A stretch of DNA of 64,000 nucleotides from Mycobacterium seoulense. Lineage in GTDB: Bacteria; Actinomycetota; Actinomycetes; Mycobacteriales; Mycobacteriaceae. Each line of letters starts with the position of its first letter. The first letter of the stretch is position 1. The stretch covers positions 806,001 to 870,000 of the forward strand of contig NZ_AP022582.1 in the NCBI RefSeq assembly GCF_010731595.1, read 5' to 3'. The notes under the pieces are model-generated. The model ran no database searches. It was given only the letters and a program-made list of their open reading frames with translations, and was not told the DNA's origin. The position numbers and the translations under genes were made by a program. Shown in pieces: positions 1 to 64,000 of this stretch.

Positions 1-1473
1 GAGATGGCCTCCGAGGCCGGCCTGCAGGTCGACGAGATCGGCTTCCGTGAACTGATGGCCGAGCAGCGTCGCCGGGCCAAGGCCGACGCCGCCGCCCGCA
101 AGCACGCGCACGCCGACCTGAGCGCCTACCGGGAGCTGGTCGACGCCGGCCCCACCGAATTCACCGGGTTCGACGAATTGTCCTCCGAGGCAAGGATTCT
201 GGGCATCTTCGTCGACGGCAAACGGGTTCCGGTGGTGACCCACGGCTCGCAAACGGAAGCGGCCGGGGCGCACCAGGTCGAGCTGGTGCTCGACCGCACG
301 CCGCTCTACGCCGAGTCGGGCGGGCAGATCGCCGACGAGGGCACCATCAGCGGGACGGGAGCCTCGGAGTGCGCCCGCGCGGCGGTCACCGACGTGCAGA
401 AGATCGCCAAAACCCTGTGGGTGCACCGGGTCAACGTCGAGTCCGGGGAGTTCGTGGAGGGCGACACCGTCGTCGCGGCGGTCGACCCGGAATGGCGTCG
501 CGGGGCCACCCAGGGTCACTCGGGCACCCACATGGTGCATGCCGCGCTGCGACAAGTGCTGGGCCCCAACGCCGTTCAGGCGGGGTCGCTGAACCGCCCC
601 GGCTACCTGCGGTTCGACTTCAACTGGCAGGGGCCGCTGTCCGAGGACCAACGCACCCAGGTCGAGGAAGTGACCAACCAGGCCGTGCAGGCCGACTTCG
701 CGGTGCACACGTTCACCGAGCAGCTGGAGAAGGCCAAGGCGATGGGCGCGATGGCCATGTTCGGCGAGGCCTACCCGGACGAGGTCCGCGTGGTGGAGAT
801 CGGCGGGCCGTTCTCGCTGGAGCTCTGCGGTGGGACCCACGTGCACAACTCGGCGCAGATCGGACCGGTGACCATCCTGGGCGAATCATCGGTCGGGTCC
901 GGAGTCCGCCGGGTGGAGGCCTACGTCGGGCTGGATTCGTTTCGCCACCTGGCCAAGGAACGCGCCCTGATGGCGGGGCTGGCGTCGTCGCTGAAGGTGC
1001 CCTCCGACGAGGTGCCGGCCCGGGTGGCCGGCCTGGTGGAGCGGCTCAAGGCCGCCGAGAAGGAGCTCGAACGCGCCCGGCTGGCCGGCGCGCGCGCCGC
1101 CGCGACCAACGCCGCGGCCGGCGCGGAGCGGATCGGTAACGTCCGTGTGGTGGCGCAACGGATGTCGGCGGGGATGACGGCCGGCGACCTGCGTTCCCTG
1201 GTGGGCGACATCCGCGGCAAGCTCGGCAGCGATCCCGCGGTGGTGGCGCTGATCGCGGAGGGGGAGGGCGGCAGCGTGCCGTACGCGGTCGCCGCGAACC
1301 CCGCCGCCCAGGACCTCGGAATCCGCGCCAACGACCTGATCAAGCAGCTGGCCGCGACCGTCGATGGCCGCGGCGGGGGAAAGCCGGACCTGGCGCAGGG
1401 TTCGGGGAAGGACCCGACCCGCATCGACGCGGCGCTCGACGCGATCCGCTCCGAGATAGCGCGGGTCGGTTGA
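1..1473 (+). CDS. alaS: Alanine-tRNA ligase, C-terminal part (gene begins before the window)
   Basis: Charges tRNA-Ala with alanine and clears mischarged Ser/Gly-tRNA-Ala in the cytoplasm. The reading frame is open from the first base, so about 490 residues of a roughly 900-residue enzyme are visible and the catalytic N-terminal domain is missing. The editing domain is clear: HSGTHMVH at bases 517-540 (HxxxH) and CGGTH at 826-840 supply the metal-binding His/Cys set. After it come a charged helical linker and the DHHA1-type C-terminal domain, ending in an Ala/Gly-rich tail. The next gene starts directly after the stop codon, so alaS heads a co-transcribed run ruvX-mltG-aroE, the order known from M. 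tuberculosis Rv2555c-Rv2552c. Confidence 0.97.
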
Positions 1474-1983
1474 GTGGTCCCCGCACAGCATCGCTTGCCC
1501 GACCGGCCGGGCGACCCTGACCAGGATCCCGGACGCGGACGACGGATCGGCATCGACGTCGGCAGCGTGCGCATCGGCGTCGCCTGCAGCGACCCCGACG
1601 GCATCCTGGCCACGCCCGTGGAAACCGTGCGCCGCGACCGCTCGGGCAAACACGTGCGGCGGCTGGCCGAGCTGGCCGCGGAGCTCGGGGCGGTCGAGGT
1701 GGTCGTCGGGCTGCCGCGGACACTGGCCGACCGCACCGGCCCGTCGGCGATCGACGCGATGGAGCTGGCCGAGACGCTCGCCCAGCGGATCGCCCCCACA
1801 CCCGTGCGGCTGGCCGACGAGCGCCTGACCACCGTCAGCGCGCAGCGGTCGCTGCGCGCGGCCGGTGTGCGCGCCAGAGAGCAGCGGGCGGTGATCGACC
1901 AGGCGGCCGCGGTGGCCATCCTGCAGAGCTGGCTCGACCAACGGCGCGCCACCCTGGCGGCGGGGGAGCCCGCCGATGGTTGA
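1474..1983 (+). CDS. ruvX: Putative pre-16S rRNA nuclease / Holliday junction resolvase-like protein (YqgF family)
   Basis: This 169-residue protein has the RNase H-like YqgF fold. The N-terminal [17 protein letters not shown] carries the first catalytic Asp, the middle VVVGLPRTL is the second family motif, and [12 protein letters not shown] near residue 112 carries further acidic residues, with a conserved [11 protein letters not shown] close to the end. Family members mature the 16S rRNA 5' end in E. coli and were earlier called Holliday junction resolvases. The GTG start directly follows the alaS stop. The first 25 or so residues (Pro/Asp/Arg-rich) precede the fold, so a later start cannot be excluded. 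It overlaps mltG by 8 bases. Orthologue of Rv2554c. Confidence 0.93.
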
Positions 1984-3217
1984 CAGCGCACGCCGCCAAC
2001 GGGCCGAGCCCGAGGAGGTCGGTCCGTCGCGAAAGCGCAGCCGCGTCGCCCGGAACCGGGCCGAGCGGGGGCGTCGCCGCCGGCGGTTCGCCGGCAAGAT
2101 CGTGCTCGCGGTCGTCGCCGTCGTCGTGCTGGTGGGCGTTTTCGTCGGCGCCAAGTTCTGGCACACGGTGTTCGGATCCGGCGACGACTACACCGGAAAC
2201 GGCGAGCGCGACGTCGTGATTCAGATCAAGGACGGCGACTCGACCACCAATGTCGGGGAGACGCTGCAGCACGAGCAGGTGATCAAGACCGTCCGGGCAT
2301 TCGTCAACGCCGCGCACGGCAACAGCAAGATCTCCTCGATCCAGCCCGGCTTCTACCGGATGCGCACCCAAATCCCGGCGGCCAACGCCGTCGCACGGCT
2401 GGCCGACCCGGACAACCGGGTGGGCCGGCTGGTGATCCCGGAGGGCCGTCAGCTCGACGACACCACCGACATGAAGACCAACAAGGTGACCCCGGGCATC
2501 TTGACGCTGATCTCCCGCTCGACGTGCGTGACCCTGGACGGCAACCAGCGCTGCGTCGCGGTGGAGGAGCTGCGGGCGGCCGCGACCAACAGCACCCCGG
2601 CCGCGCTGGCGGTGCCGCCGTGGGCCGTCGAGCCGTTCACCGAGCTCGGTAAGGACCATCGGCGGATCGAGGGCCTGATCGCGCCGGGCACCTTCAACGT
2701 CGACCCGTCGGCCTCGGCCGAGACCATCCTGTCCAGCCTGATCAGCGCCGGCGCCGTCGAGTACATGAAGTCCGGTTTGGTGGACACCGCCCAGGCCATG
2801 GGCCTGTCGCCCTACGACATCCTGGTGGTGGCGTCGCTGGTGGAGCAGGAGTCCAAATCGCAGGACTTCGCGAAGGTCGCCCAGGTCATCTACAACCGCC
2901 TGCACGCCCACCACACGCTGGAATTCGATTCGACGGTCAACTATCCGCTGGACCGCCGCGAGGTGGCCACCACCGACGCCGACCGGGCCCAGAAGACGCC
3001 GTGGAACACCTACGTGTCGCAGGGCCTGCCGGCGACGGCGATCTGTTCGCCCGGCGTCGACGCGCTGCACGCCGCCGAGCATCCCGAGCCCGGTGACTGG
3101 TTGTACTTCGTCACCATCGACGCCCAGGGCACGACGCTGTTCACCAAGGATTATCAGCAGCACCTGGCCAATATCGAGCTGGCTAAGCGCAACGGTGTCC
3201 TCGACTCGGCCCGTTAG
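1976..3217 (+). CDS. mltG: Endolytic murein transglycosylase MltG (YceG family)
   Basis: A 413-residue inner-membrane protein predicted to cleave nascent glycan strands and so end peptidoglycan elongation. Residues 1-38 are very basic and cytoplasmic, residues 40-62 form a single membrane helix ([19 protein letters not shown]), and the rest is extracytoplasmic. The catalytic region reads [20 protein letters not shown]; the Glu of VEQES corresponds to the catalytic Glu of the family, followed by the typical VIYNRL. The ending [21 protein letters not shown] is also family-typical. Its ATG lies inside ruvX and its end overlaps aroE, indicating translational coupling. Orthologue of Rv2553c. Confidence 0.95.
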
Positions 3218-4034
3218 GGCGCCCGGCCCGGGCGCCGGGCGAAAAGCGGCGGTGCTCGGCAAGCCGATCGCCCACTCGAAGTCCCCGCAACTGCACCTGG
3301 CCGCCTACCGGGCGCTGGGCCTGCACGACTGGAGCTACGAGCGCATCGAGTGCGACGCCGAGCGGCTGCCCGCGGTCGTCGGCGGGTTCGGCCCCGAGTG
3401 GGTCGGTGTGTCGGTGACGATGCCCGGCAAGTTCGCCGCGCTGCGGTTCGCCGACGAGCGCACCGAACGGGCGGAGCGCGTCGGGTCGGCCAACACCCTG
3501 GTCCGCACGCCCGCGGGCTGGCGGGCCGACAACACCGACATCGACGGCGTCGCGGGGGCGCTGGCGTCACAAGGGGAAGTGGCCGGGCCGGCGCTGGTCT
3601 GTGGATCGGGTGGCACCGCGCCGGCGGCCGTCCTGGGGCTGGCCCAACTGGGTGTCAGCGCCATCACCGTCGTCGCGCGCAACCCCGCCAAGGCCGCCCG
3701 GCTGGTGGAACTCGGCGGGGGGATCGGGGTGCCGACGCGGTTCGTGGGTCTGGACAGCGACGGGCTGGCCGGCGCGGTGGCCGCCGCGGAGGTGCTGGTC
3801 AGCACCATCCCCGCGGACGTCGCGGCGCGGTACGCGGACACCTTCGCGCCGATCCCGGTGCTGCTCGACGCCGTCTACGACCCGTGGCCCACGCCGCTGG
3901 CCGCCGCGGTGGCCGCCGCCGGCGGCCGCGTGATCAGCGGGCTGCAGATGCTGCTGCATCAGGCGTTTACCCAAGTCGAGCTATTCACAGGGCTCCCGGC
4001 GCCGCGCGAGGCCATGGCCGCAGCCCTGGGCTAA
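3195..4034 (+). CDS. aroE: Shikimate 5-dehydrogenase
   Basis: Reduces 3-dehydroshikimate to shikimate with NADPH. The protein (about 279 residues) shows the substrate-binding GKPIAHSKSPQLH, VSVTMPGK with the catalytic Lys, NTDIDG, the nucleotide loop GSGGTAPA, and the C-terminal SGLQMLLHQAF. The frame is open far into mltG, so the start was chosen: GTG at 3195, overlapping mltG by 23 bases, gives a length near the 269 residues of M. tuberculosis AroE. GTG at 3252 is possible but would remove the first strand. It is separated from the other aro genes by the prepilin-peptidase gene. Confidence 0.95.
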   Translation: MSSTRPVRAPGPGAGRKAAVLGKPIAHSKSPQLHLAAYRALGLHDWSYERIECDAERLPAVVGGFGPEWVGVSVTMPGKFAALRFADERTERAERVGSANTLVRTPAGWRADNTDIDGVAGALASQGEVAGPALVCGSGGTAPAAVLGLAQLGVSAITVVARNPAKAARLVELGGGIGVPTRFVGLDSDGLAGAVAAAEVLVSTIPADVAARYADTFAPIPVLLDAVYDPWPTPLAAAVAAAGGRVISGLQMLLHQAFTQVELFTGLPAPREAMAAALG

Positions 4035-4045
4035 CGTCCCGCGGC

Positions 4046-4480
4046 ATGCGGGTGACGGCGGGGATCGTGGTGCTGGTCTGGCTGGCGGTGTTGAGCGGCT
4101 ACGACGTCCGTGAGCGCCGATTGCCGAACCTGTTGACGCTGCCCGGCGCCGCGGTGATCCTGCTGGCGGCGGCCGGGGCCGGGCGCGGCTGGCCCGCGCT
4201 CGCCGGGGCGGCCGCGCTGACCGCGACCTATCTGGCGGTCCACCTGGCGGCCCCGGCGGGGATGGGCGCCGGGGACGTCAAGCTCGCGATCGGCCTCGGG
4301 GCGCTGGCCGGCTGTTTCGGCGCCGGGGTGTGGTCCCTGGCGGCGCTGGCCGCGCCGCTGCTGACCGTGACGTGGGCCCTGACGGGCCGGCTCGTCGGCG
4401 GCGCGGGTGCCGCGCCGGTGCCGCACGGCCCGTCGATGTGCGTGGCCACCGCCGCCGCGATCGGGCTGGTTCTCGTCTGA
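4046..4480 (+). CDS. Type IV prepilin peptidase-like membrane protein (A24 family, short form)
   Basis: A 144-residue hydrophobic protein with about four membrane segments. It has the two Asp-containing signatures of A24 aspartyl peptidases: [11 protein letters not shown] near residue 17 and [10 protein letters not shown] near residue 75. The methyltransferase half of full-length PilD is missing, as in other short actinobacterial forms. Such enzymes cleave prepilin or Flp/Tad-pilin leader peptides, but no pilin gene is visible here, so the substrate is unknown. It starts 11 bases after aroE and matches Rv2551c in position. In M. tuberculosis about ten genes lie between it and the next aro gene; here the gap is only 55 bases. 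Confidence 0.88.
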
Positions 4481-4535
4481 CCGGCGGCGGCGCGCGGATT
4501 TAAGCCCGCCCGGGCACACATGGGAAGATGATCGG

Positions 4536-7823
<3,288 letters not shown>

Positions 7824-7826
7824 GCC

Positions 7827-8537
7827 TTACCCGGCTTCGGGCTTGGTGTGCTCGTCGCCGGGCTTGCGGATCACCTCGGTTTTGGGGTCGTCCTCGGTCT
7901 TGGCGATCGTTTCGGTGGGGGCGTCACGCTCGGCCGTTTCAGTGGGCGCCTCGCGCTCGGCCGTGGCGACCGCCGCGGTCCGCTCCTCGTGCTGCGCTCC
8001 GGCCGCGGGGATCTCCCCGGTCGGCGCATCGTCACCGCGCACCGCCGAGAACACGTCGGTGTCACTGTCCCGCCCCTGCTTGTCGCCAAGGCCGTGGCGC
8101 TTCTCCGGCTCCTTCTCGTACTGCCGGTCAACCCGCCAACGGCCGATGGTGACGCCGATGATCCCGGGCAGGAACACGCAGAGCGCGGTGAACGCCGCGA
8201 ACGTGGTCAGCTCGTTGATCAGCCCGCCCGTGTAGAGGCCCTTGTACACCAGCGCGATGAGCCAGGAGACGGCGCCGGACAGGACACCGGCCAGCAGCCC
8301 GGCCAGCAGCCAGGTCATCGCCAGGTCGCGACGCCGGTCGGGGTCCCGGTTCGCGTTGGCGTCGGCCCGGCCGTCGAATACCCCCCATACGGCCACGCCG
8401 ATGATGAACAACAGGAGCAGTGCCACGCTGAAAAGCCCGGCCTGCGTCTGCCACGCGTTGATCAACGCGCCTTGGAACAACCGAACCACTACCATCGCCG
8501 CGGCGTAGACCAATCCGCGCAGCATCCAGGACCTCAT
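7827..8537 (-). CDS. Conserved multi-pass membrane protein with charged C-terminal tail (Rv2536-like)
   Basis: About 236 residues, function unknown. Four likely membrane helices occupy the first 150 residues (for example LRGLVYAAAMVVVRLF, VALLLLFIIGVAVWGVF and WLLAGLLAGVLSGAVSWLIALVY). The remaining third is hydrophilic and acidic with short repeats of the type APTET. The ATG at 8537 was preferred over a TTG two codons upstream. Its position and topology match Rv2536, which also lies opposite between aroQ and pepQ. It starts 33 bases from pepQ on the other strand, so the two share a very compact divergent promoter region. Confidence 0.85.
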   Translation of the reverse strand: MRSWMLRGLVYAAAMVVVRLFQGALINAWQTQAGLFSVALLLLFIIGVAVWGVFDGRADANANRDPDRRRDLAMTWLLAGLLAGVLSGAVSWLIALVYKGLYTGGLINELTTFAAFTALCVFLPGIIGVTIGRWRVDRQYEKEPEKRHGLGDKQGRDSDTDVFSAVRGDDAPTGEIPAAGAQHEERTAAVATAEREAPTETAERDAPTETIAKTEDDPKTEVIRKPGDEHTKPEAG

Positions 8538-8570
8538 GGGCAATCAGCGTAGCGAGTACCGTCAAGGGTC

Positions 8571-9689
8571 GTGACACATTCTCAGCGTCGGGACAATCTG
8601 AAAGCGCAAATCGGGGCCGCTGGACTGGACGCGATGCTGGTCAGCGACCTGAACAACGTCCGCTACCTGTCCGGCTTCACCGGATCGAACGGCGCGTTGC
8701 TGGTTTTCGCCGACGATCGCGGTCCGGTGCTGGCCACCGACGGCCGGTATCGCACCCAGGCCGCCGAGCAGGCGCCGGGACTCGAGATCGCCATTGAGCG
8801 CGCTCTGGGGCGCTACCTCGTCGGCCGGGCCGCCGAGGACGGTGTGGCGAGGCTGGGCTTCGAAAGCAACGTGGTGACCGTCGACGCGTTCGACGCCCTG
8901 ACCAGCGAGCTCGGTGAACGCAAGGCGGCCACCGAGCTGGTGCGGGCCGCCGGCACCGTCGAGGGGCTGCGTGAGGTCAAGGACGACGGCGAGGTGGCGC
9001 TGCTGCGGCTGGCCTGCGAGACGGCCGACGCCGCGCTCGCGGAGCTGGTGGAGCGCGGCGGCCTGCGGCCCGGGCGAACCGAGCGCGAGGTGAGCCGCGA
9101 GCTGGAGGCCCTGATGCTCGACCACGGCGCCGACGCCATCTCCTTCGAGACCATCGTGGCCGCCGGCCCCAACTCGGCGATCCCGCATCACCGCCCCACC
9201 GACGCGGCCCTGGCGACGGGCGACTTCGTCAAGATCGACTTCGGCGCGCTGGTGGCCGGCTATCACTCCGACATGACCCGCACCTTCGTGCTCGGCAAGG
9301 CCGCCGACTGGCAACTCGAGATCTACCAGCTGGTCGCCGACGCGCAGCGGGCCGGCCGCGAGGCGCTCCGCCCGGGCGCAAGCCTGCGCGATGTCGACGG
9401 CGCCGCGCGCCGGCTGATCGTCGAGGCGGGCTACGGCGAGCACTTCGGCCACGGGCTGGGGCACGGCGTGGGGTTACAGATCCACGAGGCGCCGGGAATC
9501 GGGGCCACGTCCACCGGCACGCTGCTGGCGGGCTCCGTCGTGACCGTCGAACCGGGCGTCTACCTGCCGGGTCGCGGCGGCGTGCGCATCGAGGACACCC
9601 TGGTCGTGCCCGGCGAGACGGCGGCGACCGGCGGGCGGGCACCGGAACTGCTGACCAGGTTTCCCAAGGAGCTGGCCGTTCTCAGCTAG
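8571..9689 (+). CDS. pepQ: Xaa-Pro dipeptidase/aminopeptidase (M24 family)
   Basis: A cytoplasmic metallopeptidase of 372 residues predicted to cleave Xaa-Pro bonds. An N-terminal creatinase-like domain (residues 1-130) precedes the pita-bread M24 domain. Metal ligands appear in order: FVKIDFGALVAGYHSDMTRT (two Asp), HFGHGLGHGVGLQIHE (His), VVTVEPGVYLPG (Glu) and GVRIEDTLVV (Glu). GTG start preceded by AAGGGTC. The length equals that of M. tuberculosis PepQ (Rv2535c). Position next to efp is conserved in many bacteria. Confidence 0.95.
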   Translation: MTHSQRRDNLKAQIGAAGLDAMLVSDLNNVRYLSGFTGSNGALLVFADDRGPVLATDGRYRTQAAEQAPGLEIAIERALGRYLVGRAAEDGVARLGFESNVVTVDAFDALTSELGERKAATELVRAAGTVEGLREVKDDGEVALLRLACETADAALAELVERGGLRPGRTEREVSRELEALMLDHGADAISFETIVAAGPNSAIPHHRPTDAALATGDFVKIDFGALVAGYHSDMTRTFVLGKAADWQLEIYQLVADAQRAGREALRPGASLRDVDGAARRLIVEAGYGEHFGHGLGHGVGLQIHEAPGIGATSTGTLLAGSVVTVEPGVYLPGRGGVRIEDTLVVPGETAATGGRAPELLTRFPKELAVLS

Positions 9690-9739
9690 GCAAACCGCGC
9701 CATGTGGCGGACCGGGGCCCCGGGGTAAAGTCTGGTGGC

Positions 9740-9961
9740 GTGAGCGGGGTGGAGCCAATCGAACGTGGTCTGGCGCGCCTGCGGGATTTTCGGTGGGACG
9801 TACACGCCCAGCCCTTGCGGGAGATGCGGCTGGAGATCGACATCGTGTATTTCGCGGTCCCCGTGCCGTTCACCGGCGGGAGAAAACTGAACGTTCCCCT
9901 GCTGACGATGATCAAGCCGCTGCGGCCTTCGCCGGACGAGCCGACCGAGGCCGGCCCCTAA
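9740..9961 (+). CDS. Possible small protein of unknown function
   Basis: An open frame of 73 codons from a GTG at 9740 in the 397-base gap between pepQ and efp. It can be extended to 9704. The predicted product is soluble with a central hydrophobic stretch (LEIDIVYFAVPVPF) and a Pro-rich end. I do not recognise a family. Opposite-strand frames also exist here, and high GC makes spurious frames common, so coding status is uncertain. If it is not a gene, this stretch is simply the pepQ-efp spacer. Confidence 0.35.
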   Translation: MSGVEPIERGLARLRDFRWDVHAQPLREMRLEIDIVYFAVPVPFTGGRKLNVPLLTMIKPLRPSPDEPTEAGP

Positions 9962-10086
9962 CCCGTACGGCGGGGTTCCATGGGCCACCCGACGCGCCGG
10001 GCCCGGCCGCGACGCGCCTTAGACTGACGAACACATCGCAGACAGCTCGCGAACGACTGTCCCATTCCTAGGAGATACACCGAACC

Positions 10087-10650
10087 GTGGCAAGCACCGC
10101 CGATTTCAAGAACGGACTGGTGCTGGTGATCGACGGCCAACTCTGGCAGATCGTCGAATTCCAGCATGTCAAACCCGGCAAGGGTCCGGCCTTCGTGCGC
10201 ACCAAGCTGAAAAACGTGCTGTCCGGCAAGGTCGTCGACAAGACCTACAACGCGGGGGTGAAGGTGGAAACGGCGACCGTCGACCGGCGCGACACCACGT
10301 ACCTGTACCGCGACGGCTCGGACTTCGTGTTCATGGACAGCCAGGACTACGAGCAGCACCCGCTGCCGGAGTCGCTGGTCGGCGACGCCGCCCGGTTCCT
10401 GCTGGAGGGCCTGCCGGTGCAGGTGGCGTTCCACAACGGGGCGCCGCTGTACATCGAACTGCCGGTGTCGGTCGAGATGGAGGTCACCCACACCGAGCCC
10501 GGCCTGCAGGGCGACCGGTCCAGCGCCGGCACCAAACCCGCCACCGTCGAGACGGGGGCGGAGATCCAGGTGCCGCTGTTCATCAACACCGGCGACAAGC
10601 TGAAGGTGGACACGCGCGACGGCAGCTACCTGGGGCGCGTCAACGCGTGA
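10087..10650 (+). CDS. efp: Elongation factor P
   Basis: Relieves ribosome stalling at polyproline stretches. The 187-residue protein matches M. tuberculosis Efp nearly throughout. The KOW-like domain I carries the loop PGKGPA at residues 30-35, with Lys32 at the tip that is modified in some other bacteria. Two OB domains follow, ending in the typical [16 protein letters not shown] start with GGAG about a dozen bases upstream. It overlaps nusB by four bases. Confidence 0.97.
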
Positions 10651-11144
10651 GCAGGCCCGTCAGGGGACGCCATCAGGCCCGCAAGCGCGCCGTTGACCTG
10701 CTGTTCGAGGCCGAGGCCCGCGGGCTGGGCGCGGCCGAGGTCGTCGACGTGCGCGCCGCGCTGGCCGAAACCAACGCCGACGTGGCGCCGCTGCAGCCGT
10801 ACACGGTCGCGGCCGCCCGCGGCGTCGGCGAGCACGCCGCCCACATCGACGACCTGATCAGCTCGCACCTGCAGGGCTGGACGCTGGACCGGCTGCCCGC
10901 CGTCGATCGGGCCATCCTGCGGGTCGCCGTGTGGGAGTTGCTCTACGCCGACGACGTCCCGGAGCCGGTCGCCGTGGACGAGGCCGTGCAACTGGCCAAG
11001 GAGCTGTCCACCGACGAGTCGCCGGCCTTCGTCAACGGCGTGCTGGGTCAGGTGATGGTGGTGACGCCGCAGATCCGGGCGGCCGCCGCTGCGGTCCGTG
11101 CGGGCGCCGCCGCCGCGGCGGAGAACGAGGAACCCCGGGCGTGA
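10647..11144 (+). CDS. nusB: Transcription antitermination factor NusB
   Basis: RNA-binding helical protein of the boxA antitermination complex that supports rRNA transcription with NusE. 165 residues: [21 protein letters not shown] at the N-terminus is the family start, and [20 protein letters not shown] plus [12 protein letters not shown] are the conserved later helices. The last 30 residues are an Ala-rich extension typical of mycobacteria. GTG start overlaps the efp stop, and the next gene overlaps its own end. Confidence 0.95.
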
Positions 11145-11530
11145 CCCGGCTGGAGCTGCGCGTCGTCGTCGCGGGGTTGCTGGCCGCGACGGTGGTGCTG
11201 GGCGCCGTGGTGTGCGCCGCCTTCGGGTGGACGATCGTCGCGTCGGCGCTGTCCATCTACGCGCTCGCTGTGGGCGCCTGGCTGTATCACTGCGTCGAAC
11301 GCCTGATCGTCGCCCGCCGCATCAGCACCGTTCGCTCGGCCGCCAGGCCGCTGCAGCCGCTGCTGCCGGTGATGGCCGCGATCATGGGTTTGACGCAGTC
11401 GGTGGTCAGGTCGCTGACCGACGTCACCGAGCTACCGGCCCGGCGCTGGGACCTTCCGGTGCTGCGCTGGGTGGACGGGACGCGCGCCAATCGGCGCGTG
11501 GTGGACGCCGACGACGAGCTGGACGGCTGA
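11141..11530 (+). CDS. Conserved membrane protein (Rv2532c-like)
   Basis: 129 residues, function unknown. Two hydrophobic helices fill residues 8-55 ([21 protein letters not shown] and [21 protein letters not shown]). The rest is a basic/amphipathic cytoplasmic tail with a possible third weak helix near [11 protein letters not shown]. The GTG start overlaps nusB by four bases, so it belongs to the efp-nusB transcript. Corresponds by position to Rv2532c. Confidence 0.8.
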
Positions 11531-11607
11531 TCGGGCTCACGCGAAACGATCACGTGGGCGGCGCGGCGGGGTGAGAATACAAGTCGCTCAGAAGAACAGG
11601 TGACGTC

Positions 11608-14460
11608 ATGACTCGATACACCACCCAGCCGCGACGACTCTGCGTCTCCGCGCTGGCGGCGGTGGCCAACCCGTCCTATGCCCGCGTCGATACCTGGAAC
11701 CTGCTCGACGACGCGTGCCGCCACCTCGCCGAGGTCGACCTGGCCGGGCTCGACAAGACCCACGACGTGGCCCGGGTGAAACGCCTGATGGACCGCATCG
11801 CCGCCTACGAGCGGTACTGGCTGTACCCCGGCGCGGCGAACCTGGCGAGCTTCCGCGCGCACCTGGAGAGCCTGTCCACGGTGCGGCTCACCGAAGAGGT
11901 GTCCATGGCCGTGCGGCTGCTGAGCGAATACGGCGACCGCGCAGGCCTTTTCGACACCTCCGCGCCGCTGGCCGACCAGGAGCTGGTGGCCCAGGCCAAG
12001 CAGCAGCAGTTCTACACCGTCCTGCTCGCCGACGACGCGCCGGCGTCGGCCCCCGAGAACCTGGCGGAATGCCTGCGGGACCTGCACAACCCGTCGGACG
12101 ACGTGCAGTTCGAGATCCTGGTGGTTCCCAGCGTCGAGGACGCCATCACCGCGGTCGCGCTGAACGGGGAGATCCAGGCCGCGATCATCCGCGACGACCT
12201 GCCGCTGCGCTCCCGGGACCGGCTGCCGCTGATGAACACGCTGCTCGGGCCCAACGAGGACGCGGGTGACGTCATCCCCGACCGCGCCAACGACTGGGTG
12301 GAGTGCGGCGAGTGGATCCGCGAGCTGCGGCCCCACATCGACCTGTACCTGCTCACCGACGAGTCGATCGCGGCGGGCGACGACACCGAGCCCGATGTCT
12401 ACGACCGGACGTTCTATCGGCTCAACGACGTCACCGATCTGCACAGCACCGTCCTCGCCGGGCTCCGGAACCGGTATGCCACACCGTTTTTCGATGCGCT
12501 GCGCGCATACGCGGCGGCACCGGTCGGCCAATTCCACGCGCTGCCGGTCGCGCGTGGTGCCAGCATCTTCAACTCGAAGTCGTTGCAGGACATGGGCGAG
12601 TTCTACGGCCGCAACATCTTCATGGCCGAGACCTCGACCACGTCCGGCGGCCTCGACTCGCTGCTCGACCCGCACGGCAACATCAAGAAGGCGATGGACA
12701 AGGCCGCGCACACGTGGAACTCCGACCACACCTATTTCGTCACCAACGGGACCTCCACCGCCAACAAGATCGTCGTGCAGTCCCTGACCCGGCCGGGCGA
12801 CATCGTGCTGATCGACCGCAACTGCCACAAGTCGCACCACTACGGGCTGGTGCTTGCCGGTGCGTACCCGCTGTACCTGGACGCGTATCCGTTGCCGCAG
12901 TTCGCGATCTACGGGGCGGTGTCGCTGCGCACGATCAAGCAGACACTGCTGGACCTCGAAGCCGCCGGCCAGCTGGACCGGGTGCGCATGCTGCTGCTGA
13001 CCAACTGCACCTTCGACGGCGTGGTGTACAACCCGTTTCAGGTCATGCAGGAGGTGCTGGCGATCAAGCCCGACATCTGCTTCCTGTGGGACGAGGCGTG
13101 GTACGCCTTCGCCACCGCCGTGCCGTGGGCCCGGCAGCGCACGGCGATGGTGGCGGCCGAGCGCCTCGAGCAGATGCTCGCATCGCCGGAATACGCGGCC
13201 CAGTACCGGAAATGGGCAGCCGAGATGGAGGGGGTCGACCGGTCGGATTGGGTCGACCGGTCGTTGTTGCCCGACCCTGCCCGCGCCCGGGTTCGCGTCT
13301 ACGCCACACATTCGACGCACAAGTCGCTGTCGGCGCTTCGCCAGGCGTCGATGATCCACGTCCGCGACCAGGACTTCAACGCCCTGGCGCGCGACGCGTT
13401 CGGTGAGGCCTTCCTGACCCACACCTCGACCTCACCGAACCAGCAGCTGCTGGCGTCGCTGGACTTGGCCCGCCGGCAGGTCGACATCGAGGGCTTTCAG
13501 CTGGTCCGGCAGACCTACGACATGGCGCTGGTGTTTCGCCATCGCGTGCGGCGAGACCGGTTGATCAGCAAGTGGTTCCGCATCCTCGACGAGTCCGACC
13601 TGGTGCCCGAGGAGTTCCGGGCGTCGTCGGTGAGTTCCTACCGCGAGGTCCGGCAGGGCGCGCTGGCCGAGTGGAACGAGGCGTGGCGGTCCGACCAGTT
13701 CGTGCTGGACGCGACGCGGGTGACGCTGTTCGTCGGCAAGACGGGAATGAACGGGTACGACTTCCGCGAGAAGATCCTGATGGAGCGGTTCGGCATCCAG
13801 ATCAACAAGACGTCGATCAACAGCGTGCTGCTGATCTTCACCATCGGCGTCACCTGGTCGAGCGTGCATTATCTGCTCGACGTATTGCGCAGGGTGGCAA
13901 TCGATTTCGACCGCACCGAGAGCGCGGCCAGCGTCGCCGACCGGGCGTTGCACCAGCGTCACGTCGAGGAGATCACCCAGGACCTGCCGCACCTGCCCGA
14001 CTTCAGCGAGTTCGACGTCGCCTTCCAGCCCGTCGACGGGTGCATGTTCGGCGACATGCGGTCGGCCTTCTACGCCGGATACGAGGAGTCCGACCGCGAG
14101 CACGTCCTGATCGGCATGGCGGGGCGGCGGTTGGCGGAGGGCAAGACGCTGGTGTCCACCACGTTCGTGGTGCCCTACCCGCCGGGCTTCCCGGTGCTGG
14201 TCCCCGGGCAGGTGGTCTCCAAGGAGATCATCTACTTCCTGGCCCAGCTCGACGTCAAAGAGATCCACGGCTACAACCCCGACCTGGGGCTCTCGGTGTT
14301 CACCGAGGCGGCGCTGGCGCGCATGGAGGCGCAGCGCAGCGCGGCGACCGCCGCGGTCGGTTCGGCGTTCCCGGCCTTCGAGCTGCCGCCGGACGCCTCC
14401 GGACTCAACGGCGCGCTCAACGGCGACGCGGCCGCCCAGGCGGTCAGCGAAGACGCCTGA
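11608..14460 (+). CDS. PLP-dependent Orn/Lys/Arg-type decarboxylase, large form (Rv2531c-like)
   Basis: A 950-residue fold-I decarboxylase. The N-terminal 300 residues correspond to the wing/linker region of inducible basic amino-acid decarboxylases. The catalytic core includes TSTTSGGLDS, the segment FVTNGTSTANKIVVQSL, and LWDEAWYA with the Asp that contacts the pyridine nitrogen. The PLP-binding Lys is most likely Lys572 in HSTHKSLSALRQAS. A C-terminal domain follows. The substrate cannot be read from sequence. Length is close to Rv2531c (947). It is preceded by a 77-base gap, so it may have its own promoter, and it converges on a small secreted-protein gene with two bases between the stops. 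Confidence 0.92.
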   Translation: MTRYTTQPRRLCVSALAAVANPSYARVDTWNLLDDACRHLAEVDLAGLDKTHDVARVKRLMDRIAAYERYWLYPGAANLASFRAHLESLSTVRLTEEVSMAVRLLSEYGDRAGLFDTSAPLADQELVAQAKQQQFYTVLLADDAPASAPENLAECLRDLHNPSDDVQFEILVVPSVEDAITAVALNGEIQAAIIRDDLPLRSRDRLPLMNTLLGPNEDAGDVIPDRANDWVECGEWIRELRPHIDLYLLTDESIAAGDDTEPDVYDRTFYRLNDVTDLHSTVLAGLRNRYATPFFDALRAYAAAPVGQFHALPVARGASIFNSKSLQDMGEFYGRNIFMAETSTTSGGLDSLLDPHGNIKKAMDKAAHTWNSDHTYFVTNGTSTANKIVVQSLTRPGDIVLIDRNCHKSHHYGLVLAGAYPLYLDAYPLPQFAIYGAVSLRTIKQTLLDLEAAGQLDRVRMLLLTNCTFDGVVYNPFQVMQEVLAIKPDICFLWDEAWYAFATAVPWARQRTAMVAAERLEQMLASPEYAAQYRKWAAEMEGVDRSDWVDRSLLPDPARARVRVYATHSTHKSLSALRQASMIHVRDQDFNALARDAFGEAFLTHTSTSPNQQLLASLDLARRQVDIEGFQLVRQTYDMALVFRHRVRRDRLISKWFRILDESDLVPEEFRASSVSSYREVRQGALAEWNEAWRSDQFVLDATRVTLFVGKTGMNGYDFREKILMERFGIQINKTSINSVLLIFTIGVTWSSVHYLLDVLRRVAIDFDRTESAASVADRALHQRHVEEITQDLPHLPDFSEFDVAFQPVDGCMFGDMRSAFYAGYEESDREHVLIGMAGRRLAEGKTLVSTTFVVPYPPGFPVLVPGQVVSKEIIYFLAQLDVKEIHGYNPDLGLSVFTEAALARMEAQRSAATAAVGSAFPAFELPPDASGLNGALNGDAAAQAVSEDA

Positions 14461-14462
14461 GC

Positions 14463-14729
14463 CTAGGCGCCGGGCGGGGTCGAGCCTTGCGGCGCGCGCT
14501 GCGGCCCGCCGAGTTCGCCAAGCCGGAGCCCCCGGGTGATCTCGTCTTTGCGGGCCGCGCTGCCGGCCGGGGCCGTCTCCGGACAGCCGCAGCTCAGGGT
14601 GTTGAACGGGCTGGGATCGGCGCTGGCCGGCGCCGCCCCCACCAGCCCGAAGCCCAGGACGATCGCGAGGTAGGCCAGCATTCGTGTGGTCGCGCGGTTG
14701 CGGCGCGCAAGGCGTGCAGTACCAGACAT
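14463..14729 (-). CDS. Small secreted protein, unknown function
   Basis: 88 residues. A basic N-terminus (RLARRNRATTR), a hydrophobic core (MLAYLAIVLGFGLVGAA) and an APASA cleavage site near residue 37 make a convincing Sec signal peptide. The mature part is about 50 residues, Pro/Gly-rich, with two Cys in LSCGCPE. I recognise no family. The gene converges on the decarboxylase and has only 61 bases to the next gene, which runs in the same direction. Confidence 0.7.
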   Translation of the reverse strand: MSGTARLARRNRATTRMLAYLAIVLGFGLVGAAPASADPSPFNTLSCGCPETAPAGSAARKDEITRGLRLGELGGPQRAPQGSTPPGA

Positions 14730-14790
14730 GACGACGCCAGCCTAGGTGGGATCGCTGGGAACCGGCTGAGAACCGCGCTGATCTCGGTCG

Positions 14791-15597
14791 TCACGCCGCT
14801 TCGTGGTCCGCGCCGGGGTGGCGCCCCGCGCGCTGCGGCAGGACGACGAGCAGCGCCACGATGATCGCGGCGATCACCGCCGAGGCCAACGGGCGGCTCA
14901 GGGCCAGCCCGCCGTCGGCGACCGGCTTGTCGATGAAGTCACCCACCGTCGCACCCAATGGCCGGGTCAAGATGAACGCGACCCAGAACAACGCCACGCG
15001 CGATACCGCGGTCCAGTAGTAGAGCGCCACGACCACGGCCAGGCCGGCCGCGAACACCAACGCCCCACGCTCATAACCGAAGTCGCGAGTGTCGGCCAGC
15101 CAATCGCCGAGCGCGGTGCCCAGGGTCTGCGAGAAAGTGATTGTCGCCCAATAGAACGCCTCCACTTTCGGCGTCGAGACGGTGGTGACCGATACGGTGC
15201 CCTGCGACCAACGCCACAGGCCCAGGGTGGCCAGCAGGCAGGCCAGCAGCAGCAGGGAACCGCCGGTGTAACCGATGCCGAGCGATCGGTCGGCGAAGTC
15301 GGCCAACACCGTGCCGAACGTCGTCGAGGCCACGATCGTCGCCCAGTACAGCGGCGCGTGAAAGCGCTTGGCGAAGATCTGCGCGGCGACCAGCACCACC
15401 AGCGCGACGCCGAAGAGCGCAACCCCGGCGGCGTAGCCCCAGTTCAGGGTCATCGTGACGGTGTCGCCGCCCGTCTCGCCCAAGGTGGTGGCCAGGACCT
15501 TGATGATCCAGAAGCCCAGGGTGACCGCCGGCACCTTGGTCAACGCGTGTCGCGAAACGTCACTCATCCCCGGTCGACTCCCCGTGTCGTTGTCCAT
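14791..15597 (-). CDS. Membrane protein built of four internal repeats (COG4705-like)
   Basis: 268 residues, with about eight membrane helices. The segment KVLATTLGETGGDT recurs in diverged form as ASTTFGTVLADFADR, FSQTLGTALGDWLAD and LTRPLGATVGDFIDK. Each is a helix starting with an aromatic/Trp residue and ending in a polar G-x-x-x-(G/A)D motif, so the protein is a four-fold repeat. I assign it to the uncharacterised COG4705-type membrane proteins from memory. No biochemical role can be given. ATG at 15597; an alternative Met is at residue 11. Two direct heptamers 19 bases upstream suggest control by a response regulator. Confidence 0.82.
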   Translation of the reverse strand: MDNDTGSRPGMSDVSRHALTKVPAVTLGFWIIKVLATTLGETGGDTVTMTLNWGYAAGVALFGVALVVLVAAQIFAKRFHAPLYWATIVASTTFGTVLADFADRSLGIGYTGGSLLLLACLLATLGLWRWSQGTVSVTTVSTPKVEAFYWATITFSQTLGTALGDWLADTRDFGYERGALVFAAGLAVVVALYYWTAVSRVALFWVAFILTRPLGATVGDFIDKPVADGGLALSRPLASAVIAAIIVALLVVLPQRAGRHPGADHEAA

Positions 15598-15615
15598 GCA
15601 TTCCGAGAGTAGCCG

Positions 15616-15633
15616 CGCTGAGAGAACGCTGAG
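15616..15633 (-). promoter_or_regulatory. Direct repeat, possible response-regulator site
   Basis: On the minus strand CTCAGCG occurs twice with 4 bases between copies, an 11-base period. It lies 19-36 bases upstream of the four-repeat membrane gene. Tandem heptamers one helical turn apart are the usual binding pattern of OmpR/PhoB-family regulators (the M. tuberculosis PhoP site has the same spacing). No regulator gene is nearby, so the protein that binds is unknown. Confidence 0.4.
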
Positions 15634-15821
15634 TCAACCCTTAAGAGGACGCTGTGTTCAGGCTGTGAATCGCGGTTGGGCACCGGTCTTTCCGCTGGCA
15701 ATGGAAACCTAAGTGGCGGACAGTATTTCACGTTTCATTCCATGTCGGCCCAGGTGTCAGTTCTGCACGGCGGATATGAATTACCTTAGTATTCAATAAG
15801 TTACGGTGGTTTGGATGCCCA

Positions 15822-17120
15822 GTGCGCGACGAAAGCCGTGTCACCATGGGGTGCATGTTCCTCGAGGCCAGGGGCGCCGGCCAACTCGGCGCGGGCGGGC
15901 GCTGGTCGGTCATGGTCGTCTCGCTGGGGGTGACGGCAACCTCGTTCCTGTTCATCAATGGCGTCGCATTCCTGATCCCCTCGCTGCAGGCGCGCCGCGG
16001 CATACCGTTGACCGAAGCCGGCCTGGTGTCGTCCATGCCGAGCTGGGGCATGGTGGTCACGCTGGTGCTGTGGGGCTGGGTGTTGGACCGGGTCGGTGAG
16101 CGGCTCGTGCTGACGGCCGGTTCGGCGCTCACGGCGGCAGCGGCCTATGCCGCGGCGTCGGCCCATTCGATGCTGGCCGTCGGCGTCTTCTTGTTCCTCG
16201 GTGGGATGGCGGCGGCCAGCTGTAACACCGCCGGCGGGCGGCTGGTGTCCGCATGGTTCCCGTCACAGCAACGGGGCCTGGCGATGGGCATCCGCCAGAC
16301 CGCACAGCCGCTGGGCATCGCCCTGGGCGCGTTGGTGATACCGGAGCTGGCCGAACGCGGCCCCCGGTCGGGGCTGATGTTCCTCGCGCTCATGTGCACC
16401 ATGGCAGCGGTCGCCAGCGCGCTGGGGATCGTCGATCCGCCGCGGAAATCACGCAAGGTAGCCAGCGACGCAGAACTTGCCAGTCCGTATCGCGGGTCGT
16501 TCGTCCTGTGGCGGATTCACGCGGTGGGCGCCCTGCTGATGATGCCGCAGACCGTGACCGTCACGTTCATGCTCGTGTGGTTGATCGATCGCCATGGCTG
16601 GTCGGTTGCGGCCGCCGGCGGCCTCGTGACCATGTGTCAACTGCTGGGCGCGGCGGGCCGCATCGCGGTCGGACGCTGGTCGGATCGCACCGGCTCGCGG
16701 ATGCGACCCGTCCGCGCCATCGCCGTCGCCGCCACGCTGACCCTGTTCCTGCTCGCCCTCGCCGACGGCATCGGTTCGGGCTACGACGTGTTGCTCATGG
16801 CCGCCATCTCGGTGATCGCCGTGCTCGACAACGGGCTCGAGGCCACCGCCATCACCGAGTTCGCCGGCCCCTTCTGGAGCGGGCGCGCTTTGGGCCTGCA
16901 GAACACCACGCAGCGGTTGATGGCGGCCGCCGGGCCCCCGCTCTTCGGTGCACTGATCGTGGCCGCCGAATACCCGGCGGCCTGGGCGCTTTGCGCGTTG
17001 TTCCCGTTGGCGGCCGTGCCGCTGGTGCCCGCCGGGTCGTGCGGGCGCGACGCGGAAACAGGGGAGAGCGTTGTGCCACAACGATCCCGGCGGGATCGTG
17101 AGGTGATCGAGGCTCGATGA
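15822..17120 (+). CDS. Major facilitator superfamily transporter
   Basis: About 432 residues with 12 predicted membrane helices in two halves separated by a hydrophilic loop near residues 208-225 (DPPRKSRKVASDAE). The loop between helices 2 and 3 has the MFS motif-A-like GWVLDRVGERLV, and the second half repeats it as GRWSDRTGSRM. The substrate is not identifiable. The start could be GTG 15822 or one of the in-frame ATGs at 15846 and 15855, which place the first helix closer to the N-terminus. The upstream 220 bases are visibly AT-richer than the surroundings and should hold the promoter. It ends 122 bases before a convergent gene. Confidence 0.88.
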   Translation: MRDESRVTMGCMFLEARGAGQLGAGGRWSVMVVSLGVTATSFLFINGVAFLIPSLQARRGIPLTEAGLVSSMPSWGMVVTLVLWGWVLDRVGERLVLTAGSALTAAAAYAAASAHSMLAVGVFLFLGGMAAASCNTAGGRLVSAWFPSQQRGLAMGIRQTAQPLGIALGALVIPELAERGPRSGLMFLALMCTMAAVASALGIVDPPRKSRKVASDAELASPYRGSFVLWRIHAVGALLMMPQTVTVTFMLVWLIDRHGWSVAAAGGLVTMCQLLGAAGRIAVGRWSDRTGSRMRPVRAIAVAATLTLFLLALADGIGSGYDVLLMAAISVIAVLDNGLEATAITEFAGPFWSGRALGLQNTTQRLMAAAGPPLFGALIVAAEYPAAWALCALFPLAAVPLVPAGSCGRDAETGESVVPQRSRRDREVIEAR

Positions 17121-17242
17121 TCGCGCGTTGTGCGTCGGACCGCGCCGGGTAGCCGGCGATCGCGGGTGCGCTGACGGCTTTCAGTGTGCGTGCACGGCGC
17201 CGACACGCCGGTGACTCCCGCCCTGGCCGCACACTCAAGTGC

Positions 17243-17782
17243 TCAGCGCAGGATACGGGCGTACAGCAGGCTGTCTTGCGGCTCGAGGCCCAGGTTGGGG
17301 TAGACGGCGTGGCGGGCCAGGCGGCCCTCCAACACGAAACCGGCGCGCTCGAGCAGCCGCGCCGACCGCTCGTTGTCGACATTGCACGTGGCCCACACCC
17401 GGTACACCGCCCGGTCGCTGTCGAGCGCGGTCAACAGCATGTCGAGCACCTCGGACATCAGGCCCTTGCCCCACCACCGTCGGCCCAGGCAGTAACCGAT
17501 CTCGACCGAGTGCGGCACCGGGCGCCGGCAGCTGGCCAGGCCGACCACGTCCCCGCTGTGCCGTAACTCGATCACCCAGGTCCGCTCGTCGGCGGTGGCG
17601 TTGAGCTTTTCGGTGATCACCCGCCGGGTCGCCGCCACGTCGGGATGCGGCGCCCACATCAGATACCGGGTGACCTCGGGATCGCGGGCGACCCGCTGAA
17701 ACAGTGCGCCGGCGTCGTCGAGGACGGGCCTTCGCAGCACCAGCCGGGGCCCGGTGATGCGGTCGGGTGGGTAGTCGGCCAC
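17243..17782 (-). CDS. GNAT family acetyltransferase (RimJ/RimL type)
   Basis: 179 residues, predicted to transfer an acetyl group from acetyl-CoA. It opens ITGPRLVLRRPVLDDAGALFQ as in RimJ-type enzymes, has the CoA-binding region GYCLGRRWWGKGLMSEVLDMLL, and ends with VDNERSARLLERAGFVLEGRLARHAVYPNLG, a strong RimJ/RimL signature. The substrate (ribosomal protein, antibiotic or small molecule) is unknown. The GTG start at 17782 lies 4 bases after the stop of the serine hydrolase gene, so the two form an operon. The open frame continues upstream, but only as antisense-frame sequence within that gene. Confidence 0.88.
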   Translation of the reverse strand: MADYPPDRITGPRLVLRRPVLDDAGALFQRVARDPEVTRYLMWAPHPDVAATRRVITEKLNATADERTWVIELRHSGDVVGLASCRRPVPHSVEIGYCLGRRWWGKGLMSEVLDMLLTALDSDRAVYRVWATCNVDNERSARLLERAGFVLEGRLARHAVYPNLGLEPQDSLLYARILR

Positions 17783-17786
17783 GGCG

Positions 17787-19034
17787 CTAGAGGCCGAGCG
17801 CCTGATAGGTGCGGCGGACGAACTTCGGTTGCACCGATTGGAGTTTCGCCAGCGAGGTGTTGCCCGCGACGGCCGCGGCAACGTCGGCGGACATATCGGG
17901 CAGGTTCTGGACCAGATAGAGCAGAACCAGATCGGCGGCCGGGTCGGCCTGCCACCACGTCCCGTAGGCGCCGGGCCAGCTGAAGGTCCCGACCCCACCC
18001 GGCCCGAACAGCGGTGTGCTCCGTGCGGGATCGGTCACCACCGACAGGTTCAGCCCGAAGCCGCGGCCCACCCAATACGGCGCCCCCAGGAAGTTGTGGC
18101 GCTTCTGTTCGTCGGTCAGCCGGTCGGTCCGCATCAGCCGGGCGGACTCGGCCGACAGCACCCGCACGCCGTCGATCGTTCCCTCGCCGAGCAGCATGCG
18201 CACGAACCGCAGGTAATCGTCGGCGGTCGACCACAGGCCGCCGCCCGCGTTGGGGAACGACGGCGGCTTGATGTGCGGCGGCCCCATCACGTCGTGGTGC
18301 AGTCCGCCCTGCTCGTCGAGCCGGTACATGGTGGCGGCGCGGCGGCGCGCCTCGGGGGAGACGAAGAACCCGGTATCCGGCATGCCCACCGGGCCCAGCA
18401 CCCGTTCCTCGAGAACCTGGTGGAACGGCTTGCCCTCGATGCGCGCCGCGATGACGCCCAGCAGGTCGATGGAATGGCTGTAGGTGAGCCGGTCGCCCGG
18501 CTGATGCACCAGCGGCAGCCGGGCCAGTTCGGCCAGCCAGGCGTCGGGACCCTGGTTGAACGGCAGCCGCATGTAGGCCTTGGCGATCGGCCCGGACACC
18601 GAGAAGCTGTAGGCCAGGCCGCTGGTGTGGGTGAGCAGGTCCTCGATCAGGATGGCGCGCCGCGCCGGATGCGTGCGGTCCAGCGGGCCGTGCGGCTCGT
18701 CGAGCACCCGCACGTCGGCCAGCTCCGGCGCCCAGCGCACGACCGGGTCCTTCAGCGTCAGCTTGCCCTCGTCGACCAGGCTCATCACCGCCGCGACGGT
18801 GACCGGCTTGGTCATCGATGCGATCCGGAACAGGGTGTCGCGTTGCATCGGCAGGCCCGCGTCCACGTCGCGATGGCCGATTTCGTTGACCTGCAGCACT
18901 TCTCCGCGCTGCCAGACCATTGTCACCGCGCCGGCGAGCATGCCGGCGTCACACACTTCGCGGATGGAGGCCGCGTTGGCGTCGAGATTCACCCGAATCA
19001 CGTTAGCGTCGGGCCCGGGGCGCGCGGACGTCAC
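17787..19034 (-). CDS. Beta-lactamase-related serine hydrolase / esterase
   Basis: 415 residues of the class C beta-lactamase/esterase fold. The nucleophile motif is SMTK at residues 73-76 (SxxK) and the second catalytic residue is probably Tyr185 in YSHS. LLTHTSGL around residue 134 and HPGD-like VHQPGDRL are family hallmarks. No signal peptide is seen, so it acts in the cytoplasm; members of this family in mycobacteria (several Lip proteins) are usually esterases rather than beta-lactamases. GTG start. One base separates it from the upstream STAS gene, so STAS, hydrolase and acetyltransferase genes are likely co-transcribed. Confidence 0.9.
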   Translation of the reverse strand: MTSARPGPDANVIRVNLDANAASIREVCDAGMLAGAVTMVWQRGEVLQVNEIGHRDVDAGLPMQRDTLFRIASMTKPVTVAAVMSLVDEGKLTLKDPVVRWAPELADVRVLDEPHGPLDRTHPARRAILIEDLLTHTSGLAYSFSVSGPIAKAYMRLPFNQGPDAWLAELARLPLVHQPGDRLTYSHSIDLLGVIAARIEGKPFHQVLEERVLGPVGMPDTGFFVSPEARRRAATMYRLDEQGGLHHDVMGPPHIKPPSFPNAGGGLWSTADDYLRFVRMLLGEGTIDGVRVLSAESARLMRTDRLTDEQKRHNFLGAPYWVGRGFGLNLSVVTDPARSTPLFGPGGVGTFSWPGAYGTWWQADPAADLVLLYLVQNLPDMSADVAAAVAGNTSLAKLQSVQPKFVRRTYQALGL

Positions 19035-19035
19035 A

Positions 19036-19386
19036 CTAGGGCTGTCGCCCTTCCAGCGCGTCGTCCACGGTGGGATAGAGCTCGATGAACTCGTCGAGGC
19101 CCACGATGCGCAGCGTCCGGCTGGTGGCCGAGCCCTGGGCCGCCACCCGCAGCGAGGTCGGGCTGTCCTGGGTCAGGCGCTGCACCTCGACCAGCACGGT
19201 GATGCCCGCGGAGGACAGGAAGTTCACCCCGGTGAGGTCGATGACGAGCACCGCGGGCGTGCCGGAGAGGGCGACGTCGATCTGCGTCGCGAGCGAGGGC
19301 GCGGTGATGATGTCCACCGCACCGCTGACCTCGAGGATCACCGCCTCACCGGCATCGCGGCGGTTGACCCAGAACTCCTCGCTCAT
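19036..19386 (-). CDS. STAS-domain anti-sigma factor antagonist
   Basis: 116 residues covering one STAS domain: VILEVSGAVDIITAPSLATQI, then VLVIDLTGVNFLSSAGITVL, where a Ser of LSSAG is the expected phosphorylation site of SpoIIAA-type antagonists, and a final YPTVDDAL. Such proteins release sigma factors from anti-sigma kinases. No kinase or sigma gene is nearby, so the partner is encoded elsewhere. The start was set at ATG 19386 (MSEEFWVNRR), where homology begins; the frame is open to 19476. First gene of the operon with the serine hydrolase. Confidence 0.85.
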   Translation of the reverse strand: MSEEFWVNRRDAGEAVILEVSGAVDIITAPSLATQIDVALSGTPAVLVIDLTGVNFLSSAGITVLVEVQRLTQDSPTSLRVAAQGSATSRTLRIVGLDEFIELYPTVDDALEGRQP

Positions 19387-19560
19387 GACGATCCGAACCG
19401 TACTGCCTGCCCGCGACGACCGACCAACCGGTCCGTGACGCGCCGGCCGCGGTGGGCCGCCACGGCAAGATTTCATGACGGTTTCGGTTGAGCAAAGGTA
19501 CTGCAGCGTACCCGCGGTGCGCGGCCCGACACCGCCTGTTTGGCTTTAGTGTTGGCTGCT

Positions 19561-19989
19561 ATGTCCGGACCGAACAATCGCGTGAAGCGCTGGCGCACAG
19601 CGCTTCACGCAACGGTGTCGGCATTGCTGGTCGCCATCCCCGGACTCGCCGCCACTCCCGCGGCTCGCGCGGCCGCGGCCACGGCGACGTTGTCGGTGGA
19701 ACACGCGTGGCAGACCGGCTTCATCGCGAACTTCACCGTCACCAACTTGAGCGCGGTGCCGCTGACCGACTGGCGGCTCGACTTCGACATGCCGGCCGGA
19801 CAATCCGTCCTGCACACGTGGAACAGCACCGTCACCCAGTCGGGCACCCACTACGTGCTCACCCCCGCGAATTGGAATCGCAGCATTGCACCCGGTGGTT
19901 CAGCCACAGGTGGCGTGAGAGGCGTGGTGATCGGTTCCTTCTCGCCACCGTCGAATTGCGTGCTCAACGGGCAGTATCCCTGCACCTAG
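19561..19989 (+). CDS. Secreted carbohydrate-binding module family 2 protein (Rv1987-like)
   Basis: 142 residues, exactly the length I recall for M. tuberculosis Rv1987, and similar throughout. A signal peptide (KRWRTALHATVSALLVAIPG, ending near AARA) is followed by a single CBM2 domain: WQTGFIANFTVTN, LTDWRLDFDMP, TWNSTVTQSGTHYVL and NWNRSIAPGGSA contain the surface Trp residues that bind cellulose or chitin. There is no catalytic domain, so it is a binding protein, although databases often call it a chitinase. ATG at 19561. The C-terminus has Cys residues in NCVLNGQYPCT. Confidence 0.9.
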   Translation: MSGPNNRVKRWRTALHATVSALLVAIPGLAATPAARAAAATATLSVEHAWQTGFIANFTVTNLSAVPLTDWRLDFDMPAGQSVLHTWNSTVTQSGTHYVLTPANWNRSIAPGGSATGGVRGVVIGSFSPPSNCVLNGQYPCT

Positions 19990-20206
19990 CGGCGGCCGCG
20001 CACCGACGCCCAGTTCCGCGCGGTACCGCGGCACGCTGTCGTCCTCCGCAAGCGGGAGGGTGCCCGCGGTGAGGCGGGGGCCACGCGGCCCCACTTGCGG
20101 TGCGACGGCTGGGGCGGGTGTGGCGGCCCGGGTGCTCGACCGCGACGCCGGTCGTGCCTCGCGCCGCGCGCTTTCGAACAAGTGCTACGCTGCCGGGCAG
20201 TCGACA

Positions 20207-20243
20207 TCCTTTAACGATCCGTCCGGCGAGGCGGAGAAGGAGG
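20207..20243 (+). promoter_or_regulatory. PyrR-binding RNA hairpin over the pyrR ribosome binding site
   Basis: Bases 20222-20232 read TCCGGCGAGGC and match the PyrR recognition loop UCCNGNGAGGY known from Bacillus. CCG and CGG flank it as a short stem. Further out, TCCTT at 20207-20211 can pair with AAGGA at 20237-20241, which is part of the Shine-Dalgarno sequence of pyrR. Binding of PyrR-UMP would therefore hide the ribosome binding site. This fits the translational repression described for mycobacterial pyr operons, as I recall it from M. smegmatis. Confidence 0.7.
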
Positions 20244-20255
20244 TCAAGGTTTCGC

Positions 20256-20819
20256 ATGGGTGCAGCGGGTGACACCGGCACCGGCCGCGAGTTGATGTCG
20301 GCGGCCGACGTGAGTCGCACCATTTCCCGTATCGCGCATCAGATCATCGAGAAGACCGCGCTGGACGCCCCCGACGCGCCGCGCGTGGTGCTGCTGGGCA
20401 TCCCGACACGCGGCGTGATCCTGGCCACGCGACTGGCCACCAACATCGCGGAATACAGCGGGGTGGAGGTCGGCCACGGCGCCCTCGACATCACCCTGTA
20501 CCGCGACGACCTGATGCAGAAGCCGCCGCGGCCGCTGGAGGTCACCTCGATCCCGGCCGGCGGCATCGACGACGCGCTGGTGATCCTCATCGACGACGTG
20601 CTGTACTCCGGGCGCTCCGTGCGCTCGGCGCTGGACGCGCTGCGCGACGTCGGCCGTCCACGGGTGGTGCAGCTGGCCGTGCTGGTCGACCGGGGTCACC
20701 GCGAACTGCCGCTGCGCGCCGATTACGTCGGCAAGAACGTCCCCACCTCCCGCAGCGAGAGCGTGCACGTGCTGCTCAGCGAGCAGGACGGGCGCGACGG
20801 GGTGGTGATCTCGCGATGA
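20256..20819 (+). CDS. pyrR: Bifunctional pyr operon regulator / uracil phosphoribosyltransferase
   Basis: 187-residue PRTase-fold protein that binds pyr mRNA in response to UMP and has weak UPRT activity. The PRPP loop reads [31 protein letters not shown] is the first PRTase loop, and [14 protein letters not shown] is the PyrR-specific segment. ATG at 20256 gives the same N-terminus (MGAAGDTG) as M. tuberculosis PyrR and follows a strong GGAGAAGGAGG. First gene of the pyrimidine operon; overlaps pyrB by four bases. Confidence 0.97.
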
Positions 20820-21775
20820 CGCGCCACCTGCTGGCCGCCGGCGACCTCAGCCGCGACGAGGCCACCGCCATCCTCGACGACGCGGACCGGTTCGCCGAAG
20901 CGCTGGTGGGCCGCGAGGTCAAGAAGCTGCCGACCCTGCGCGGCCGCACGGTGATCACCATGTTCTACGAGAACTCCACCCGTACCCGGGTGTCCTTCGA
21001 GGTGGCGGGCAAGTGGATGAGCGCCGACGTGATCAACGTCAGCGCGGCCGGATCGTCGGTGGGCAAGGGCGAGTCGCTGCGCGACACCGCCCTGACGCTG
21101 CGGGCGGCCGGCGCCGACGCGCTGATCATCCGCCATCCGGCGTCCGGTGCGGCCCACCTGCTCGCCGACTGGACGTGCGCCGACGACGACTCCGGCCCCT
21201 CGGTGATCAACGCCGGGGACGGCACACACGAGCACCCGACGCAGGCGCTGCTGGACGCGCTGACCATCCGTCAGCGCCTCGGCGGCATCGAGGGCCGGCG
21301 CATCGTGATCGTCGGCGACATCCTGCACAGCCGGGTCGCCCGCTCCAACGTCATGCTGCTGAACACCCTGGGCGCCGAGGTGGTGCTGGTCGCGCCGCCG
21401 ACGCTGTTGCCGGCCGGGGTCGAAGGCTGGCCGGTCACCGTCTCGGGCGACTTCGACGCCGAGCTGCCGGCCGCCGACGCGGTGCTGATGCTGCGGGTGC
21501 AGGCCGAGCGGATGAACGGCGGCTTCTTCCCGTCGGTGCGCGAATACTCCTCCCGCTACGGGCTTTCCGATCGCCGCCAGGCGATGCTGCCCGGACATGC
21601 CGTGGTGCTGCACCCCGGTCCGATGCTGCGCGGCATGGAGATCGCGTCGTCGGTGGCCGACTCGTCGCAATCGGCCGTGCTGCAACAGGTTTCCAACGGT
21701 GTACACGTGCGGATGGCGGTGCTGTTCCACGTGCTGGTGGGCGCCGAGTCGGCCGGTAACGAGGGGGCGGCATGA
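20816..21775 (+). CDS. pyrB: Aspartate carbamoyltransferase catalytic chain
   Basis: Condenses carbamoyl phosphate with aspartate in de novo pyrimidine synthesis. 319 residues: [12 protein letters not shown] is the carbamoyl-phosphate loop, [12 protein letters not shown] supplies the His of the active site, [13 protein letters not shown] follows, and HPGPMLRG near the C-terminus is the aspartate-side loop. No pyrI regulatory chain is present. ATGA overlaps at both ends (pyrR and pyrC). Confidence 0.98.
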
Positions 21776-23076
21776 GCGTGCTGATCCGTGGGGTCCGGTT
21801 GTACGGCGAGGGCGACCGGGTCGACGTGCTGGTCGGCAGTCCCGGCTTCGAAGGCCAGATCGCCGCGATCGGGCCGAAGCTGGAAATCCCCGACACCGCC
21901 GACGTCATCGACGCGACGGGCCACGTGCTGCTGCCCGGGTTCGTCGACCTGCACACCCACCTGCGCGAGCCGGGCCGCGAATACGCCGAGGACATCGAAA
22001 CAGGCTCGGCCGCAGCGGCGTTGGGCGGCTACACCGCCGTGTTCGCGATGGCCAACACCAATCCGGTCGCCGACAGCCCGGTGGTCACCGATCACGTCTG
22101 GCACCGCGGTCAGCAGGTCGGCCTGGTCGACGTGCACCCCGTCGGCGCCGTGACGGTCGGGCTGGCCGGCACCGAACTCACCGAGATGGGCATGATGGCG
22201 GCCGGGGCCGCGCAGGTCCGGATGTTCTCCGACGACGGCGTCTGCGTGCACGACCCGCTGGTGATGCGCCGCGCCCTCGAGTACGCCACCGGGCTGGGGG
22301 TGCTCATCGCCCAGCACGCCGAGGAACCCAGGCTGACCGTCGGCGCCGTCGCCCACGAGGGGCCGGCGGCCGCCCGGCTGGGACTCTCGGGATGGCCGCG
22401 GGCCGCCGAGGAATCGATCGTCGCCCGCGACGCGCTGCTGGCGCGCGACGCCGGTGCCCGCGTCCACATCTGCCACGCGTCCACCGCGGGCACCGTCGAT
22501 CTCCTGAAATGGGCTAAGGGGCAAGGCATCTCGATCACCGCCGAGGTCACCCCGCATCACCTGTTGCTCGACGACAGCAGACTGGCCAGCTACGACGGGC
22601 GCAATCGCGTCAACCCGCCGCTGCGGGAAACCGCCGACGCGGTCGCGTTGCGCCAGGCCCTGGCCGACGGCGTCATCGACTGTGTGGCCACCGACCACGC
22701 CCCGCACGCCGAGCACGAGAAGTGCGTGGAGTTCGCCGCGGCGCGCCCCGGCATGCTGGGCTTGCAGACCGCACTGTCGGTCGTGGTGCAGACCATGGTG
22801 GCGCCCGGGCTGTTGAGCTGGCGCGACGTCGCCCGGGTGATGAGTGAAAAGCCCGCGGCCATCGTCGGCCTGCCCGATCACGGCCGCCCGCTGGAGGTGG
22901 GCGAGCCGGCGAACCTGACGGTGGTGGACCCCGACGCCACCTGGACCGTCGCCGGGTCCGATCTGGCCAGCCGGTCGGCCAACACGCCATTCGAGTCGAT
23001 GGCCCTGCCCGCCACCGTGACGGCGACCCTGCTGCGCGGGAAGGTCACGGCTCGGGACGGGAAGTGCCCGGCATGA
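21772..23076 (+). CDS. pyrC: Dihydroorotase
   Basis: Zinc amidohydrolase that closes carbamoyl aspartate to dihydroorotate. 434 residues, class I type: [12 protein letters not shown] gives the first metal His pair, HICHAST and [12 protein letters not shown] further His ligands, and [12 protein letters not shown] the catalytic Asp region. ATGA overlap with pyrB. The final codons overlap the start of a small membrane gene. Confidence 0.98.
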
Positions 23077-23582
23077 ATTCAGGCACGCTGGTGGGATCGC
23101 TGATCTTCGCGGCCGTGCTGGTGGTGGTGATCGCGGTGGTGATCCAGCTGATGATGCGGAGCTGGCGGCGTCGCTCGGAGCGGCAGGCGGAGCTGATCGG
23201 CGACCTGCCCGACCTGCCCGACCAGGTGGGCGCGGTGCTGATCACCACCCGCGGTCACTATTGCGGTTCCATGATCGCGCCGGGATGGAACGAGCGGATC
23301 ACCTCCGGCGATCTGGGTTTTCGCAGCAAGGCGGTGCTGACCCGCTACGCCGAGGGGATCATGGTGGAACGTCAACGGGCCCAACCGATTTGGATTCCGC
23401 AAGACTTGATCACCGGTATCCGTATGGAGCGCAGCATGGGAGGCAGGGCCGTGGCCCGGATCGGGATTCTGGCGATTCGCTGGCGGATGCCATCGGGAGT
23501 CGAGATCGATACCGGGTTTCGGGCGAATCACCGCGACGAATACACCGAGTGGCTGGAGTCCCAGCAGGAGGGAGCCGCGTGA
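23073..23582 (+). CDS. Membrane-anchored protein in the pyr operon (Rv1382-like)
   Basis: About 169 residues, function unknown. One N-terminal membrane helix ([23 protein letters not shown]) is followed by a basic stop-transfer segment and a roughly 130-residue soluble domain with several beta-strand-like stretches, resembling PH-like domains in pattern only. ATG 23073 gives an ATGA overlap with pyrC; a GTG three codons upstream is also possible. It overlaps carA by four bases. Its conserved place between pyrC and carA (Rv1382) hints at a role linked to this operon, but nothing in the sequence shows it. Confidence 0.85.
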
Positions 23583-24714
23583 ACGACAAAGCACTGCTCG
23601 TACTCGAGGACGGGCGTGTCTTCACCGGCACGGCGTTCGGCAAGGTCGGCCAAACCCTCGGTGAGGCCGTGTTTTCCACCGGCATGTCCGGCTACCAGGA
23701 GACGCTGACCGATCCCAGCTATCACCGGCAGATCGTGGTGGCCACCGCGCCGCAGATCGGCAACACCGGTTGGAACGCCGAGGACGCCGAAAGCCGCGGC
23801 GACAAGATCTGGGTCGCCGGCTACGCGGTGCGCGACCCGTCGCCGCGCGCGTCCAACTGGCGCGCCACCGGCACCCTGGAGGACGAGCTGGTGCGCCAGC
23901 ACATCGTCGGGATCGCCGGCATCGACACCCGGGCGGTGGTGCGCCACCTGCGCACCCGCGGCTCGATGAAGGCGGGGGTGTTTTCCGGTGCGGCGCTCGC
24001 CGACCCGGCCGAACTGGTGGAGCGGGTGCGGGGGCAGCAGTCGATGCTGGGGGCCGACCTGGCCGGCGAGGTCAGCACCCCGGAGCGCTACATCGTCGAA
24101 CCGGAAGGGCAGCACCGGTTCACGGTGGTCGCGCTGGACCTGGGTATCAAGACCAACACCCCGCGCAACTTCGCCCGCCGCGGCGTCCGCAGCCACGTGC
24201 TGCCCTCGTCGACGAGCTTCGGCCAGATCGCCGACATCTCACCCGACGGCGTGTTCTTGTCCAACGGCCCCGGTGACCCCGCCACCGCCGACCACGTCGT
24301 CGCCCTCACCCGCGAGGTGCTGGGCGCGGGCATCCCATTGTTCGGCATCTGCTTCGGCAACCAGATCCTGGGCCGGGCGCTGGGCCTGTCCACCTACAAG
24401 ATGGTCTTCGGCCACCGCGGCATCAACATCCCGGTCATCGATCACGCCACCGGGCGGGTGGCGGTGACCGCGCAGAACCACGGCTTCGCACTGGAAGGCG
24501 AGGCGGGCCAGTCCTTCGACACGCCGTTCGGTCCGGCCGTCGTCAGCCACACCTGCGCCAACGACGGGGTGGTCGAGGGCGTCAAACTCGCCGACGGGCG
24601 GGCGTTCTCGGTGCAATACCACCCGGAGGCCGCCGCCGGCCCACACGACGCGGAATACCTTTTCGACCAATTCGTCGAGCTGATGGCCGCCCAACAGAGC
24701 GAAAGGGGGCGCTA

Positions 24715-24715
<1 letters not shown>
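23579..24715 (+). CDS. carA: Carbamoyl-phosphate synthase small (glutaminase) chain
   Basis: Hydrolyses glutamine and delivers ammonia to CarB. 378 residues (376 in M. tuberculosis). The N-terminal domain has [21 protein letters not shown]. The class I glutamine amidotransferase domain has the nucleophile Cys258 in [11 protein letters not shown] and the catalytic His/Glu in [14 protein letters not shown] start overlaps the preceding gene; the TAG stop shares its last base with the carB GTG start. Confidence 0.98.
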
Positions 24716-28076
<3,361 letters not shown>

Positions 28077-28080
<4 letters not shown>

Positions 28081-28904
28081 CGGGGTTCGGTCTCCGGCTC
28101 GCCGAGGCCAAGGCGCAGCGCGGCCCGCTGTGCGTGGGCATCGACCCGCACCCCGAGCTGCTGCGCGCCTGGGATCTGCCGGCCACCGCCGACGGGCTGG
28201 CCGCGTTCTGCGACATCTGCGTCGAGGCCTTCGCCGGTTTCGCCGTCGTCAAGCCGCAGGTGGCGTTCTTCGAGGCCTACGGCGCCGCCGGGTTCGCGGT
28301 GCTCGAACGCACCATCGCGGCCCTGCGATCGGCCGGCGTGCTGGTGCTGGCCGACGCCAAGCGCGGAGACATCGGCACCACCATGGCGGCCTACGCCACC
28401 GCCTGGGCGGGTGACTCGCCGCTGGCCGCCGACGCCGTGACGGCCTCGCCCTACCTGGGGTTCGGCTCGCTGCGGCCGCTGCTCGAGGCCGCCGCGGCCC
28501 ACGATCGGGGCGTGTTCGTGCTGGCCGCCACGTCCAACCCCGAGGGCGCGACCGTCCAGCGGGCCGCCTTCGACGGGCGCACGGTGGCCCAGCTGGTGGT
28601 CGACCAGGCCGCGGTGGTGAACAAGTCCGCCGCGCCGTCCGGCCCCGGCTACGTCGGCGTGGTGGTGGGTGCGACCGTCCTGCAGGCGCCCGACCTCAGC
28701 GCGCTGGGCGGACCCGTGCTGGTGCCGGGCCTGGGCGTGCAGGGCGGGCGGCCAGAGGCCCTCGCGGGGCTGGGCGGGGCGGATCCCGGGCAGCTGTTGC
28801 CCGCGGTGGCCCGCGAGGTGCTGCGCGCGGGACCCGGCGTGACCGAACTGCGGGCGGCCGGCGAGCGGATGCTGGACGCCGTCGCCTACCTGAGAGCCCC
28901 CTAG
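28077..28904 (+). CDS. pyrF: Orotidine 5'-phosphate decarboxylase (type 2)
   Basis: Final step to UMP. 275 residues, mycobacterial/type 2 form: [26 protein letters not shown], the catalytic [17 protein letters not shown] with Lys and Asp, and [10 protein letters not shown] near the C-terminus for phosphate binding. GTG start overlaps the carB stop. It is the last gene of the operon; the next gene is on the other strand. Confidence 0.97.
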
Positions 28905-28917
28905 CGCCCTCCGGGCG
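28905..28917 (+). terminator. Weak GC hairpin after pyrF
   Basis: CGCCC and GGGCG around a TCC loop directly follow the pyrF stop codon. There is no T-run, so this would be a U-less hairpin of the kind often proposed in mycobacteria. The five-base stem makes it a weak candidate. Confidence 0.25.
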
Positions 28918-28937
28918 TGCGCGGCGGCCCCGGGGCG

Positions 28938-29360
28938 TCAGTCCGACGTGACGGCCGTGCTGGGCCGGGCGGTCTCCACGATCACGGTGGTGGCTTTGAC
29001 GACCGCCACGGCGACGCTGCCGGGCCGCAACTGCAGCTCCTCGGCGGCTTCGGTACTCATCAGGGAGACCACGGCGAACGGGCCGCACTGCATCTCCACC
29101 TGGGTCATCACCGTGTCGCTGGTGACCTTGGTGACCAGCCCGACGAAGCGGTTGCGGGCCGAGCTGCCGATGCTGAGCGGGTCCGGCGGCGGGGCGGGGG
29201 CGTTGGTCCGGGAAAACCGGGCCAGGTCCTCGCTGGCGATGACCTTGCGGCCGGCGGCGTCGTGACCGACCGCCAACGATCCCTGGTTGATCCAACGCCG
29301 GACGGTGTCGTCGCTGACTCCGAGCAGCTCAGCGGCCTGACGGATCCGCAGGTTGGACAC
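28938..29360 (-). CDS. HTH and TOBE (molybdate-binding) domain protein
   Basis: 140 residues. Residues 1-50 are a MerR/excisionase-type helix-turn-helix (LRIRQAAELLGVSDDTVRRWINQG), and residues 65-135 a Mop/TOBE domain (ARNRFVGLVTKVTSDTVMTQVEMQCGP) that binds molybdate or related oxyanions. This arrangement is known in actinobacterial molybdate-responsive proteins. No molybdate transporter or cofactor gene is adjacent, so target genes are unknown. GTG start. It occupies the place where M. tuberculosis has the PE15/PPE20 gene pair. Confidence 0.88.
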   Translation of the reverse strand: MSNLRIRQAAELLGVSDDTVRRWINQGSLAVGHDAAGRKVIASEDLARFSRTNAPAPPPDPLSIGSSARNRFVGLVTKVTSDTVMTQVEMQCGPFAVVSLMSTEAAEELQLRPGSVAVAVVKATTVIVETARPSTAVTSD

Positions 29361-29827
29361 CGTTCGATGGTAACCCGGCGAGTGTTAGCCGGACGTCGTA
29401 CAGCAATCCGCGCCCGATCGCGGCCACGCCCGAGCGGCGCGGCGCGACACGCGCGACACGCGACGGAAAATGCGTGACGCCCGGCACGAGGCGTTTTGGC
29501 CGTCCTCCGCCGGCGTTCGTCGCCGCTCCCGCGGCGGCCCGATGCCGGCCCGAAGCTACAAAACCGCAGCTCAGAGCGCCGAAATGCCGACCCGCTGCCG
29601 CGGTCGGACCCTCGGCAGGCCGCCGGGCCCGGCCGCCGCCGGCGACCCCCGGCGGGCCGCTTTTTCGGGCCACCCGGCGGGCTCATGCTGGGAGTTTGTC
29701 CCCTTAACCAGGGGGTCGGGTTAGATTTCGTCAGGAGGCCTGAGTACGGTCGTCTCCGCTGGCTGAAGTACCCGGCAGAGACAAAAAAGAGATCGATTGA
29801 CAGTGATTGATCAGATACGGAGGAATC
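29361..29827 (+). other. 467-base non-coding region upstream of mihF
   Basis: No convincing gene. Frames open on the plus strand at 29470-29810 look like GC-rich chance frames (Arg/Pro-rich, no family). The left half should hold the promoter of the divergent HTH-TOBE gene. The right half contains a strong hairpin with a T-run (29631-29665), a possible promoter (TTGTCC at 29696 and TAGATT at 29722), and the mihF ribosome binding site ACGGAGGA at 29817-29824. A long leader for mihF is therefore likely. Confidence 0.6.
29631..29665 (+). terminator. Hairpin plus T-run in the mihF upstream region
   Basis: CCGCCGG at 29636-29642 pairs perfectly with CCGGCGG at 29649-29655; GGC at 29631 and GCC at 29656 can extend the stem across a two-base bulge. 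TTTTT follows at 29661-29665. It looks like a factor-independent terminator on the plus strand, yet no gene ends upstream in that direction. It could end a small RNA or act as an attenuator of mihF. Confidence 0.5.
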
Positions 29828-30142
29828 GTGGCCCTTCCCCAGTTGACCGACGAGCAGCGCGCGGCCGCGTTGGAGAAGGCGGCTGCCGCACGTCGAGCGC
29901 GAGCAGAGCTCAAGGACCGGCTCAAGCGCGGCGGCACCAACCTCACCCAGGTGCTCAAGGACGCCGAGACCAACGAAGTCCTGGGCAAGATGAAGGTTTC
30001 CGCGCTGCTTGAGGCGTTGCCCAAGGTGGGCAAGGTCAAAGCGCAGGAAATCATGACCGAGCTGGAGATCGCCCCCACCCGCCGCCTGCGCGGCCTCGGC
30101 GATCGCCAGCGCAAGGCCCTGCTGGAAAAGTTCGGCTCCTAA
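29828..30142 (+). CDS. mihF: Mycobacterial integration host factor (mIHF)
   Basis: Nucleoid-associated DNA-binding protein first known as the cofactor of L5 phage integration and now regarded as a global nucleoid protein. The 104-residue form starting at GTG 29828 (VALPQLTDEQRAAALEKA) fits the ribosome binding site GGAGGA. A long N-terminal helix rich in Ala/Arg/Lys precedes the helix-two-turns-helix domain LLEALPKVGKVKAQEIMTELEIAPTRRLRGLG. The longer form annotated in some M. tuberculosis releases is not supported here. Upstream of gmk, as usual. Confidence 0.95.
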   Translation: MALPQLTDEQRAAALEKAAAARRARAELKDRLKRGGTNLTQVLKDAETNEVLGKMKVSALLEALPKVGKVKAQEIMTELEIAPTRRLRGLGDRQRKALLEKFGS

Positions 30143-30190
30143 CCGGCCTCGGCCGACCCGCCCTGTGGGCGCACCGGCCCGGGAGCGCCT

Positions 30191-30850
30191 GTGAGCGCCG
30201 GCGGGGGACCGGACGTCGAGCACGGCACGCGTCCCGCACCACCAGGTAAGGGGCGCGTGGTCGTGCTGTCCGGTCCCTCCGCGGTCGGCAAGTCGACCGT
30301 GGTCCGCTGCCTGCGCGAGCGGGTTCCCGACCTGCATTTTTCCGTCTCGGCCACGACGCGATCGCCGCGGCCGGGCGAGGTCGACGGCGTCGACTACCAC
30401 TTCGTCAGCCCCGCCCGCTTCCAGCAGCTCATCGACGACGGCGCGCTGCTGGAATGGGCCGAGATCCACGGTGGACTGCACCGCTCGGGCACGCTGGCCG
30501 AGCCGGTCCGGACCGCCGCCGCCGCCGGCATCCCGGTCCTCATCGAGGTCGACCTCGCCGGCGCCAGGGCGGTCAAGAAGGCGATGCCCGAGGCCGTCAC
30601 CGTGTTCCTGGCGCCCCCCAGTTGGCAGGACCTCGAGGCCAGACTCGTCGGCCGCGGCACCGAAACGCCGGAGGCGATGCGCCGTCGCCTCGAGACCGCC
30701 CGCGTCGAGATGGCGGCCCAGGACGACTTCGACGAGGTCGTGGTCAACAGTCAATTGGAGTCCGCGTGCGCGGAATTGGTATCCTTGCTGGTGAATTCTG
30801 CGCCGGCTCCGCATGACCCGCCGGGCCAGACCACATCCGATCGAGATTGA
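30191..30850 (+). CDS. gmk: Guanylate kinase
   Basis: Phosphorylates GMP/dGMP to the diphosphates. 219 residues (M. tuberculosis 208), with the P-loop GPSAVGKST at residues 28-36, [20 protein letters not shown] (the GMP-binding segment), [15 protein letters not shown], and the late [14 protein letters not shown] mycobacterial N-terminal extension of about 20 residues precedes the fold. GTG start. In line with rpoZ and coaBC. Confidence 0.96.
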
Positions 30851-30905
30851 GCTTCGAATCGCCGGCGGTACCAGCCGCTCTGATCCGCCAAGGAGATTGA
30901 CCTAA

Positions 30906-31232
<327 letters not shown>

Positions 31233-31246
31233 ACAGGGCAGCGCCG

Positions 31247-32494
31247 GTGGACCGTAAACGGATCGTCGTCGGCGTCTCCGGTGGCATCGCCGCCTACAAG
31301 GCGTGCACGGTCGTGCGCCAGCTCTCCGAGGCCGGTCATCTGGTCCGGGTCATCCCCACCGAATCCGCGCTGCGGTTCGTCGGGGCCGCCACGTTCGAGG
31401 CGCTGTCCGGCCAGCCGGTGCACACCGGGGTTTTCGAGAACGTCCCCGACGTGCCGCACGTCCAGCTCGGCCAGAAGGCCGACCTGGTCGTGGTCGCGCC
31501 GGCCACCGCGGACCTGCTGGCCCGCGCGGTGCACGGCCGCGCCGACGACCTGCTGACCGCGACCCTGCTCACGGCACGGTGTCCCGTGCTGTTCGCGCCG
31601 GCGATGCACACCGAGATGTGGTTGCACCCGGCCACCGTCGACAACGTGGCGACCCTGCGGCGCCGCGGGGCGGTCGTGCTCGAACCGGCGTCCGGCCGGC
31701 TCACCGGTACCGACAGCGGGTCGGGTCGGCTGCCCGAGGCCGAGGAGATCACCACCCTGGCCGAGCTGCTGCTGGAACGCCACGACGCGCTTCCCTACGA
31801 CCTCGCGGGATGCAAGGTCCTGGTGACCGCCGGCGGCACCCGCGAACCGATCGACCCGGTGCGCTTCATCGGCAACCGCAGCTCGGGCAAGCAGGGCTAC
31901 GCGGTGGCCCGCGTCGCCGCCCAGCGCGGCGCCGAAGTCACGCTGATCGCCGGGCACACCGCCGGACTGATCGACCCCGCCGGCGTCGAGGTGGTCCACG
32001 TCAGCTCCGCCGAGCAGCTCGGCGACGCGGTGGCCAAGCACGCCCCCGCGGCCGACGTGCTGGTGATGGCGGCGGCCGTCGCCGACTTCCGGCCCGCGCA
32101 GGTTTCCGCCGCCAAGATCAAAAAGGGCCCAAACGATCAAGACGCGCCGCCACTGATCGAGCTGGTGCGCAATGACGACGTGCTGGCCGGCGCGGTGCGG
32201 GCGCGCGCCCACGGCGAGCTGCCCAACATGCGGGCCATCGTCGGGTTCGCCGCGGAAACGGGTGACGCCAACGGCGATGTGCTCTTCCACGCCCGGGCCA
32301 AGCTGCGCCGCAAGGGGTGCGACCTGCTGGTGGTCAACGCGGTCGGCGACGGCCGGGCGTTCGAGGTGGACAGCAACGACGGGTGGCTGCTGGCGTCCGA
32401 CGGCACCGAGTCCGCGCTGCAGCACGGTTCCAAGACGCTGATGGCCAGTCGTATCGTGGATGCGATCGCCGCGTTCCTGCACGGCGGCGGGTAG
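31247..32494 (+). CDS. coaBC: Bifunctional phosphopantothenoylcysteine decarboxylase / phosphopantothenate-cysteine ligase
   Basis: Two consecutive steps of coenzyme A synthesis. 415 residues. The N-terminal flavin-dependent CoaC domain shows GVSGGIAAYKACTVVRQL, VAPATADLLARAVHG and PAMHTEMWLHPA. The CoaB domain starts near residue 190 with VLVTAGGTREPIDPVRFIGNRSSGKQGYA and has AAAVADFRP and GFAAETGD, ending in KTLMASRIVDAIA. GTG start. Also known as dfp in older annotation. Confidence 0.97.
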   Translation: MDRKRIVVGVSGGIAAYKACTVVRQLSEAGHLVRVIPTESALRFVGAATFEALSGQPVHTGVFENVPDVPHVQLGQKADLVVVAPATADLLARAVHGRADDLLTATLLTARCPVLFAPAMHTEMWLHPATVDNVATLRRRGAVVLEPASGRLTGTDSGSGRLPEAEEITTLAELLLERHDALPYDLAGCKVLVTAGGTREPIDPVRFIGNRSSGKQGYAVARVAAQRGAEVTLIAGHTAGLIDPAGVEVVHVSSAEQLGDAVAKHAPAADVLVMAAAVADFRPAQVSAAKIKKGPNDQDAPPLIELVRNDDVLAGAVRARAHGELPNMRAIVGFAAETGDANGDVLFHARAKLRRKGCDLLVVNAVGDGRAFEVDSNDGWLLASDGTESALQHGSKTLMASRIVDAIAAFLHGGG

Positions 32495-32553
32495 TACGGT
32501 TTCGGTTTTCCTGCGGCGCCAGGCCAGGTGCTGGCCGGCCCGATGCCTGCCGA

Positions 32554-32577
32554 TATAATTCGGTTAACTAATTAGTT
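32554..32577 (+). promoter_or_regulatory. Candidate metK promoter with palindrome at the start point
   Basis: TATAAT at 32554-32559 is a perfect -10 hexamer, rare in this GC-rich window, with TGCCGA just before it. Seven bases downstream a perfect 12-base palindrome, AACTAATTAGTT (32566-32577), would cover the transcription start. The -35 region (CTGGCC) is poor. A regulator binding the palindrome could block initiation of metK. No SAM-riboswitch sequence was seen. Confidence 0.55.
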
Positions 32578-32592
32578 GGAAGGGTTGAGATT

Positions 32593-33804
32593 GTGAGCGA
32601 AAATGGTCGCCTGTTTACCAGTGAGTCGGTGACTGAGGGACATCCCGACAAGATCTGTGACGCGATCAGCGACTCGGTCCTCGATGCCCTGCTGGCCCAG
32701 GATCCCCGCTCACGTGTCGCGGTCGAGACGCTGGTCACGACGGGCCAGGTGCACGTCGTCGGCGAGGTGACGACGACGGCCAAGGAGGCGTTCGCCGACA
32801 TCACCAACACCGTCCGCGCCCGCATCCTCGACATCGGCTACGACTCGTCGGACAAGGGCTTCGACGGCGCGTCGTGCGGGGTGAACATCGGCATCGGCGC
32901 CCAGTCGCCCGACATCGCCCAGGGCGTGGACACCGCCCACGAGACCCGCGTCGAGGGCGCGGCGGACCCGCTGGACTCCCAGGGCGCCGGCGACCAGGGC
33001 CTGATGTTCGGCTACGCGATCAACGACACCCCCGAGCTGATGCCGCTGCCCATCGCGCTGGCACACCGCCTGTCCCGGCGGCTGACCGAGGTGCGCAAGA
33101 ACGGCGTGCTGCCGTATCTGCGCCCCGACGGCAAGACGCAGGTCACCATCGAATACGAAGACAACGTGCCGGTCCGGCTGGACACCGTGGTGATCTCGAC
33201 CCAGCACGCGGCCCACATCGACCTGGAGAACACCCTGACCCCGGACATCCGGGAAAAGGTGCTCAACACCGTGCTCGACGACCTCGCGCACGGCACGCTG
33301 GACACCTCGTCCACGCGACTGCTGATCAACCCGACCGGCAAGTTCGTCGTCGGCGGCCCGATGGGCGACGCGGGCCTGACCGGCCGCAAGATCATCGTCG
33401 ACACGTACGGCGGCTGGGCCCGCCACGGCGGCGGCGCCTTCTCCGGCAAGGATCCGTCCAAGGTCGACCGGTCGGCCGCCTACGCGATGCGCTGGGTGGC
33501 CAAGAACATCGTCGCCGCCGGGCTGGCGGAGCGGGTCGAGGTGCAGGTGGCCTACGCGATCGGCAAGGCCGCCCCGGTGGGATTGTTCGTGGAGACGTTC
33601 GGCACCGCCACGGTCGACCCGGTCAAGATCGAGAAGATCGTTCCCGAGGTGTTCGACCTGCGGCCCGGCGCGATCATCCGCGACCTGGACCTGCTGCGCC
33701 CGATCTACGCGCAGACCGCCGCGTACGGCCACTTCGGCCGCACCGACATCGAGCTCCCGTGGGAGCAGCTCAACAAGGTCGACGAGCTCAAGCGCGCCGT
33801 CTAG
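32593..33804 (+). CDS. metK: S-adenosylmethionine synthetase
   Basis: Makes SAM from methionine and ATP. 403 residues: [23 protein letters not shown] at the N-terminus, [12 protein letters not shown], and [20 protein letters not shown], which carry the metal and phosphate ligands of the family. GTG start with GGAAGGG upstream. Its stop codon overlaps the stop of the convergent monooxygenase gene by four bases. Confidence 0.98.
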
Positions 33805-35294
33805 CGCGCACCGGCGGTGAATCGGTAGTCGTCGAGGTCGAACCGCCGGCTGCGCCAGTAGGCCTCCACCGTGGTGGTGGGGCGCAGCGGCACGTCGCCG
33901 TTCTTGTCGAAGTAGTAGCTGTTGGCGAGCCGGCAGCTGTCCTGCCAGAAGATCTGCCGGTGCCGGCGGCGCATCATCTCGGCGAAGTACCGGTCGTTGG
34001 CCTCCTCGGTGACCTCCACGCGCGTCGCCCCGTCGCGCTGGGCGCGTTTCAGGCACCGCACGATGTGGTGGGTCTGCGTCTCGATGAGCGCGAAATACGA
34101 CGAGCCGACGTAGCCGTACGGTCCGAACACGGTGAACAGGTTGGGAAAGCCGGGAACGCTGACGCCCTCGTAGGCCTGCAGCCGGTGCTCGTCCCAGAAC
34201 CGGCTCAACGATTTGCCGCCGCTTCCGGTGACCGCGAACGTCGGGATGTCGTCGGGGTCCATCACCTTGAAGCCGGTCGCCAGGATCAGCACGTCGATCT
34301 CATGGCTTTCGCCGTCGGTGGTGGCCACCGACGTGGGGGTGATCTTGTCGATCGGCTCGGTGACCAGCCGCACGTTGTCGCGGTTGAACGTGGCCAGGTA
34401 CTCGTTGTGAAATCCGGGCCGTTTGCAGCCGACCGCGTAGCGCGGGGTGAGCCGGTCGCGCACCGCCGGGTCGTGCACCTGCTTGCGCAGATAGGCCAGC
34501 CCCGCCGACTCCATCCGTTTGGCCAGCGGCACGACCGTGAAGTAGTGCGCGGAGATCGGGAAGGTGACTTCGACGAAGGCCTGACTGAGGAGCCGCTGCA
34601 CGACCTTGCCGCCGGGGACCCGCATGGCCCACCGGGCCGGCGCGGGCAACGCGACGTCCAGCTTGGGGAAGCACCAGATCGGGGTGCGCTGAAACACGGT
34701 GAGCTGCTTGACGATCGGGGCTATTTCGGGGATGACTTGGACGGCTGAGGCGCCGGTGCCGATGATCGCGACGCGCTTGCCGGTCAGGTCCTGGTCGTGG
34801 TCCCAGCGCGCGGTGTGCATCGTGACGCCGCCGAAGGTGTCCACGCCGTCGATGTCGGGCAGGTTCGGGACGGTGAGGACGCCGCAGGCGCTGATCAGGA
34901 ACCGGGCGGTGACCGTGCCCCCGGGATCGGTCTGCACCCGCCACAGGCCGTGCTCGTCGTCGAACTCGGCCGATTGCACCTTGGTGTTCAACCGGATTCG
35001 CGATCGCAGGCCGTACTTGTCGACGCAGTGTTCGGCGTACGCCTTGAGCTCGCGCCCCCGCGCGTACGTGCGCGACCAGTCCGGGCTCTGCTCGAAGGAG
35101 AACTGGTAGGAGAACGACGGGATGTCCACGGCGATACCGGGATAGGTGTTCCAGTGCCAGGTCCCGCCCACCCCGTCGCCCGCCTCGACGACGAGATAAT
35201 CGGGCAGTCCGGCGTCGTCGAGCTTGATGGCGGCGCCGATCCCGGAGAAGCCGGCGCCCACGATCAGCGTGTGATAGTCGGGAGTGCTGCTCAT
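33801..35294 (-). CDS. Flavin-containing monooxygenase, Baeyer-Villiger type (Rv1393c-like)
   Basis: 497 residues. FAD-binding [13 protein letters not shown] at residues 13-25, the BVMO-type fingerprint [12 protein letters not shown] near residue 168, and a NADPH-binding [13 protein letters not shown] about 25 residues later. This places it with class B flavoprotein monooxygenases that insert oxygen into ketones or oxidise S/N atoms. The substrate is unknown. Ends in the convergent overlap with metK; starts 10 bases after the end of the lipH-like gene, so monooxygenase, lipH and lipI probably form one transcript. In M. tuberculosis a cyp132/PE_PGRS25/toxin-antitoxin segment separates them; it is absent here. 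Confidence 0.92.
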
Positions 35295-35304
35295 CGGGGC
35301 CCGC

Positions 35305-36270
35305 CTACGGGTGCAGCGCCTTCTTCAGCGCGGCCAGCCCGCGGTCGGTGGCATCGCCGGCCGCGGGGATGACCAACGCGAAGCTGGCGTAGCCGTGCAC
35401 CAGGTTGGGCTCGTTGCTCAGCTCCGCGGGCACGCCGGCGGCATCCAGCAGTTCGGCGTAGCGGGCGCCGTCGTCGCGCAGCGGGTCGTGCTCGGCGGTC
35501 GCGATGTAGGCGGGGGGCAACCCGGACAGGTCCGCCGCGTTCGCCGGGGCGAGCGTGACGGGCAGCGACGCGGGGTCGCTGATGTCGATGTCGGGCAGGT
35601 ACCAGGACAGGAAGGCGTCGATCACGTCGCGGTCCAGGATGGGCGCGTTGGCGTTCTCGGTGTGCGAGGGCAGCGACAGATCGGCGGTGACCACCGGATA
35701 CCACAGCAGCTGGAAGCTGAGGGCCGGCCCGTCGTTCTGGGTGGCCAGGTGCGCCATCACGGCGGCCAGGTTGCCGCCGGCCGAGTCGCCCGCGACGGCG
35801 ATGCGGCCGGGGTCGCCGCCCAGCTCGTCGGCGTGCGCGGCGACCCACTGCAACGCCGCCCAGGCGTCGTGGACCGCGGCCGGGAACGGATGCTCGGGGG
35901 CCAGTCGGTAGTCGACGGACACCACGATCGCCTCGGCGCCGACGGCGTGGGCGCGGGCGAGGGGGTCGTGGGTGTCCACGCCGCCGAGACAGAACCCGCC
36001 GCCGTGGTAGAAGACGACGACGGGCAGCGCATCCTCGGGTTCCAGGGGCGGCCAGTAGATGCGCACCGGAAGGTCGGCGATCTCCCCGTGACCGATCGTG
36101 CGGTCCTCGATCCGCAGGTCCGGCAGCATTTCGGGCGGCACCTGGAGCAGCCGCAGCCGCTTGCGCGCGACCTCCACGCCGTCGGCCGCGCTGAAGGTCA
36201 TCGGAAAGGCGTCGAGCAGCGCCTTGAACGTCGGATCGATGCCCGGTCGGGCGAATGAGGGCTCCGTCAT
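35305..36270 (-). CDS. lipH: Alpha/beta-hydrolase esterase of the hormone-sensitive lipase family (LipH-like)
   Basis: 321 residues, very similar along the whole length to what I recall of M. tuberculosis LipH (Rv1399c). HGGGFCLGG forms the oxyanion hole, GDSAGG holds the nucleophile Ser, EHDPLRDDG the Asp, and VHGYASF the His. No signal peptide, so cytoplasmic. LipH in M. tuberculosis hydrolyses short-chain esters. It is a paralogue of the next gene and probably arose by tandem duplication. Confidence 0.93.
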   Translation of the reverse strand: MTEPSFARPGIDPTFKALLDAFPMTFSAADGVEVARKRLRLLQVPPEMLPDLRIEDRTIGHGEIADLPVRIYWPPLEPEDALPVVVFYHGGGFCLGGVDTHDPLARAHAVGAEAIVVSVDYRLAPEHPFPAAVHDAWAALQWVAAHADELGGDPGRIAVAGDSAGGNLAAVMAHLATQNDGPALSFQLLWYPVVTADLSLPSHTENANAPILDRDVIDAFLSWYLPDIDISDPASLPVTLAPANAADLSGLPPAYIATAEHDPLRDDGARYAELLDAAGVPAELSNEPNLVHGYASFALVIPAAGDATDRGLAALKKALHP

Positions 36271-36292
36271 GAATTCACCGTACGCTCCGGGT

Positions 36293-37255
36293 TCACCCGC
36301 GCAGTCCGCTTCTCAGGGCCGCCAGCCCGCGTTCCATCGCGGCCGTGGCCGCGGGCACCACACCGCCGTAACCGAGGTAGCCGTGCACCAGCGTCTCGGC
36401 GTTGTGCACCTCGACGGCCACTCCGGCCGCGGCCAGCCGCTCGCCGTAGCGGATGCCGTCGTCGCGCAGCGGGTCATAGCCCGCGACGGCGATGTAGGCG
36501 GGCGGCAGGTTGGACACGTCCGGGGCCCGTCCCGGCGCCATTGCCGGTGGCGGGGCGGACAAGTCGACTTCGCCGGCGTACCAACGGGAGAACTCGGCGA
36601 CGGCCTTGACGTCGAGGATCGGCGCGCCGGCGTTCTCGGTGAAGGACGGCAGCGAGGCGTCCCACATCGTCGAGGGGTACCACAGCAGCTGGAACGCGAT
36701 GGCCGGTGCGCCGCCGTCCCGGGCCCGCTGTGCCGTCACGGCGCTGATGGTTCCGCCGGCCGAATCCCCGGCCACCGCCAACCGATTCGGATCACCGCCC
36801 AGCGCGGGAGCATGCTCCGCGGCCCAAAGCGTTGCGGCCCAAGCGTCTTCGACGGCGGCGGGGTAGGGGTGCTCCGGCGCCAACCGGTAGTCGACGGACA
36901 CCACGATCGCGTCGGCGCCGACCGCGTGCTGGCGAGCCGTGCCGTCGTAGCTGTCGAGGTCGCCCACGACAAACCCGCCGCCGTGAAAATACAGCACGAC
37001 GGGCGAGGCTATGCGCTCGGAATGGCTTGGCGGCCAATAGATCCGGACGCCAATCGATCCCGCCGGGCCGGGGATGTCCCGGTCCTCGACCCGCAGCTCG
37101 GGATGCAGTGGCCGGCGGGGCAGGTCACGGAACCGCTGGCGCGCCGCGTCAACACCGTCGTCGGTGGATAGCCGGAAGGGAACCGCATCCAGTACCTTCT
37201 GCAGGATGGGGTCGATCGCGGGCTTTTCGTCGGCTGTGTTGTCCAAGCTGGGCAT
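36293..37255 (-). CDS. lipI: Alpha/beta-hydrolase esterase of the hormone-sensitive lipase family (LipI-like)
   Basis: 320 residues, same length as M. tuberculosis LipI (Rv1400c), with the identical N-terminus [16 protein letters not shown] as far as I recall. [24 protein letters not shown] and VHGYLGY supply oxyanion hole, Ser, Asp and His. First gene of the probable lipI-lipH-monooxygenase transcript, with 22 bases to lipH. Its start codon lies in the same CATG as the start of the divergent YhhN gene. Confidence 0.93.
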
Positions 37256-37988
37256 GGACGTACCGTACGCACCTCGCCTGGTGGCCGGCGGCTGGGTGGT
37301 GGCCGGCTGGGCGGCCCTCGGCTATGGCATCTATCTGACGGTGCTGGCGCTGGGTTCGCCGCCGGGGACCGAGCTGACCGGGCACTGGGTGCTGCAGCCG
37401 CTGTTCAAGGCGTCGATGGCGCTGTTGCTGACCGCCGCGGCGGTGGGCCACGCCATCGTCCGCGAGCGGCGGTGGCTGATGCCGGCGCTGCTGCTGTCGG
37501 CCGTGGGCGACTGGGCGCTGGCGATCCCGTGGTGGACGCAGTCTTTCGTCGTGGGCCTGGCCGCATTCCTGGTGGCGCACTTGTGTTTCCTGGGCGCACT
37601 GGTGCCGTTGGCGGCCAGGCGCCCGTCGAAGTTGCGCATCGCCGCCGTGGTCGCGATGTGCGTGGCCACCGCCGCTCTGCTGGCCTGGTTCTGGCCGCAC
37701 CTGAACAAGCTGGCGCTTCCGGTGACGGCCTACATCGTCGTGCTGACCGCGATGGTGTGCGCCGCGCTGGTGGCGCGGCTGCCGACCATCTGGACGGCGG
37801 TGGGCGCGGTGTGTTTCGCGGCGTCCGATTCCCTGATCGCCATCGGCCGCTTCATCCTGGGCAACGAGGCGCTGGCCGTGCCGATCTGGTGGTCGTACGC
37901 CGCGGCGCTCATCCTGATGACGGCGGGGTTCTTCTTCGGCCGTGCGGCACCGGCCGACGCCGGCGCCGCAGGGCCGGACGAAACCTGA
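37254..37988 (+). CDS. YhhN-family membrane protein (lysoplasmalogenase-like, Rv1401-like)
   Basis: About 244 residues, eight hydrophobic segments, with the family traits [16 protein letters not shown] and [13 protein letters not shown], which carry the conserved Asp residues of YhhN/TMEM86. Mammalian relatives hydrolyse lysoplasmalogens; bacterial activity is less certain. The ATG at 37254 overlaps the lipI start codon on the other strand. Rv1401 is shorter (200 residues as I recall), so an internal GTG near 37296 is a realistic alternative. Confidence 0.8.
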
Positions 37989-38048
37989 CCGTTCGGGTTC
38001 GGACGGTAATTCATTGAGCAACAGCATATTTCGCGGCCCGAGGACGCC

Positions 38049-40061
38049 GTGACGAGCAGCGCTCACACTGCCGTTCAGGTCGAACCCATCGCCAGGGTGC
38101 TGCCCATGCTCTCGGTGCCGCACCTGGACCGCGAGTTCGACTACCTGGTGTCGGCCGAGCAGTCCGACGACGCTCAGCCGGGGGTGCGGGTACGCGTGCG
38201 GTTTCACGGCCGGCTGGTCGACGCGTTCGTGCTGGAGCGCCGCAACGACACCGACCACCCCGGCAAGCTCGGCTGGCTGGACCGCGTCGTGTCGGCCGAG
38301 CCGGTGCTGACCCCCGAGATCCGCCGGTTGGTCGACGCGGTGGCGGCGCGCTACGCCGGCACCCGGCCGGACGTGCTGCGCCTGGCGGTGCCGGCCCGGC
38401 ATGCCCGGGTGGAGCGGGAACCGGCGACGGCGCACCGGCTGCCGGTGCCCGCGCCCGTGGACCCGGCGGCCTGGGCGTCCTACGGCCGGGGCGCCCAGTT
38501 CCTCGACGCCCTGGCCGAGTCTCGGGCCGCCCGGGCCGTGTGGCAGGCGCTGCCGGGGGAGTCGTGGGCGGACCGATTCGCCGAGGCGGCCGCGCAGACC
38601 ATCCGCGCCGGGCGCGCGGTGCTGGCGATAGTGCCCGACCAGCGCGACCTGGACACGCTGTGGCGGGCGGCGACCGCGCGCATCGACGAGAGCGGCGCGG
38701 TGGCGCTCTCGGCCGGGCTGGGGCCGGCCGCCCGCTACCGGCGGTGGCTGGCCGCGCTGCGCGGTCAGGCCCGGCTGGTGATCGGCACTCGCAGTGCGGT
38801 TTTCGCGCCGCTGAGCGACCTGGGTCTCGTCATGGTGTGGGCCGACGCCGACGACAGCCTGTCGGAGCCGCGGGCGCCGTACCCGCACGCTCGCGAGGTA
38901 GCGATGCTGCGCGCGCACCAGGCGCGGTGCGCGGCGCTGATCGGGGGCTATGCACGCACCGCCGAAGCGCAGGCGTTGGTGCGCAGCGGATGGGCGCACG
39001 ACATCGTCGCCGCCCGGGCGGTGGTGCGCGCCCGGACGCCGCGGGTGGTCGCGCTCGACGACACGGGCTACGCCGACGAACGCGACCCCGCCGCGCGCAC
39101 CGCGCGCATCCCGTCCATCGCGCTGCGCGCCGCCCGCTCGTCGCTGCAGGCCGGGGCGCCGGTGCTGGTGCAGGTGCCGCGGCGCGGGTATGTCCCGTCG
39201 CTGGCCTGCGCGCGCTGCCGCGCCATCGCGAGGTGCCGGCACTGCACGGGTCCCTTGTCGCTGGCCGAGTCGCCGCGGGAGGGCGGCCCCGCGCTGGTCT
39301 GCCGGTGGTGCGGGCGAATCGACCCGAACCGGCGCTGCGCGCGCTGCGGGTCGGACGCGGTGCGCGCCGTGGTCGTCGGGGCGCGGCGCACCGCCGAGGA
39401 ACTCGGGCGCGCTTTTCCCGGTACCGCCGTGATCACCTCGTCCGGGGACGGCGTCGTGCCGGAGGTCGCCGCCGCGCCGGCGCTGGTGGTGGCCACTCCG
39501 GGGGCGGAGCCCGCCGCGTCGGGCGGCTACGGGGCGGCGCTGCTGCTGGACACCTGGGCGCTGTTGGGCCGGCAGGACCTGCGCGCCGCCGAGGACGCGC
39601 TGTGGCGCTGGATGACCGCCGCGGCGTTGGTGCGCGCCCGCGGCGACGGCGGGGTGGTGCTGGCGGTGGCCGAATCATCCATTCCCACAGTTCAATCGCT
39701 GATCCGCTGGGATCCGGTGGGTCACGCCGACGCCGATCTGGCGGCCCGGGCCGAACTGGGCCTGCCCCCGAGCGTGCACATGGCGGCCCTGGACGGCGCG
39801 GCCGAGGCGGTGGCGGCGCTGCTCGAGGAGGCCGGGTTGCCGGAGGGGGCCGACGTGCTGGGGCCGGTGGATTTGCCGGCCGGCGTGCGCCGCCCGCCGG
39901 GGACGCCGGCCGGTGTGCCGGTGACCAGAATGCTGGTGCGGGCCCGCCGCGAGCAGGGTCTGGCGCTGGCCGCGGCGCTGCGGCGCGGCGTGAGCGTGCT
40001 GTCCGCCCGCCAATCCCACGAGCCGGTCCGCGTGCAGATCGATCCACTGCACATCGGGTGA
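38049..40061 (+). CDS. priA: Primosomal protein N' (PriA), helicase motifs degenerate
   Basis: 670 residues. Replication-restart factor that recognises forked DNA. The N-terminal DNA-binding region (LPHLDREFDYLV-like PMLSVPHLDREFDYLVS) and the zinc-binding Cys cluster CARCRAIARCRHC...CRWCGRIDPNRRCARCG are intact. The ATPase motifs are not: the Walker A position reads PGESWADR (residues 169-176) with no GKT, and the Walker B position reads ADADD (265-269) instead of DEEH. Actinobacterial PriA proteins in general are annotated as lacking helicase activity, so this is family-typical rather than a broken gene. GTG start. Confidence 0.93.
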   Translation: MTSSAHTAVQVEPIARVLPMLSVPHLDREFDYLVSAEQSDDAQPGVRVRVRFHGRLVDAFVLERRNDTDHPGKLGWLDRVVSAEPVLTPEIRRLVDAVAARYAGTRPDVLRLAVPARHARVEREPATAHRLPVPAPVDPAAWASYGRGAQFLDALAESRAARAVWQALPGESWADRFAEAAAQTIRAGRAVLAIVPDQRDLDTLWRAATARIDESGAVALSAGLGPAARYRRWLAALRGQARLVIGTRSAVFAPLSDLGLVMVWADADDSLSEPRAPYPHAREVAMLRAHQARCAALIGGYARTAEAQALVRSGWAHDIVAARAVVRARTPRVVALDDTGYADERDPAARTARIPSIALRAARSSLQAGAPVLVQVPRRGYVPSLACARCRAIARCRHCTGPLSLAESPREGGPALVCRWCGRIDPNRRCARCGSDAVRAVVVGARRTAEELGRAFPGTAVITSSGDGVVPEVAAAPALVVATPGAEPAASGGYGAALLLDTWALLGRQDLRAAEDALWRWMTAAALVRARGDGGVVLAVAESSIPTVQSLIRWDPVGHADADLAARAELGLPPSVHMAALDGAAEAVAALLEEAGLPEGADVLGPVDLPAGVRRPPGTPAGVPVTRMLVRARREQGLALAAALRRGVSVLSARQSHEPVRVQIDPLHIG

Positions 40062-40085
40062 CCTCGCTAAGTGCTGCCCGAGCGG

Positions 40086-40106
40086 ATAGTATGCGTCGGA
40101 AATAGT
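40086..40106 (+). promoter_or_regulatory. Candidate MarR operator upstream of marR
   Basis: A 21-base stretch ATAGTATGCnnnnGAAATAnT, 84 bases before the MarR-family gene, recurs at 41592-41612 in front of the methyltransferase gene. Two copies at the two promoters flanking one regulator suggest it is that regulator's operator. Confidence 0.55.
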
Positions 40107-40189
40107 TCCTGACTACTTCAGTGGAAGGTTGTTACACTTCCTGTTCTTTAGCCGCCGATAGGCCGGGAATGATCCGGAGAAGGGCCGAC

Positions 40190-40678
40190 ATGGCAGCGGA
40201 CAACGCGACGACGGCGGACGAGTCGCTGGATGTGATCACCGACGCGTTGCTGACGGCCTCCCGCCTGCTGGTCGCCATCTCGGCGCGCTCCATCGGTCAA
40301 GTGGACGAGACGATCACCATTCCGCAGTTCCGGACGCTGGTGATCCTGTCCAACCGGGGCCCGGTCAACCTGGCCACGCTGGCCGGCCTGCTTGGCGTGC
40401 AACCATCGGCCACCGGCCGGATGGTCGACCGGCTGGTCGCGGCCGGGCTGATCGACCGGCTGCCGCACCCGACCTCCCGGCGCGAGCTGTTGGCCGCGCT
40501 GACCAAGCGGGGGCGGGAGGTGGTTCGCCAGGTCACCTCCTACCGGCGCGCCGAAATCGCGACGATTGTGGAGAAGATGCCGCCGCCCGAGCGCCACGGG
40601 CTGGTGCGGGCACTGACCGCGTTCACCGCCGCCGGCGGCGAGCCGGACGTGCACCTGGACGCCGACATCGATCTCTAG
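40190..40678 (+). CDS. MarR-family transcriptional regulator (Rv1404-like)
   Basis: 162 residues. Winged helix-turn-helix: ITIPQFRTLVILSNRGPVNLATLAGLLGVQPSATGRMVDRLVAAGLI, followed by the wing RLPHPTSRRELLAALTKRG, and flanking dimerisation helices. ATG 40190 gives a length near M. tuberculosis Rv1404 (160). Rv1404 is reported to repress neighbouring methyltransferase genes and to respond to acid stress; the shared promoter motif here supports the same circuit. It is convergent with the methyltransferase gene, with four bases between them. Confidence 0.9.
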   Translation: MAADNATTADESLDVITDALLTASRLLVAISARSIGQVDETITIPQFRTLVILSNRGPVNLATLAGLLGVQPSATGRMVDRLVAAGLIDRLPHPTSRRELLAALTKRGREVVRQVTSYRRAEIATIVEKMPPPERHGLVRALTAFTAAGGEPDVHLDADIDL

Positions 40679-40682
40679 CCGG

Positions 40683-41495
40683 TCAGCGCTTCTCGGCGGT
40701 GACCAGCAGGTACTCCCAGTTCATCGCCCCGTCGGCGAGGTATTGCCCAGCGAGTTCGACGAGTTGGGCGTCCAGCTCGGCGGCCAGCACGCGGTTGTGG
40801 CCGATGTTCGCGTAAGCCTCGATCGTCGGGCCGTAGTGGTTCTTGAAGTACGCGTGCACCGCTTCGGCGCTGTCGAACCGGTTCACTTCGAGCATTCCCC
40901 GCACCGCGCTCACCCGGCCGATCCGCTCGCCGAGCAGCGCGGTGACATAGCCCTTGCGTCCCCACAGCGCGGCCGGCGGCACCGCCTGCGACAGGCTGGG
41001 CCGGTACGGCCGGATGGTGGCGAGCATCCGGCCGAAGAACCCGTCCGGGGTCCAGCTGATCAGGCCGATCGTCCCGCCCGGCCGGCAGACCCGGACCAGT
41101 TCGTCGGCGGCCCGCTGCTGGTCCGGCGCGAACTGCACGCCGATCGCGGAGATGACGACGTCGAACTCGCCGTCGCCGAAGGGCAGCGCATGCGCATTGG
41201 CTTCCCGGTAGTCGATCTTCAGGCCCTGTGCCGCTGCCCGGACCCGCGAGCGCTGCAGCAGCTCGGGGGTCAGGTCGCTGGAAACGACCGTGGCGCCCGT
41301 CGCGGCGGCCGGCAGCGAGATGTTGCCCGAGCCGGCCGCGACGTCGAGCACCCGCACTCCCGGACCCAGGCCGGTGGCCTTGACCAGGACCGGGCCCAGC
41401 GGGGCCATCACTTCCTCGGCCATCAGGGCGTAGTCGCCGAGCGCCCACACCGCGCGGTGGGGAGCGGCGTCGCTGATCGTGGTGTCGAGAGTCAT
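40683..41495 (-). CDS. SAM-dependent methyltransferase (Rv1405c-like)
   Basis: 270 residues, class I fold. Motif I is VRVLDVAAGSGNISLPAA, followed by VVSSDLTPELLQRSR and FDVVISAIGVQFAPDQQRAADELVRVCRPGG, as in UbiE/Methyltransf_11 enzymes. The substrate is unknown. ATG at 41495 has a strong AAGGAGG upstream. In M. tuberculosis the corresponding Rv1405c is acid-induced under Rv1404 control; the second target there, Rv1403c, has no counterpart in this window. Confidence 0.9.
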   Translation of the reverse strand: MTLDTTISDAAPHRAVWALGDYALMAEEVMAPLGPVLVKATGLGPGVRVLDVAAGSGNISLPAAATGATVVSSDLTPELLQRSRVRAAAQGLKIDYREANAHALPFGDGEFDVVISAIGVQFAPDQQRAADELVRVCRPGGTIGLISWTPDGFFGRMLATIRPYRPSLSQAVPPAALWGRKGYVTALLGERIGRVSAVRGMLEVNRFDSAEAVHAYFKNHYGPTIEAYANIGHNRVLAAELDAQLVELAGQYLADGAMNWEYLLVTAEKR

Positions 41496-41591
41496 CGGAC
41501 CTCCTTGAGGGGTCAGGAAAGGGCTGCCCAGTCGACCTCGTTGTCACCAGCACGGCAGTGCGGTCACCGCACAGGTCAATGATTACTAGCA

Positions 41592-41612
41592 ATAGTATGC
41601 ATTAGAAATAAT
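41592..41612 (-). promoter_or_regulatory. Candidate MarR operator upstream of the methyltransferase gene
   Basis: ATAGTATGC, then four bases, then GAAATAAT, matching 40086-40106. It lies 97 bases upstream of the methyltransferase start and 54 bases before fmt, in a short AT-rich stretch. TACT and AGTA at 41584-41597 form an additional inverted repeat. Confidence 0.55.
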
Positions 41613-41665
41613 AAACGTGCGCAACTTACGGTCGGACGGCGTGCTCGTCTTCCTAGACTGGGCCG

Positions 41666-42598
41666 GTGCGTCTTGTCTTCGCCGGCACCCCCGAACCCGC
41701 GCTGCCCGCGCTGCGTCGTCTCATCGACTCGCCCCGGCACGAGGTGATCGCCGTGCTGACGCGGCCCGACGCCGCCGTCGGTCGGCACGGCAGGCCGCAG
41801 CCCTCGCCGGTGGCCCGTGAGGCGCTCGACCGTGGCATCCCGCTGCTGCGGCCGGCCCGGCCGAACGCGCCAGAGTTCGTCGCCGAACTCTCGGAGCTGG
41901 CGCCGGACTGCTGCGCGGTCGTGGCCTACGGCGCGCTGCTGCGCGACGGCCTGCTCGCGGTTCCCCCGCACGGGTGGATCAACCTGCACTTCTCGCTGCT
42001 GCCGGCCTGGCGCGGAGCGGCGCCGGTCCAGGCGGCCATCGCGGCCGGGGACGCCATCACCGGGGCGACCACGTTCCGGATCGAGCCCAGCCTGGACTCC
42101 GGCCCCATCTACGGCGTCGTCACCGAGACGATCCGGCCAACCGACACCGCCGGCGAGTTGCTGGAGCGCCTGGCCGTTTCGGGTGCGGCCCTGCTGTCGA
42201 CCACGCTGGACGGCATCGCCGACCAGACGCTGTCGCCCCGGCCGCAACCCGTCGAGGGCGTCAGCGTCGCGCCGAAGATCACCGTCGAGCAAGCCCGGGT
42301 GCGCTGGGACCTGCCGGCGCTGGTCGTGGAGCGGCGGATCCGCGCGGTCACGCCCAATCCGGGCGCCTGGACGATGATCGGCGAGCTGCGGATCAAGCTC
42401 GGCCCGGTGCGCATCGCCCCGGACGCCCCGGAGCCGTTGGCGCCCGGCGCACTTCACGTCGGCCGCAAGGACGTGTGGATCGGGACGGGTTCGCAAGCCG
42501 TGCGCCTGGGCCAAATACAGCCCCCCGGAAAGAAACTCATGAATGCCGTCGACTGGGCGCGGGGCGCGCGACTCGACTCCCCGGCGCGCGCGACATGA
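41666..42598 (+). CDS. fmt: Methionyl-tRNA formyltransferase
   Basis: Formylates initiator Met-tRNA with 10-formyl-THF. 310 residues. The catalytic set is visible: Asn106 and His108 in [18 protein letters not shown], and Asp144 in [12 protein letters not shown]-terminal OB-like domain begins near residue 205. GTG start. ATGA overlap with rsmB. Confidence 0.97.
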
Positions 42599-43983
42599 GC
42601 CCGCCCCGACCGCCGGACCGCGGGCGCGGCAGGCGGCGCCGGCCGCTCGACCCCGCGCGGGCCGCCGCGTTCGGCGTGCTGCGGGCGGTCAGCGAGCGTG
42701 ACGCGTACGCGAACCTGGCCCTGCCCGCCCTGCTGCGCGAACGCGGGATCAGCGGCCGCGACGCCGCGTTCGCCACCGAGCTGACCTACGGCGCCTGCCG
42801 GACCCGGGGCCTGCTCGACGCCGTCATCGGCGCGGCCGCAGGCCGCCCGACGGACACCATCGACCCGGTGCTGCTCGACCTGCTGCGGCTGGGCGCCTAC
42901 CAGTTGCTGCGCACGCGGGTGGACACGTACGCCGCGGTGTCCACCACGGTAGAGCAGGCGGGGATCGAATTCGATTCGGCTCGAGCGGGTTTCGTCAACG
43001 GCGTGCTGCGCGCCATCGCCGCCCGGGACGAGAAGTCCTGGGTCGAGGAGCTGGCCCCCGACCAGTCGCGGGATCCGGTCGGATATGCCGCCTTCGTACA
43101 CGCGCACCCGCGCTGGATCGCGCAGGCCTTCGCCGACGCGCTGGGAGCGGACGCCGGTGAACTCGACGCGGTGCTGGCCAGCGACGACGAACGGCCGCAG
43201 GTGCATCTGGCGGCGCGCCCCGGCGTGCTGACCGCCGCGGAGCTGGCCGAGGCCGTGGGCGGCACGGTCGGCAGGTATTCGCCCTATGCGGTGTACCTGC
43301 CGGGCGGCGACCCTGGGCGGCTGGCGCCGGTGCGCGACGGCGCCGCGCTGGTCCAGGACGAGGGCAGCCAGCTGGTGGCCCGCGCGCTGACGCTGGCCCC
43401 GGTCGACGGCGACGCCGGCCGGTGGCTGGACCTGTGCGCCGGACCGGGTGGCAAGACCGCGCTGCTGGCCGCGCTCGGCGCGGGATCCGGGGCCCGCGTC
43501 ACGGCGGTGGAGCCGGCGCCCCGCCGCGCCGACCTGGTGGCCGAGAACACCAGGGGCCTACCGGTCGAGGTGTTGCGGGTCGACGGGCGGCAGACCGGAC
43601 TCGAGCCGACCTTCGACCGGGTGCTGGTCGACGCGCCGTGCACCGGTCTGGGCGCGTTGCGGCGCCGGCCGGAGGCGCGCTGGCGGCGCCAGCCGGCCGA
43701 CGTGCCGGTGCTCGCCAGCCTGCAGCGCGAGCTGCTGGGCGCCGCGATCGCGTTGACCAGGCCCGGCGGTGTGGTGCTCTACGCGACCTGTTCGCCCCAC
43801 CTCGCCGAGACCGTCGGGGTGGTCGCCGACGCGCTGCGCCGGCACCCGGTGTGCGAGTTGGACACCCGGCCGTTGTTCGAGCCCGTCACCGGGCTGGGGG
43901 ACGGGCCGCATGTTCAGCTGTGGCCGCACCGGCACGGCACCGACGCCATGTTCGCCGCCGCGCTGCGCCGCGAAGCGGGGTAG
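42595..43983 (+). CDS. rsmB: 16S rRNA (cytosine-967-C5)-methyltransferase
   Basis: 462 residues (M. tuberculosis Fmu 457). An N-terminal NusB-like RNA-binding domain (residues 20-160: [25 protein letters not shown]) precedes the Rossmann methyltransferase domain with [17 protein letters not shown] (SAM), [18 protein letters not shown] (general Cys) and [12 protein letters not shown] (nucleophile Cys). The gene ends inside the first unit of a tandem repeat, so the last residues AALRREAG are repeat-encoded. Confidence 0.95.
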
Positions 43984-44080
43984 CGCGAGGCGACTGATGG
44001 ACGGGCCGCCGCCGCGCTGCGCCGCGAAGCGGGGTAGCGCGAAGGCGACTGATGGACGGGCCGCCGCCGCGCTGCGCCGC
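43954..44080 (+). repeat. MIRU-like tandem repeat, 54/55-bp unit, about 2.3 copies
   Basis: The unit starts GCCGCCGCGCTGCGCCGC. Copies begin at 43954, 44008 and 44063; the first two are identical except for one extra A in the second, and the third breaks off at 44080. The unit carries a TAG that is the rsmB stop in copy 1, and a TGATGG stop/start-like element. Position between two co-directional genes and unit length resemble mycobacterial interspersed repetitive units used for VNTR typing. Confidence 0.85.
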
Positions 44081-44124
44081 TTGCCGGCGTGAAGCCTGCG
44101 GAGCGGCTCAGTAGTCTGGCGCAC

Positions 44125-44814
44125 ATGCCTGGCAACACCGGTAGGCCGCTGATCGCGCCGTCCATCTTGTCCGCTGACTTCGCGCGGCTGGCCGACGAGG
44201 CGGCCGCGGTGCGCGGCGCCGACTGGTTGCACGTCGACGTGATGGACAACCACTTCGTGCCCAACCTGACCATCGGCCTGCCGGTGGTCGAGAGCCTGCT
44301 GGCCGCCACCACGATCCCGATGGACTGCCATCTGATGATCGAGGACCCCGACCGTTGGGCACCGCCGTACGCCGAGGCGGGCGCCTACAACGTCACCTTT
44401 CACGCCGAGGCCACCGACAACCCGGTCGCGGTGGCCCGCGACATCCGCGCCGCGGGCGCCAAGGCGGGGATCAGCGTCAAGCCCGGGACCCCGCTGGAGC
44501 CGTACCTGGAAATCCTGCCGCAGTTCGACACCCTGCTCATCATGTCGGTCGAACCCGGCTTCGGCGGCCAGAGCTTCATCCCCGAGGTGCTGAGCAAGGT
44601 CCGCACCGCGCGCAAGCTGATCGACGCCGGGGAGCTGACGATCCTGGTGGAGATCGACGGCGGCATCAACGACGACACCATCGAGCAGGCCGCCGAGGCC
44701 GGCGTCGACTGCTTCGTCGCCGGCTCGGCCGTCTATGGCGCCCAGGACCCGGAGGCCGCCGTGGCGGCGCTGCGCAGGCAGGCCGCCGCCGCGTCACCGC
44801 ACCTGCGCCGATGA
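44125..44814 (+). CDS. rpe: Ribulose-phosphate 3-epimerase
   Basis: Interconverts ribulose-5-P and xylulose-5-P. 229 residues, the same as M. tuberculosis Rpe. [30 protein letters not shown] (metal Asp/His; Asn replaces the usual Gly after MD), [23 protein letters not shown] and [11 protein letters not shown] are the family blocks. ATG 44125 chosen by homology; the frame is open from GTG 44089, just after the tandem repeat. ATGA overlap with ribD. Confidence 0.97.
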
Positions 44815-45833
44815 ATCGGCCCGTCGACGGACTCGACGCGGCCATGCGCCTGGCGATCGAGCAGTCCAACCCGGTCAAGGGCACCACATATCCGAATCCG
44901 CCCGTGGGCGCGGTCATCCTGGACGCCGACGGCGCGGTCGTCGGCGTCGGGGGCACCGAACCGGCCGGTGGGGATCACGCCGAGGTGTTGGCGTTGCGGC
45001 GGGCCGGCGAGCTGGCGGTCGGCGGGACCGCGGTGGTCACGCTGGAGCCGTGCAACCACTACGGCAAGACCCCGCCGTGCGTGAACGCCCTGCTGGCCGC
45101 GAAGGTGGGGGCGGTCGTCTACGGCGTCGCCGACCCGAACCCGGCCGCCGCCGGCGGCGCCGCGCGGCTGACCGAGGCGGGCGTGCGGGTGACGTCCGGG
45201 GTGCTCGCCGACGCGGTGGCCGGCGGGCCGTTGCGGGAGTGGCTGCACAAGCAGCGGACCGGGCTGCCGCACGTCACCTGGAAATACGCCAGCAGCGTCG
45301 ACGGCCGCAGCGCGGCCGCCGATGGCACCAGCCAATGGATTTCCAGCGAGGCCTCGCGGCTGGACCTGCATCGGCGGCGCCGTGCCGCCGACGCGATCGT
45401 GGTGGGCACCGGCACCGTGCTGGCCGACGATCCGGCGCTGACCGCCCGGTTGCCCGACGGCTCGCTGGCCGACCGGCAACCGCTGCGCGTCGTGGTGGGG
45501 ATGCGCGAAATACCGCCGGAGGCAAAGGTTCTCAACGACGATTCGCGGACCATGGTGATCCGCACGCACGACCCGGTGGAGGTGATCAAGGCGCTGTCGG
45601 ACCGCACCGACGTCCTGTTGGAGGGCGGTCCCACCCTCGCCGGCGCCTTCCTGCGGGCGGGGGCGGTCAATCGGATCCTGGCCTACGTCGCGCCGATGCT
45701 GCTGGGTGGTCCGGTCTCCGCGGTCGACGACGTCGGGGTATCCACCATCGCGCGGGCGTTGCGCTGGAACTTCGACGGTATCGACCGGGTCGGGCCGGAT
45801 CTGCTGCTCAGCCTGGTGCCGCGCGGCGAGTAG
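44811..45833 (+). CDS. ribD: Bifunctional riboflavin biosynthesis deaminase/reductase
   Basis: Second and third steps of riboflavin synthesis from GTP. 340 residues (M. tuberculosis RibG 339). The deaminase domain has the zinc site HAE (56-58) and [11 protein letters not shown] with Cys81 and Cys90. The reductase domain starts near residue 150 ([25 protein letters not shown]) and includes [16 protein letters not shown] and [19 protein letters not shown] overlaps the rpe stop. Confidence 0.97.
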
Positions 45834-45852
45834 GAGCGCCTAGCGCTGCTCC
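45833..45852. terminator. Possible bidirectional hairpin between ribD and the P55 gene
   Basis: GGAGC at 45833-45837 pairs with GCTCC at 45848-45852; alternatively AGCGC and GCGCT pair around CTA. It overlaps both convergent stop codons. No T-run. Weak evidence. Confidence 0.3.
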
Positions 45853-47399
45853 CCGAGGGCGACGGTCTGCGGCTCGGGAATTTCCGGTTCGTCGGCGTGT
45901 TCCTGGCGGCCGCCGATCAGCAGGCCCAGCAGCGCTCCCACGATGCAGATGACCACGGTGGCACTGAAGATGTCGCCGTACATCATGGCGAACGCCTTGA
46001 GGTACATCGTCCCCTGGGCGGCGATCCGCTCCAGCAGGGAGGCGTTGGGGGGTATCGCCGCCGTCAGCCCGGCCACGATCTGGTTGAACCGGTACAGCCC
46101 CCACGCGCTGAGCGCGGCCACACCGATGAGCATGCCGGTCATGCGGGCCACCACCACCGCCGCGGAGGCGATGCCGTGCTGCGCCGCGGGAACCACCCGA
46201 AGGGCGGCGGAGGTCAGCGGCCCGATCACCAGGCCGAGGCCCACACCGGCCACCAGAAGGTCGGCGTGCAGCACGGGGACGCTGAAAACGCCGAAAAGGT
46301 CGTGCTTCTGGCTCAGCACGTCTTGGCGCCAGTAGTGGATCAGCCAGTAGCCGTAGGCGGCGATCAGCAGCCCGACGAAGGTCATCACCCGGTCGCCCAC
46401 GCGGGTGGCGATCCAGCCGCCCAGCACCGCCCCGATCGGCAGCGCGATCAGGAACCACAGCAGCAGCCCGGCGGCCTGGGTCTGGTCCATCTGCAGCACG
46501 CCCTGGCCGAACAGCTCCACGTCCACCAGGGTGACCATCAGCGCCGCACCCGCGGTCAGCGATGCGCCCAGCGCGGCCAGGAACGGGCGGAAGTGCACCC
46601 CCGCCGGCTCGATCAGCCGGGTGCGCGAGAACCGTTCCCACAGCATGAACAGCACCGCGACCACGACCGCGCCGATGACCAGCGGCAGCCCGTAGCTCGG
46701 CAGGATCTGTTTGCCGTCGGGCTGGGGGTTGTACAGACCGATGACGGCCAGGCCCAGGGCGACCGCGAGCAGCACCCCACCGACGAGGTCGACCCGTTCG
46801 GGCTCGTCCACGCGCTCGTGCGACGGCAGGCTGAACTGGATCATCACCATCGCGATCAAGGTCAGTGGGACGTTGATCCAGAACACGTAGCGCCAGTCGT
46901 GGAACAGGTACACGATGAAGATCCCGTACAGCGGGCCCAGCACGCTGCCCAGCTCCTGCGCGGCCCCGATGCCGCCCAGCACGCCGGCGCGGTTGCGCTG
47001 AGCCCACAGGTCGGCGCCCAGGGCGAGCGTGACCGGCAGCAGCGCGCCGCTCGCCACACCCTGGATGGTGCGGCCGCCGATCAGCAGGTGGAAGTCGCCC
47101 CAGTGCCCGGCCAGCGCCGTCACCACCGAACCCACCATGAACAGGGTCAGGCTGACCTGCAGCACCAGCTTGCGGCCGAACCGGTCGGAGGCCCGCCCCA
47201 GCAACGGCATGGCGGCGATGTAGCCCAGCAGGTACATCGTGATGATCCAGGTGATGCGCTGCAGCTGGTTGATCGGGATGTGAACGTCGCTCATGATGTC
47301 GCGCATGATCGTCACGACGACATAGGCGTCCAGGGCACCCAGCAAGACCGCGAGGCTGCCGGCGCTGATCGCGACGCGGCGCCCGGTCTGCGAACTCAT
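45840..47399 (-). CDS. P55-type MFS efflux/lipid transporter (Rv1410c-like)
   Basis: 519 residues, 14 predicted helices of the DHA2 drug:proton antiporter family. The loop after helix 2 has [17 protein letters not shown] (motif A), and a long extracytoplasmic loop lies in the second half. In M. tuberculosis this protein (P55) works with the lipoprotein LprG to move triacylglycerol and lipoglycans to the outer envelope, and confers drug tolerance. The ATGA overlap with lprG keeps the pair together here too. Length matches Rv1410c (518). Confidence 0.95.
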
Positions 47400-48112
47400 G
47401 AACTCACCGGGGGCTTGGTGACCTGAACCTGCTCGCCCCAGTTCGACAGGGTGACCTGGATCGAATTGCCCGAACTCTTCTGCATGTTGGCCTGGACCAG
47501 CTGGTGGTCACCGGTCTCCTGGATCCACACCGTGCTCGGCACCGGCTGCGTCGCGTTGAACTGCGGCATGATCTTGTTCACCGCATCCGCCGACACGTTG
47601 CCGCTGACGCGGATGGTGTTCTGACCGTTGATGGTCTCGCGGCCCTCGGCCTTGGCGTTGGTGAAGTTCGCCAGCGCGTTGGCCAGCCCGGTGTCGGGGT
47701 TGAGCAGCACGGACACGTCGTAGATGTCGGACGCCTTGCCGAAGTCGCTCCACTTGTTCGGCGTCAGCGTGGCGTACAGGGTGCCGTCGACCACCACGAA
47801 GTTGGCGTCGATGTCGGAGCCCCCGAGGGTGATGGTGGCGTTGCCCGACGCGGCGGTGGCCGGCGCCGTGGTGAGGTCACCCGTCAGCGTTTTGATGGGG
47901 AGCCCCTGGATCTTGCCCTGAATGCTCAGCACCAGGTGCACGCTCTTCACATTCTTGGTGGCGTCGGCCGACTGCTTGACCAAGGTCGTGCCGTCGGGTA
48001 GCGGGGCGCCGCTCTGCTTTGAGCCCGACGAGCAGCCGGCGATCAAGGCGGTGGCGAGGGTCAGGGATGCGAGGACGGCCGATAGACGGCGGCGGGTCTG
48101 CATACCTTGCAT
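47396..48112 (-). CDS. lprG: Lipoarabinomannan/triacylglycerol carrier lipoprotein LprG
   Basis: About 238 residues. The signal peptide [21 protein letters not shown] ends in a lipobox with the acylated Cys, and the mature LppX/LprG fold follows: [72 protein letters not shown]. It binds triacylated lipids in its cavity and hands them on with P55. ATG at 48112 or 48103 are both possible; longer frames upstream lack homology. Overlaps the P55 gene start by four bases. Confidence 0.95.
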
Positions 48113-48204
48113 CGTAGAGGGTGCCCGTGACCGGCTTGGGAGACGCGGGGGCGCACTGACGGCCCTGCGCCACCCCTTCGGCCTGCTCACCAGCGCGGCC
48201 GCGG

Positions 48205-48242
48205 CTTTCGTGCGGCCGATTAACTTTCGTGCGGCCGATTAA
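48205..48242 (+). repeat. Perfect 19-bp tandem duplication before ribE
   Basis: CTTTCGTGCGGCCGATTAA occurs at 48205-48223 and again at 48224-48242, ten bases before the ribE start codon, which places it in the leader. It may be a recent duplication or a doubled regulatory element. Confidence 0.9.
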
Positions 48243-48251
48243 CCTGATGAC

Positions 48252-48872
48252 ATGTTCACCGGAATTGTCGAGGAACTCGGAGAGGTGACCGGCCGCGACG
48301 TGCTCGCCGACGCCGCGCGGCTGACCATCCGCGGACCGGTCGTGACCTCCGACGCGGGGCACGGCGATTCGATCGCCGTCAACGGGGTCTGCCTCACCGT
48401 CGCCGAGCTGCTGCCCGACGGCCAGTTCACCGCCGACGTGATGGCCGAGACGCTCAACCGGTCCAACCTGGGCGCCCTGCAGGTCGGCAGCCCGGTCAAC
48501 CTCGAGCGCGCCGCGGCGGTCAACAGCCGGCTCGGCGGCCACATCGTGCAGGGGCACGTGGACGGGACCGGCCAGGTGGTGGCCCGGACCCCGTCCGAAC
48601 ACTGGGAAGTGGTGCGGATCGAGATCCCCCCGGCGGTGGCCCGCTACGTCGTCGAGAAGGGGTCGATCACCGTCGACGGGATTTCGCTGACGGTCTCCGG
48701 GCTCGGCGGCGGACCGGGCGACTGGTTCGAGGTATCGCTCATCCCCACCACCCGCGAGCTGACCACCCTGGGCCGCGCTCCGGTCGGGACGCAGGTGAAC
48801 CTCGAAGTCGACGTAATCGCCAAATACGTTGAGCGGCTGATGACGCATAACCCGAGTGAACCCGGCCGCTAG
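48252..48872 (+). CDS. ribE: Riboflavin synthase alpha chain
   Basis: Dismutates two 6,7-dimethyl-8-ribityllumazine molecules to riboflavin. 206 residues, two similar barrels: MFTGIVEELGEV with GDSIAVNGVCLTV in the first, and GHIVQGHVDGTGQV with EKGSITVDGISLTV in the second. Called ribC in M. tuberculosis. No FMN riboswitch consensus could be found upstream; the ribosome binding site is poor (CCTGATGAC). Confidence 0.96.
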   Translation: MFTGIVEELGEVTGRDVLADAARLTIRGPVVTSDAGHGDSIAVNGVCLTVAELLPDGQFTADVMAETLNRSNLGALQVGSPVNLERAAAVNSRLGGHIVQGHVDGTGQVVARTPSEHWEVVRIEIPPAVARYVVEKGSITVDGISLTVSGLGGGPGDWFEVSLIPTTRELTTLGRAPVGTQVNLEVDVIAKYVERLMTHNPSEPGR

Positions 48873-48928
48873 GGCCGGCTGTCGCGGCGAACTCGACTCT
48901 TTACGCTCTTGGTGGCGTTGGGGGCGGG

Positions 48929-50002
48929 CTAGGCGTCCCTAGTCTCGGTGGCGCGAAAGAGGTAATACCACGCGGGGGAAACTCCATATTTTTGGACCTC
49001 TGGGTCCCGGTACTTCGGCTCGGCATGACAGAGGTGGTAACCATACTGTGCGAGTAGCGGATTGATATCGGTACCGTCGTCCAACAGTACGGCGTATCGC
49101 CCCTCATCGTCAGCGTTAGGAACGATGAAAAGGTATTCGATCTTGAGTTCGGCGCACCGGGAGGCCCAGTAAGCGACGGCCTCAACCGCGCATTCAGAGA
49201 AGCTGTGGATGTTGACCGCTAGTTCGATCGTTCCGGGAACGAGATCCTGTTGGTCGTCCAACGCGACGACACGTGTACGTTCCGCGCCTTTTCTCGACAG
49301 GTAATACGAGGAGATGAACGTCGACTCGGGGATGGCGTCGATGCAGAAATAGGTATCGATGTTGCTAAACGCCGTTACAGCGCGGTAGGCGAGCCTGCCG
49401 TATCCCGCGCCGATATCGAGCACTTTCAACCCCGGCCGGCGCGAGATCTGCAGTGTACGTTGCAGAAACAGCAGCTCACAGACCGAGTCGAGGAGGTCGC
49501 GGCTGACGAGCCTCTGATTCCCGTGTTGGTCTGTGTCGGATGTCGGAAACGTAAATACGCCGAAGTCGCCGTCCTCGGTGAGGATGTCTAGAAGACTGAG
49601 CGTGTCAATGGTTTTCAAATACGAGTGTGTCAGCGCATGTTTCTCGGGCGTGTTGTTGGCCTGGAACTGCCAGACGTAGCAATTGTCGCCTCGGAAATAG
49701 AGCAGATCCTCCGGCGTGACATAACCGGGAGCCCAAACGGCCGGTGTGCCGCTGTTGAGGCCGGCATAGCGCTGGCGTAGCGCTTGGAGCTCGGGATTTG
49801 TCGCACGGAGGGTGGCGTAATCAACGGAAGCAACGCCTTGACCCGAGTGCCCTCGCCAGTCGAGAAGCCATGGACGCTTACCGTCCTTGATGCGCTCCAA
49901 GTCCTCACTTGACAGGGCCGTCAGCATCTCCTGTGTCGCGCGGGCGAACTGCGACACCGCCACATCGTCGGGAGTGTCCTGCGGCCAGCCGGAAAACGCC
50001 AT
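48929..50002 (-). CDS. Putative sugar O-methyltransferase, low-GC insert
   Basis: 357 residues. A class I SAM-binding motif, LKVLDIGAGYGRLAYRAV, sits near residue 193, followed by FCIDAIPES and LAVNIHSFSECAVEAVAYWASRC. This layout resembles uncharacterised putative sugar O-methyltransferases seen in polysaccharide clusters. Base composition is clearly lower in GC than the flanking genes (about 50% in 49561-49620, against roughly 70% around it) with AT-ending codons, suggesting horizontal acquisition. No glycosyltransferase is adjacent. ATG at 50002. M. tuberculosis has unrelated small genes (Rv1413/Rv1414) at this place. Confidence 0.82.
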   Translation of the reverse strand: MAFSGWPQDTPDDVAVSQFARATQEMLTALSSEDLERIKDGKRPWLLDWRGHSGQGVASVDYATLRATNPELQALRQRYAGLNSGTPAVWAPGYVTPEDLLYFRGDNCYVWQFQANNTPEKHALTHSYLKTIDTLSLLDILTEDGDFGVFTFPTSDTDQHGNQRLVSRDLLDSVCELLFLQRTLQISRRPGLKVLDIGAGYGRLAYRAVTAFSNIDTYFCIDAIPESTFISSYYLSRKGAERTRVVALDDQQDLVPGTIELAVNIHSFSECAVEAVAYWASRCAELKIEYLFIVPNADDEGRYAVLLDDGTDINPLLAQYGYHLCHAEPKYRDPEVQKYGVSPAWYYLFRATETRDA

Positions 50003-50174
50003 GCCGCTCCCTCATGTCCGTCCGGTTTTTGTTGCTCTTGAGCGTTCCCACGATAATGCTCAGGGAACCGAACTTCACCGCGTGGCGTGTAGGGATGAAA
50101 GGCGTCGATAAAGACGTTCAGCGGCTGCTCACCGCGCTAGGCCGCGTTCGGGGAAGCGCCCCATGCCGGTTCGG

Positions 50175-50450
50175 TCAGCAGGGCTCGCCCGGCGGCGTCC
50201 AGTACGGCTCGCCGGACGGCGTGTAGCACGGCGGTGGTGCGTCGGGCGGCGGGACCGTCATCGCACCGGCCGGAAGGACCCAGTTCCCCCAGCGCTGCGG
50301 ATCTGTGCATCCCCCGACGCTCACATGCCGGCCGCCGACGTCGGCGCACGCATCGGCCGTCGCCCGTTGCGGGGAGGCGATACCCGCTGCCAATCCGGCC
50401 GCGAACATCAAGGTCACGGCCGGTACCGCCAGTCTCACTGCGATTCTCAT
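50175..50450 (-). CDS. Small secreted Pro-rich protein
   Basis: 91 residues. Signal peptide RIAVRLAVPAVTLMFAAGLAAG with cleavage near ATA-DA (residue 32-33). The mature part of about 58 residues has four Cys (DACADVGG, VGGCTDP, PPCYTPSG, GEPC) and an aromatic/Pro-rich tail, suggesting disulfide bonds. No family recognised. ATG 50450 was selected because the signal peptide starts there; the open frame extends further upstream. Confidence 0.7.
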   Translation of the reverse strand: MRIAVRLAVPAVTLMFAAGLAAGIASPQRATADACADVGGRHVSVGGCTDPQRWGNWVLPAGAMTVPPPDAPPPCYTPSGEPYWTPPGEPC

Positions 50451-50682
50451 GCTGCTCAGCGTAGATTGCTGGCGCACGATCAGGAGCCGTTTCGCCGCGC
50501 CGATCCGCTGGTGCGGCCCATCGCGGGGCACGATCCGGAAAGCGGCGGGACCCGGCGGCGTCTCGCGGGCGCCGGTGGGTCCCTCGCGAAAGACGCGCAA
50601 TAACGTGGCCCCGGCGGTGGTTCATACTTAATGCAAGACTTGGGCTCTTCCTGCGGACCCCTGAGACAGCAAGGTAGCGACG

Positions 50683-51960
50683 ATGACGAGGTTGGACTCC
50701 GTCGAGAGGGCGGTTGCCGACGTTGCGGCCGGTAAGGCCGTGGTCGTCATCGACGACGAGGACCGCGAGAACGAAGGCGACCTGATCTTCGCCGCCGAAA
50801 AGGCGACGCCGGAGCTGGTGGCGTTCATGGTGCGCTACACCTCGGGGTACCTGTGCGTCCCGCTGGACGGCGCGATCTGCGACCGGCTGGGCCTGCTGCC
50901 CATGTACGCGGTGAACCAGGACAAGCACGGCACGGCCTACACCGTCACCGTCGACGCAAGAAACGGTGTGGGGACGGGGATCTCGGCCTCCGATCGCGCC
51001 ACCACCATGCGCCTGCTGGCCGATCCCGCCAGCGTCGCCAACGATTTCACCCGCCCCGGCCATGTGGTTCCGTTGCGCGCCAAGGACGGCGGCGTGTTGC
51101 GCCGCCCCGGCCACACCGAGGCCGCCGTCGACCTGGCCCGGATGGCCGGATTGCAGCCCGCGGGCGCGATCTGCGAGATCGTCAGCCAAAAGGACGAGGG
51201 CTCGATGGCGCAGACCGACGAGTTGCGGGTCTTCGCCGACGAGCACGACCTCGCGCTGATCACCATCGCCGATCTGATCGAGTGGCGGCGCAAGCACGAG
51301 AAGCACATCGAGCGGATCGCCGAGGCCCGCATACCGACCCGGCACGGCGAGTTCCGCGCCATCGGCTACGCGAGCATCTATGAGGACGTCGAACACGTGG
51401 CGCTGGTGCGCGGTGAGATCGCGGGGCCGAATGCCGACGGCGACGACGTGCTGGTCCGCGTGCACTCCGAGTGCCTGACCGGTGACGTCTTCGGTTCCCG
51501 CCGCTGCGATTGCGGGCCCCAACTCGACGCGGCGATGGCGATGGTCGCGCGAGAGGGGCGCGGCATCGTGCTCTACATGCGCGGCCACGAGGGCCGCGGC
51601 ATCGGTCTGATGCACAAACTGCAGGCCTACCAGCTGCAGGATGCCGGCGAGGACACCGTCGACGCCAATCTCAAACTCGGATTGCCCGCCGACGCACGGG
51701 ATTACGGAATCGGGGCGCAGATCCTGGTCGATCTCGGGGTCCGCTCGATGCGGCTGCTGACCAACAATCCGGCCAAGCGGGTCGGGCTGGATGGCTACGG
51801 CCTGCACATCATCGAGCGGGTGCCGCTGCCGGTGCGCGCCAACGCGGAGAACATCCGCTACCTGATGACCAAGCGTGACAAGATGGGCCACGACCTGGCG
51901 GGCTTGGACGATTTCCACGAATCCGTCCATCTGCCAGGCGAATTCGGTGGTGCTTTGTGA
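50683..51960 (+). CDS. ribBA: Bifunctional DHBP synthase / GTP cyclohydrolase II
   Basis: Supplies both starting compounds of riboflavin synthesis. 425 residues, as M. tuberculosis RibA2. The DHBP synthase domain (1-205) has [19 protein letters not shown] and [10 protein letters not shown]. The GTP cyclohydrolase II domain has [21 protein letters not shown] with zinc ligands Cys264, Cys275 and Cys277, and [12 protein letters not shown]. Followed by ribH after 61 bases. Confidence 0.97.
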
Positions 51961-52006
51961 GCTGTGCCGGCCACGACGCAGAACACGATGCAGGACGAAG
52001 CGATGA

Positions 52007-52962
<956 letters not shown>

Positions 52963-52963
52963 G

Positions 52964-52994
52964 AGGGCTATCCGTGCCCGGCACGGATAGCCCT
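52964..52994. terminator. Bidirectional terminator hairpin between convergent genes
   Basis: GGGCTATCCGTGC at 52965-52977 and its exact complement GCACGGATAGCCC at 52981-52993 enclose a three-base loop; one more A-T pair extends the stem to 14. It lies two bases after the PH-domain gene stop and 14 bases before the end of the hemophore-like gene on the other strand, so it can serve both. No long T-run. Confidence 0.85.
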
Positions 52995-53007
52995 TCAGGT
53001 GGACGGG

Positions 53008-53346
53008 TCAGAAGTTCTTACAGTCGGTCATCATCTGCTGGAAGATCGGCAAAGCCTGCTGCGCGCCCTGGTTGTGCTCGATGGCGTGCAGCAGGTTCAC
53101 GCGCTGATCCGGCGACGAGGCCAGGTACTGCTGCAGGAACTGCTGGTTCGGTGGCGACTGGTCGAGGTACTGAGCGGCCATCGGGTTTTCCGCGTGCACG
53201 GCCCGCATGGCCTGGTCGTAACTGCAGGTCGTGTTGATCATCGGGCCGTAGTCGGGGGCAGCTGATGCGACCCCAGCGGCGGCGGTCGACGCCAATGCCA
53301 GACCGCCGACCCCGATCGCGAGCCTGGTCAACGAGCGCTTGAACAT
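53008..53346 (-). CDS. Secreted hemophore-related protein (Rv0203/Rv1174c family)
   Basis: 112 residues. Signal peptide RSLTRLAIGVGGLALASTAAAGVASA, then the small helical domain of mycobacterial hemophore-like proteins: INTTCSYDQAMRAVHAENPMAAQYLDQSP, FLQQYLASSPDQRVNLLHAIE, and a final MTDCKNF. The two Cys form the expected disulfide. Rv0203 carries heme to MmpL transporters; whether this one binds heme is unproven. ATG 53346 is preceded by GGAGGGAG. The frame stays open for 2 kb upstream only because it is antisense to uvrC. Confidence 0.88.
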   Translation of the reverse strand: MFKRSLTRLAIGVGGLALASTAAAGVASAAPDYGPMINTTCSYDQAMRAVHAENPMAAQYLDQSPPNQQFLQQYLASSPDQRVNLLHAIEHNQGAQQALPIFQQMMTDCKNF

Positions 53347-53607
53347 CTGTGGACTCCCTCCATTGATTACCACCCACTGTAACGTCCAGCTACACCCCTG
53401 GTAACCAGAACGGCGTTCGCTCAAACCGGCCGCCCCCGCCGCGCGGGACCAAAACCCCAGCTCGTCGGCCCTATTCCGGGGATCGATGAGCCCCTCGGCG
53501 GCCCACTCCGGCGTCGAATCCGCGTTCGCCGTTGGCGGCGCCGGGCCCGATCCAACCACCGCATCCCGACAAACCGCCGGCTCGTCAGCGGCTATTAGCC
53601 TGAATGG

Positions 53608-55563
53608 GTGCCAGATCCCGCCACCTACCGCCCCCCGTCCGGGTCCATCCCGGTCGAGCCGGGCGTCTATCGATTCCGGGATGCGCACGGGCGGGTCATC
53701 TACGTCGGCAAGGCCAAGAGCCTGCGCAGCCGGCTGACGTCGTACTTCGCCGACGTCGCCGGCCTGCACCCGCGAACCCGACAGATGGTGACCACCGCCG
53801 CCAAGGTGGAGTGGACGGTGGTCAACACCGAAGTCGAGGCGTTGCAGCTCGAATACAACTGGATCAAGGAGTTCGATCCGCGCTTCAACGTCCGCTACCG
53901 CGACGACAAGTCCTACCCGGTGCTGGCCGTCACCCTCAACGAAGAGTTTCCCCGGCTGATGGTCTACCGCGGCCCGCGCCGCAAGGGCGTCCGCTATTTC
54001 GGGCCCTACTCCCACGCGTGGGCGATCCGGGAGACGCTGGACCTGCTCACCCGGGTGTTCCCGGCCCGTACCTGTTCGGCCGGTGTGTTCAAGCGGCACA
54101 AGCAGATCGACCGCCCGTGCCTGCTCGGCTACATCGACAAGTGCTCGGCGCCGTGCGTCGGGCGGGTCAGCGCCGAGCAGCACCGCCAGATCGTCGACGA
54201 CTTCTGCGACTTCTTGTCCGGCAAGACCGACCGGTTCGCCCGCGAGCTGGAACAGCGGATGCACGCCGCCTCCGACGAACTCGACTTCGAGCGGGCGGCC
54301 CGCCTTCGTGACGACCTGGGCGCCCTCAAGCGCGCCATGGAAAAGCAGGCCGTGGTGCTCGGCGACGGCACCGACGCCGACGTGGTCGCCTTCGCCGACG
54401 ACGAGCTGGAGGCGGCGGTCCAGGTGTTCCACGTCCGCGGCGGCCGGGTGCGCGGCCAGCGCGGCTGGATCGTCGAAAAGTCGGCCGAGGCCGGTGATTC
54501 CGGCGAGGAGCAGTTGGTCGAGCAGTTCCTGACGCAGTTCTACGGCGAGCAGGCCGAACTGGGTGGCCAGGACAACCAAGGGGCCGACGAAGCGGCCAAC
54601 CCGGTGCCGCGCGAGGTGCTGGTGCCCTGCCTGCCGTCGAACTCCGGGGAATTGACCAGCTGGCTGTCCGGCCTGCGCGGTTCGCGGGTCGCGCTGCGGG
54701 TCCCGCGCCGCGGCGACAAGCGGGCGCTGGCCGAGACCGTGCAACGCAACGCCAAAGAGGCGCTGCAGCAGCACAAGCTGAAGCGCGCCGGCGACTTCAA
54801 CGCGAGATCGGCTGCCCTGCAGAACATTCAGGATGCCCTCGGGCTGGCCGATGCGCCGCTGCGCATCGAATGCGTCGACATCAGCCACGTCCAGGGCACC
54901 GACGTGGTGGGTTCGTTGGTGGTGTTCGAGGATGGCCTGCCGCGCAAGTCGGACTACCGCCACTTCGGGATCCGCGAAGCCGCGGGGCAGGGACGCTCCG
55001 ACGACGTCGCCTCGATCGCCGAGGTGACCCGCCGCCGGTTCGCGCGGCACCTGAGCGAGCAGAACGACCCGAATATGCTTTCGCCCGAAGGGAAATCCCG
55101 CCGGTTCGCCTATCCGCCCAATCTCTACGTCGTCGACGGTGGCGCGCCGCAGGTCAATGCGGCCAGCGCCGTGCTGGAAGACCTGGGCGTCACCGACGTC
55201 GCGGTGATCGGCCTGGCCAAGCGGCTGGAAGAGATATGGGTGCCGTCCGAGCCGGATCCGGTCATCATGCCGCGCAACAGCGAGGGCCTCTATCTGCTGC
55301 AGAGGATTCGTGACGAGGCGCACCGGTTCGCCATCACCTACCATCGCAGCAAGCGATCCAAGCGAATGACCGCCTCGGCGCTGGATTCGGTGCCAGGATT
55401 GGGGGAACATCGCCGCAAGGCGCTGGTAACCCATTTCGGATCGATAGCCCGCCTCAAGGAGGCCACCGTCGACCAGATCACGGCCGTTCCCGGTATCGGG
55501 GTGGCCACCGCCACCGCCGTCCTGGAGGCGTTGCGGCCCGAGCAGCCCGCGGAAGCCGAATGA
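53608..55563 (+). CDS. uvrC: Excinuclease ABC subunit C
   Basis: Makes both incisions in nucleotide excision repair. 651 residues. GIY-YIG domain [26 protein letters not shown] at the N-terminus, UVR motif [20 protein letters not shown] around residue 230 for UvrB contact, RNase H-like 3' nuclease domain with [20 protein letters not shown], and tandem helix-hairpin-helix motifs at the end ([34 protein letters not shown]). GTG start. ATGA overlap with rapZ. Confidence 0.98.
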
Positions 55564-56477
55564 CGGGTGAGTTGGCGGAGGGCCGCCCGATGGATTCCCG
55601 TCCAGACGGGGGGGCCGGCATCGACGTCGTGCTGGTGACCGGATTGTCCGGCGCCGGGCGGGGTACCGCCGCCAAGGTGCTCGAGGACCTCGGCTGGTAT
55701 GTGGCCGACAACCTGCCGCCCCAGCTGATCACCCGCATGGTCGATTTCGGGCTGGCCGCCGGTTCGCGGATCACGCAGCTGGCGGTGGTGATGGACGTGC
55801 GGTCGCGCGGCTTCACCGGTGACCTCGACGAGGTGCGCAACGAGCTGGCCACCCGCAGCATCAGGCCGCGCGTCGTGTTCATGGAAGCATCCGACGACAT
55901 GCTGGTGCGCCGCTACGAACAGAACCGCCGCAGCCACCCCCTGCAGGGCGACCAGACCCTGGCCGAGGGCATCGCCGCCGAGCGCCGGATGCTGGCCCCG
56001 GTGCGCGCCACGGCCGACCTGATCATCGACACGTCGACGCTGTCGGTGCGCGGCCTGCGGGAGAGCATCGAGCGCGCGTTCGGCGGCGACACCGGCACGT
56101 CGATCAGCGTCACGGTCGAATCGTTCGGCTTCAAGTACGGCCTGCCGATGGACGCCGACATGGTGATGGACGTCCGGTTCCTGCCCAACCCGCACTGGGT
56201 GGACGAGCTGCGTCCGCTCACCGGGCAGGACCCGGCGGTCAGCGAGTACGTGTTGAGCCAGCCCGGCGCCGCGGATTTCCTGGACGCCTACCATCGGTTG
56301 CTGTCTTTGGTCGTCGACGGTTACCGCCGGGAGGGCAAGCGCTACATGACGGTCGCCATCGGCTGCACCGGCGGCAAGCATCGCAGCGTCGCGATCGCCG
56401 AGGCGCTGATGGGGCTGCTCAAGGGCAATCCCCAATTGTCGGTGCGGGCGCTGCACCGGGATCTGGGTCGCGAATGA
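55560..56477 (+). CDS. rapZ: RapZ-like nucleotide-binding protein (Rv1421-like)
   Basis: 305 residues. In E. coli RapZ is an RNA-binding adaptor that controls GlmS through small RNAs; the actinobacterial role is not established. The Walker A motif is GLSGAGRGT (residues 28-36) with Arg34 in the position of the usual Lys, as I also recall in M. tuberculosis Rv1421. The C-terminal domain has [26 protein letters not shown] and [17 protein letters not shown], which is the RNA/phosphate-binding part. uvrC-rapZ-yvcK-whiA overlap one another and form a conserved actinobacterial cluster. Confidence 0.95.
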
Positions 56478-57550
56478 GCGCGCCGACGAATCAGGGCATC
56501 GTCGCGCTCGGCGGGGGACACGGCCTGTACGCGACGTTGTCCGCGGCACGCCGGCTGACGCCTCATGTCACCGCCGTGGTGACCGTCGCCGACGACGGCG
56601 GTTCCTCTGGGCGGCTGCGCAGCGAACTCGATGTGGTGCCGCCGGGCGATCTGCGAATGGCGTTGGCGGCCTTGGCGTCCGACAGCCCGCACGGACGGTT
56701 GTGGGCGACCATCCTGCAGCACCGGTTCGGCGGCAACGGCGCGTTGGCCGGGCACCCGATCGGCAACCTGATGCTCGCCGGGCTGTCGGAGGTGCTGGCC
56801 GACCCGGTGGCCGCGCTGGACGAGCTCGGCCGCATCCTCGGCGTGAAGGGCAGGGTGTTGCCGATGTGCCCGATCGCGCTGCAGATCGAGGCCGACGTGT
56901 CCGGCCTGGAGACCGATCCGCGGATGTTCCGGCTGATCCGCGGCCAGGTGGCGGTCGCCACCACACCGGGCAAGGTGCGGCGGGTGCGGCTGCTGCCGTC
57001 CGACCCCCCGGCGACCCGGCAGGCCGTCGACGCCATCATGGCCGCCGACCTGGTGGTGCTGGGCCCCGGCTCGTGGTTCACCAGCGTGATCCCGCACGTG
57101 CTGGTGCCGGGGCTCGCGGCGGCGCTGCGGGCCACCACCGCCCGTCGCGCGCTGGTGCTCAATCTGGTGGCCGAGCCGGGGGAAACGGCGGGCTTCTCCG
57201 TCGAGCGGCATCTGCACGTGTTGGCCCAGCACGCACCGGGTTTCACCGTGCACGACATCATCATCGACGCCGAGCGCGTGCCCGGCGAGCGCGAGCGGGA
57301 GCACCTGCGCCGCACCGCGACGCTGCTTTCGGCCGAGGTCCACTTCGCCGACGTGGCCCGACCTGGTACACCTTTACATGACCCAGGCAAGCTCGCGGCG
57401 GCCCTGGACGGGGTCCGGGCGGCCCGCAAGGGTCCGGGAGCGTCCCCGGTCACGGCCGCCGCGGATATCCGGGTCGACGGTGCAAGCCCACAGCCCGGTG
57501 GCAATGGACCGGCCGGCAGCGGACCAAGGGGTGACGACGCGTGGCGATGA
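56474..57550 (+). CDS. yvcK: Gluconeogenesis factor-like protein YvcK/CuvA (Rv1422-like)
   Basis: 358 residues of the CofD/YvcK family. [15 protein letters not shown] at the N-terminus binds nucleotide-sugar in relatives, and [15 protein letters not shown] and [18 protein letters not shown] are further family blocks. In M. tuberculosis the orthologue CuvA is a substrate of PknB and is needed for cell shape and growth on fatty acids/cholesterol. The last 40 residues are a low-complexity Gly/Pro/Asp tail. ATGA overlaps on both sides. Confidence 0.95.
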
Positions 57551-58524
57551 CGACCGAAGTCAAGGACGAGCTCAGCCGCCTGGTCGTGAAGTCGGTCAGT
57601 GCGCGTCGCGCGGAAGTGACGTCTCTGCTGCGGTTCGCCGGCGGGTTGCACATCGTCGGCGGTCGCGTGGTCGTGGAGGCCGAGGTGGACCTGGGCAACG
57701 TCGCGCGGCGGCTGCGCAAGGACATCTTCGAGCTCTACGGCTACAACGCCGTCGTGCATGTGTTGTCCGCCAGCGGGATTCGCAAGACCACCCGGTACGT
57801 GTTGCGGGTGGCCAACGACGGCGAGGCGCTGGCCCGCCAGACTGGGCTGCTCGACAACCGCGGACGCCCGGTGCGCGGTCTGCCCGCCCAGGTGGTCGGC
57901 GGCAGCATCGCGGACGCCGAAGCCGCCTGGCGCGGAGCCTTCCTTGCGCACGGGTCGCTGACCGAGCCGGGACGGTCGTCGGCGTTGGAGGTCAGCTGCC
58001 CCGGACCCGAGGCGGCGCTGGCCTTGGTCGGCGCCGCGCGCCGGCTCGGGGTCAGCGCGAAGGCCCGCGAGGTCCGCGGCGCCGACCGGGTGGTGGTGCG
58101 TGACGGCGAGGCGATCGGCGCGCTGCTGACCCGGATGGGCGCCCAGGACACCCGGCTCATCTGGGAGGAGCGCCGGATGCGCCGCGAGGTCCGGGCGACG
58201 GCCAACCGGCTGGCCAACTTCGACGACGCCAACCTGCGCCGCTCGGCGCGGGCCGCCGTCGCGGCGGCCGCCCGGGTGGAACGCGCGCTGGAGATCCTCG
58301 GCGACACCGTCCCCGACCACCTGGCCTCGGCCGGCAAGCTGCGCGTCGAGCACCGGCAGGCCTCGCTGGAGGAGCTGGGCCGGCTCGCCGACCCGCCGAT
58401 GACGAAAGACGCTGTCGCGGGACGCATTCGGCGGCTGCTGTCGATGGCCGATCGCAAGGCGAAAATCGAGGGCATCCCGGACACCGAATCGGCGGTGACA
58501 CCGGATCTACTGGAAGACGCGTAA
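57547..58524 (+). CDS. whiA: WhiA: sporulation/cell-division regulator
   Basis: 325 residues, as M. tuberculosis Rv1423. An N-terminal LAGLIDADG-like domain ([34 protein letters not shown]) is fused to a C-terminal helix-turn-helix ([27 protein letters not shown]). In Streptomyces it controls sporulation septation with WhiB; the mycobacterial role is less known. ATG 57547 makes an ATGA overlap with yvcK and the expected length; a GTG two codons earlier is possible. Confidence 0.95.
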
Positions 58525-58577
58525 CCGGTCGCGTCATTTGCTGGTCGCAACGGGTGGGTGGGGGATACGGTCGGGTG

Positions 58578-59966
58578 ATGAAACGGCTTTCGAGCGTTGA
58601 CGCGGCGTTCTGGTCGGCCGAAACCGCGGGCTGGCACATGCATGTGGGCGCACTGGCGATTTGCGACCCGAACGATTCGCCCGAGTACAGCTTCGAGCGG
58701 CTCCGCGAACTCATCATCGAGCGCCTGCCCGAGCTGCCGCAGCTGCGGTGGCGGGTCACCGGTGCGCCGCTCGGCCTGGACCGGCCGTGGTTCGTCGAAG
58801 ACGAGGAATTGGACATCGACTTCCACATCCGGCACATCGCCGTCCCGTCGCCCGGCGGCCGCCGCGAACTCGAGGAGCTGGTGGGCCGGCTCATGTCCTA
58901 CAAGCTGGACCGTGCCCGGCCGTTGTGGGAGATGTGGGTCATCGAGGGCGTCGAGGGCGGCCGGGTCGCCTCGCTGACCAAGATGCACCACGCCATCGTC
59001 GACGGCGTCTCCGGTGCCGGCCTGGGTGAAATCCTGCTGGACGTCACGCCGGAACCGCGCCCGCCGCAACAGGAAACGGTCGGATCACTGGTGGGCTCGC
59101 GGATTCCGGGCATCGAACGGCGGGCTGTGGGCGCGCTCATCAATGTCGGCGTCAAGACGCCCTTCCGCATCGCGCGGCTCGTGGAGCAGACCGTGCGCCA
59201 GCAGATCGCCGCGCTGGGTGTGAGCGACCGGCCCCCGCGGTACTTCGAAGCGCCCAAGACCCGGTTCAACGCGTCCGTGTCCCCGCATCGGCGGATCACC
59301 GGCTGCCGCGTCGAGCTGGCCCGGGCCAAGGCGGTCAAGGACGCTTACGGCGTCAAGCTCAACGACGTCGTGCTGGCGCTGGTCTCCGGCGCCGCGCGCG
59401 AATACCTGCAGAAGCGAGGCGAGCTGCCCGCCAAACCGCTCATCGCCCAGATCCCCGTCTCCACCCGCACCGACGACGACAAGGACGACGTCGGCAACAA
59501 GGTGAGTTCGATGACCGTGTCGCTGGCCACCGACATCGACGATCCGGCCGAGCGGCTGCGGGCCATCCACGAAAGCACCCAGACCGCCAAGCTGATGGCC
59601 AAGGCATTGTCGGCACACCAGATCATGGGCCTGACCGAGACCACGCCGCCGGGGTTGCTGCAGCTGGCCGCGCGGGCCTACACGGCCAGTGGGCTGTCGC
59701 GAAACCTGGCTCCCATCAACCTGGTTGTCTCCAATGTGCCGGGTCCGCCGTTCCCGTTGTACATGGCCGGCGCCAAACTGGATTCGCTGGTTCCGCTCGG
59801 GCCGCCCGTCATGGACGTCGCCCTGAACATCACCTGCTTCTCCTACACCGACTATCTGGACTTCGGCTTCGTGACGACGCCCGAGGTGGCCAACGACATC
59901 GACGACATGGCCGACCGCATCGAGCCGGCGCTCACCGAGCTCGAGAAGGCGGCCGCGGGGGAGTGA
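58578..59966 (+). CDS. Wax ester synthase / diacylglycerol acyltransferase family (Rv1425-like)
   Basis: 462 residues (459 in Rv1425 as I recall). The catalytic HHxxxDG is present as MHHAIVDG with His137, His138 and Asp142. The start [27 protein letters not shown] and the late [21 protein letters not shown] are WS/DGAT hallmarks. Makes triacylglycerol or wax esters from acyl-CoA at the membrane; mycobacteria have many paralogues. ATG 58578; the open frame begins a little upstream. Confidence 0.93.
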
Positions 59967-60090
59967 GCGGCTCGACCGTCGCGTAGCCGGGACGATCGGC
60001 GGCGGCCGCCGGCTCGGCATTTGCGGGGCAACTCGCGCGAACAGCTATGGGACTTTATGCCCTAGCTGCGCCTCGACGTGTGGCCATAAT

Positions 60091-60104
60091 TAGAACAAGT
60101 TACA
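60091..60104 (+). promoter_or_regulatory. KstR operator upstream of the HsaA-like gene
   Basis: TAGAACAAGTTACA fits the KstR pattern TnnAACnnGTTnnA at every fixed base. KstR is the TetR-family repressor of cholesterol catabolism, released by a cholesterol-derived CoA ester. It lies 103 bases before the start codon in an AT-richer stretch. Confidence 0.8.
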
Positions 60105-60120
60105 GGTCAGCCTTTATGGC

Positions 60121-60132
60121 CGCTGTACAGCG
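60121..60132. promoter_or_regulatory. 12-bp palindrome in the HsaA-like leader
   Basis: CGCTGTACAGCG is a perfect palindrome between the KstR site and the start codon. A second, shorter one (GTTGCAAC, 60157-60164) follows. Either may be an additional operator; no binder is known. Confidence 0.4.
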
Positions 60133-60207
60133 AAAACAACGAAATACTTGACCGATGTTGCAACGTACTCTAGTGAGGTGCTCGGTGCGCACGTCAGGAG
60201 GTAAGCA

Positions 60208-61392
60208 GTGACGTCCCTTCGACACGTTGATGCCCAGTCCGTGTTGGCCGCCATCGACGATCTTCTGCCCAAGCTGCGGCAGCGGGCAGAGGAGACCGAG
60301 GACCTGCGGCGGCTGCCGGACGCCACCGTGAGCGAACTGCAAGAAATCGGCTTCTTCCGGATGCTGCAGCCGGGGCAGTGGGGCGGGATGCAGTGCGACC
60401 CGACGGTGTTCTTCGAGGCCGTCCGGCGCCTGGCCAGTGCGTGCGGGTCCACCGGGTGGGTGGCATCGATCCTCGGCGTGCACAACTGGCACGCGGCGCA
60501 GTTCGACCAGCGGGCCCAACAAGACGTGTGGGGCGAGGACGCCAACGTGCGTATCTCCTCGTCCTACGCCCCGATGGGCGCCGGTCAGGTTGTCGACGAT
60601 GGTTATCTGGTCAACGGCTCGTGGAATTGGTCGTCGGGTTGCGACCACGCCACGTGGACCTTCGTCGGTGGCCCGGTGATCAAGGACGGTCAGCCGGTCG
60701 ACTTCGGCAGCTTCTTGATCCCGAGAGGTGATTACCGCATCGACGACGTCTGGCATGTCGTCGGCCTGAAGGGCACCGGCAGCAACACCCTGGTCGTCAA
60801 GGACGTCTTCGTGCCCCGGCACCGATTCCTGTCCTACCAGTCGATGAACGAGGGCACCGCCCCCGGGCTGGTGGCCAACACCGATCCCGTCTACAAAATG
60901 CCTTGGGGCACTATGCATCCCACCACGATCACCGCCCCCATCGTCGGCATGGCCTACGGCGCCTACGAATCCCACGTCGAGCATCAAGGCAAGCGGGTGC
61001 GCGCGGCGTTCGCCGGCGAGAAGTCCAAAGACGACCCCTTCGCCAAGGTGCGTATCGCCGAGGCGGCCAGCGATATCGACGCCGCGTGGCGACAGCTGAT
61101 GGGCAACGTCGGCGACGAGTACTCGTGTCTGGTGGCGGGCCGCGAGGTCCCGTTCGAGCTGCGGACCCGGGCCCGTCGCGACCAGGTGCGCGCCACCGCT
61201 CGCGCGGTTGCCTCGATCGACCGGTTGTTCGACGCTTCGGGCGCCACCGCGCTGGCCAATAGCGCTCCGATTCAACGATTCTGGCGCGACGCGCACGCCG
61301 GCCGTGTGCACGCCGCCAACGATCCCGAGCGGGCCTACTTGATTTTCGGCAACCACGAATTCGGGCTGCCACCCGCCGACACGATGGTCTAA
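60208..61392 (+). CDS. HsaA-like flavin-dependent monooxygenase oxygenase component (steroid catabolism)
   Basis: 394 residues, the same length as M. tuberculosis HsaA (Rv3570c) and, from memory, highly similar end to end (QSVLAAIDDLLPKLRQRAEETEDLRRLPD, CGSTGWVASILGVHNWH, ISSSYAPMGAG, GSWNWSSGCDHATWTFVGGPV, IFGNHEFGLPPADTMV). HsaA hydroxylates 3-HSA to 3,4-DHSA in steroid ring degradation with reduced flavin from HsaB. No hsaB or hsaC is nearby, so this is probably a paralogue outside the main cholesterol cluster. GTG start with a strong AGGAGG at 60196. Followed by the P450 gene. Confidence 0.9.
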   Translation: MTSLRHVDAQSVLAAIDDLLPKLRQRAEETEDLRRLPDATVSELQEIGFFRMLQPGQWGGMQCDPTVFFEAVRRLASACGSTGWVASILGVHNWHAAQFDQRAQQDVWGEDANVRISSSYAPMGAGQVVDDGYLVNGSWNWSSGCDHATWTFVGGPVIKDGQPVDFGSFLIPRGDYRIDDVWHVVGLKGTGSNTLVVKDVFVPRHRFLSYQSMNEGTAPGLVANTDPVYKMPWGTMHPTTITAPIVGMAYGAYESHVEHQGKRVRAAFAGEKSKDDPFAKVRIAEAASDIDAAWRQLMGNVGDEYSCLVAGREVPFELRTRARRDQVRATARAVASIDRLFDASGATALANSAPIQRFWRDAHAGRVHAANDPERAYLIFGNHEFGLPPADTMV

Positions 61393-61425
61393 TTCACCGA
61401 GGTCTGACTCGCAGAGGAGCCACCG

Positions 61426-62676
61426 ATGACCTGCCCTCACCTTCCGCCCGGCTTCGACCCCACCGACCCGGACATCTACGCCGAGCGCCTTCCCGTCGGG
61501 GAGCTCGCCGAACTTCGCCGCAACGCACCCATTTGGTGGTGTGACCAGCCGATCGGCAAGGGTGGCTTCAACGACGGCGGCTTCTGGGTGGTGACGAAAC
61601 ACAAGGACGTGAGGGAGGTTTCGCTGCGCAACGACGTCTTCTCCAGCTGGCTCAACGGCGCGATTCCGCGCTTCGCCGACGACATGAAGCGGGAAGACAT
61701 CGACCTGCAGCGGTTCGTTCTGCTCAACATGGACCCGCCGCAGCACACGCGGCTGCGCAGGATCATCTCCCGCGGTTTCACGCCGCGCGCGATCGGGCGG
61801 CTCCGCGACCAGCTCAACGAGCGGGCGCAGGCCATCGCCAAGGCGGCCGCCGCCCAGGCTTCCGGCGATTTCGTGGAGCAGGTCGCGTGCGAACTGCCGC
61901 TGCAGGCCATCGCCGGGCTGCTCGGCGTGCCGCAGGAGGACCGCGGCAAGCTGTTCCGGTGGTCCAACGAGATGACCGGCGCCGAGGATCCTGAGTACGC
62001 GGATGTCGATCCCAAGGAGTCATCGGCGGAGGTGCTGGCCTACGCGATGAAGATGGCCGAGGTGAAGACCGAAAACCCCGGCGACGACATCGTTTCCACG
62101 CTGCTCCAGGCGGACATCGACGGCGAGAAGCTCTCCGACGACGAGTTCGGGTTTTTCGTGATGATGCTGGCGGTCGCCGGCAACGAGACCACCCGCAATT
62201 CGATCACCCAGGGCATGATGGCGTTCGCCCACTTTCCCGATCAGTGGGAGCTGTACAAGAAGGAGCGTCCGGAGACCGCGGCGGACGAGATCGTCCGGTG
62301 GGCCACCCCGGTTACCGCATTCCAGCGCACCGCCAAGCAGGACACCGAGCTGTCGGGCGTGACGATCAAGAAGGGCCAGCGGGTGTTGATGTTCTACCGC
62401 TCGGCCAACTTCGACGAGGACGTCTTCGCCGACCCGTTCGCATTCGACATCTTGCGTAACCCCAACCCGCACGTCGGATTTGGCGGCACCGGCGAGCACT
62501 ACTGCATCGGAGCCAACCTGGCCAAGCTGACGATCAACCTCATGTTCAATGCCATCGCGGACCACATGCCCGACCTCACGCCCATCGCGAAACCGGAACG
62601 AATCCGGTCGGGGTGGCTCAACGGCATCAAGCACTGGCAGGTCGACTACACCGGCAAGTGTCCGGTCGCGCACTGA
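61426..62676 (+). CDS. Cytochrome P450, CYP125 family (steroid C26/C27 hydroxylase-like)
   Basis: 416 residues. Very close to M. tuberculosis CYP125A1 (Rv3545c) apart from a shorter N-terminus: DPDIYAERLPVGELAELRRNAPIWW, NMDPPQHTRLRRIISRGFTPRAIGRL, the I-helix AVAGNETTRNSITQG, the ExxR helix, and the heme loop FGGTGEHYCIGANLA with Cys360. CYP125 enzymes oxidise the terminal side-chain carbon of cholesterol/cholestenone. Thirty-three bases after the HsaA-like gene, same strand, so one transcript. Ends seven bases from the convergent Rieske gene. Confidence 0.93.
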   Translation: MTCPHLPPGFDPTDPDIYAERLPVGELAELRRNAPIWWCDQPIGKGGFNDGGFWVVTKHKDVREVSLRNDVFSSWLNGAIPRFADDMKREDIDLQRFVLLNMDPPQHTRLRRIISRGFTPRAIGRLRDQLNERAQAIAKAAAAQASGDFVEQVACELPLQAIAGLLGVPQEDRGKLFRWSNEMTGAEDPEYADVDPKESSAEVLAYAMKMAEVKTENPGDDIVSTLLQADIDGEKLSDDEFGFFVMMLAVAGNETTRNSITQGMMAFAHFPDQWELYKKERPETAADEIVRWATPVTAFQRTAKQDTELSGVTIKKGQRVLMFYRSANFDEDVFADPFAFDILRNPNPHVGFGGTGEHYCIGANLAKLTINLMFNAIADHMPDLTPIAKPERIRSGWLNGIKHWQVDYTGKCPVAH

Positions 62677-62683
62677 CGCCCCG

Positions 62684-63829
62684 CTATTGGGGCTGCTCAA
62701 CCTTGGGCCGCAGATTCTCGTCCACCTCGGCGTGCCAGTGCTTGTTCGCGGCCGTGGTGTCGACCTCGTACTCGAAGCGGTCGGTCATCTGCGGTGTGAC
62801 GTCGGCGGCGTCCGCATAGAACTGCTGATACCAGCGGCGCAGCTGATAGACCGGGCCGTCCTCTTCCACCAGCAACGGGTTTTCGATCCGGGTCTTGTGC
62901 TTCCAGATTTCGACGTCCTGCAAGAAGCCCATGCTGACGCCCTCGGTGAACGCTTCGGACAGTTTCTCGGTGGCGGCCTCGTCCATGCCCTCGGGCTTCC
63001 GCACGATGATGCCCCACTGCAGCATGAAGGAGTTCTGCGTGACGGGGTAGTGGCAGTTGACGAGGATCGATTCCACTTTGTAGCCGCCGTAGCTGTTGTG
63101 CAGCCAGTTGATCATGAACGACGGGCCGAAGTAGGAGGCCTCGGAGTCCAGTGTTTGTTCGCCGGTGTAGTGCGAACCGCCGAGCAGCACATCGGGCCGG
63201 CCGACGGTGCGCAGGTATTGCGAGGCGATATGCCCCTCGAAGACGTTCTTGAAGTACGTCGGGAAGCCGTAGTGGATGTAGAAGAAGTGCGCCATGTCGA
63301 CGATGTTGTCGACGATCTCGCGGCAGTTCGAACCCTCGATGAGCTGACTGCGCCACCGCCAGTCCGTCCACGCGTCGCTGGCGGCCTCGGGAATGTCGGG
63401 GATCTGCAATTCCGGTGATGGCGGGTTGCCCTCGTGGTCGTGCCAGACGAATAGCAGACCGTTGTGCACCTCGGTAGGCCACGACCGGGTGCGCGCCATT
63501 CGGGGTGTGCGCTTGGCATACGGCACCTCTTTGCACCTGCCGTCGCCGCCCCAACGCCAGTCGTGGAACGGGCACGCGACGGTGTCGCCCTTGACCACGC
63601 CCTGCGACAAGTCTCCGCCCATGTGCCGGCAGTACGCGTCGAGCACTCGCAGATTGTGGTCGGTGTCGGCGAAGACGACGAGCTTGGTGCCGAAGATGTT
63701 GACCGGGTGGGGCTTGCCGTCGAGGAAGTCCTGGGCCACGCCCAGGCAGTGCCAGCCGCGAGCGAACCGGGTCGGCAACGTTCCAACGTCGATCTCCCGG
63801 ACGCCGACCCCAGCGGTATCGATACTCAC
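62684..63829 (-). CDS. KshA-like Rieske oxygenase (3-ketosteroid 9-alpha-hydroxylase oxygenase component)
   Basis: 381 residues, strongly similar to M. tuberculosis KshA (Rv3526, 386). Rieske cluster ligands Cys67-x-His69 (YCRHMGGDL) and Cys86-xx-His89 (CPFHDWRWGG). Mononuclear iron site NIVDMAHFFYIHYG with His181 and His186. Hydroxylates C9 of 3-ketosteroids, opening ring B together with KstD, and needs the reductase KshB, which is not encoded here. GTG start (VSIDTAGVG) with GGAGG upstream, 31 bases after a KstR operator. Confidence 0.93.
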   Translation of the reverse strand: MSIDTAGVGVREIDVGTLPTRFARGWHCLGVAQDFLDGKPHPVNIFGTKLVVFADTDHNLRVLDAYCRHMGGDLSQGVVKGDTVACPFHDWRWGGDGRCKEVPYAKRTPRMARTRSWPTEVHNGLLFVWHDHEGNPPSPELQIPDIPEAASDAWTDWRWRSQLIEGSNCREIVDNIVDMAHFFYIHYGFPTYFKNVFEGHIASQYLRTVGRPDVLLGGSHYTGEQTLDSEASYFGPSFMINWLHNSYGGYKVESILVNCHYPVTQNSFMLQWGIIVRKPEGMDEAATEKLSEAFTEGVSMGFLQDVEIWKHKTRIENPLLVEEDGPVYQLRRWYQQFYADAADVTPQMTDRFEYEVDTTAANKHWHAEVDENLRPKVEQPQ

Positions 63830-63860
63830 TTCGCGCCTCCAGTCGCTTACCGCACCGAAC

Positions 63861-63874
63861 TAGAACACGTTATA
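63861..63874 (-). promoter_or_regulatory. KstR operator upstream of the KshA-like gene
   Basis: TAGAACACGTTATA matches TnnAACnnGTTnnA fully. It sits 31 bases before the start codon, where bound repressor would block transcription. Together with 60091-60104 it brackets the three-gene steroid cluster. Confidence 0.82.
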
Positions 63875-64000
63875 GTTTCCGCTCGTCGTCCCGAGAAGAA
63901 TGCAGGCAAAAGCCACTACATATGTGACTTATTGCCCTAGTAGGACGGGGCGTGCTGGATCTCGGCTAGCGGGCGTTGTGTCAATCGGGTTCGTCGTCGT
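63875..64000. other. Right end of window, non-coding as far as visible
   Basis: No gene is visible. It contains GACTTATTGCCCTAG at 63926-63940, nearly the same as GACTTTATGCCCTAG at 60051-60065 upstream of the HsaA-like gene, and the small palindrome ACATATGT at 63918-63925. It may hold the promoter of a plus-strand gene beyond the window. Confidence 0.4.

Follow-up and report, generated by a model that had tools for sequence, protein, structure and literature searches.

The main cholesterol locus of mycobacteria carries kshA (Rv3526), cyp125 (Rv3545c) and the hsaACDB genes and belongs to the KstR regulon. Cholesterol breakdown in these bacteria uses molecular oxygen at several steps, and low oxygen is a condition that many mycobacteria meet.

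Isozymes of single steps have been described. As far as the accessible portions of PMC4064121 and PMC6593523 go, Rhodococcus and Mycobacterium possess multiple KshA isozymes, and a single KshB serves several KshAs. According to the available part of PMC12429392, M. smegmatis carries CYP125A3 and A4, paralogues with CYP125A1-like pockets. A text search of PMC13254585 for isozymes came up empty. The hypoxia response is governed by DosR/DevR, for which PMC6448022 (available in part) quotes the consensus GGGACTTNNGNCCCT. In M. tuberculosis, 36 of 51 Dos genes are induced by cholesterol (PMC8196197, likewise in part).

Here we analyse a window of 64,000 nucleotides from Mycobacterium seoulense that holds three steroid-oxygenase genes. 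The set resembles the main cholesterol locus in that the same three enzyme families stand behind KstR operators at similar distances. Unlike the main locus, it consists of three terminal oxygenases without reductases, lies at another site, falls into clades of its own and has an additional promoter box. It shares KshA isozymes with the KshA multiplicity known from Rhodococcus and Mycobacterium, but differs in that paralogues of hsaA and cyp125 go along with kshA2 under the sterol repressor. As in M. smegmatis, several CYP125s occur in one mycobacterium. In contrast to M. smegmatis, cyp125-2 shares an operon with hsaA2, and four CYP125-like genes are present in this genome, one of them interrupted by an internal stop. 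Boxes near the DosR consensus may place the set in the DosR/DevR regulon.

Gene set and main-locus copies

The set and its left neighbour are arranged as follows:

58554..59966, plus strand: WS/DGAT gene (Pfam WS_DGAT and synteny), left border of the insertion site, outside the set
60208..61392, plus strand: hsaA2, 394 aa, operon gene 1, HsaA paralogue (3-HSA monooxygenase oxygenase subunit)
61426..62676, plus strand: cyp125-2, 416 aa, operon gene 2, steroid C26-monooxygenase paralogue
62684..63829, minus strand, convergent: kshA2, 381 aa, 3-ketosteroid 9alpha-hydroxylase oxygenase component

The start of cyp125-2 lies 33 bp after hsaA2, and the two genes form one operon. This operon is faced by kshA2, with 7 bp between kshA2 and the end of cyp125-2. 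HsaA2 scores 685 bits against the curated equivalog model NF045629 of NCBIfam (cut-off 450), a family profile by which it would act on 3-HSA together with HsaB. KshA2 has a Rieske and a KshA_C domain (Pfam KshA_C, 306 bits) and CYP125-2 a Pfam P450 domain (65 bits). The nearest PDB structures are HsaA 3afe for HsaA2, CYP125 3ivy for CYP125-2 (E 4e-232) and KshA 2zyl for KshA2. Gene coordinates and family profiles hence bear out the original prediction of three grouped steroid-oxygenase paralogues in convergent orientation. It also held that no reductase, kstD or ring-cleavage gene is nearby, which is true of the called genes; to the right follow genes for a DUF222 protein, a TetR-type protein and a further P450.

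A search of the whole genome finds the canonical hsaA, CYP125 and kshA as well, with 82%, 74% and 78% identity to hsaA2, CYP125-2 and kshA2. Since these copies coexist with the pathway genes in the same genome, the three genes are paralogues and not relocated single copies. The trees and a dS of 0.59-0.62 between module and main copies rule out that the set arose by recent duplication within this genome. The original prediction also supposed that the set borrows its reductase and downstream enzymes from the main pathway. The genome does encode HsaB, HsaC, HsaD, KstD and KstR at the main locus, all above NCBIfam cut-offs, and a kshB candidate, which falls under the cut-offs of the listed models, adjoins the main hsaA.

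Promoter elements

Both transcription units carry an exact match to the KstR pattern TNNAACNNGTTNNA:

60091..60104, no strand assigned: KstR-type operator upstream of hsaA2, TAGAACAAGTTACA
63861..63874, no strand assigned: KstR-type operator upstream of kshA2, TAGAACACGTTATA

The operator lies at -117 for hsaA2 (main hsaA: -122 and -54) and at -45 for kshA2 (main kshA: -44). Genome-wide, the loose pattern is mildly enriched (55 sites against 34 in the control) and its TAGAAC form more strongly (33 matches on both strands against 8). Scored with a matrix built on 12 sites of the main locus, the two operators take ranks 1 and 2 in the window. The kshA2 operator is invariant in 13 of 14 columns across 11 genomes, and the hsaA2 promoters of other carriers have a KstR operator too. 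The predicted perfect operator for each transcription unit is thus present and conserved in carriers. With operators at both promoters, conservation in relatives and an encoded KstR, sterol (KstR) control is the best reading of the set.

Upstream of each operator we find a second element, which did not feature in the original prediction:

60049..60064, plus strand: DosR-like box in the hsaA2 promoter, GGGACTTTATGCCCTA, 1 mismatch to GGGACTTNNGNCCCT
63924..63938, plus strand: DosR-like box in the kshA2 promoter, GTGACTTATTGCCCT, 2 mismatches
63902..63922, no strand assigned: second block of conserved sequence in the kshA2 promoter, about 21 bp, adjoining the DosR-like box, with 14 of its 21 columns unchanged across 11 genomes

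The hsaA2 box is invariant in 14 of 16 columns and has at most 1 mismatch to the DosR consensus in 10 of 10 carriers. The kshA2-type box occurs at the same distance and position in 14 of 14 genes with 1-2 mismatches, including the separately placed kshA genes of genomes G191, bog_759 and G020; the hsaA promoters of these three lack a DosR-like box. Over the other genomes examined the mismatch count is 0-2, compared with 4-5 in control promoters (n=15). The sequence GGGACTTTNNGCCCTA occurs in 32 of 301 loci, each time at hsaA2. In M. bohemicum, an exact match to the stringent DosR pattern lies 63 bp upstream of a WS/DGAT gene. As further carriers of the box we considered the additional CYP125 genes of M. 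bohemicum and M. genavense, but rejected them as weak (3 and 2 mismatches).

The motif was recognised post hoc, and 27 of 100 shuffled windows contain matches of equal quality (1 and 2 mismatches). In a 400 kb sample of the genome it is not enriched (26 matches against 31 in the control at 2 mismatches), and the sole 1-mismatch promoter match in this sample is that of a fatty acid desaturase gene. Neither devR nor devS was found in the 400 kb examined, a region chosen by guessed gene order. The hsaA2 mismatch falls on the position at which OsdR binding dropped by about 50% when G was changed to T (available part of PMC5069765). The listings of the literature searches name no set of sterol oxygenases among DosR targets. 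The conserved second box of both promoters, with its resemblance to the DosR/DevR hypoxia motif, is a new observation, and the set is possibly also under oxygen control through these putative boxes.

Selection and enzyme residues

The module frames are open in the carriers examined, and dN/dS values of 0.08-0.18 indicate purifying selection. In near pairs, protein change is faster than in the main copies, where dN/dS is 0.01-0.06. Of the 22 residues with which M. tuberculosis CYP125A1 contacts its substrate, CYP125-2 retains 19 and the main-locus CYP125 of this genome 17; CYP125-2 also has the heme cysteine C377. KshA2 keeps the iron ligands His181, His186 and Asp304 (residues as given in the accessible part of PMC4064121) and seven of eight putative ring contacts. 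The exception is V176I, present in all 11 module rows compared. KshA2 also has the loop GGSHYTGEQ, where most main copies have GTSY-GEAH; YTGEQ-type loops are present in further KshAs. Fixed differences between module and main copies number 16 in KshA, 9 in HsaA and 8 in CYP125.

We also considered that the module makes up for a CYP125A1-like pocket lost from the main CYP125 of its host. This fits G000, M. europaeum, M. sp. 4858 and E3039. However, in the carriers G081 and E796 a different CYP125 has 20 of the 22 contacts, and pocket restoration is therefore no rule.

Distribution and lateral exchange

In the trees, module genes separate from main-locus genes into clades of their own: HsaA2 with 10 rows (100/100), KshA2 with 11 rows (89/86) and CYP125-2 with 6 rows (98, quick tree). 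The trees contain 13 chosen database proteins from the best 120 of 729 for HsaA, 15 from the best 120 of 3451 for KshA and, by a quick method, 80 of 117 distinct sequences for CYP125. The locus survey covers the best 80 loci, with loci given for part of the matches in some cases. Genes missed by the simple gene caller (among them cyp125 in L274 and kshA2 in L273) were recovered by tblastn.

Among the loci listed, 10 genomes have all three genes here. In an eleventh, G243, hsaA2 and cyp125 are lost and kshA2 alone is left. The identical gene order occurs at other sites in bog_759 and G191, and the bog_759 hsaA clusters with main-locus-like genes. A kshA2-type gene with the putative dual promoter stands beside an hsaA paralogue at the whiA-side site and in G191, bog_759 and G020. 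The site itself varies between genomes, a point absent from the original prediction.

In four distant carriers the module has a dS of 0.28-0.32, whereas the mean of the flanks is 0.40-0.46, with intervals that do not overlap, although flank dS is uneven and in G081, for example, comes close to module values (rapZ 0.28, uvrC 0.33). The lower module dS points to lateral exchange. Patchy occurrence, differing places and divergence unlike the flanks (uneven as these are) agree with the "portable" module proposed originally, and the set appears to have been exchanged between related species. It does not have the form of a classical mobile element: no integrase or transposase is among the named called neighbours, and an IS481-type gene accompanies only the G191 set. 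A plasmid origin finds no support, as 0 of 72,556 plasmid records cover 80% of the query.

Discussion

Our preferred explanation, to which we give somewhat less than even weight, is a laterally exchanged set of isozymes for three terminal-oxygenase steps of cholesterol breakdown, controlled by KstR and with a second box that responds to low oxygen or NO. Directly visible in the sequence are three intact paralogues that stand beside main-locus copies and evolve under purifying selection, KstR operators conserved on both units and a likewise conserved DosR-like box in both promoters; distribution and dS pattern fit movement between lineages. KstR would keep both units repressed as long as no sterol metabolite releases it. 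CYP125-2 would then hydroxylate the side chain at C26, KshA2 would open ring B by 9alpha-hydroxylation and HsaA2 would 4-hydroxylate 3-HSA. Electrons would come from HsaB, KshB and the P450 partners of the main pathway, which the products would enter. Through the second box the set would respond to low oxygen or NO, and the oxygen-dependent steps would thereby be reinforced when oxygen is scarce. More tentatively, we propose an exchanged "low-oxygen kit", whose promoters join KstR derepression with DosR/DevR activation (hypoxia/NO) such that sterol oxidation continues at scarce oxygen.

The original prediction instead suggested that the set may widen the substrate range; the enzymes would then take further sterols, bile acids or side chains in a partly degraded state. 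The fixed differences from the main copies, V176I and the altered KshA2 loop speak for it, as does the report that KshAs with equal ring contacts can differ in preference, which an entrance loop influences (PMC4064121, part available). Yet most CYP125-2 contacts, the KshA2 iron ligands and all but one of its ring contacts are kept. Moreover, the KshA2 loop may be a different one from the entrance loop studied there, and YTGEQ-type loops occur in other KshAs. We regard a wider substrate range as rather unlikely.

A little less probable still is a plain dosage set under KstR alone, in which the second block binds a different activator or belongs to the promoter itself, unrelated to oxygen. The imperfect match to the DosR consensus and the failure to find devR in the 400 kb examined favour it, and some kshA2 rows start with TGTGA, presumably a CRP-like half-site. 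So does the hsaA2 mismatch at the OsdR-sensitive position (PMC5069765, in part). Against plain dosage stand the fitting dyad form, the 0-1 mismatch in most genomes, the confinement of GGGACTTTNNGCCCTA to hsaA2 and the exact M. bohemicum match. A set of spare copies in drift, carried along at a variable site and heading for loss, would explain the faster protein change and the losses in G243, but open frames in the carriers examined, purifying selection and conserved promoters make it very improbable.

If the promoters do combine a sterol operator with a hypoxia-type box, sterol catabolism at low oxygen becomes directly testable. The exchanged set would also be an example of pathway parts moving between mycobacteria in small units, and it would offer natural KshA, CYP125 and HsaA variants for steroid biotechnology.

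Gene content of the module

The window (806001-870000 of the 5.53-Mb single-contig genome, G000) carries the three module genes, all intact. As in the original prediction, hsaA2 and cyp125-2 face kshA2.

hsaA2 and cyp125-2: + strand, 33 bp between the genes, frames intact
kshA2: converging on hsaA2/cyp125-2, gap of 7 bp, frame intact

The family assignments of HsaA2, CYP125-2 and KshA2 are firm. The predicted KstR operators are also present: the exact pattern lies upstream of both hsaA2 and kshA2. With a matrix from 12 main-locus sites, these operators take ranks 1 and 2 in the window. Genome-wide, the loose KstR pattern is only mildly enriched (55 sites vs 34 in the control), less than its TAGAAC form (33 vs 8).

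The module genes are additional copies. A whole-genome search found canonical kshA (at 3664961, 78% identity to the module copy), CYP125 (3681265, 74%) and hsaA (3712819, 82%), all with open frames. The genome's HsaB, HsaC, HsaD, KstD and KstR exceed their NCBIfam cut-offs, and so does a steroid thiolase. For KshB there is a candidate, the reductase adjoining hsaA, which matches FAD/NAD and ferredoxin models below the cut-offs listed. Since the main locus encodes partner enzymes, the module can, judged by gene content, borrow them as originally proposed, KshB being a candidate only. In Rhodococcus rhodochrous one KshB is reported to be accepted by all five KshAs (PMC4064121).

Two further CYP125-like genes exist in the genome. 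One of them, its third CYP125-like gene (G000:C1:1620593-1621846; L013, L221), has a single internal in-frame stop, KstR-pattern sites nearby (1619294 and 1624235) and copies in related species that are intact or broken. At G000:C1:1373149-1374237 and 1389224-1390369 (L223, L224), ~15 kb apart, stand an HsaA-like gene (39%) and a KshA gene more distant from the module copy (60%).

Distribution and insertion site

KshA matches with E < 1e-222 occur in 13 of 396 genomes of the genus (ten at 92-100% identity, three at 81-83%), and HsaA matches with E < 1e-240 in 12 of 396 (nine at 90-100%, three at 86-87%). One of the latter three, in G013, shares a contig with main-locus genes. Among the best 80 CYP125 loci, four have hsaA and kshA on the same stretch.

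At least ten genomes hold all three genes at this locus: G000, M. europaeum, M. sp. 4858 (added to the count; absent from the 396-genome matches), E796, E3039, LQPB (labelled M. interjectum), G106, G272, G296 and G307. It sits between a WS/DGAT gene and genes that resemble lipO, fadD12 and Rv1428 by M. tuberculosis gene order; lipO is not called in every carrier. Only one flank is visible in M. europaeum, because the contig stops after kshA2, and in G307, because it stops shortly past hsaA2. G243 retains kshA2 at the site and lacks hsaA2 and cyp125.

Gene calls in 12 regions of non-carriers never included the set, though the G073 region stops just past WS/DGAT. Seven were resolved: WS/DGAT directly abuts lipO in three (G191, G006, G079), and different genes occupy the site in four (G074, G036, G001, G083). 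Site contents thus differ between genomes and the place is variable. Just right of the window (L034 3981-7725), DUF222, TetR-type and P450 genes separate kshA2 from the lipO-like gene; M. nebraskense has a lone DUF222 gene there.

Elsewhere, bog_759 and G191 carry hsaA, cyp125 and kshA in the order and orientation of the module; G191 has no set at its WS/DGAT site, and an IS481-type transposase gene separates its cyp125 and kshA. In G020, kshA and hsaA form a tandem pair, and the stretch covered shows no cyp125.

Divergence and exchange

All three enzymes form clades separate from the main-locus genes: KshA2 (11 rows, support 89/86), HsaA2 (10 rows, 100/100) and CYP125-2 (6 rows, 98 by a quick tree method). 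The exception is the bog_759 hsaA, which clusters with main-locus-like genes.

Mean flank dS against G000 ranges from 0.09 to 0.46 across genomes, but module dS keeps to 0.26-0.33 except in G272 (0.18). The module/flank ratio is 1.02-1.26 in G061, G062, G296 and G075. It falls to 0.80 in G063, 0.66 in G081, 0.75 in G106 and 0.64 in G307, with non-overlapping 95% intervals in each. In G063 and G081, dS of the main-locus hsaA and kshA is 0.39-0.48. Against exchange stands the unevenness of the flanks: in G081, rapZ (0.28) and uvrC (0.33) are low, and the module's neighbours WS/DGAT (0.57) and lipO (0.45) are high. The module has apparently been exchanged between mycobacteria. In G272, the nearest carrier, kshA2 dS (0.29) exceeds that of hsaA2 and cyp125 (0.13), which suggests that kshA2 alone was replaced.

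The dN/dS of module genes is 0.08-0.18; for main genes it is 0.01-0.06 in near pairs (G061, G062, G075). By this measure the module genes are functional, under weaker constraint than the main genes.

Enzyme properties

In M. tuberculosis CYP125A1, 22 residues lie within 5 A of cholestenone (PMC12429392). CYP125-2 retains 19 of these contacts, the main-locus CYP125 17 (changes F100W, I104M, D108Q, V111L, K214A) and the two other copies 11 and 6. Main-locus CYP125s of M. scrofulaceum/colombiense-like genomes (L031, that of G000, and relatives) have five common pocket changes vs CYP125A1, D108Q and K214A included.

KshA2 retains His181, His186 and Asp304, and seven of eight putative ring contacts among residues named in PMC4064121. 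Residue 176 is isoleucine (V176I) in 11/11 module rows, bog_759 included, and valine in 23 main rows. One loop reads GGSHYTGEQ vs GTSY-GEAH in most main copies; the YTGEQ type also occurs in other KshAs. The comparison argues for the same reactions as the main enzymes, though their preference may differ.

A second promoter element

The module promoters share a second putative signal that is conserved. In the aligned hsaA2 promoters, 14 of 16 columns of the block GGGACTTTNNGCCCTA are invariant in 10/10 carriers, more than in the KstR operator (10/14) or the remainder (19/110). In the kshA2 promoters of 11 genomes, the block CTAGGGCCATAAGTCACA has 15/18 invariant columns, a neighbouring block 14/21, the operator 13/14 and the remainder 7/41.

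Both boxes resemble the stringent consensus of the hypoxia regulator DosR, GGGACTTNNGNCCCT (PMC6448022). The hsaA2 box matches it exactly in G272 and with one mismatch in nine other carriers; a G-to-T change at that mismatch position cut OsdR binding by ~50% (PMC5069765). The kshA2-type boxes lie at -99 to -110 in 14/14 promoters, those of bog_759, G191 and G020 included, with one mismatch in ten and two in four (window, G062, G081, G272). Across 15 control promoters, drawn from main-locus genes in six genomes and from the two other CYP125s of G000, there are 4-5 mismatches; in bog_759, G191 and G020 the hsaA promoters fall in the same range.

The hsaA2 box is the sole match with <=1 mismatch in the window. 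Because 0.30 are expected and 27/100 shuffles contain at least one, this single match is weak and the argument rests on conservation. In the G000 stretches examined, 2/581 upstream regions match with <=1 mismatch, hsaA2 among them, and 8/581 with <=2. Of the 17 among these regions that bear a KstR site, hsaA2 matches best; next, with 2 mismatches, come kshA2 and both genes flanking the kstR intergenic region. A 400-kb sample showed no motif enrichment (26 vs 31 control matches at <=2 mismatches), and devR was not found in the 400 kb looked at.

DosR-like boxes also occur at other genes. One, with 1 mismatch, directly precedes the called start of a fatty acid desaturase gene (G000:C1:2953434-2954321, L303). 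In both M. bohemicum DSM 44277 (L044 6601-16726) and M. genavense ATCC 51234 (L041 8523-15827), an additional CYP125 with a KstR site belongs to the wider clade around the module copies. Near the M. bohemicum gene lie nitroreductase-family and NorB-type genes and a WS/DGAT gene whose box matches the stringent DosR consensus exactly; near the M. genavense gene, hybrid-cluster (prismane) protein, FAD/NAD reductase and CRP-type regulator genes.

Discussion

Literature searches on CYP125, hsaA, kshA, KstR, M. europaeum, DosR and its motif listed no paper on such a gene set and none on DosR control of kshA or hsaA; they covered few subscription papers, leaving absence unproven.

We regard a low-oxygen role of the module as possible rather than probable, its odds slightly lowered by the weakness of the match in the window taken by itself and by the lack of motif enrichment in the 400-kb sample. 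In M. tuberculosis, cholesterol induces 36 of 51 Dos genes (PMC8196197), which makes a joint sterol and hypoxia signal at the module promoters plausible. The parts are known, isozymes of known enzymes and a known sterol repressor; what is unusual is their combination as one unit.
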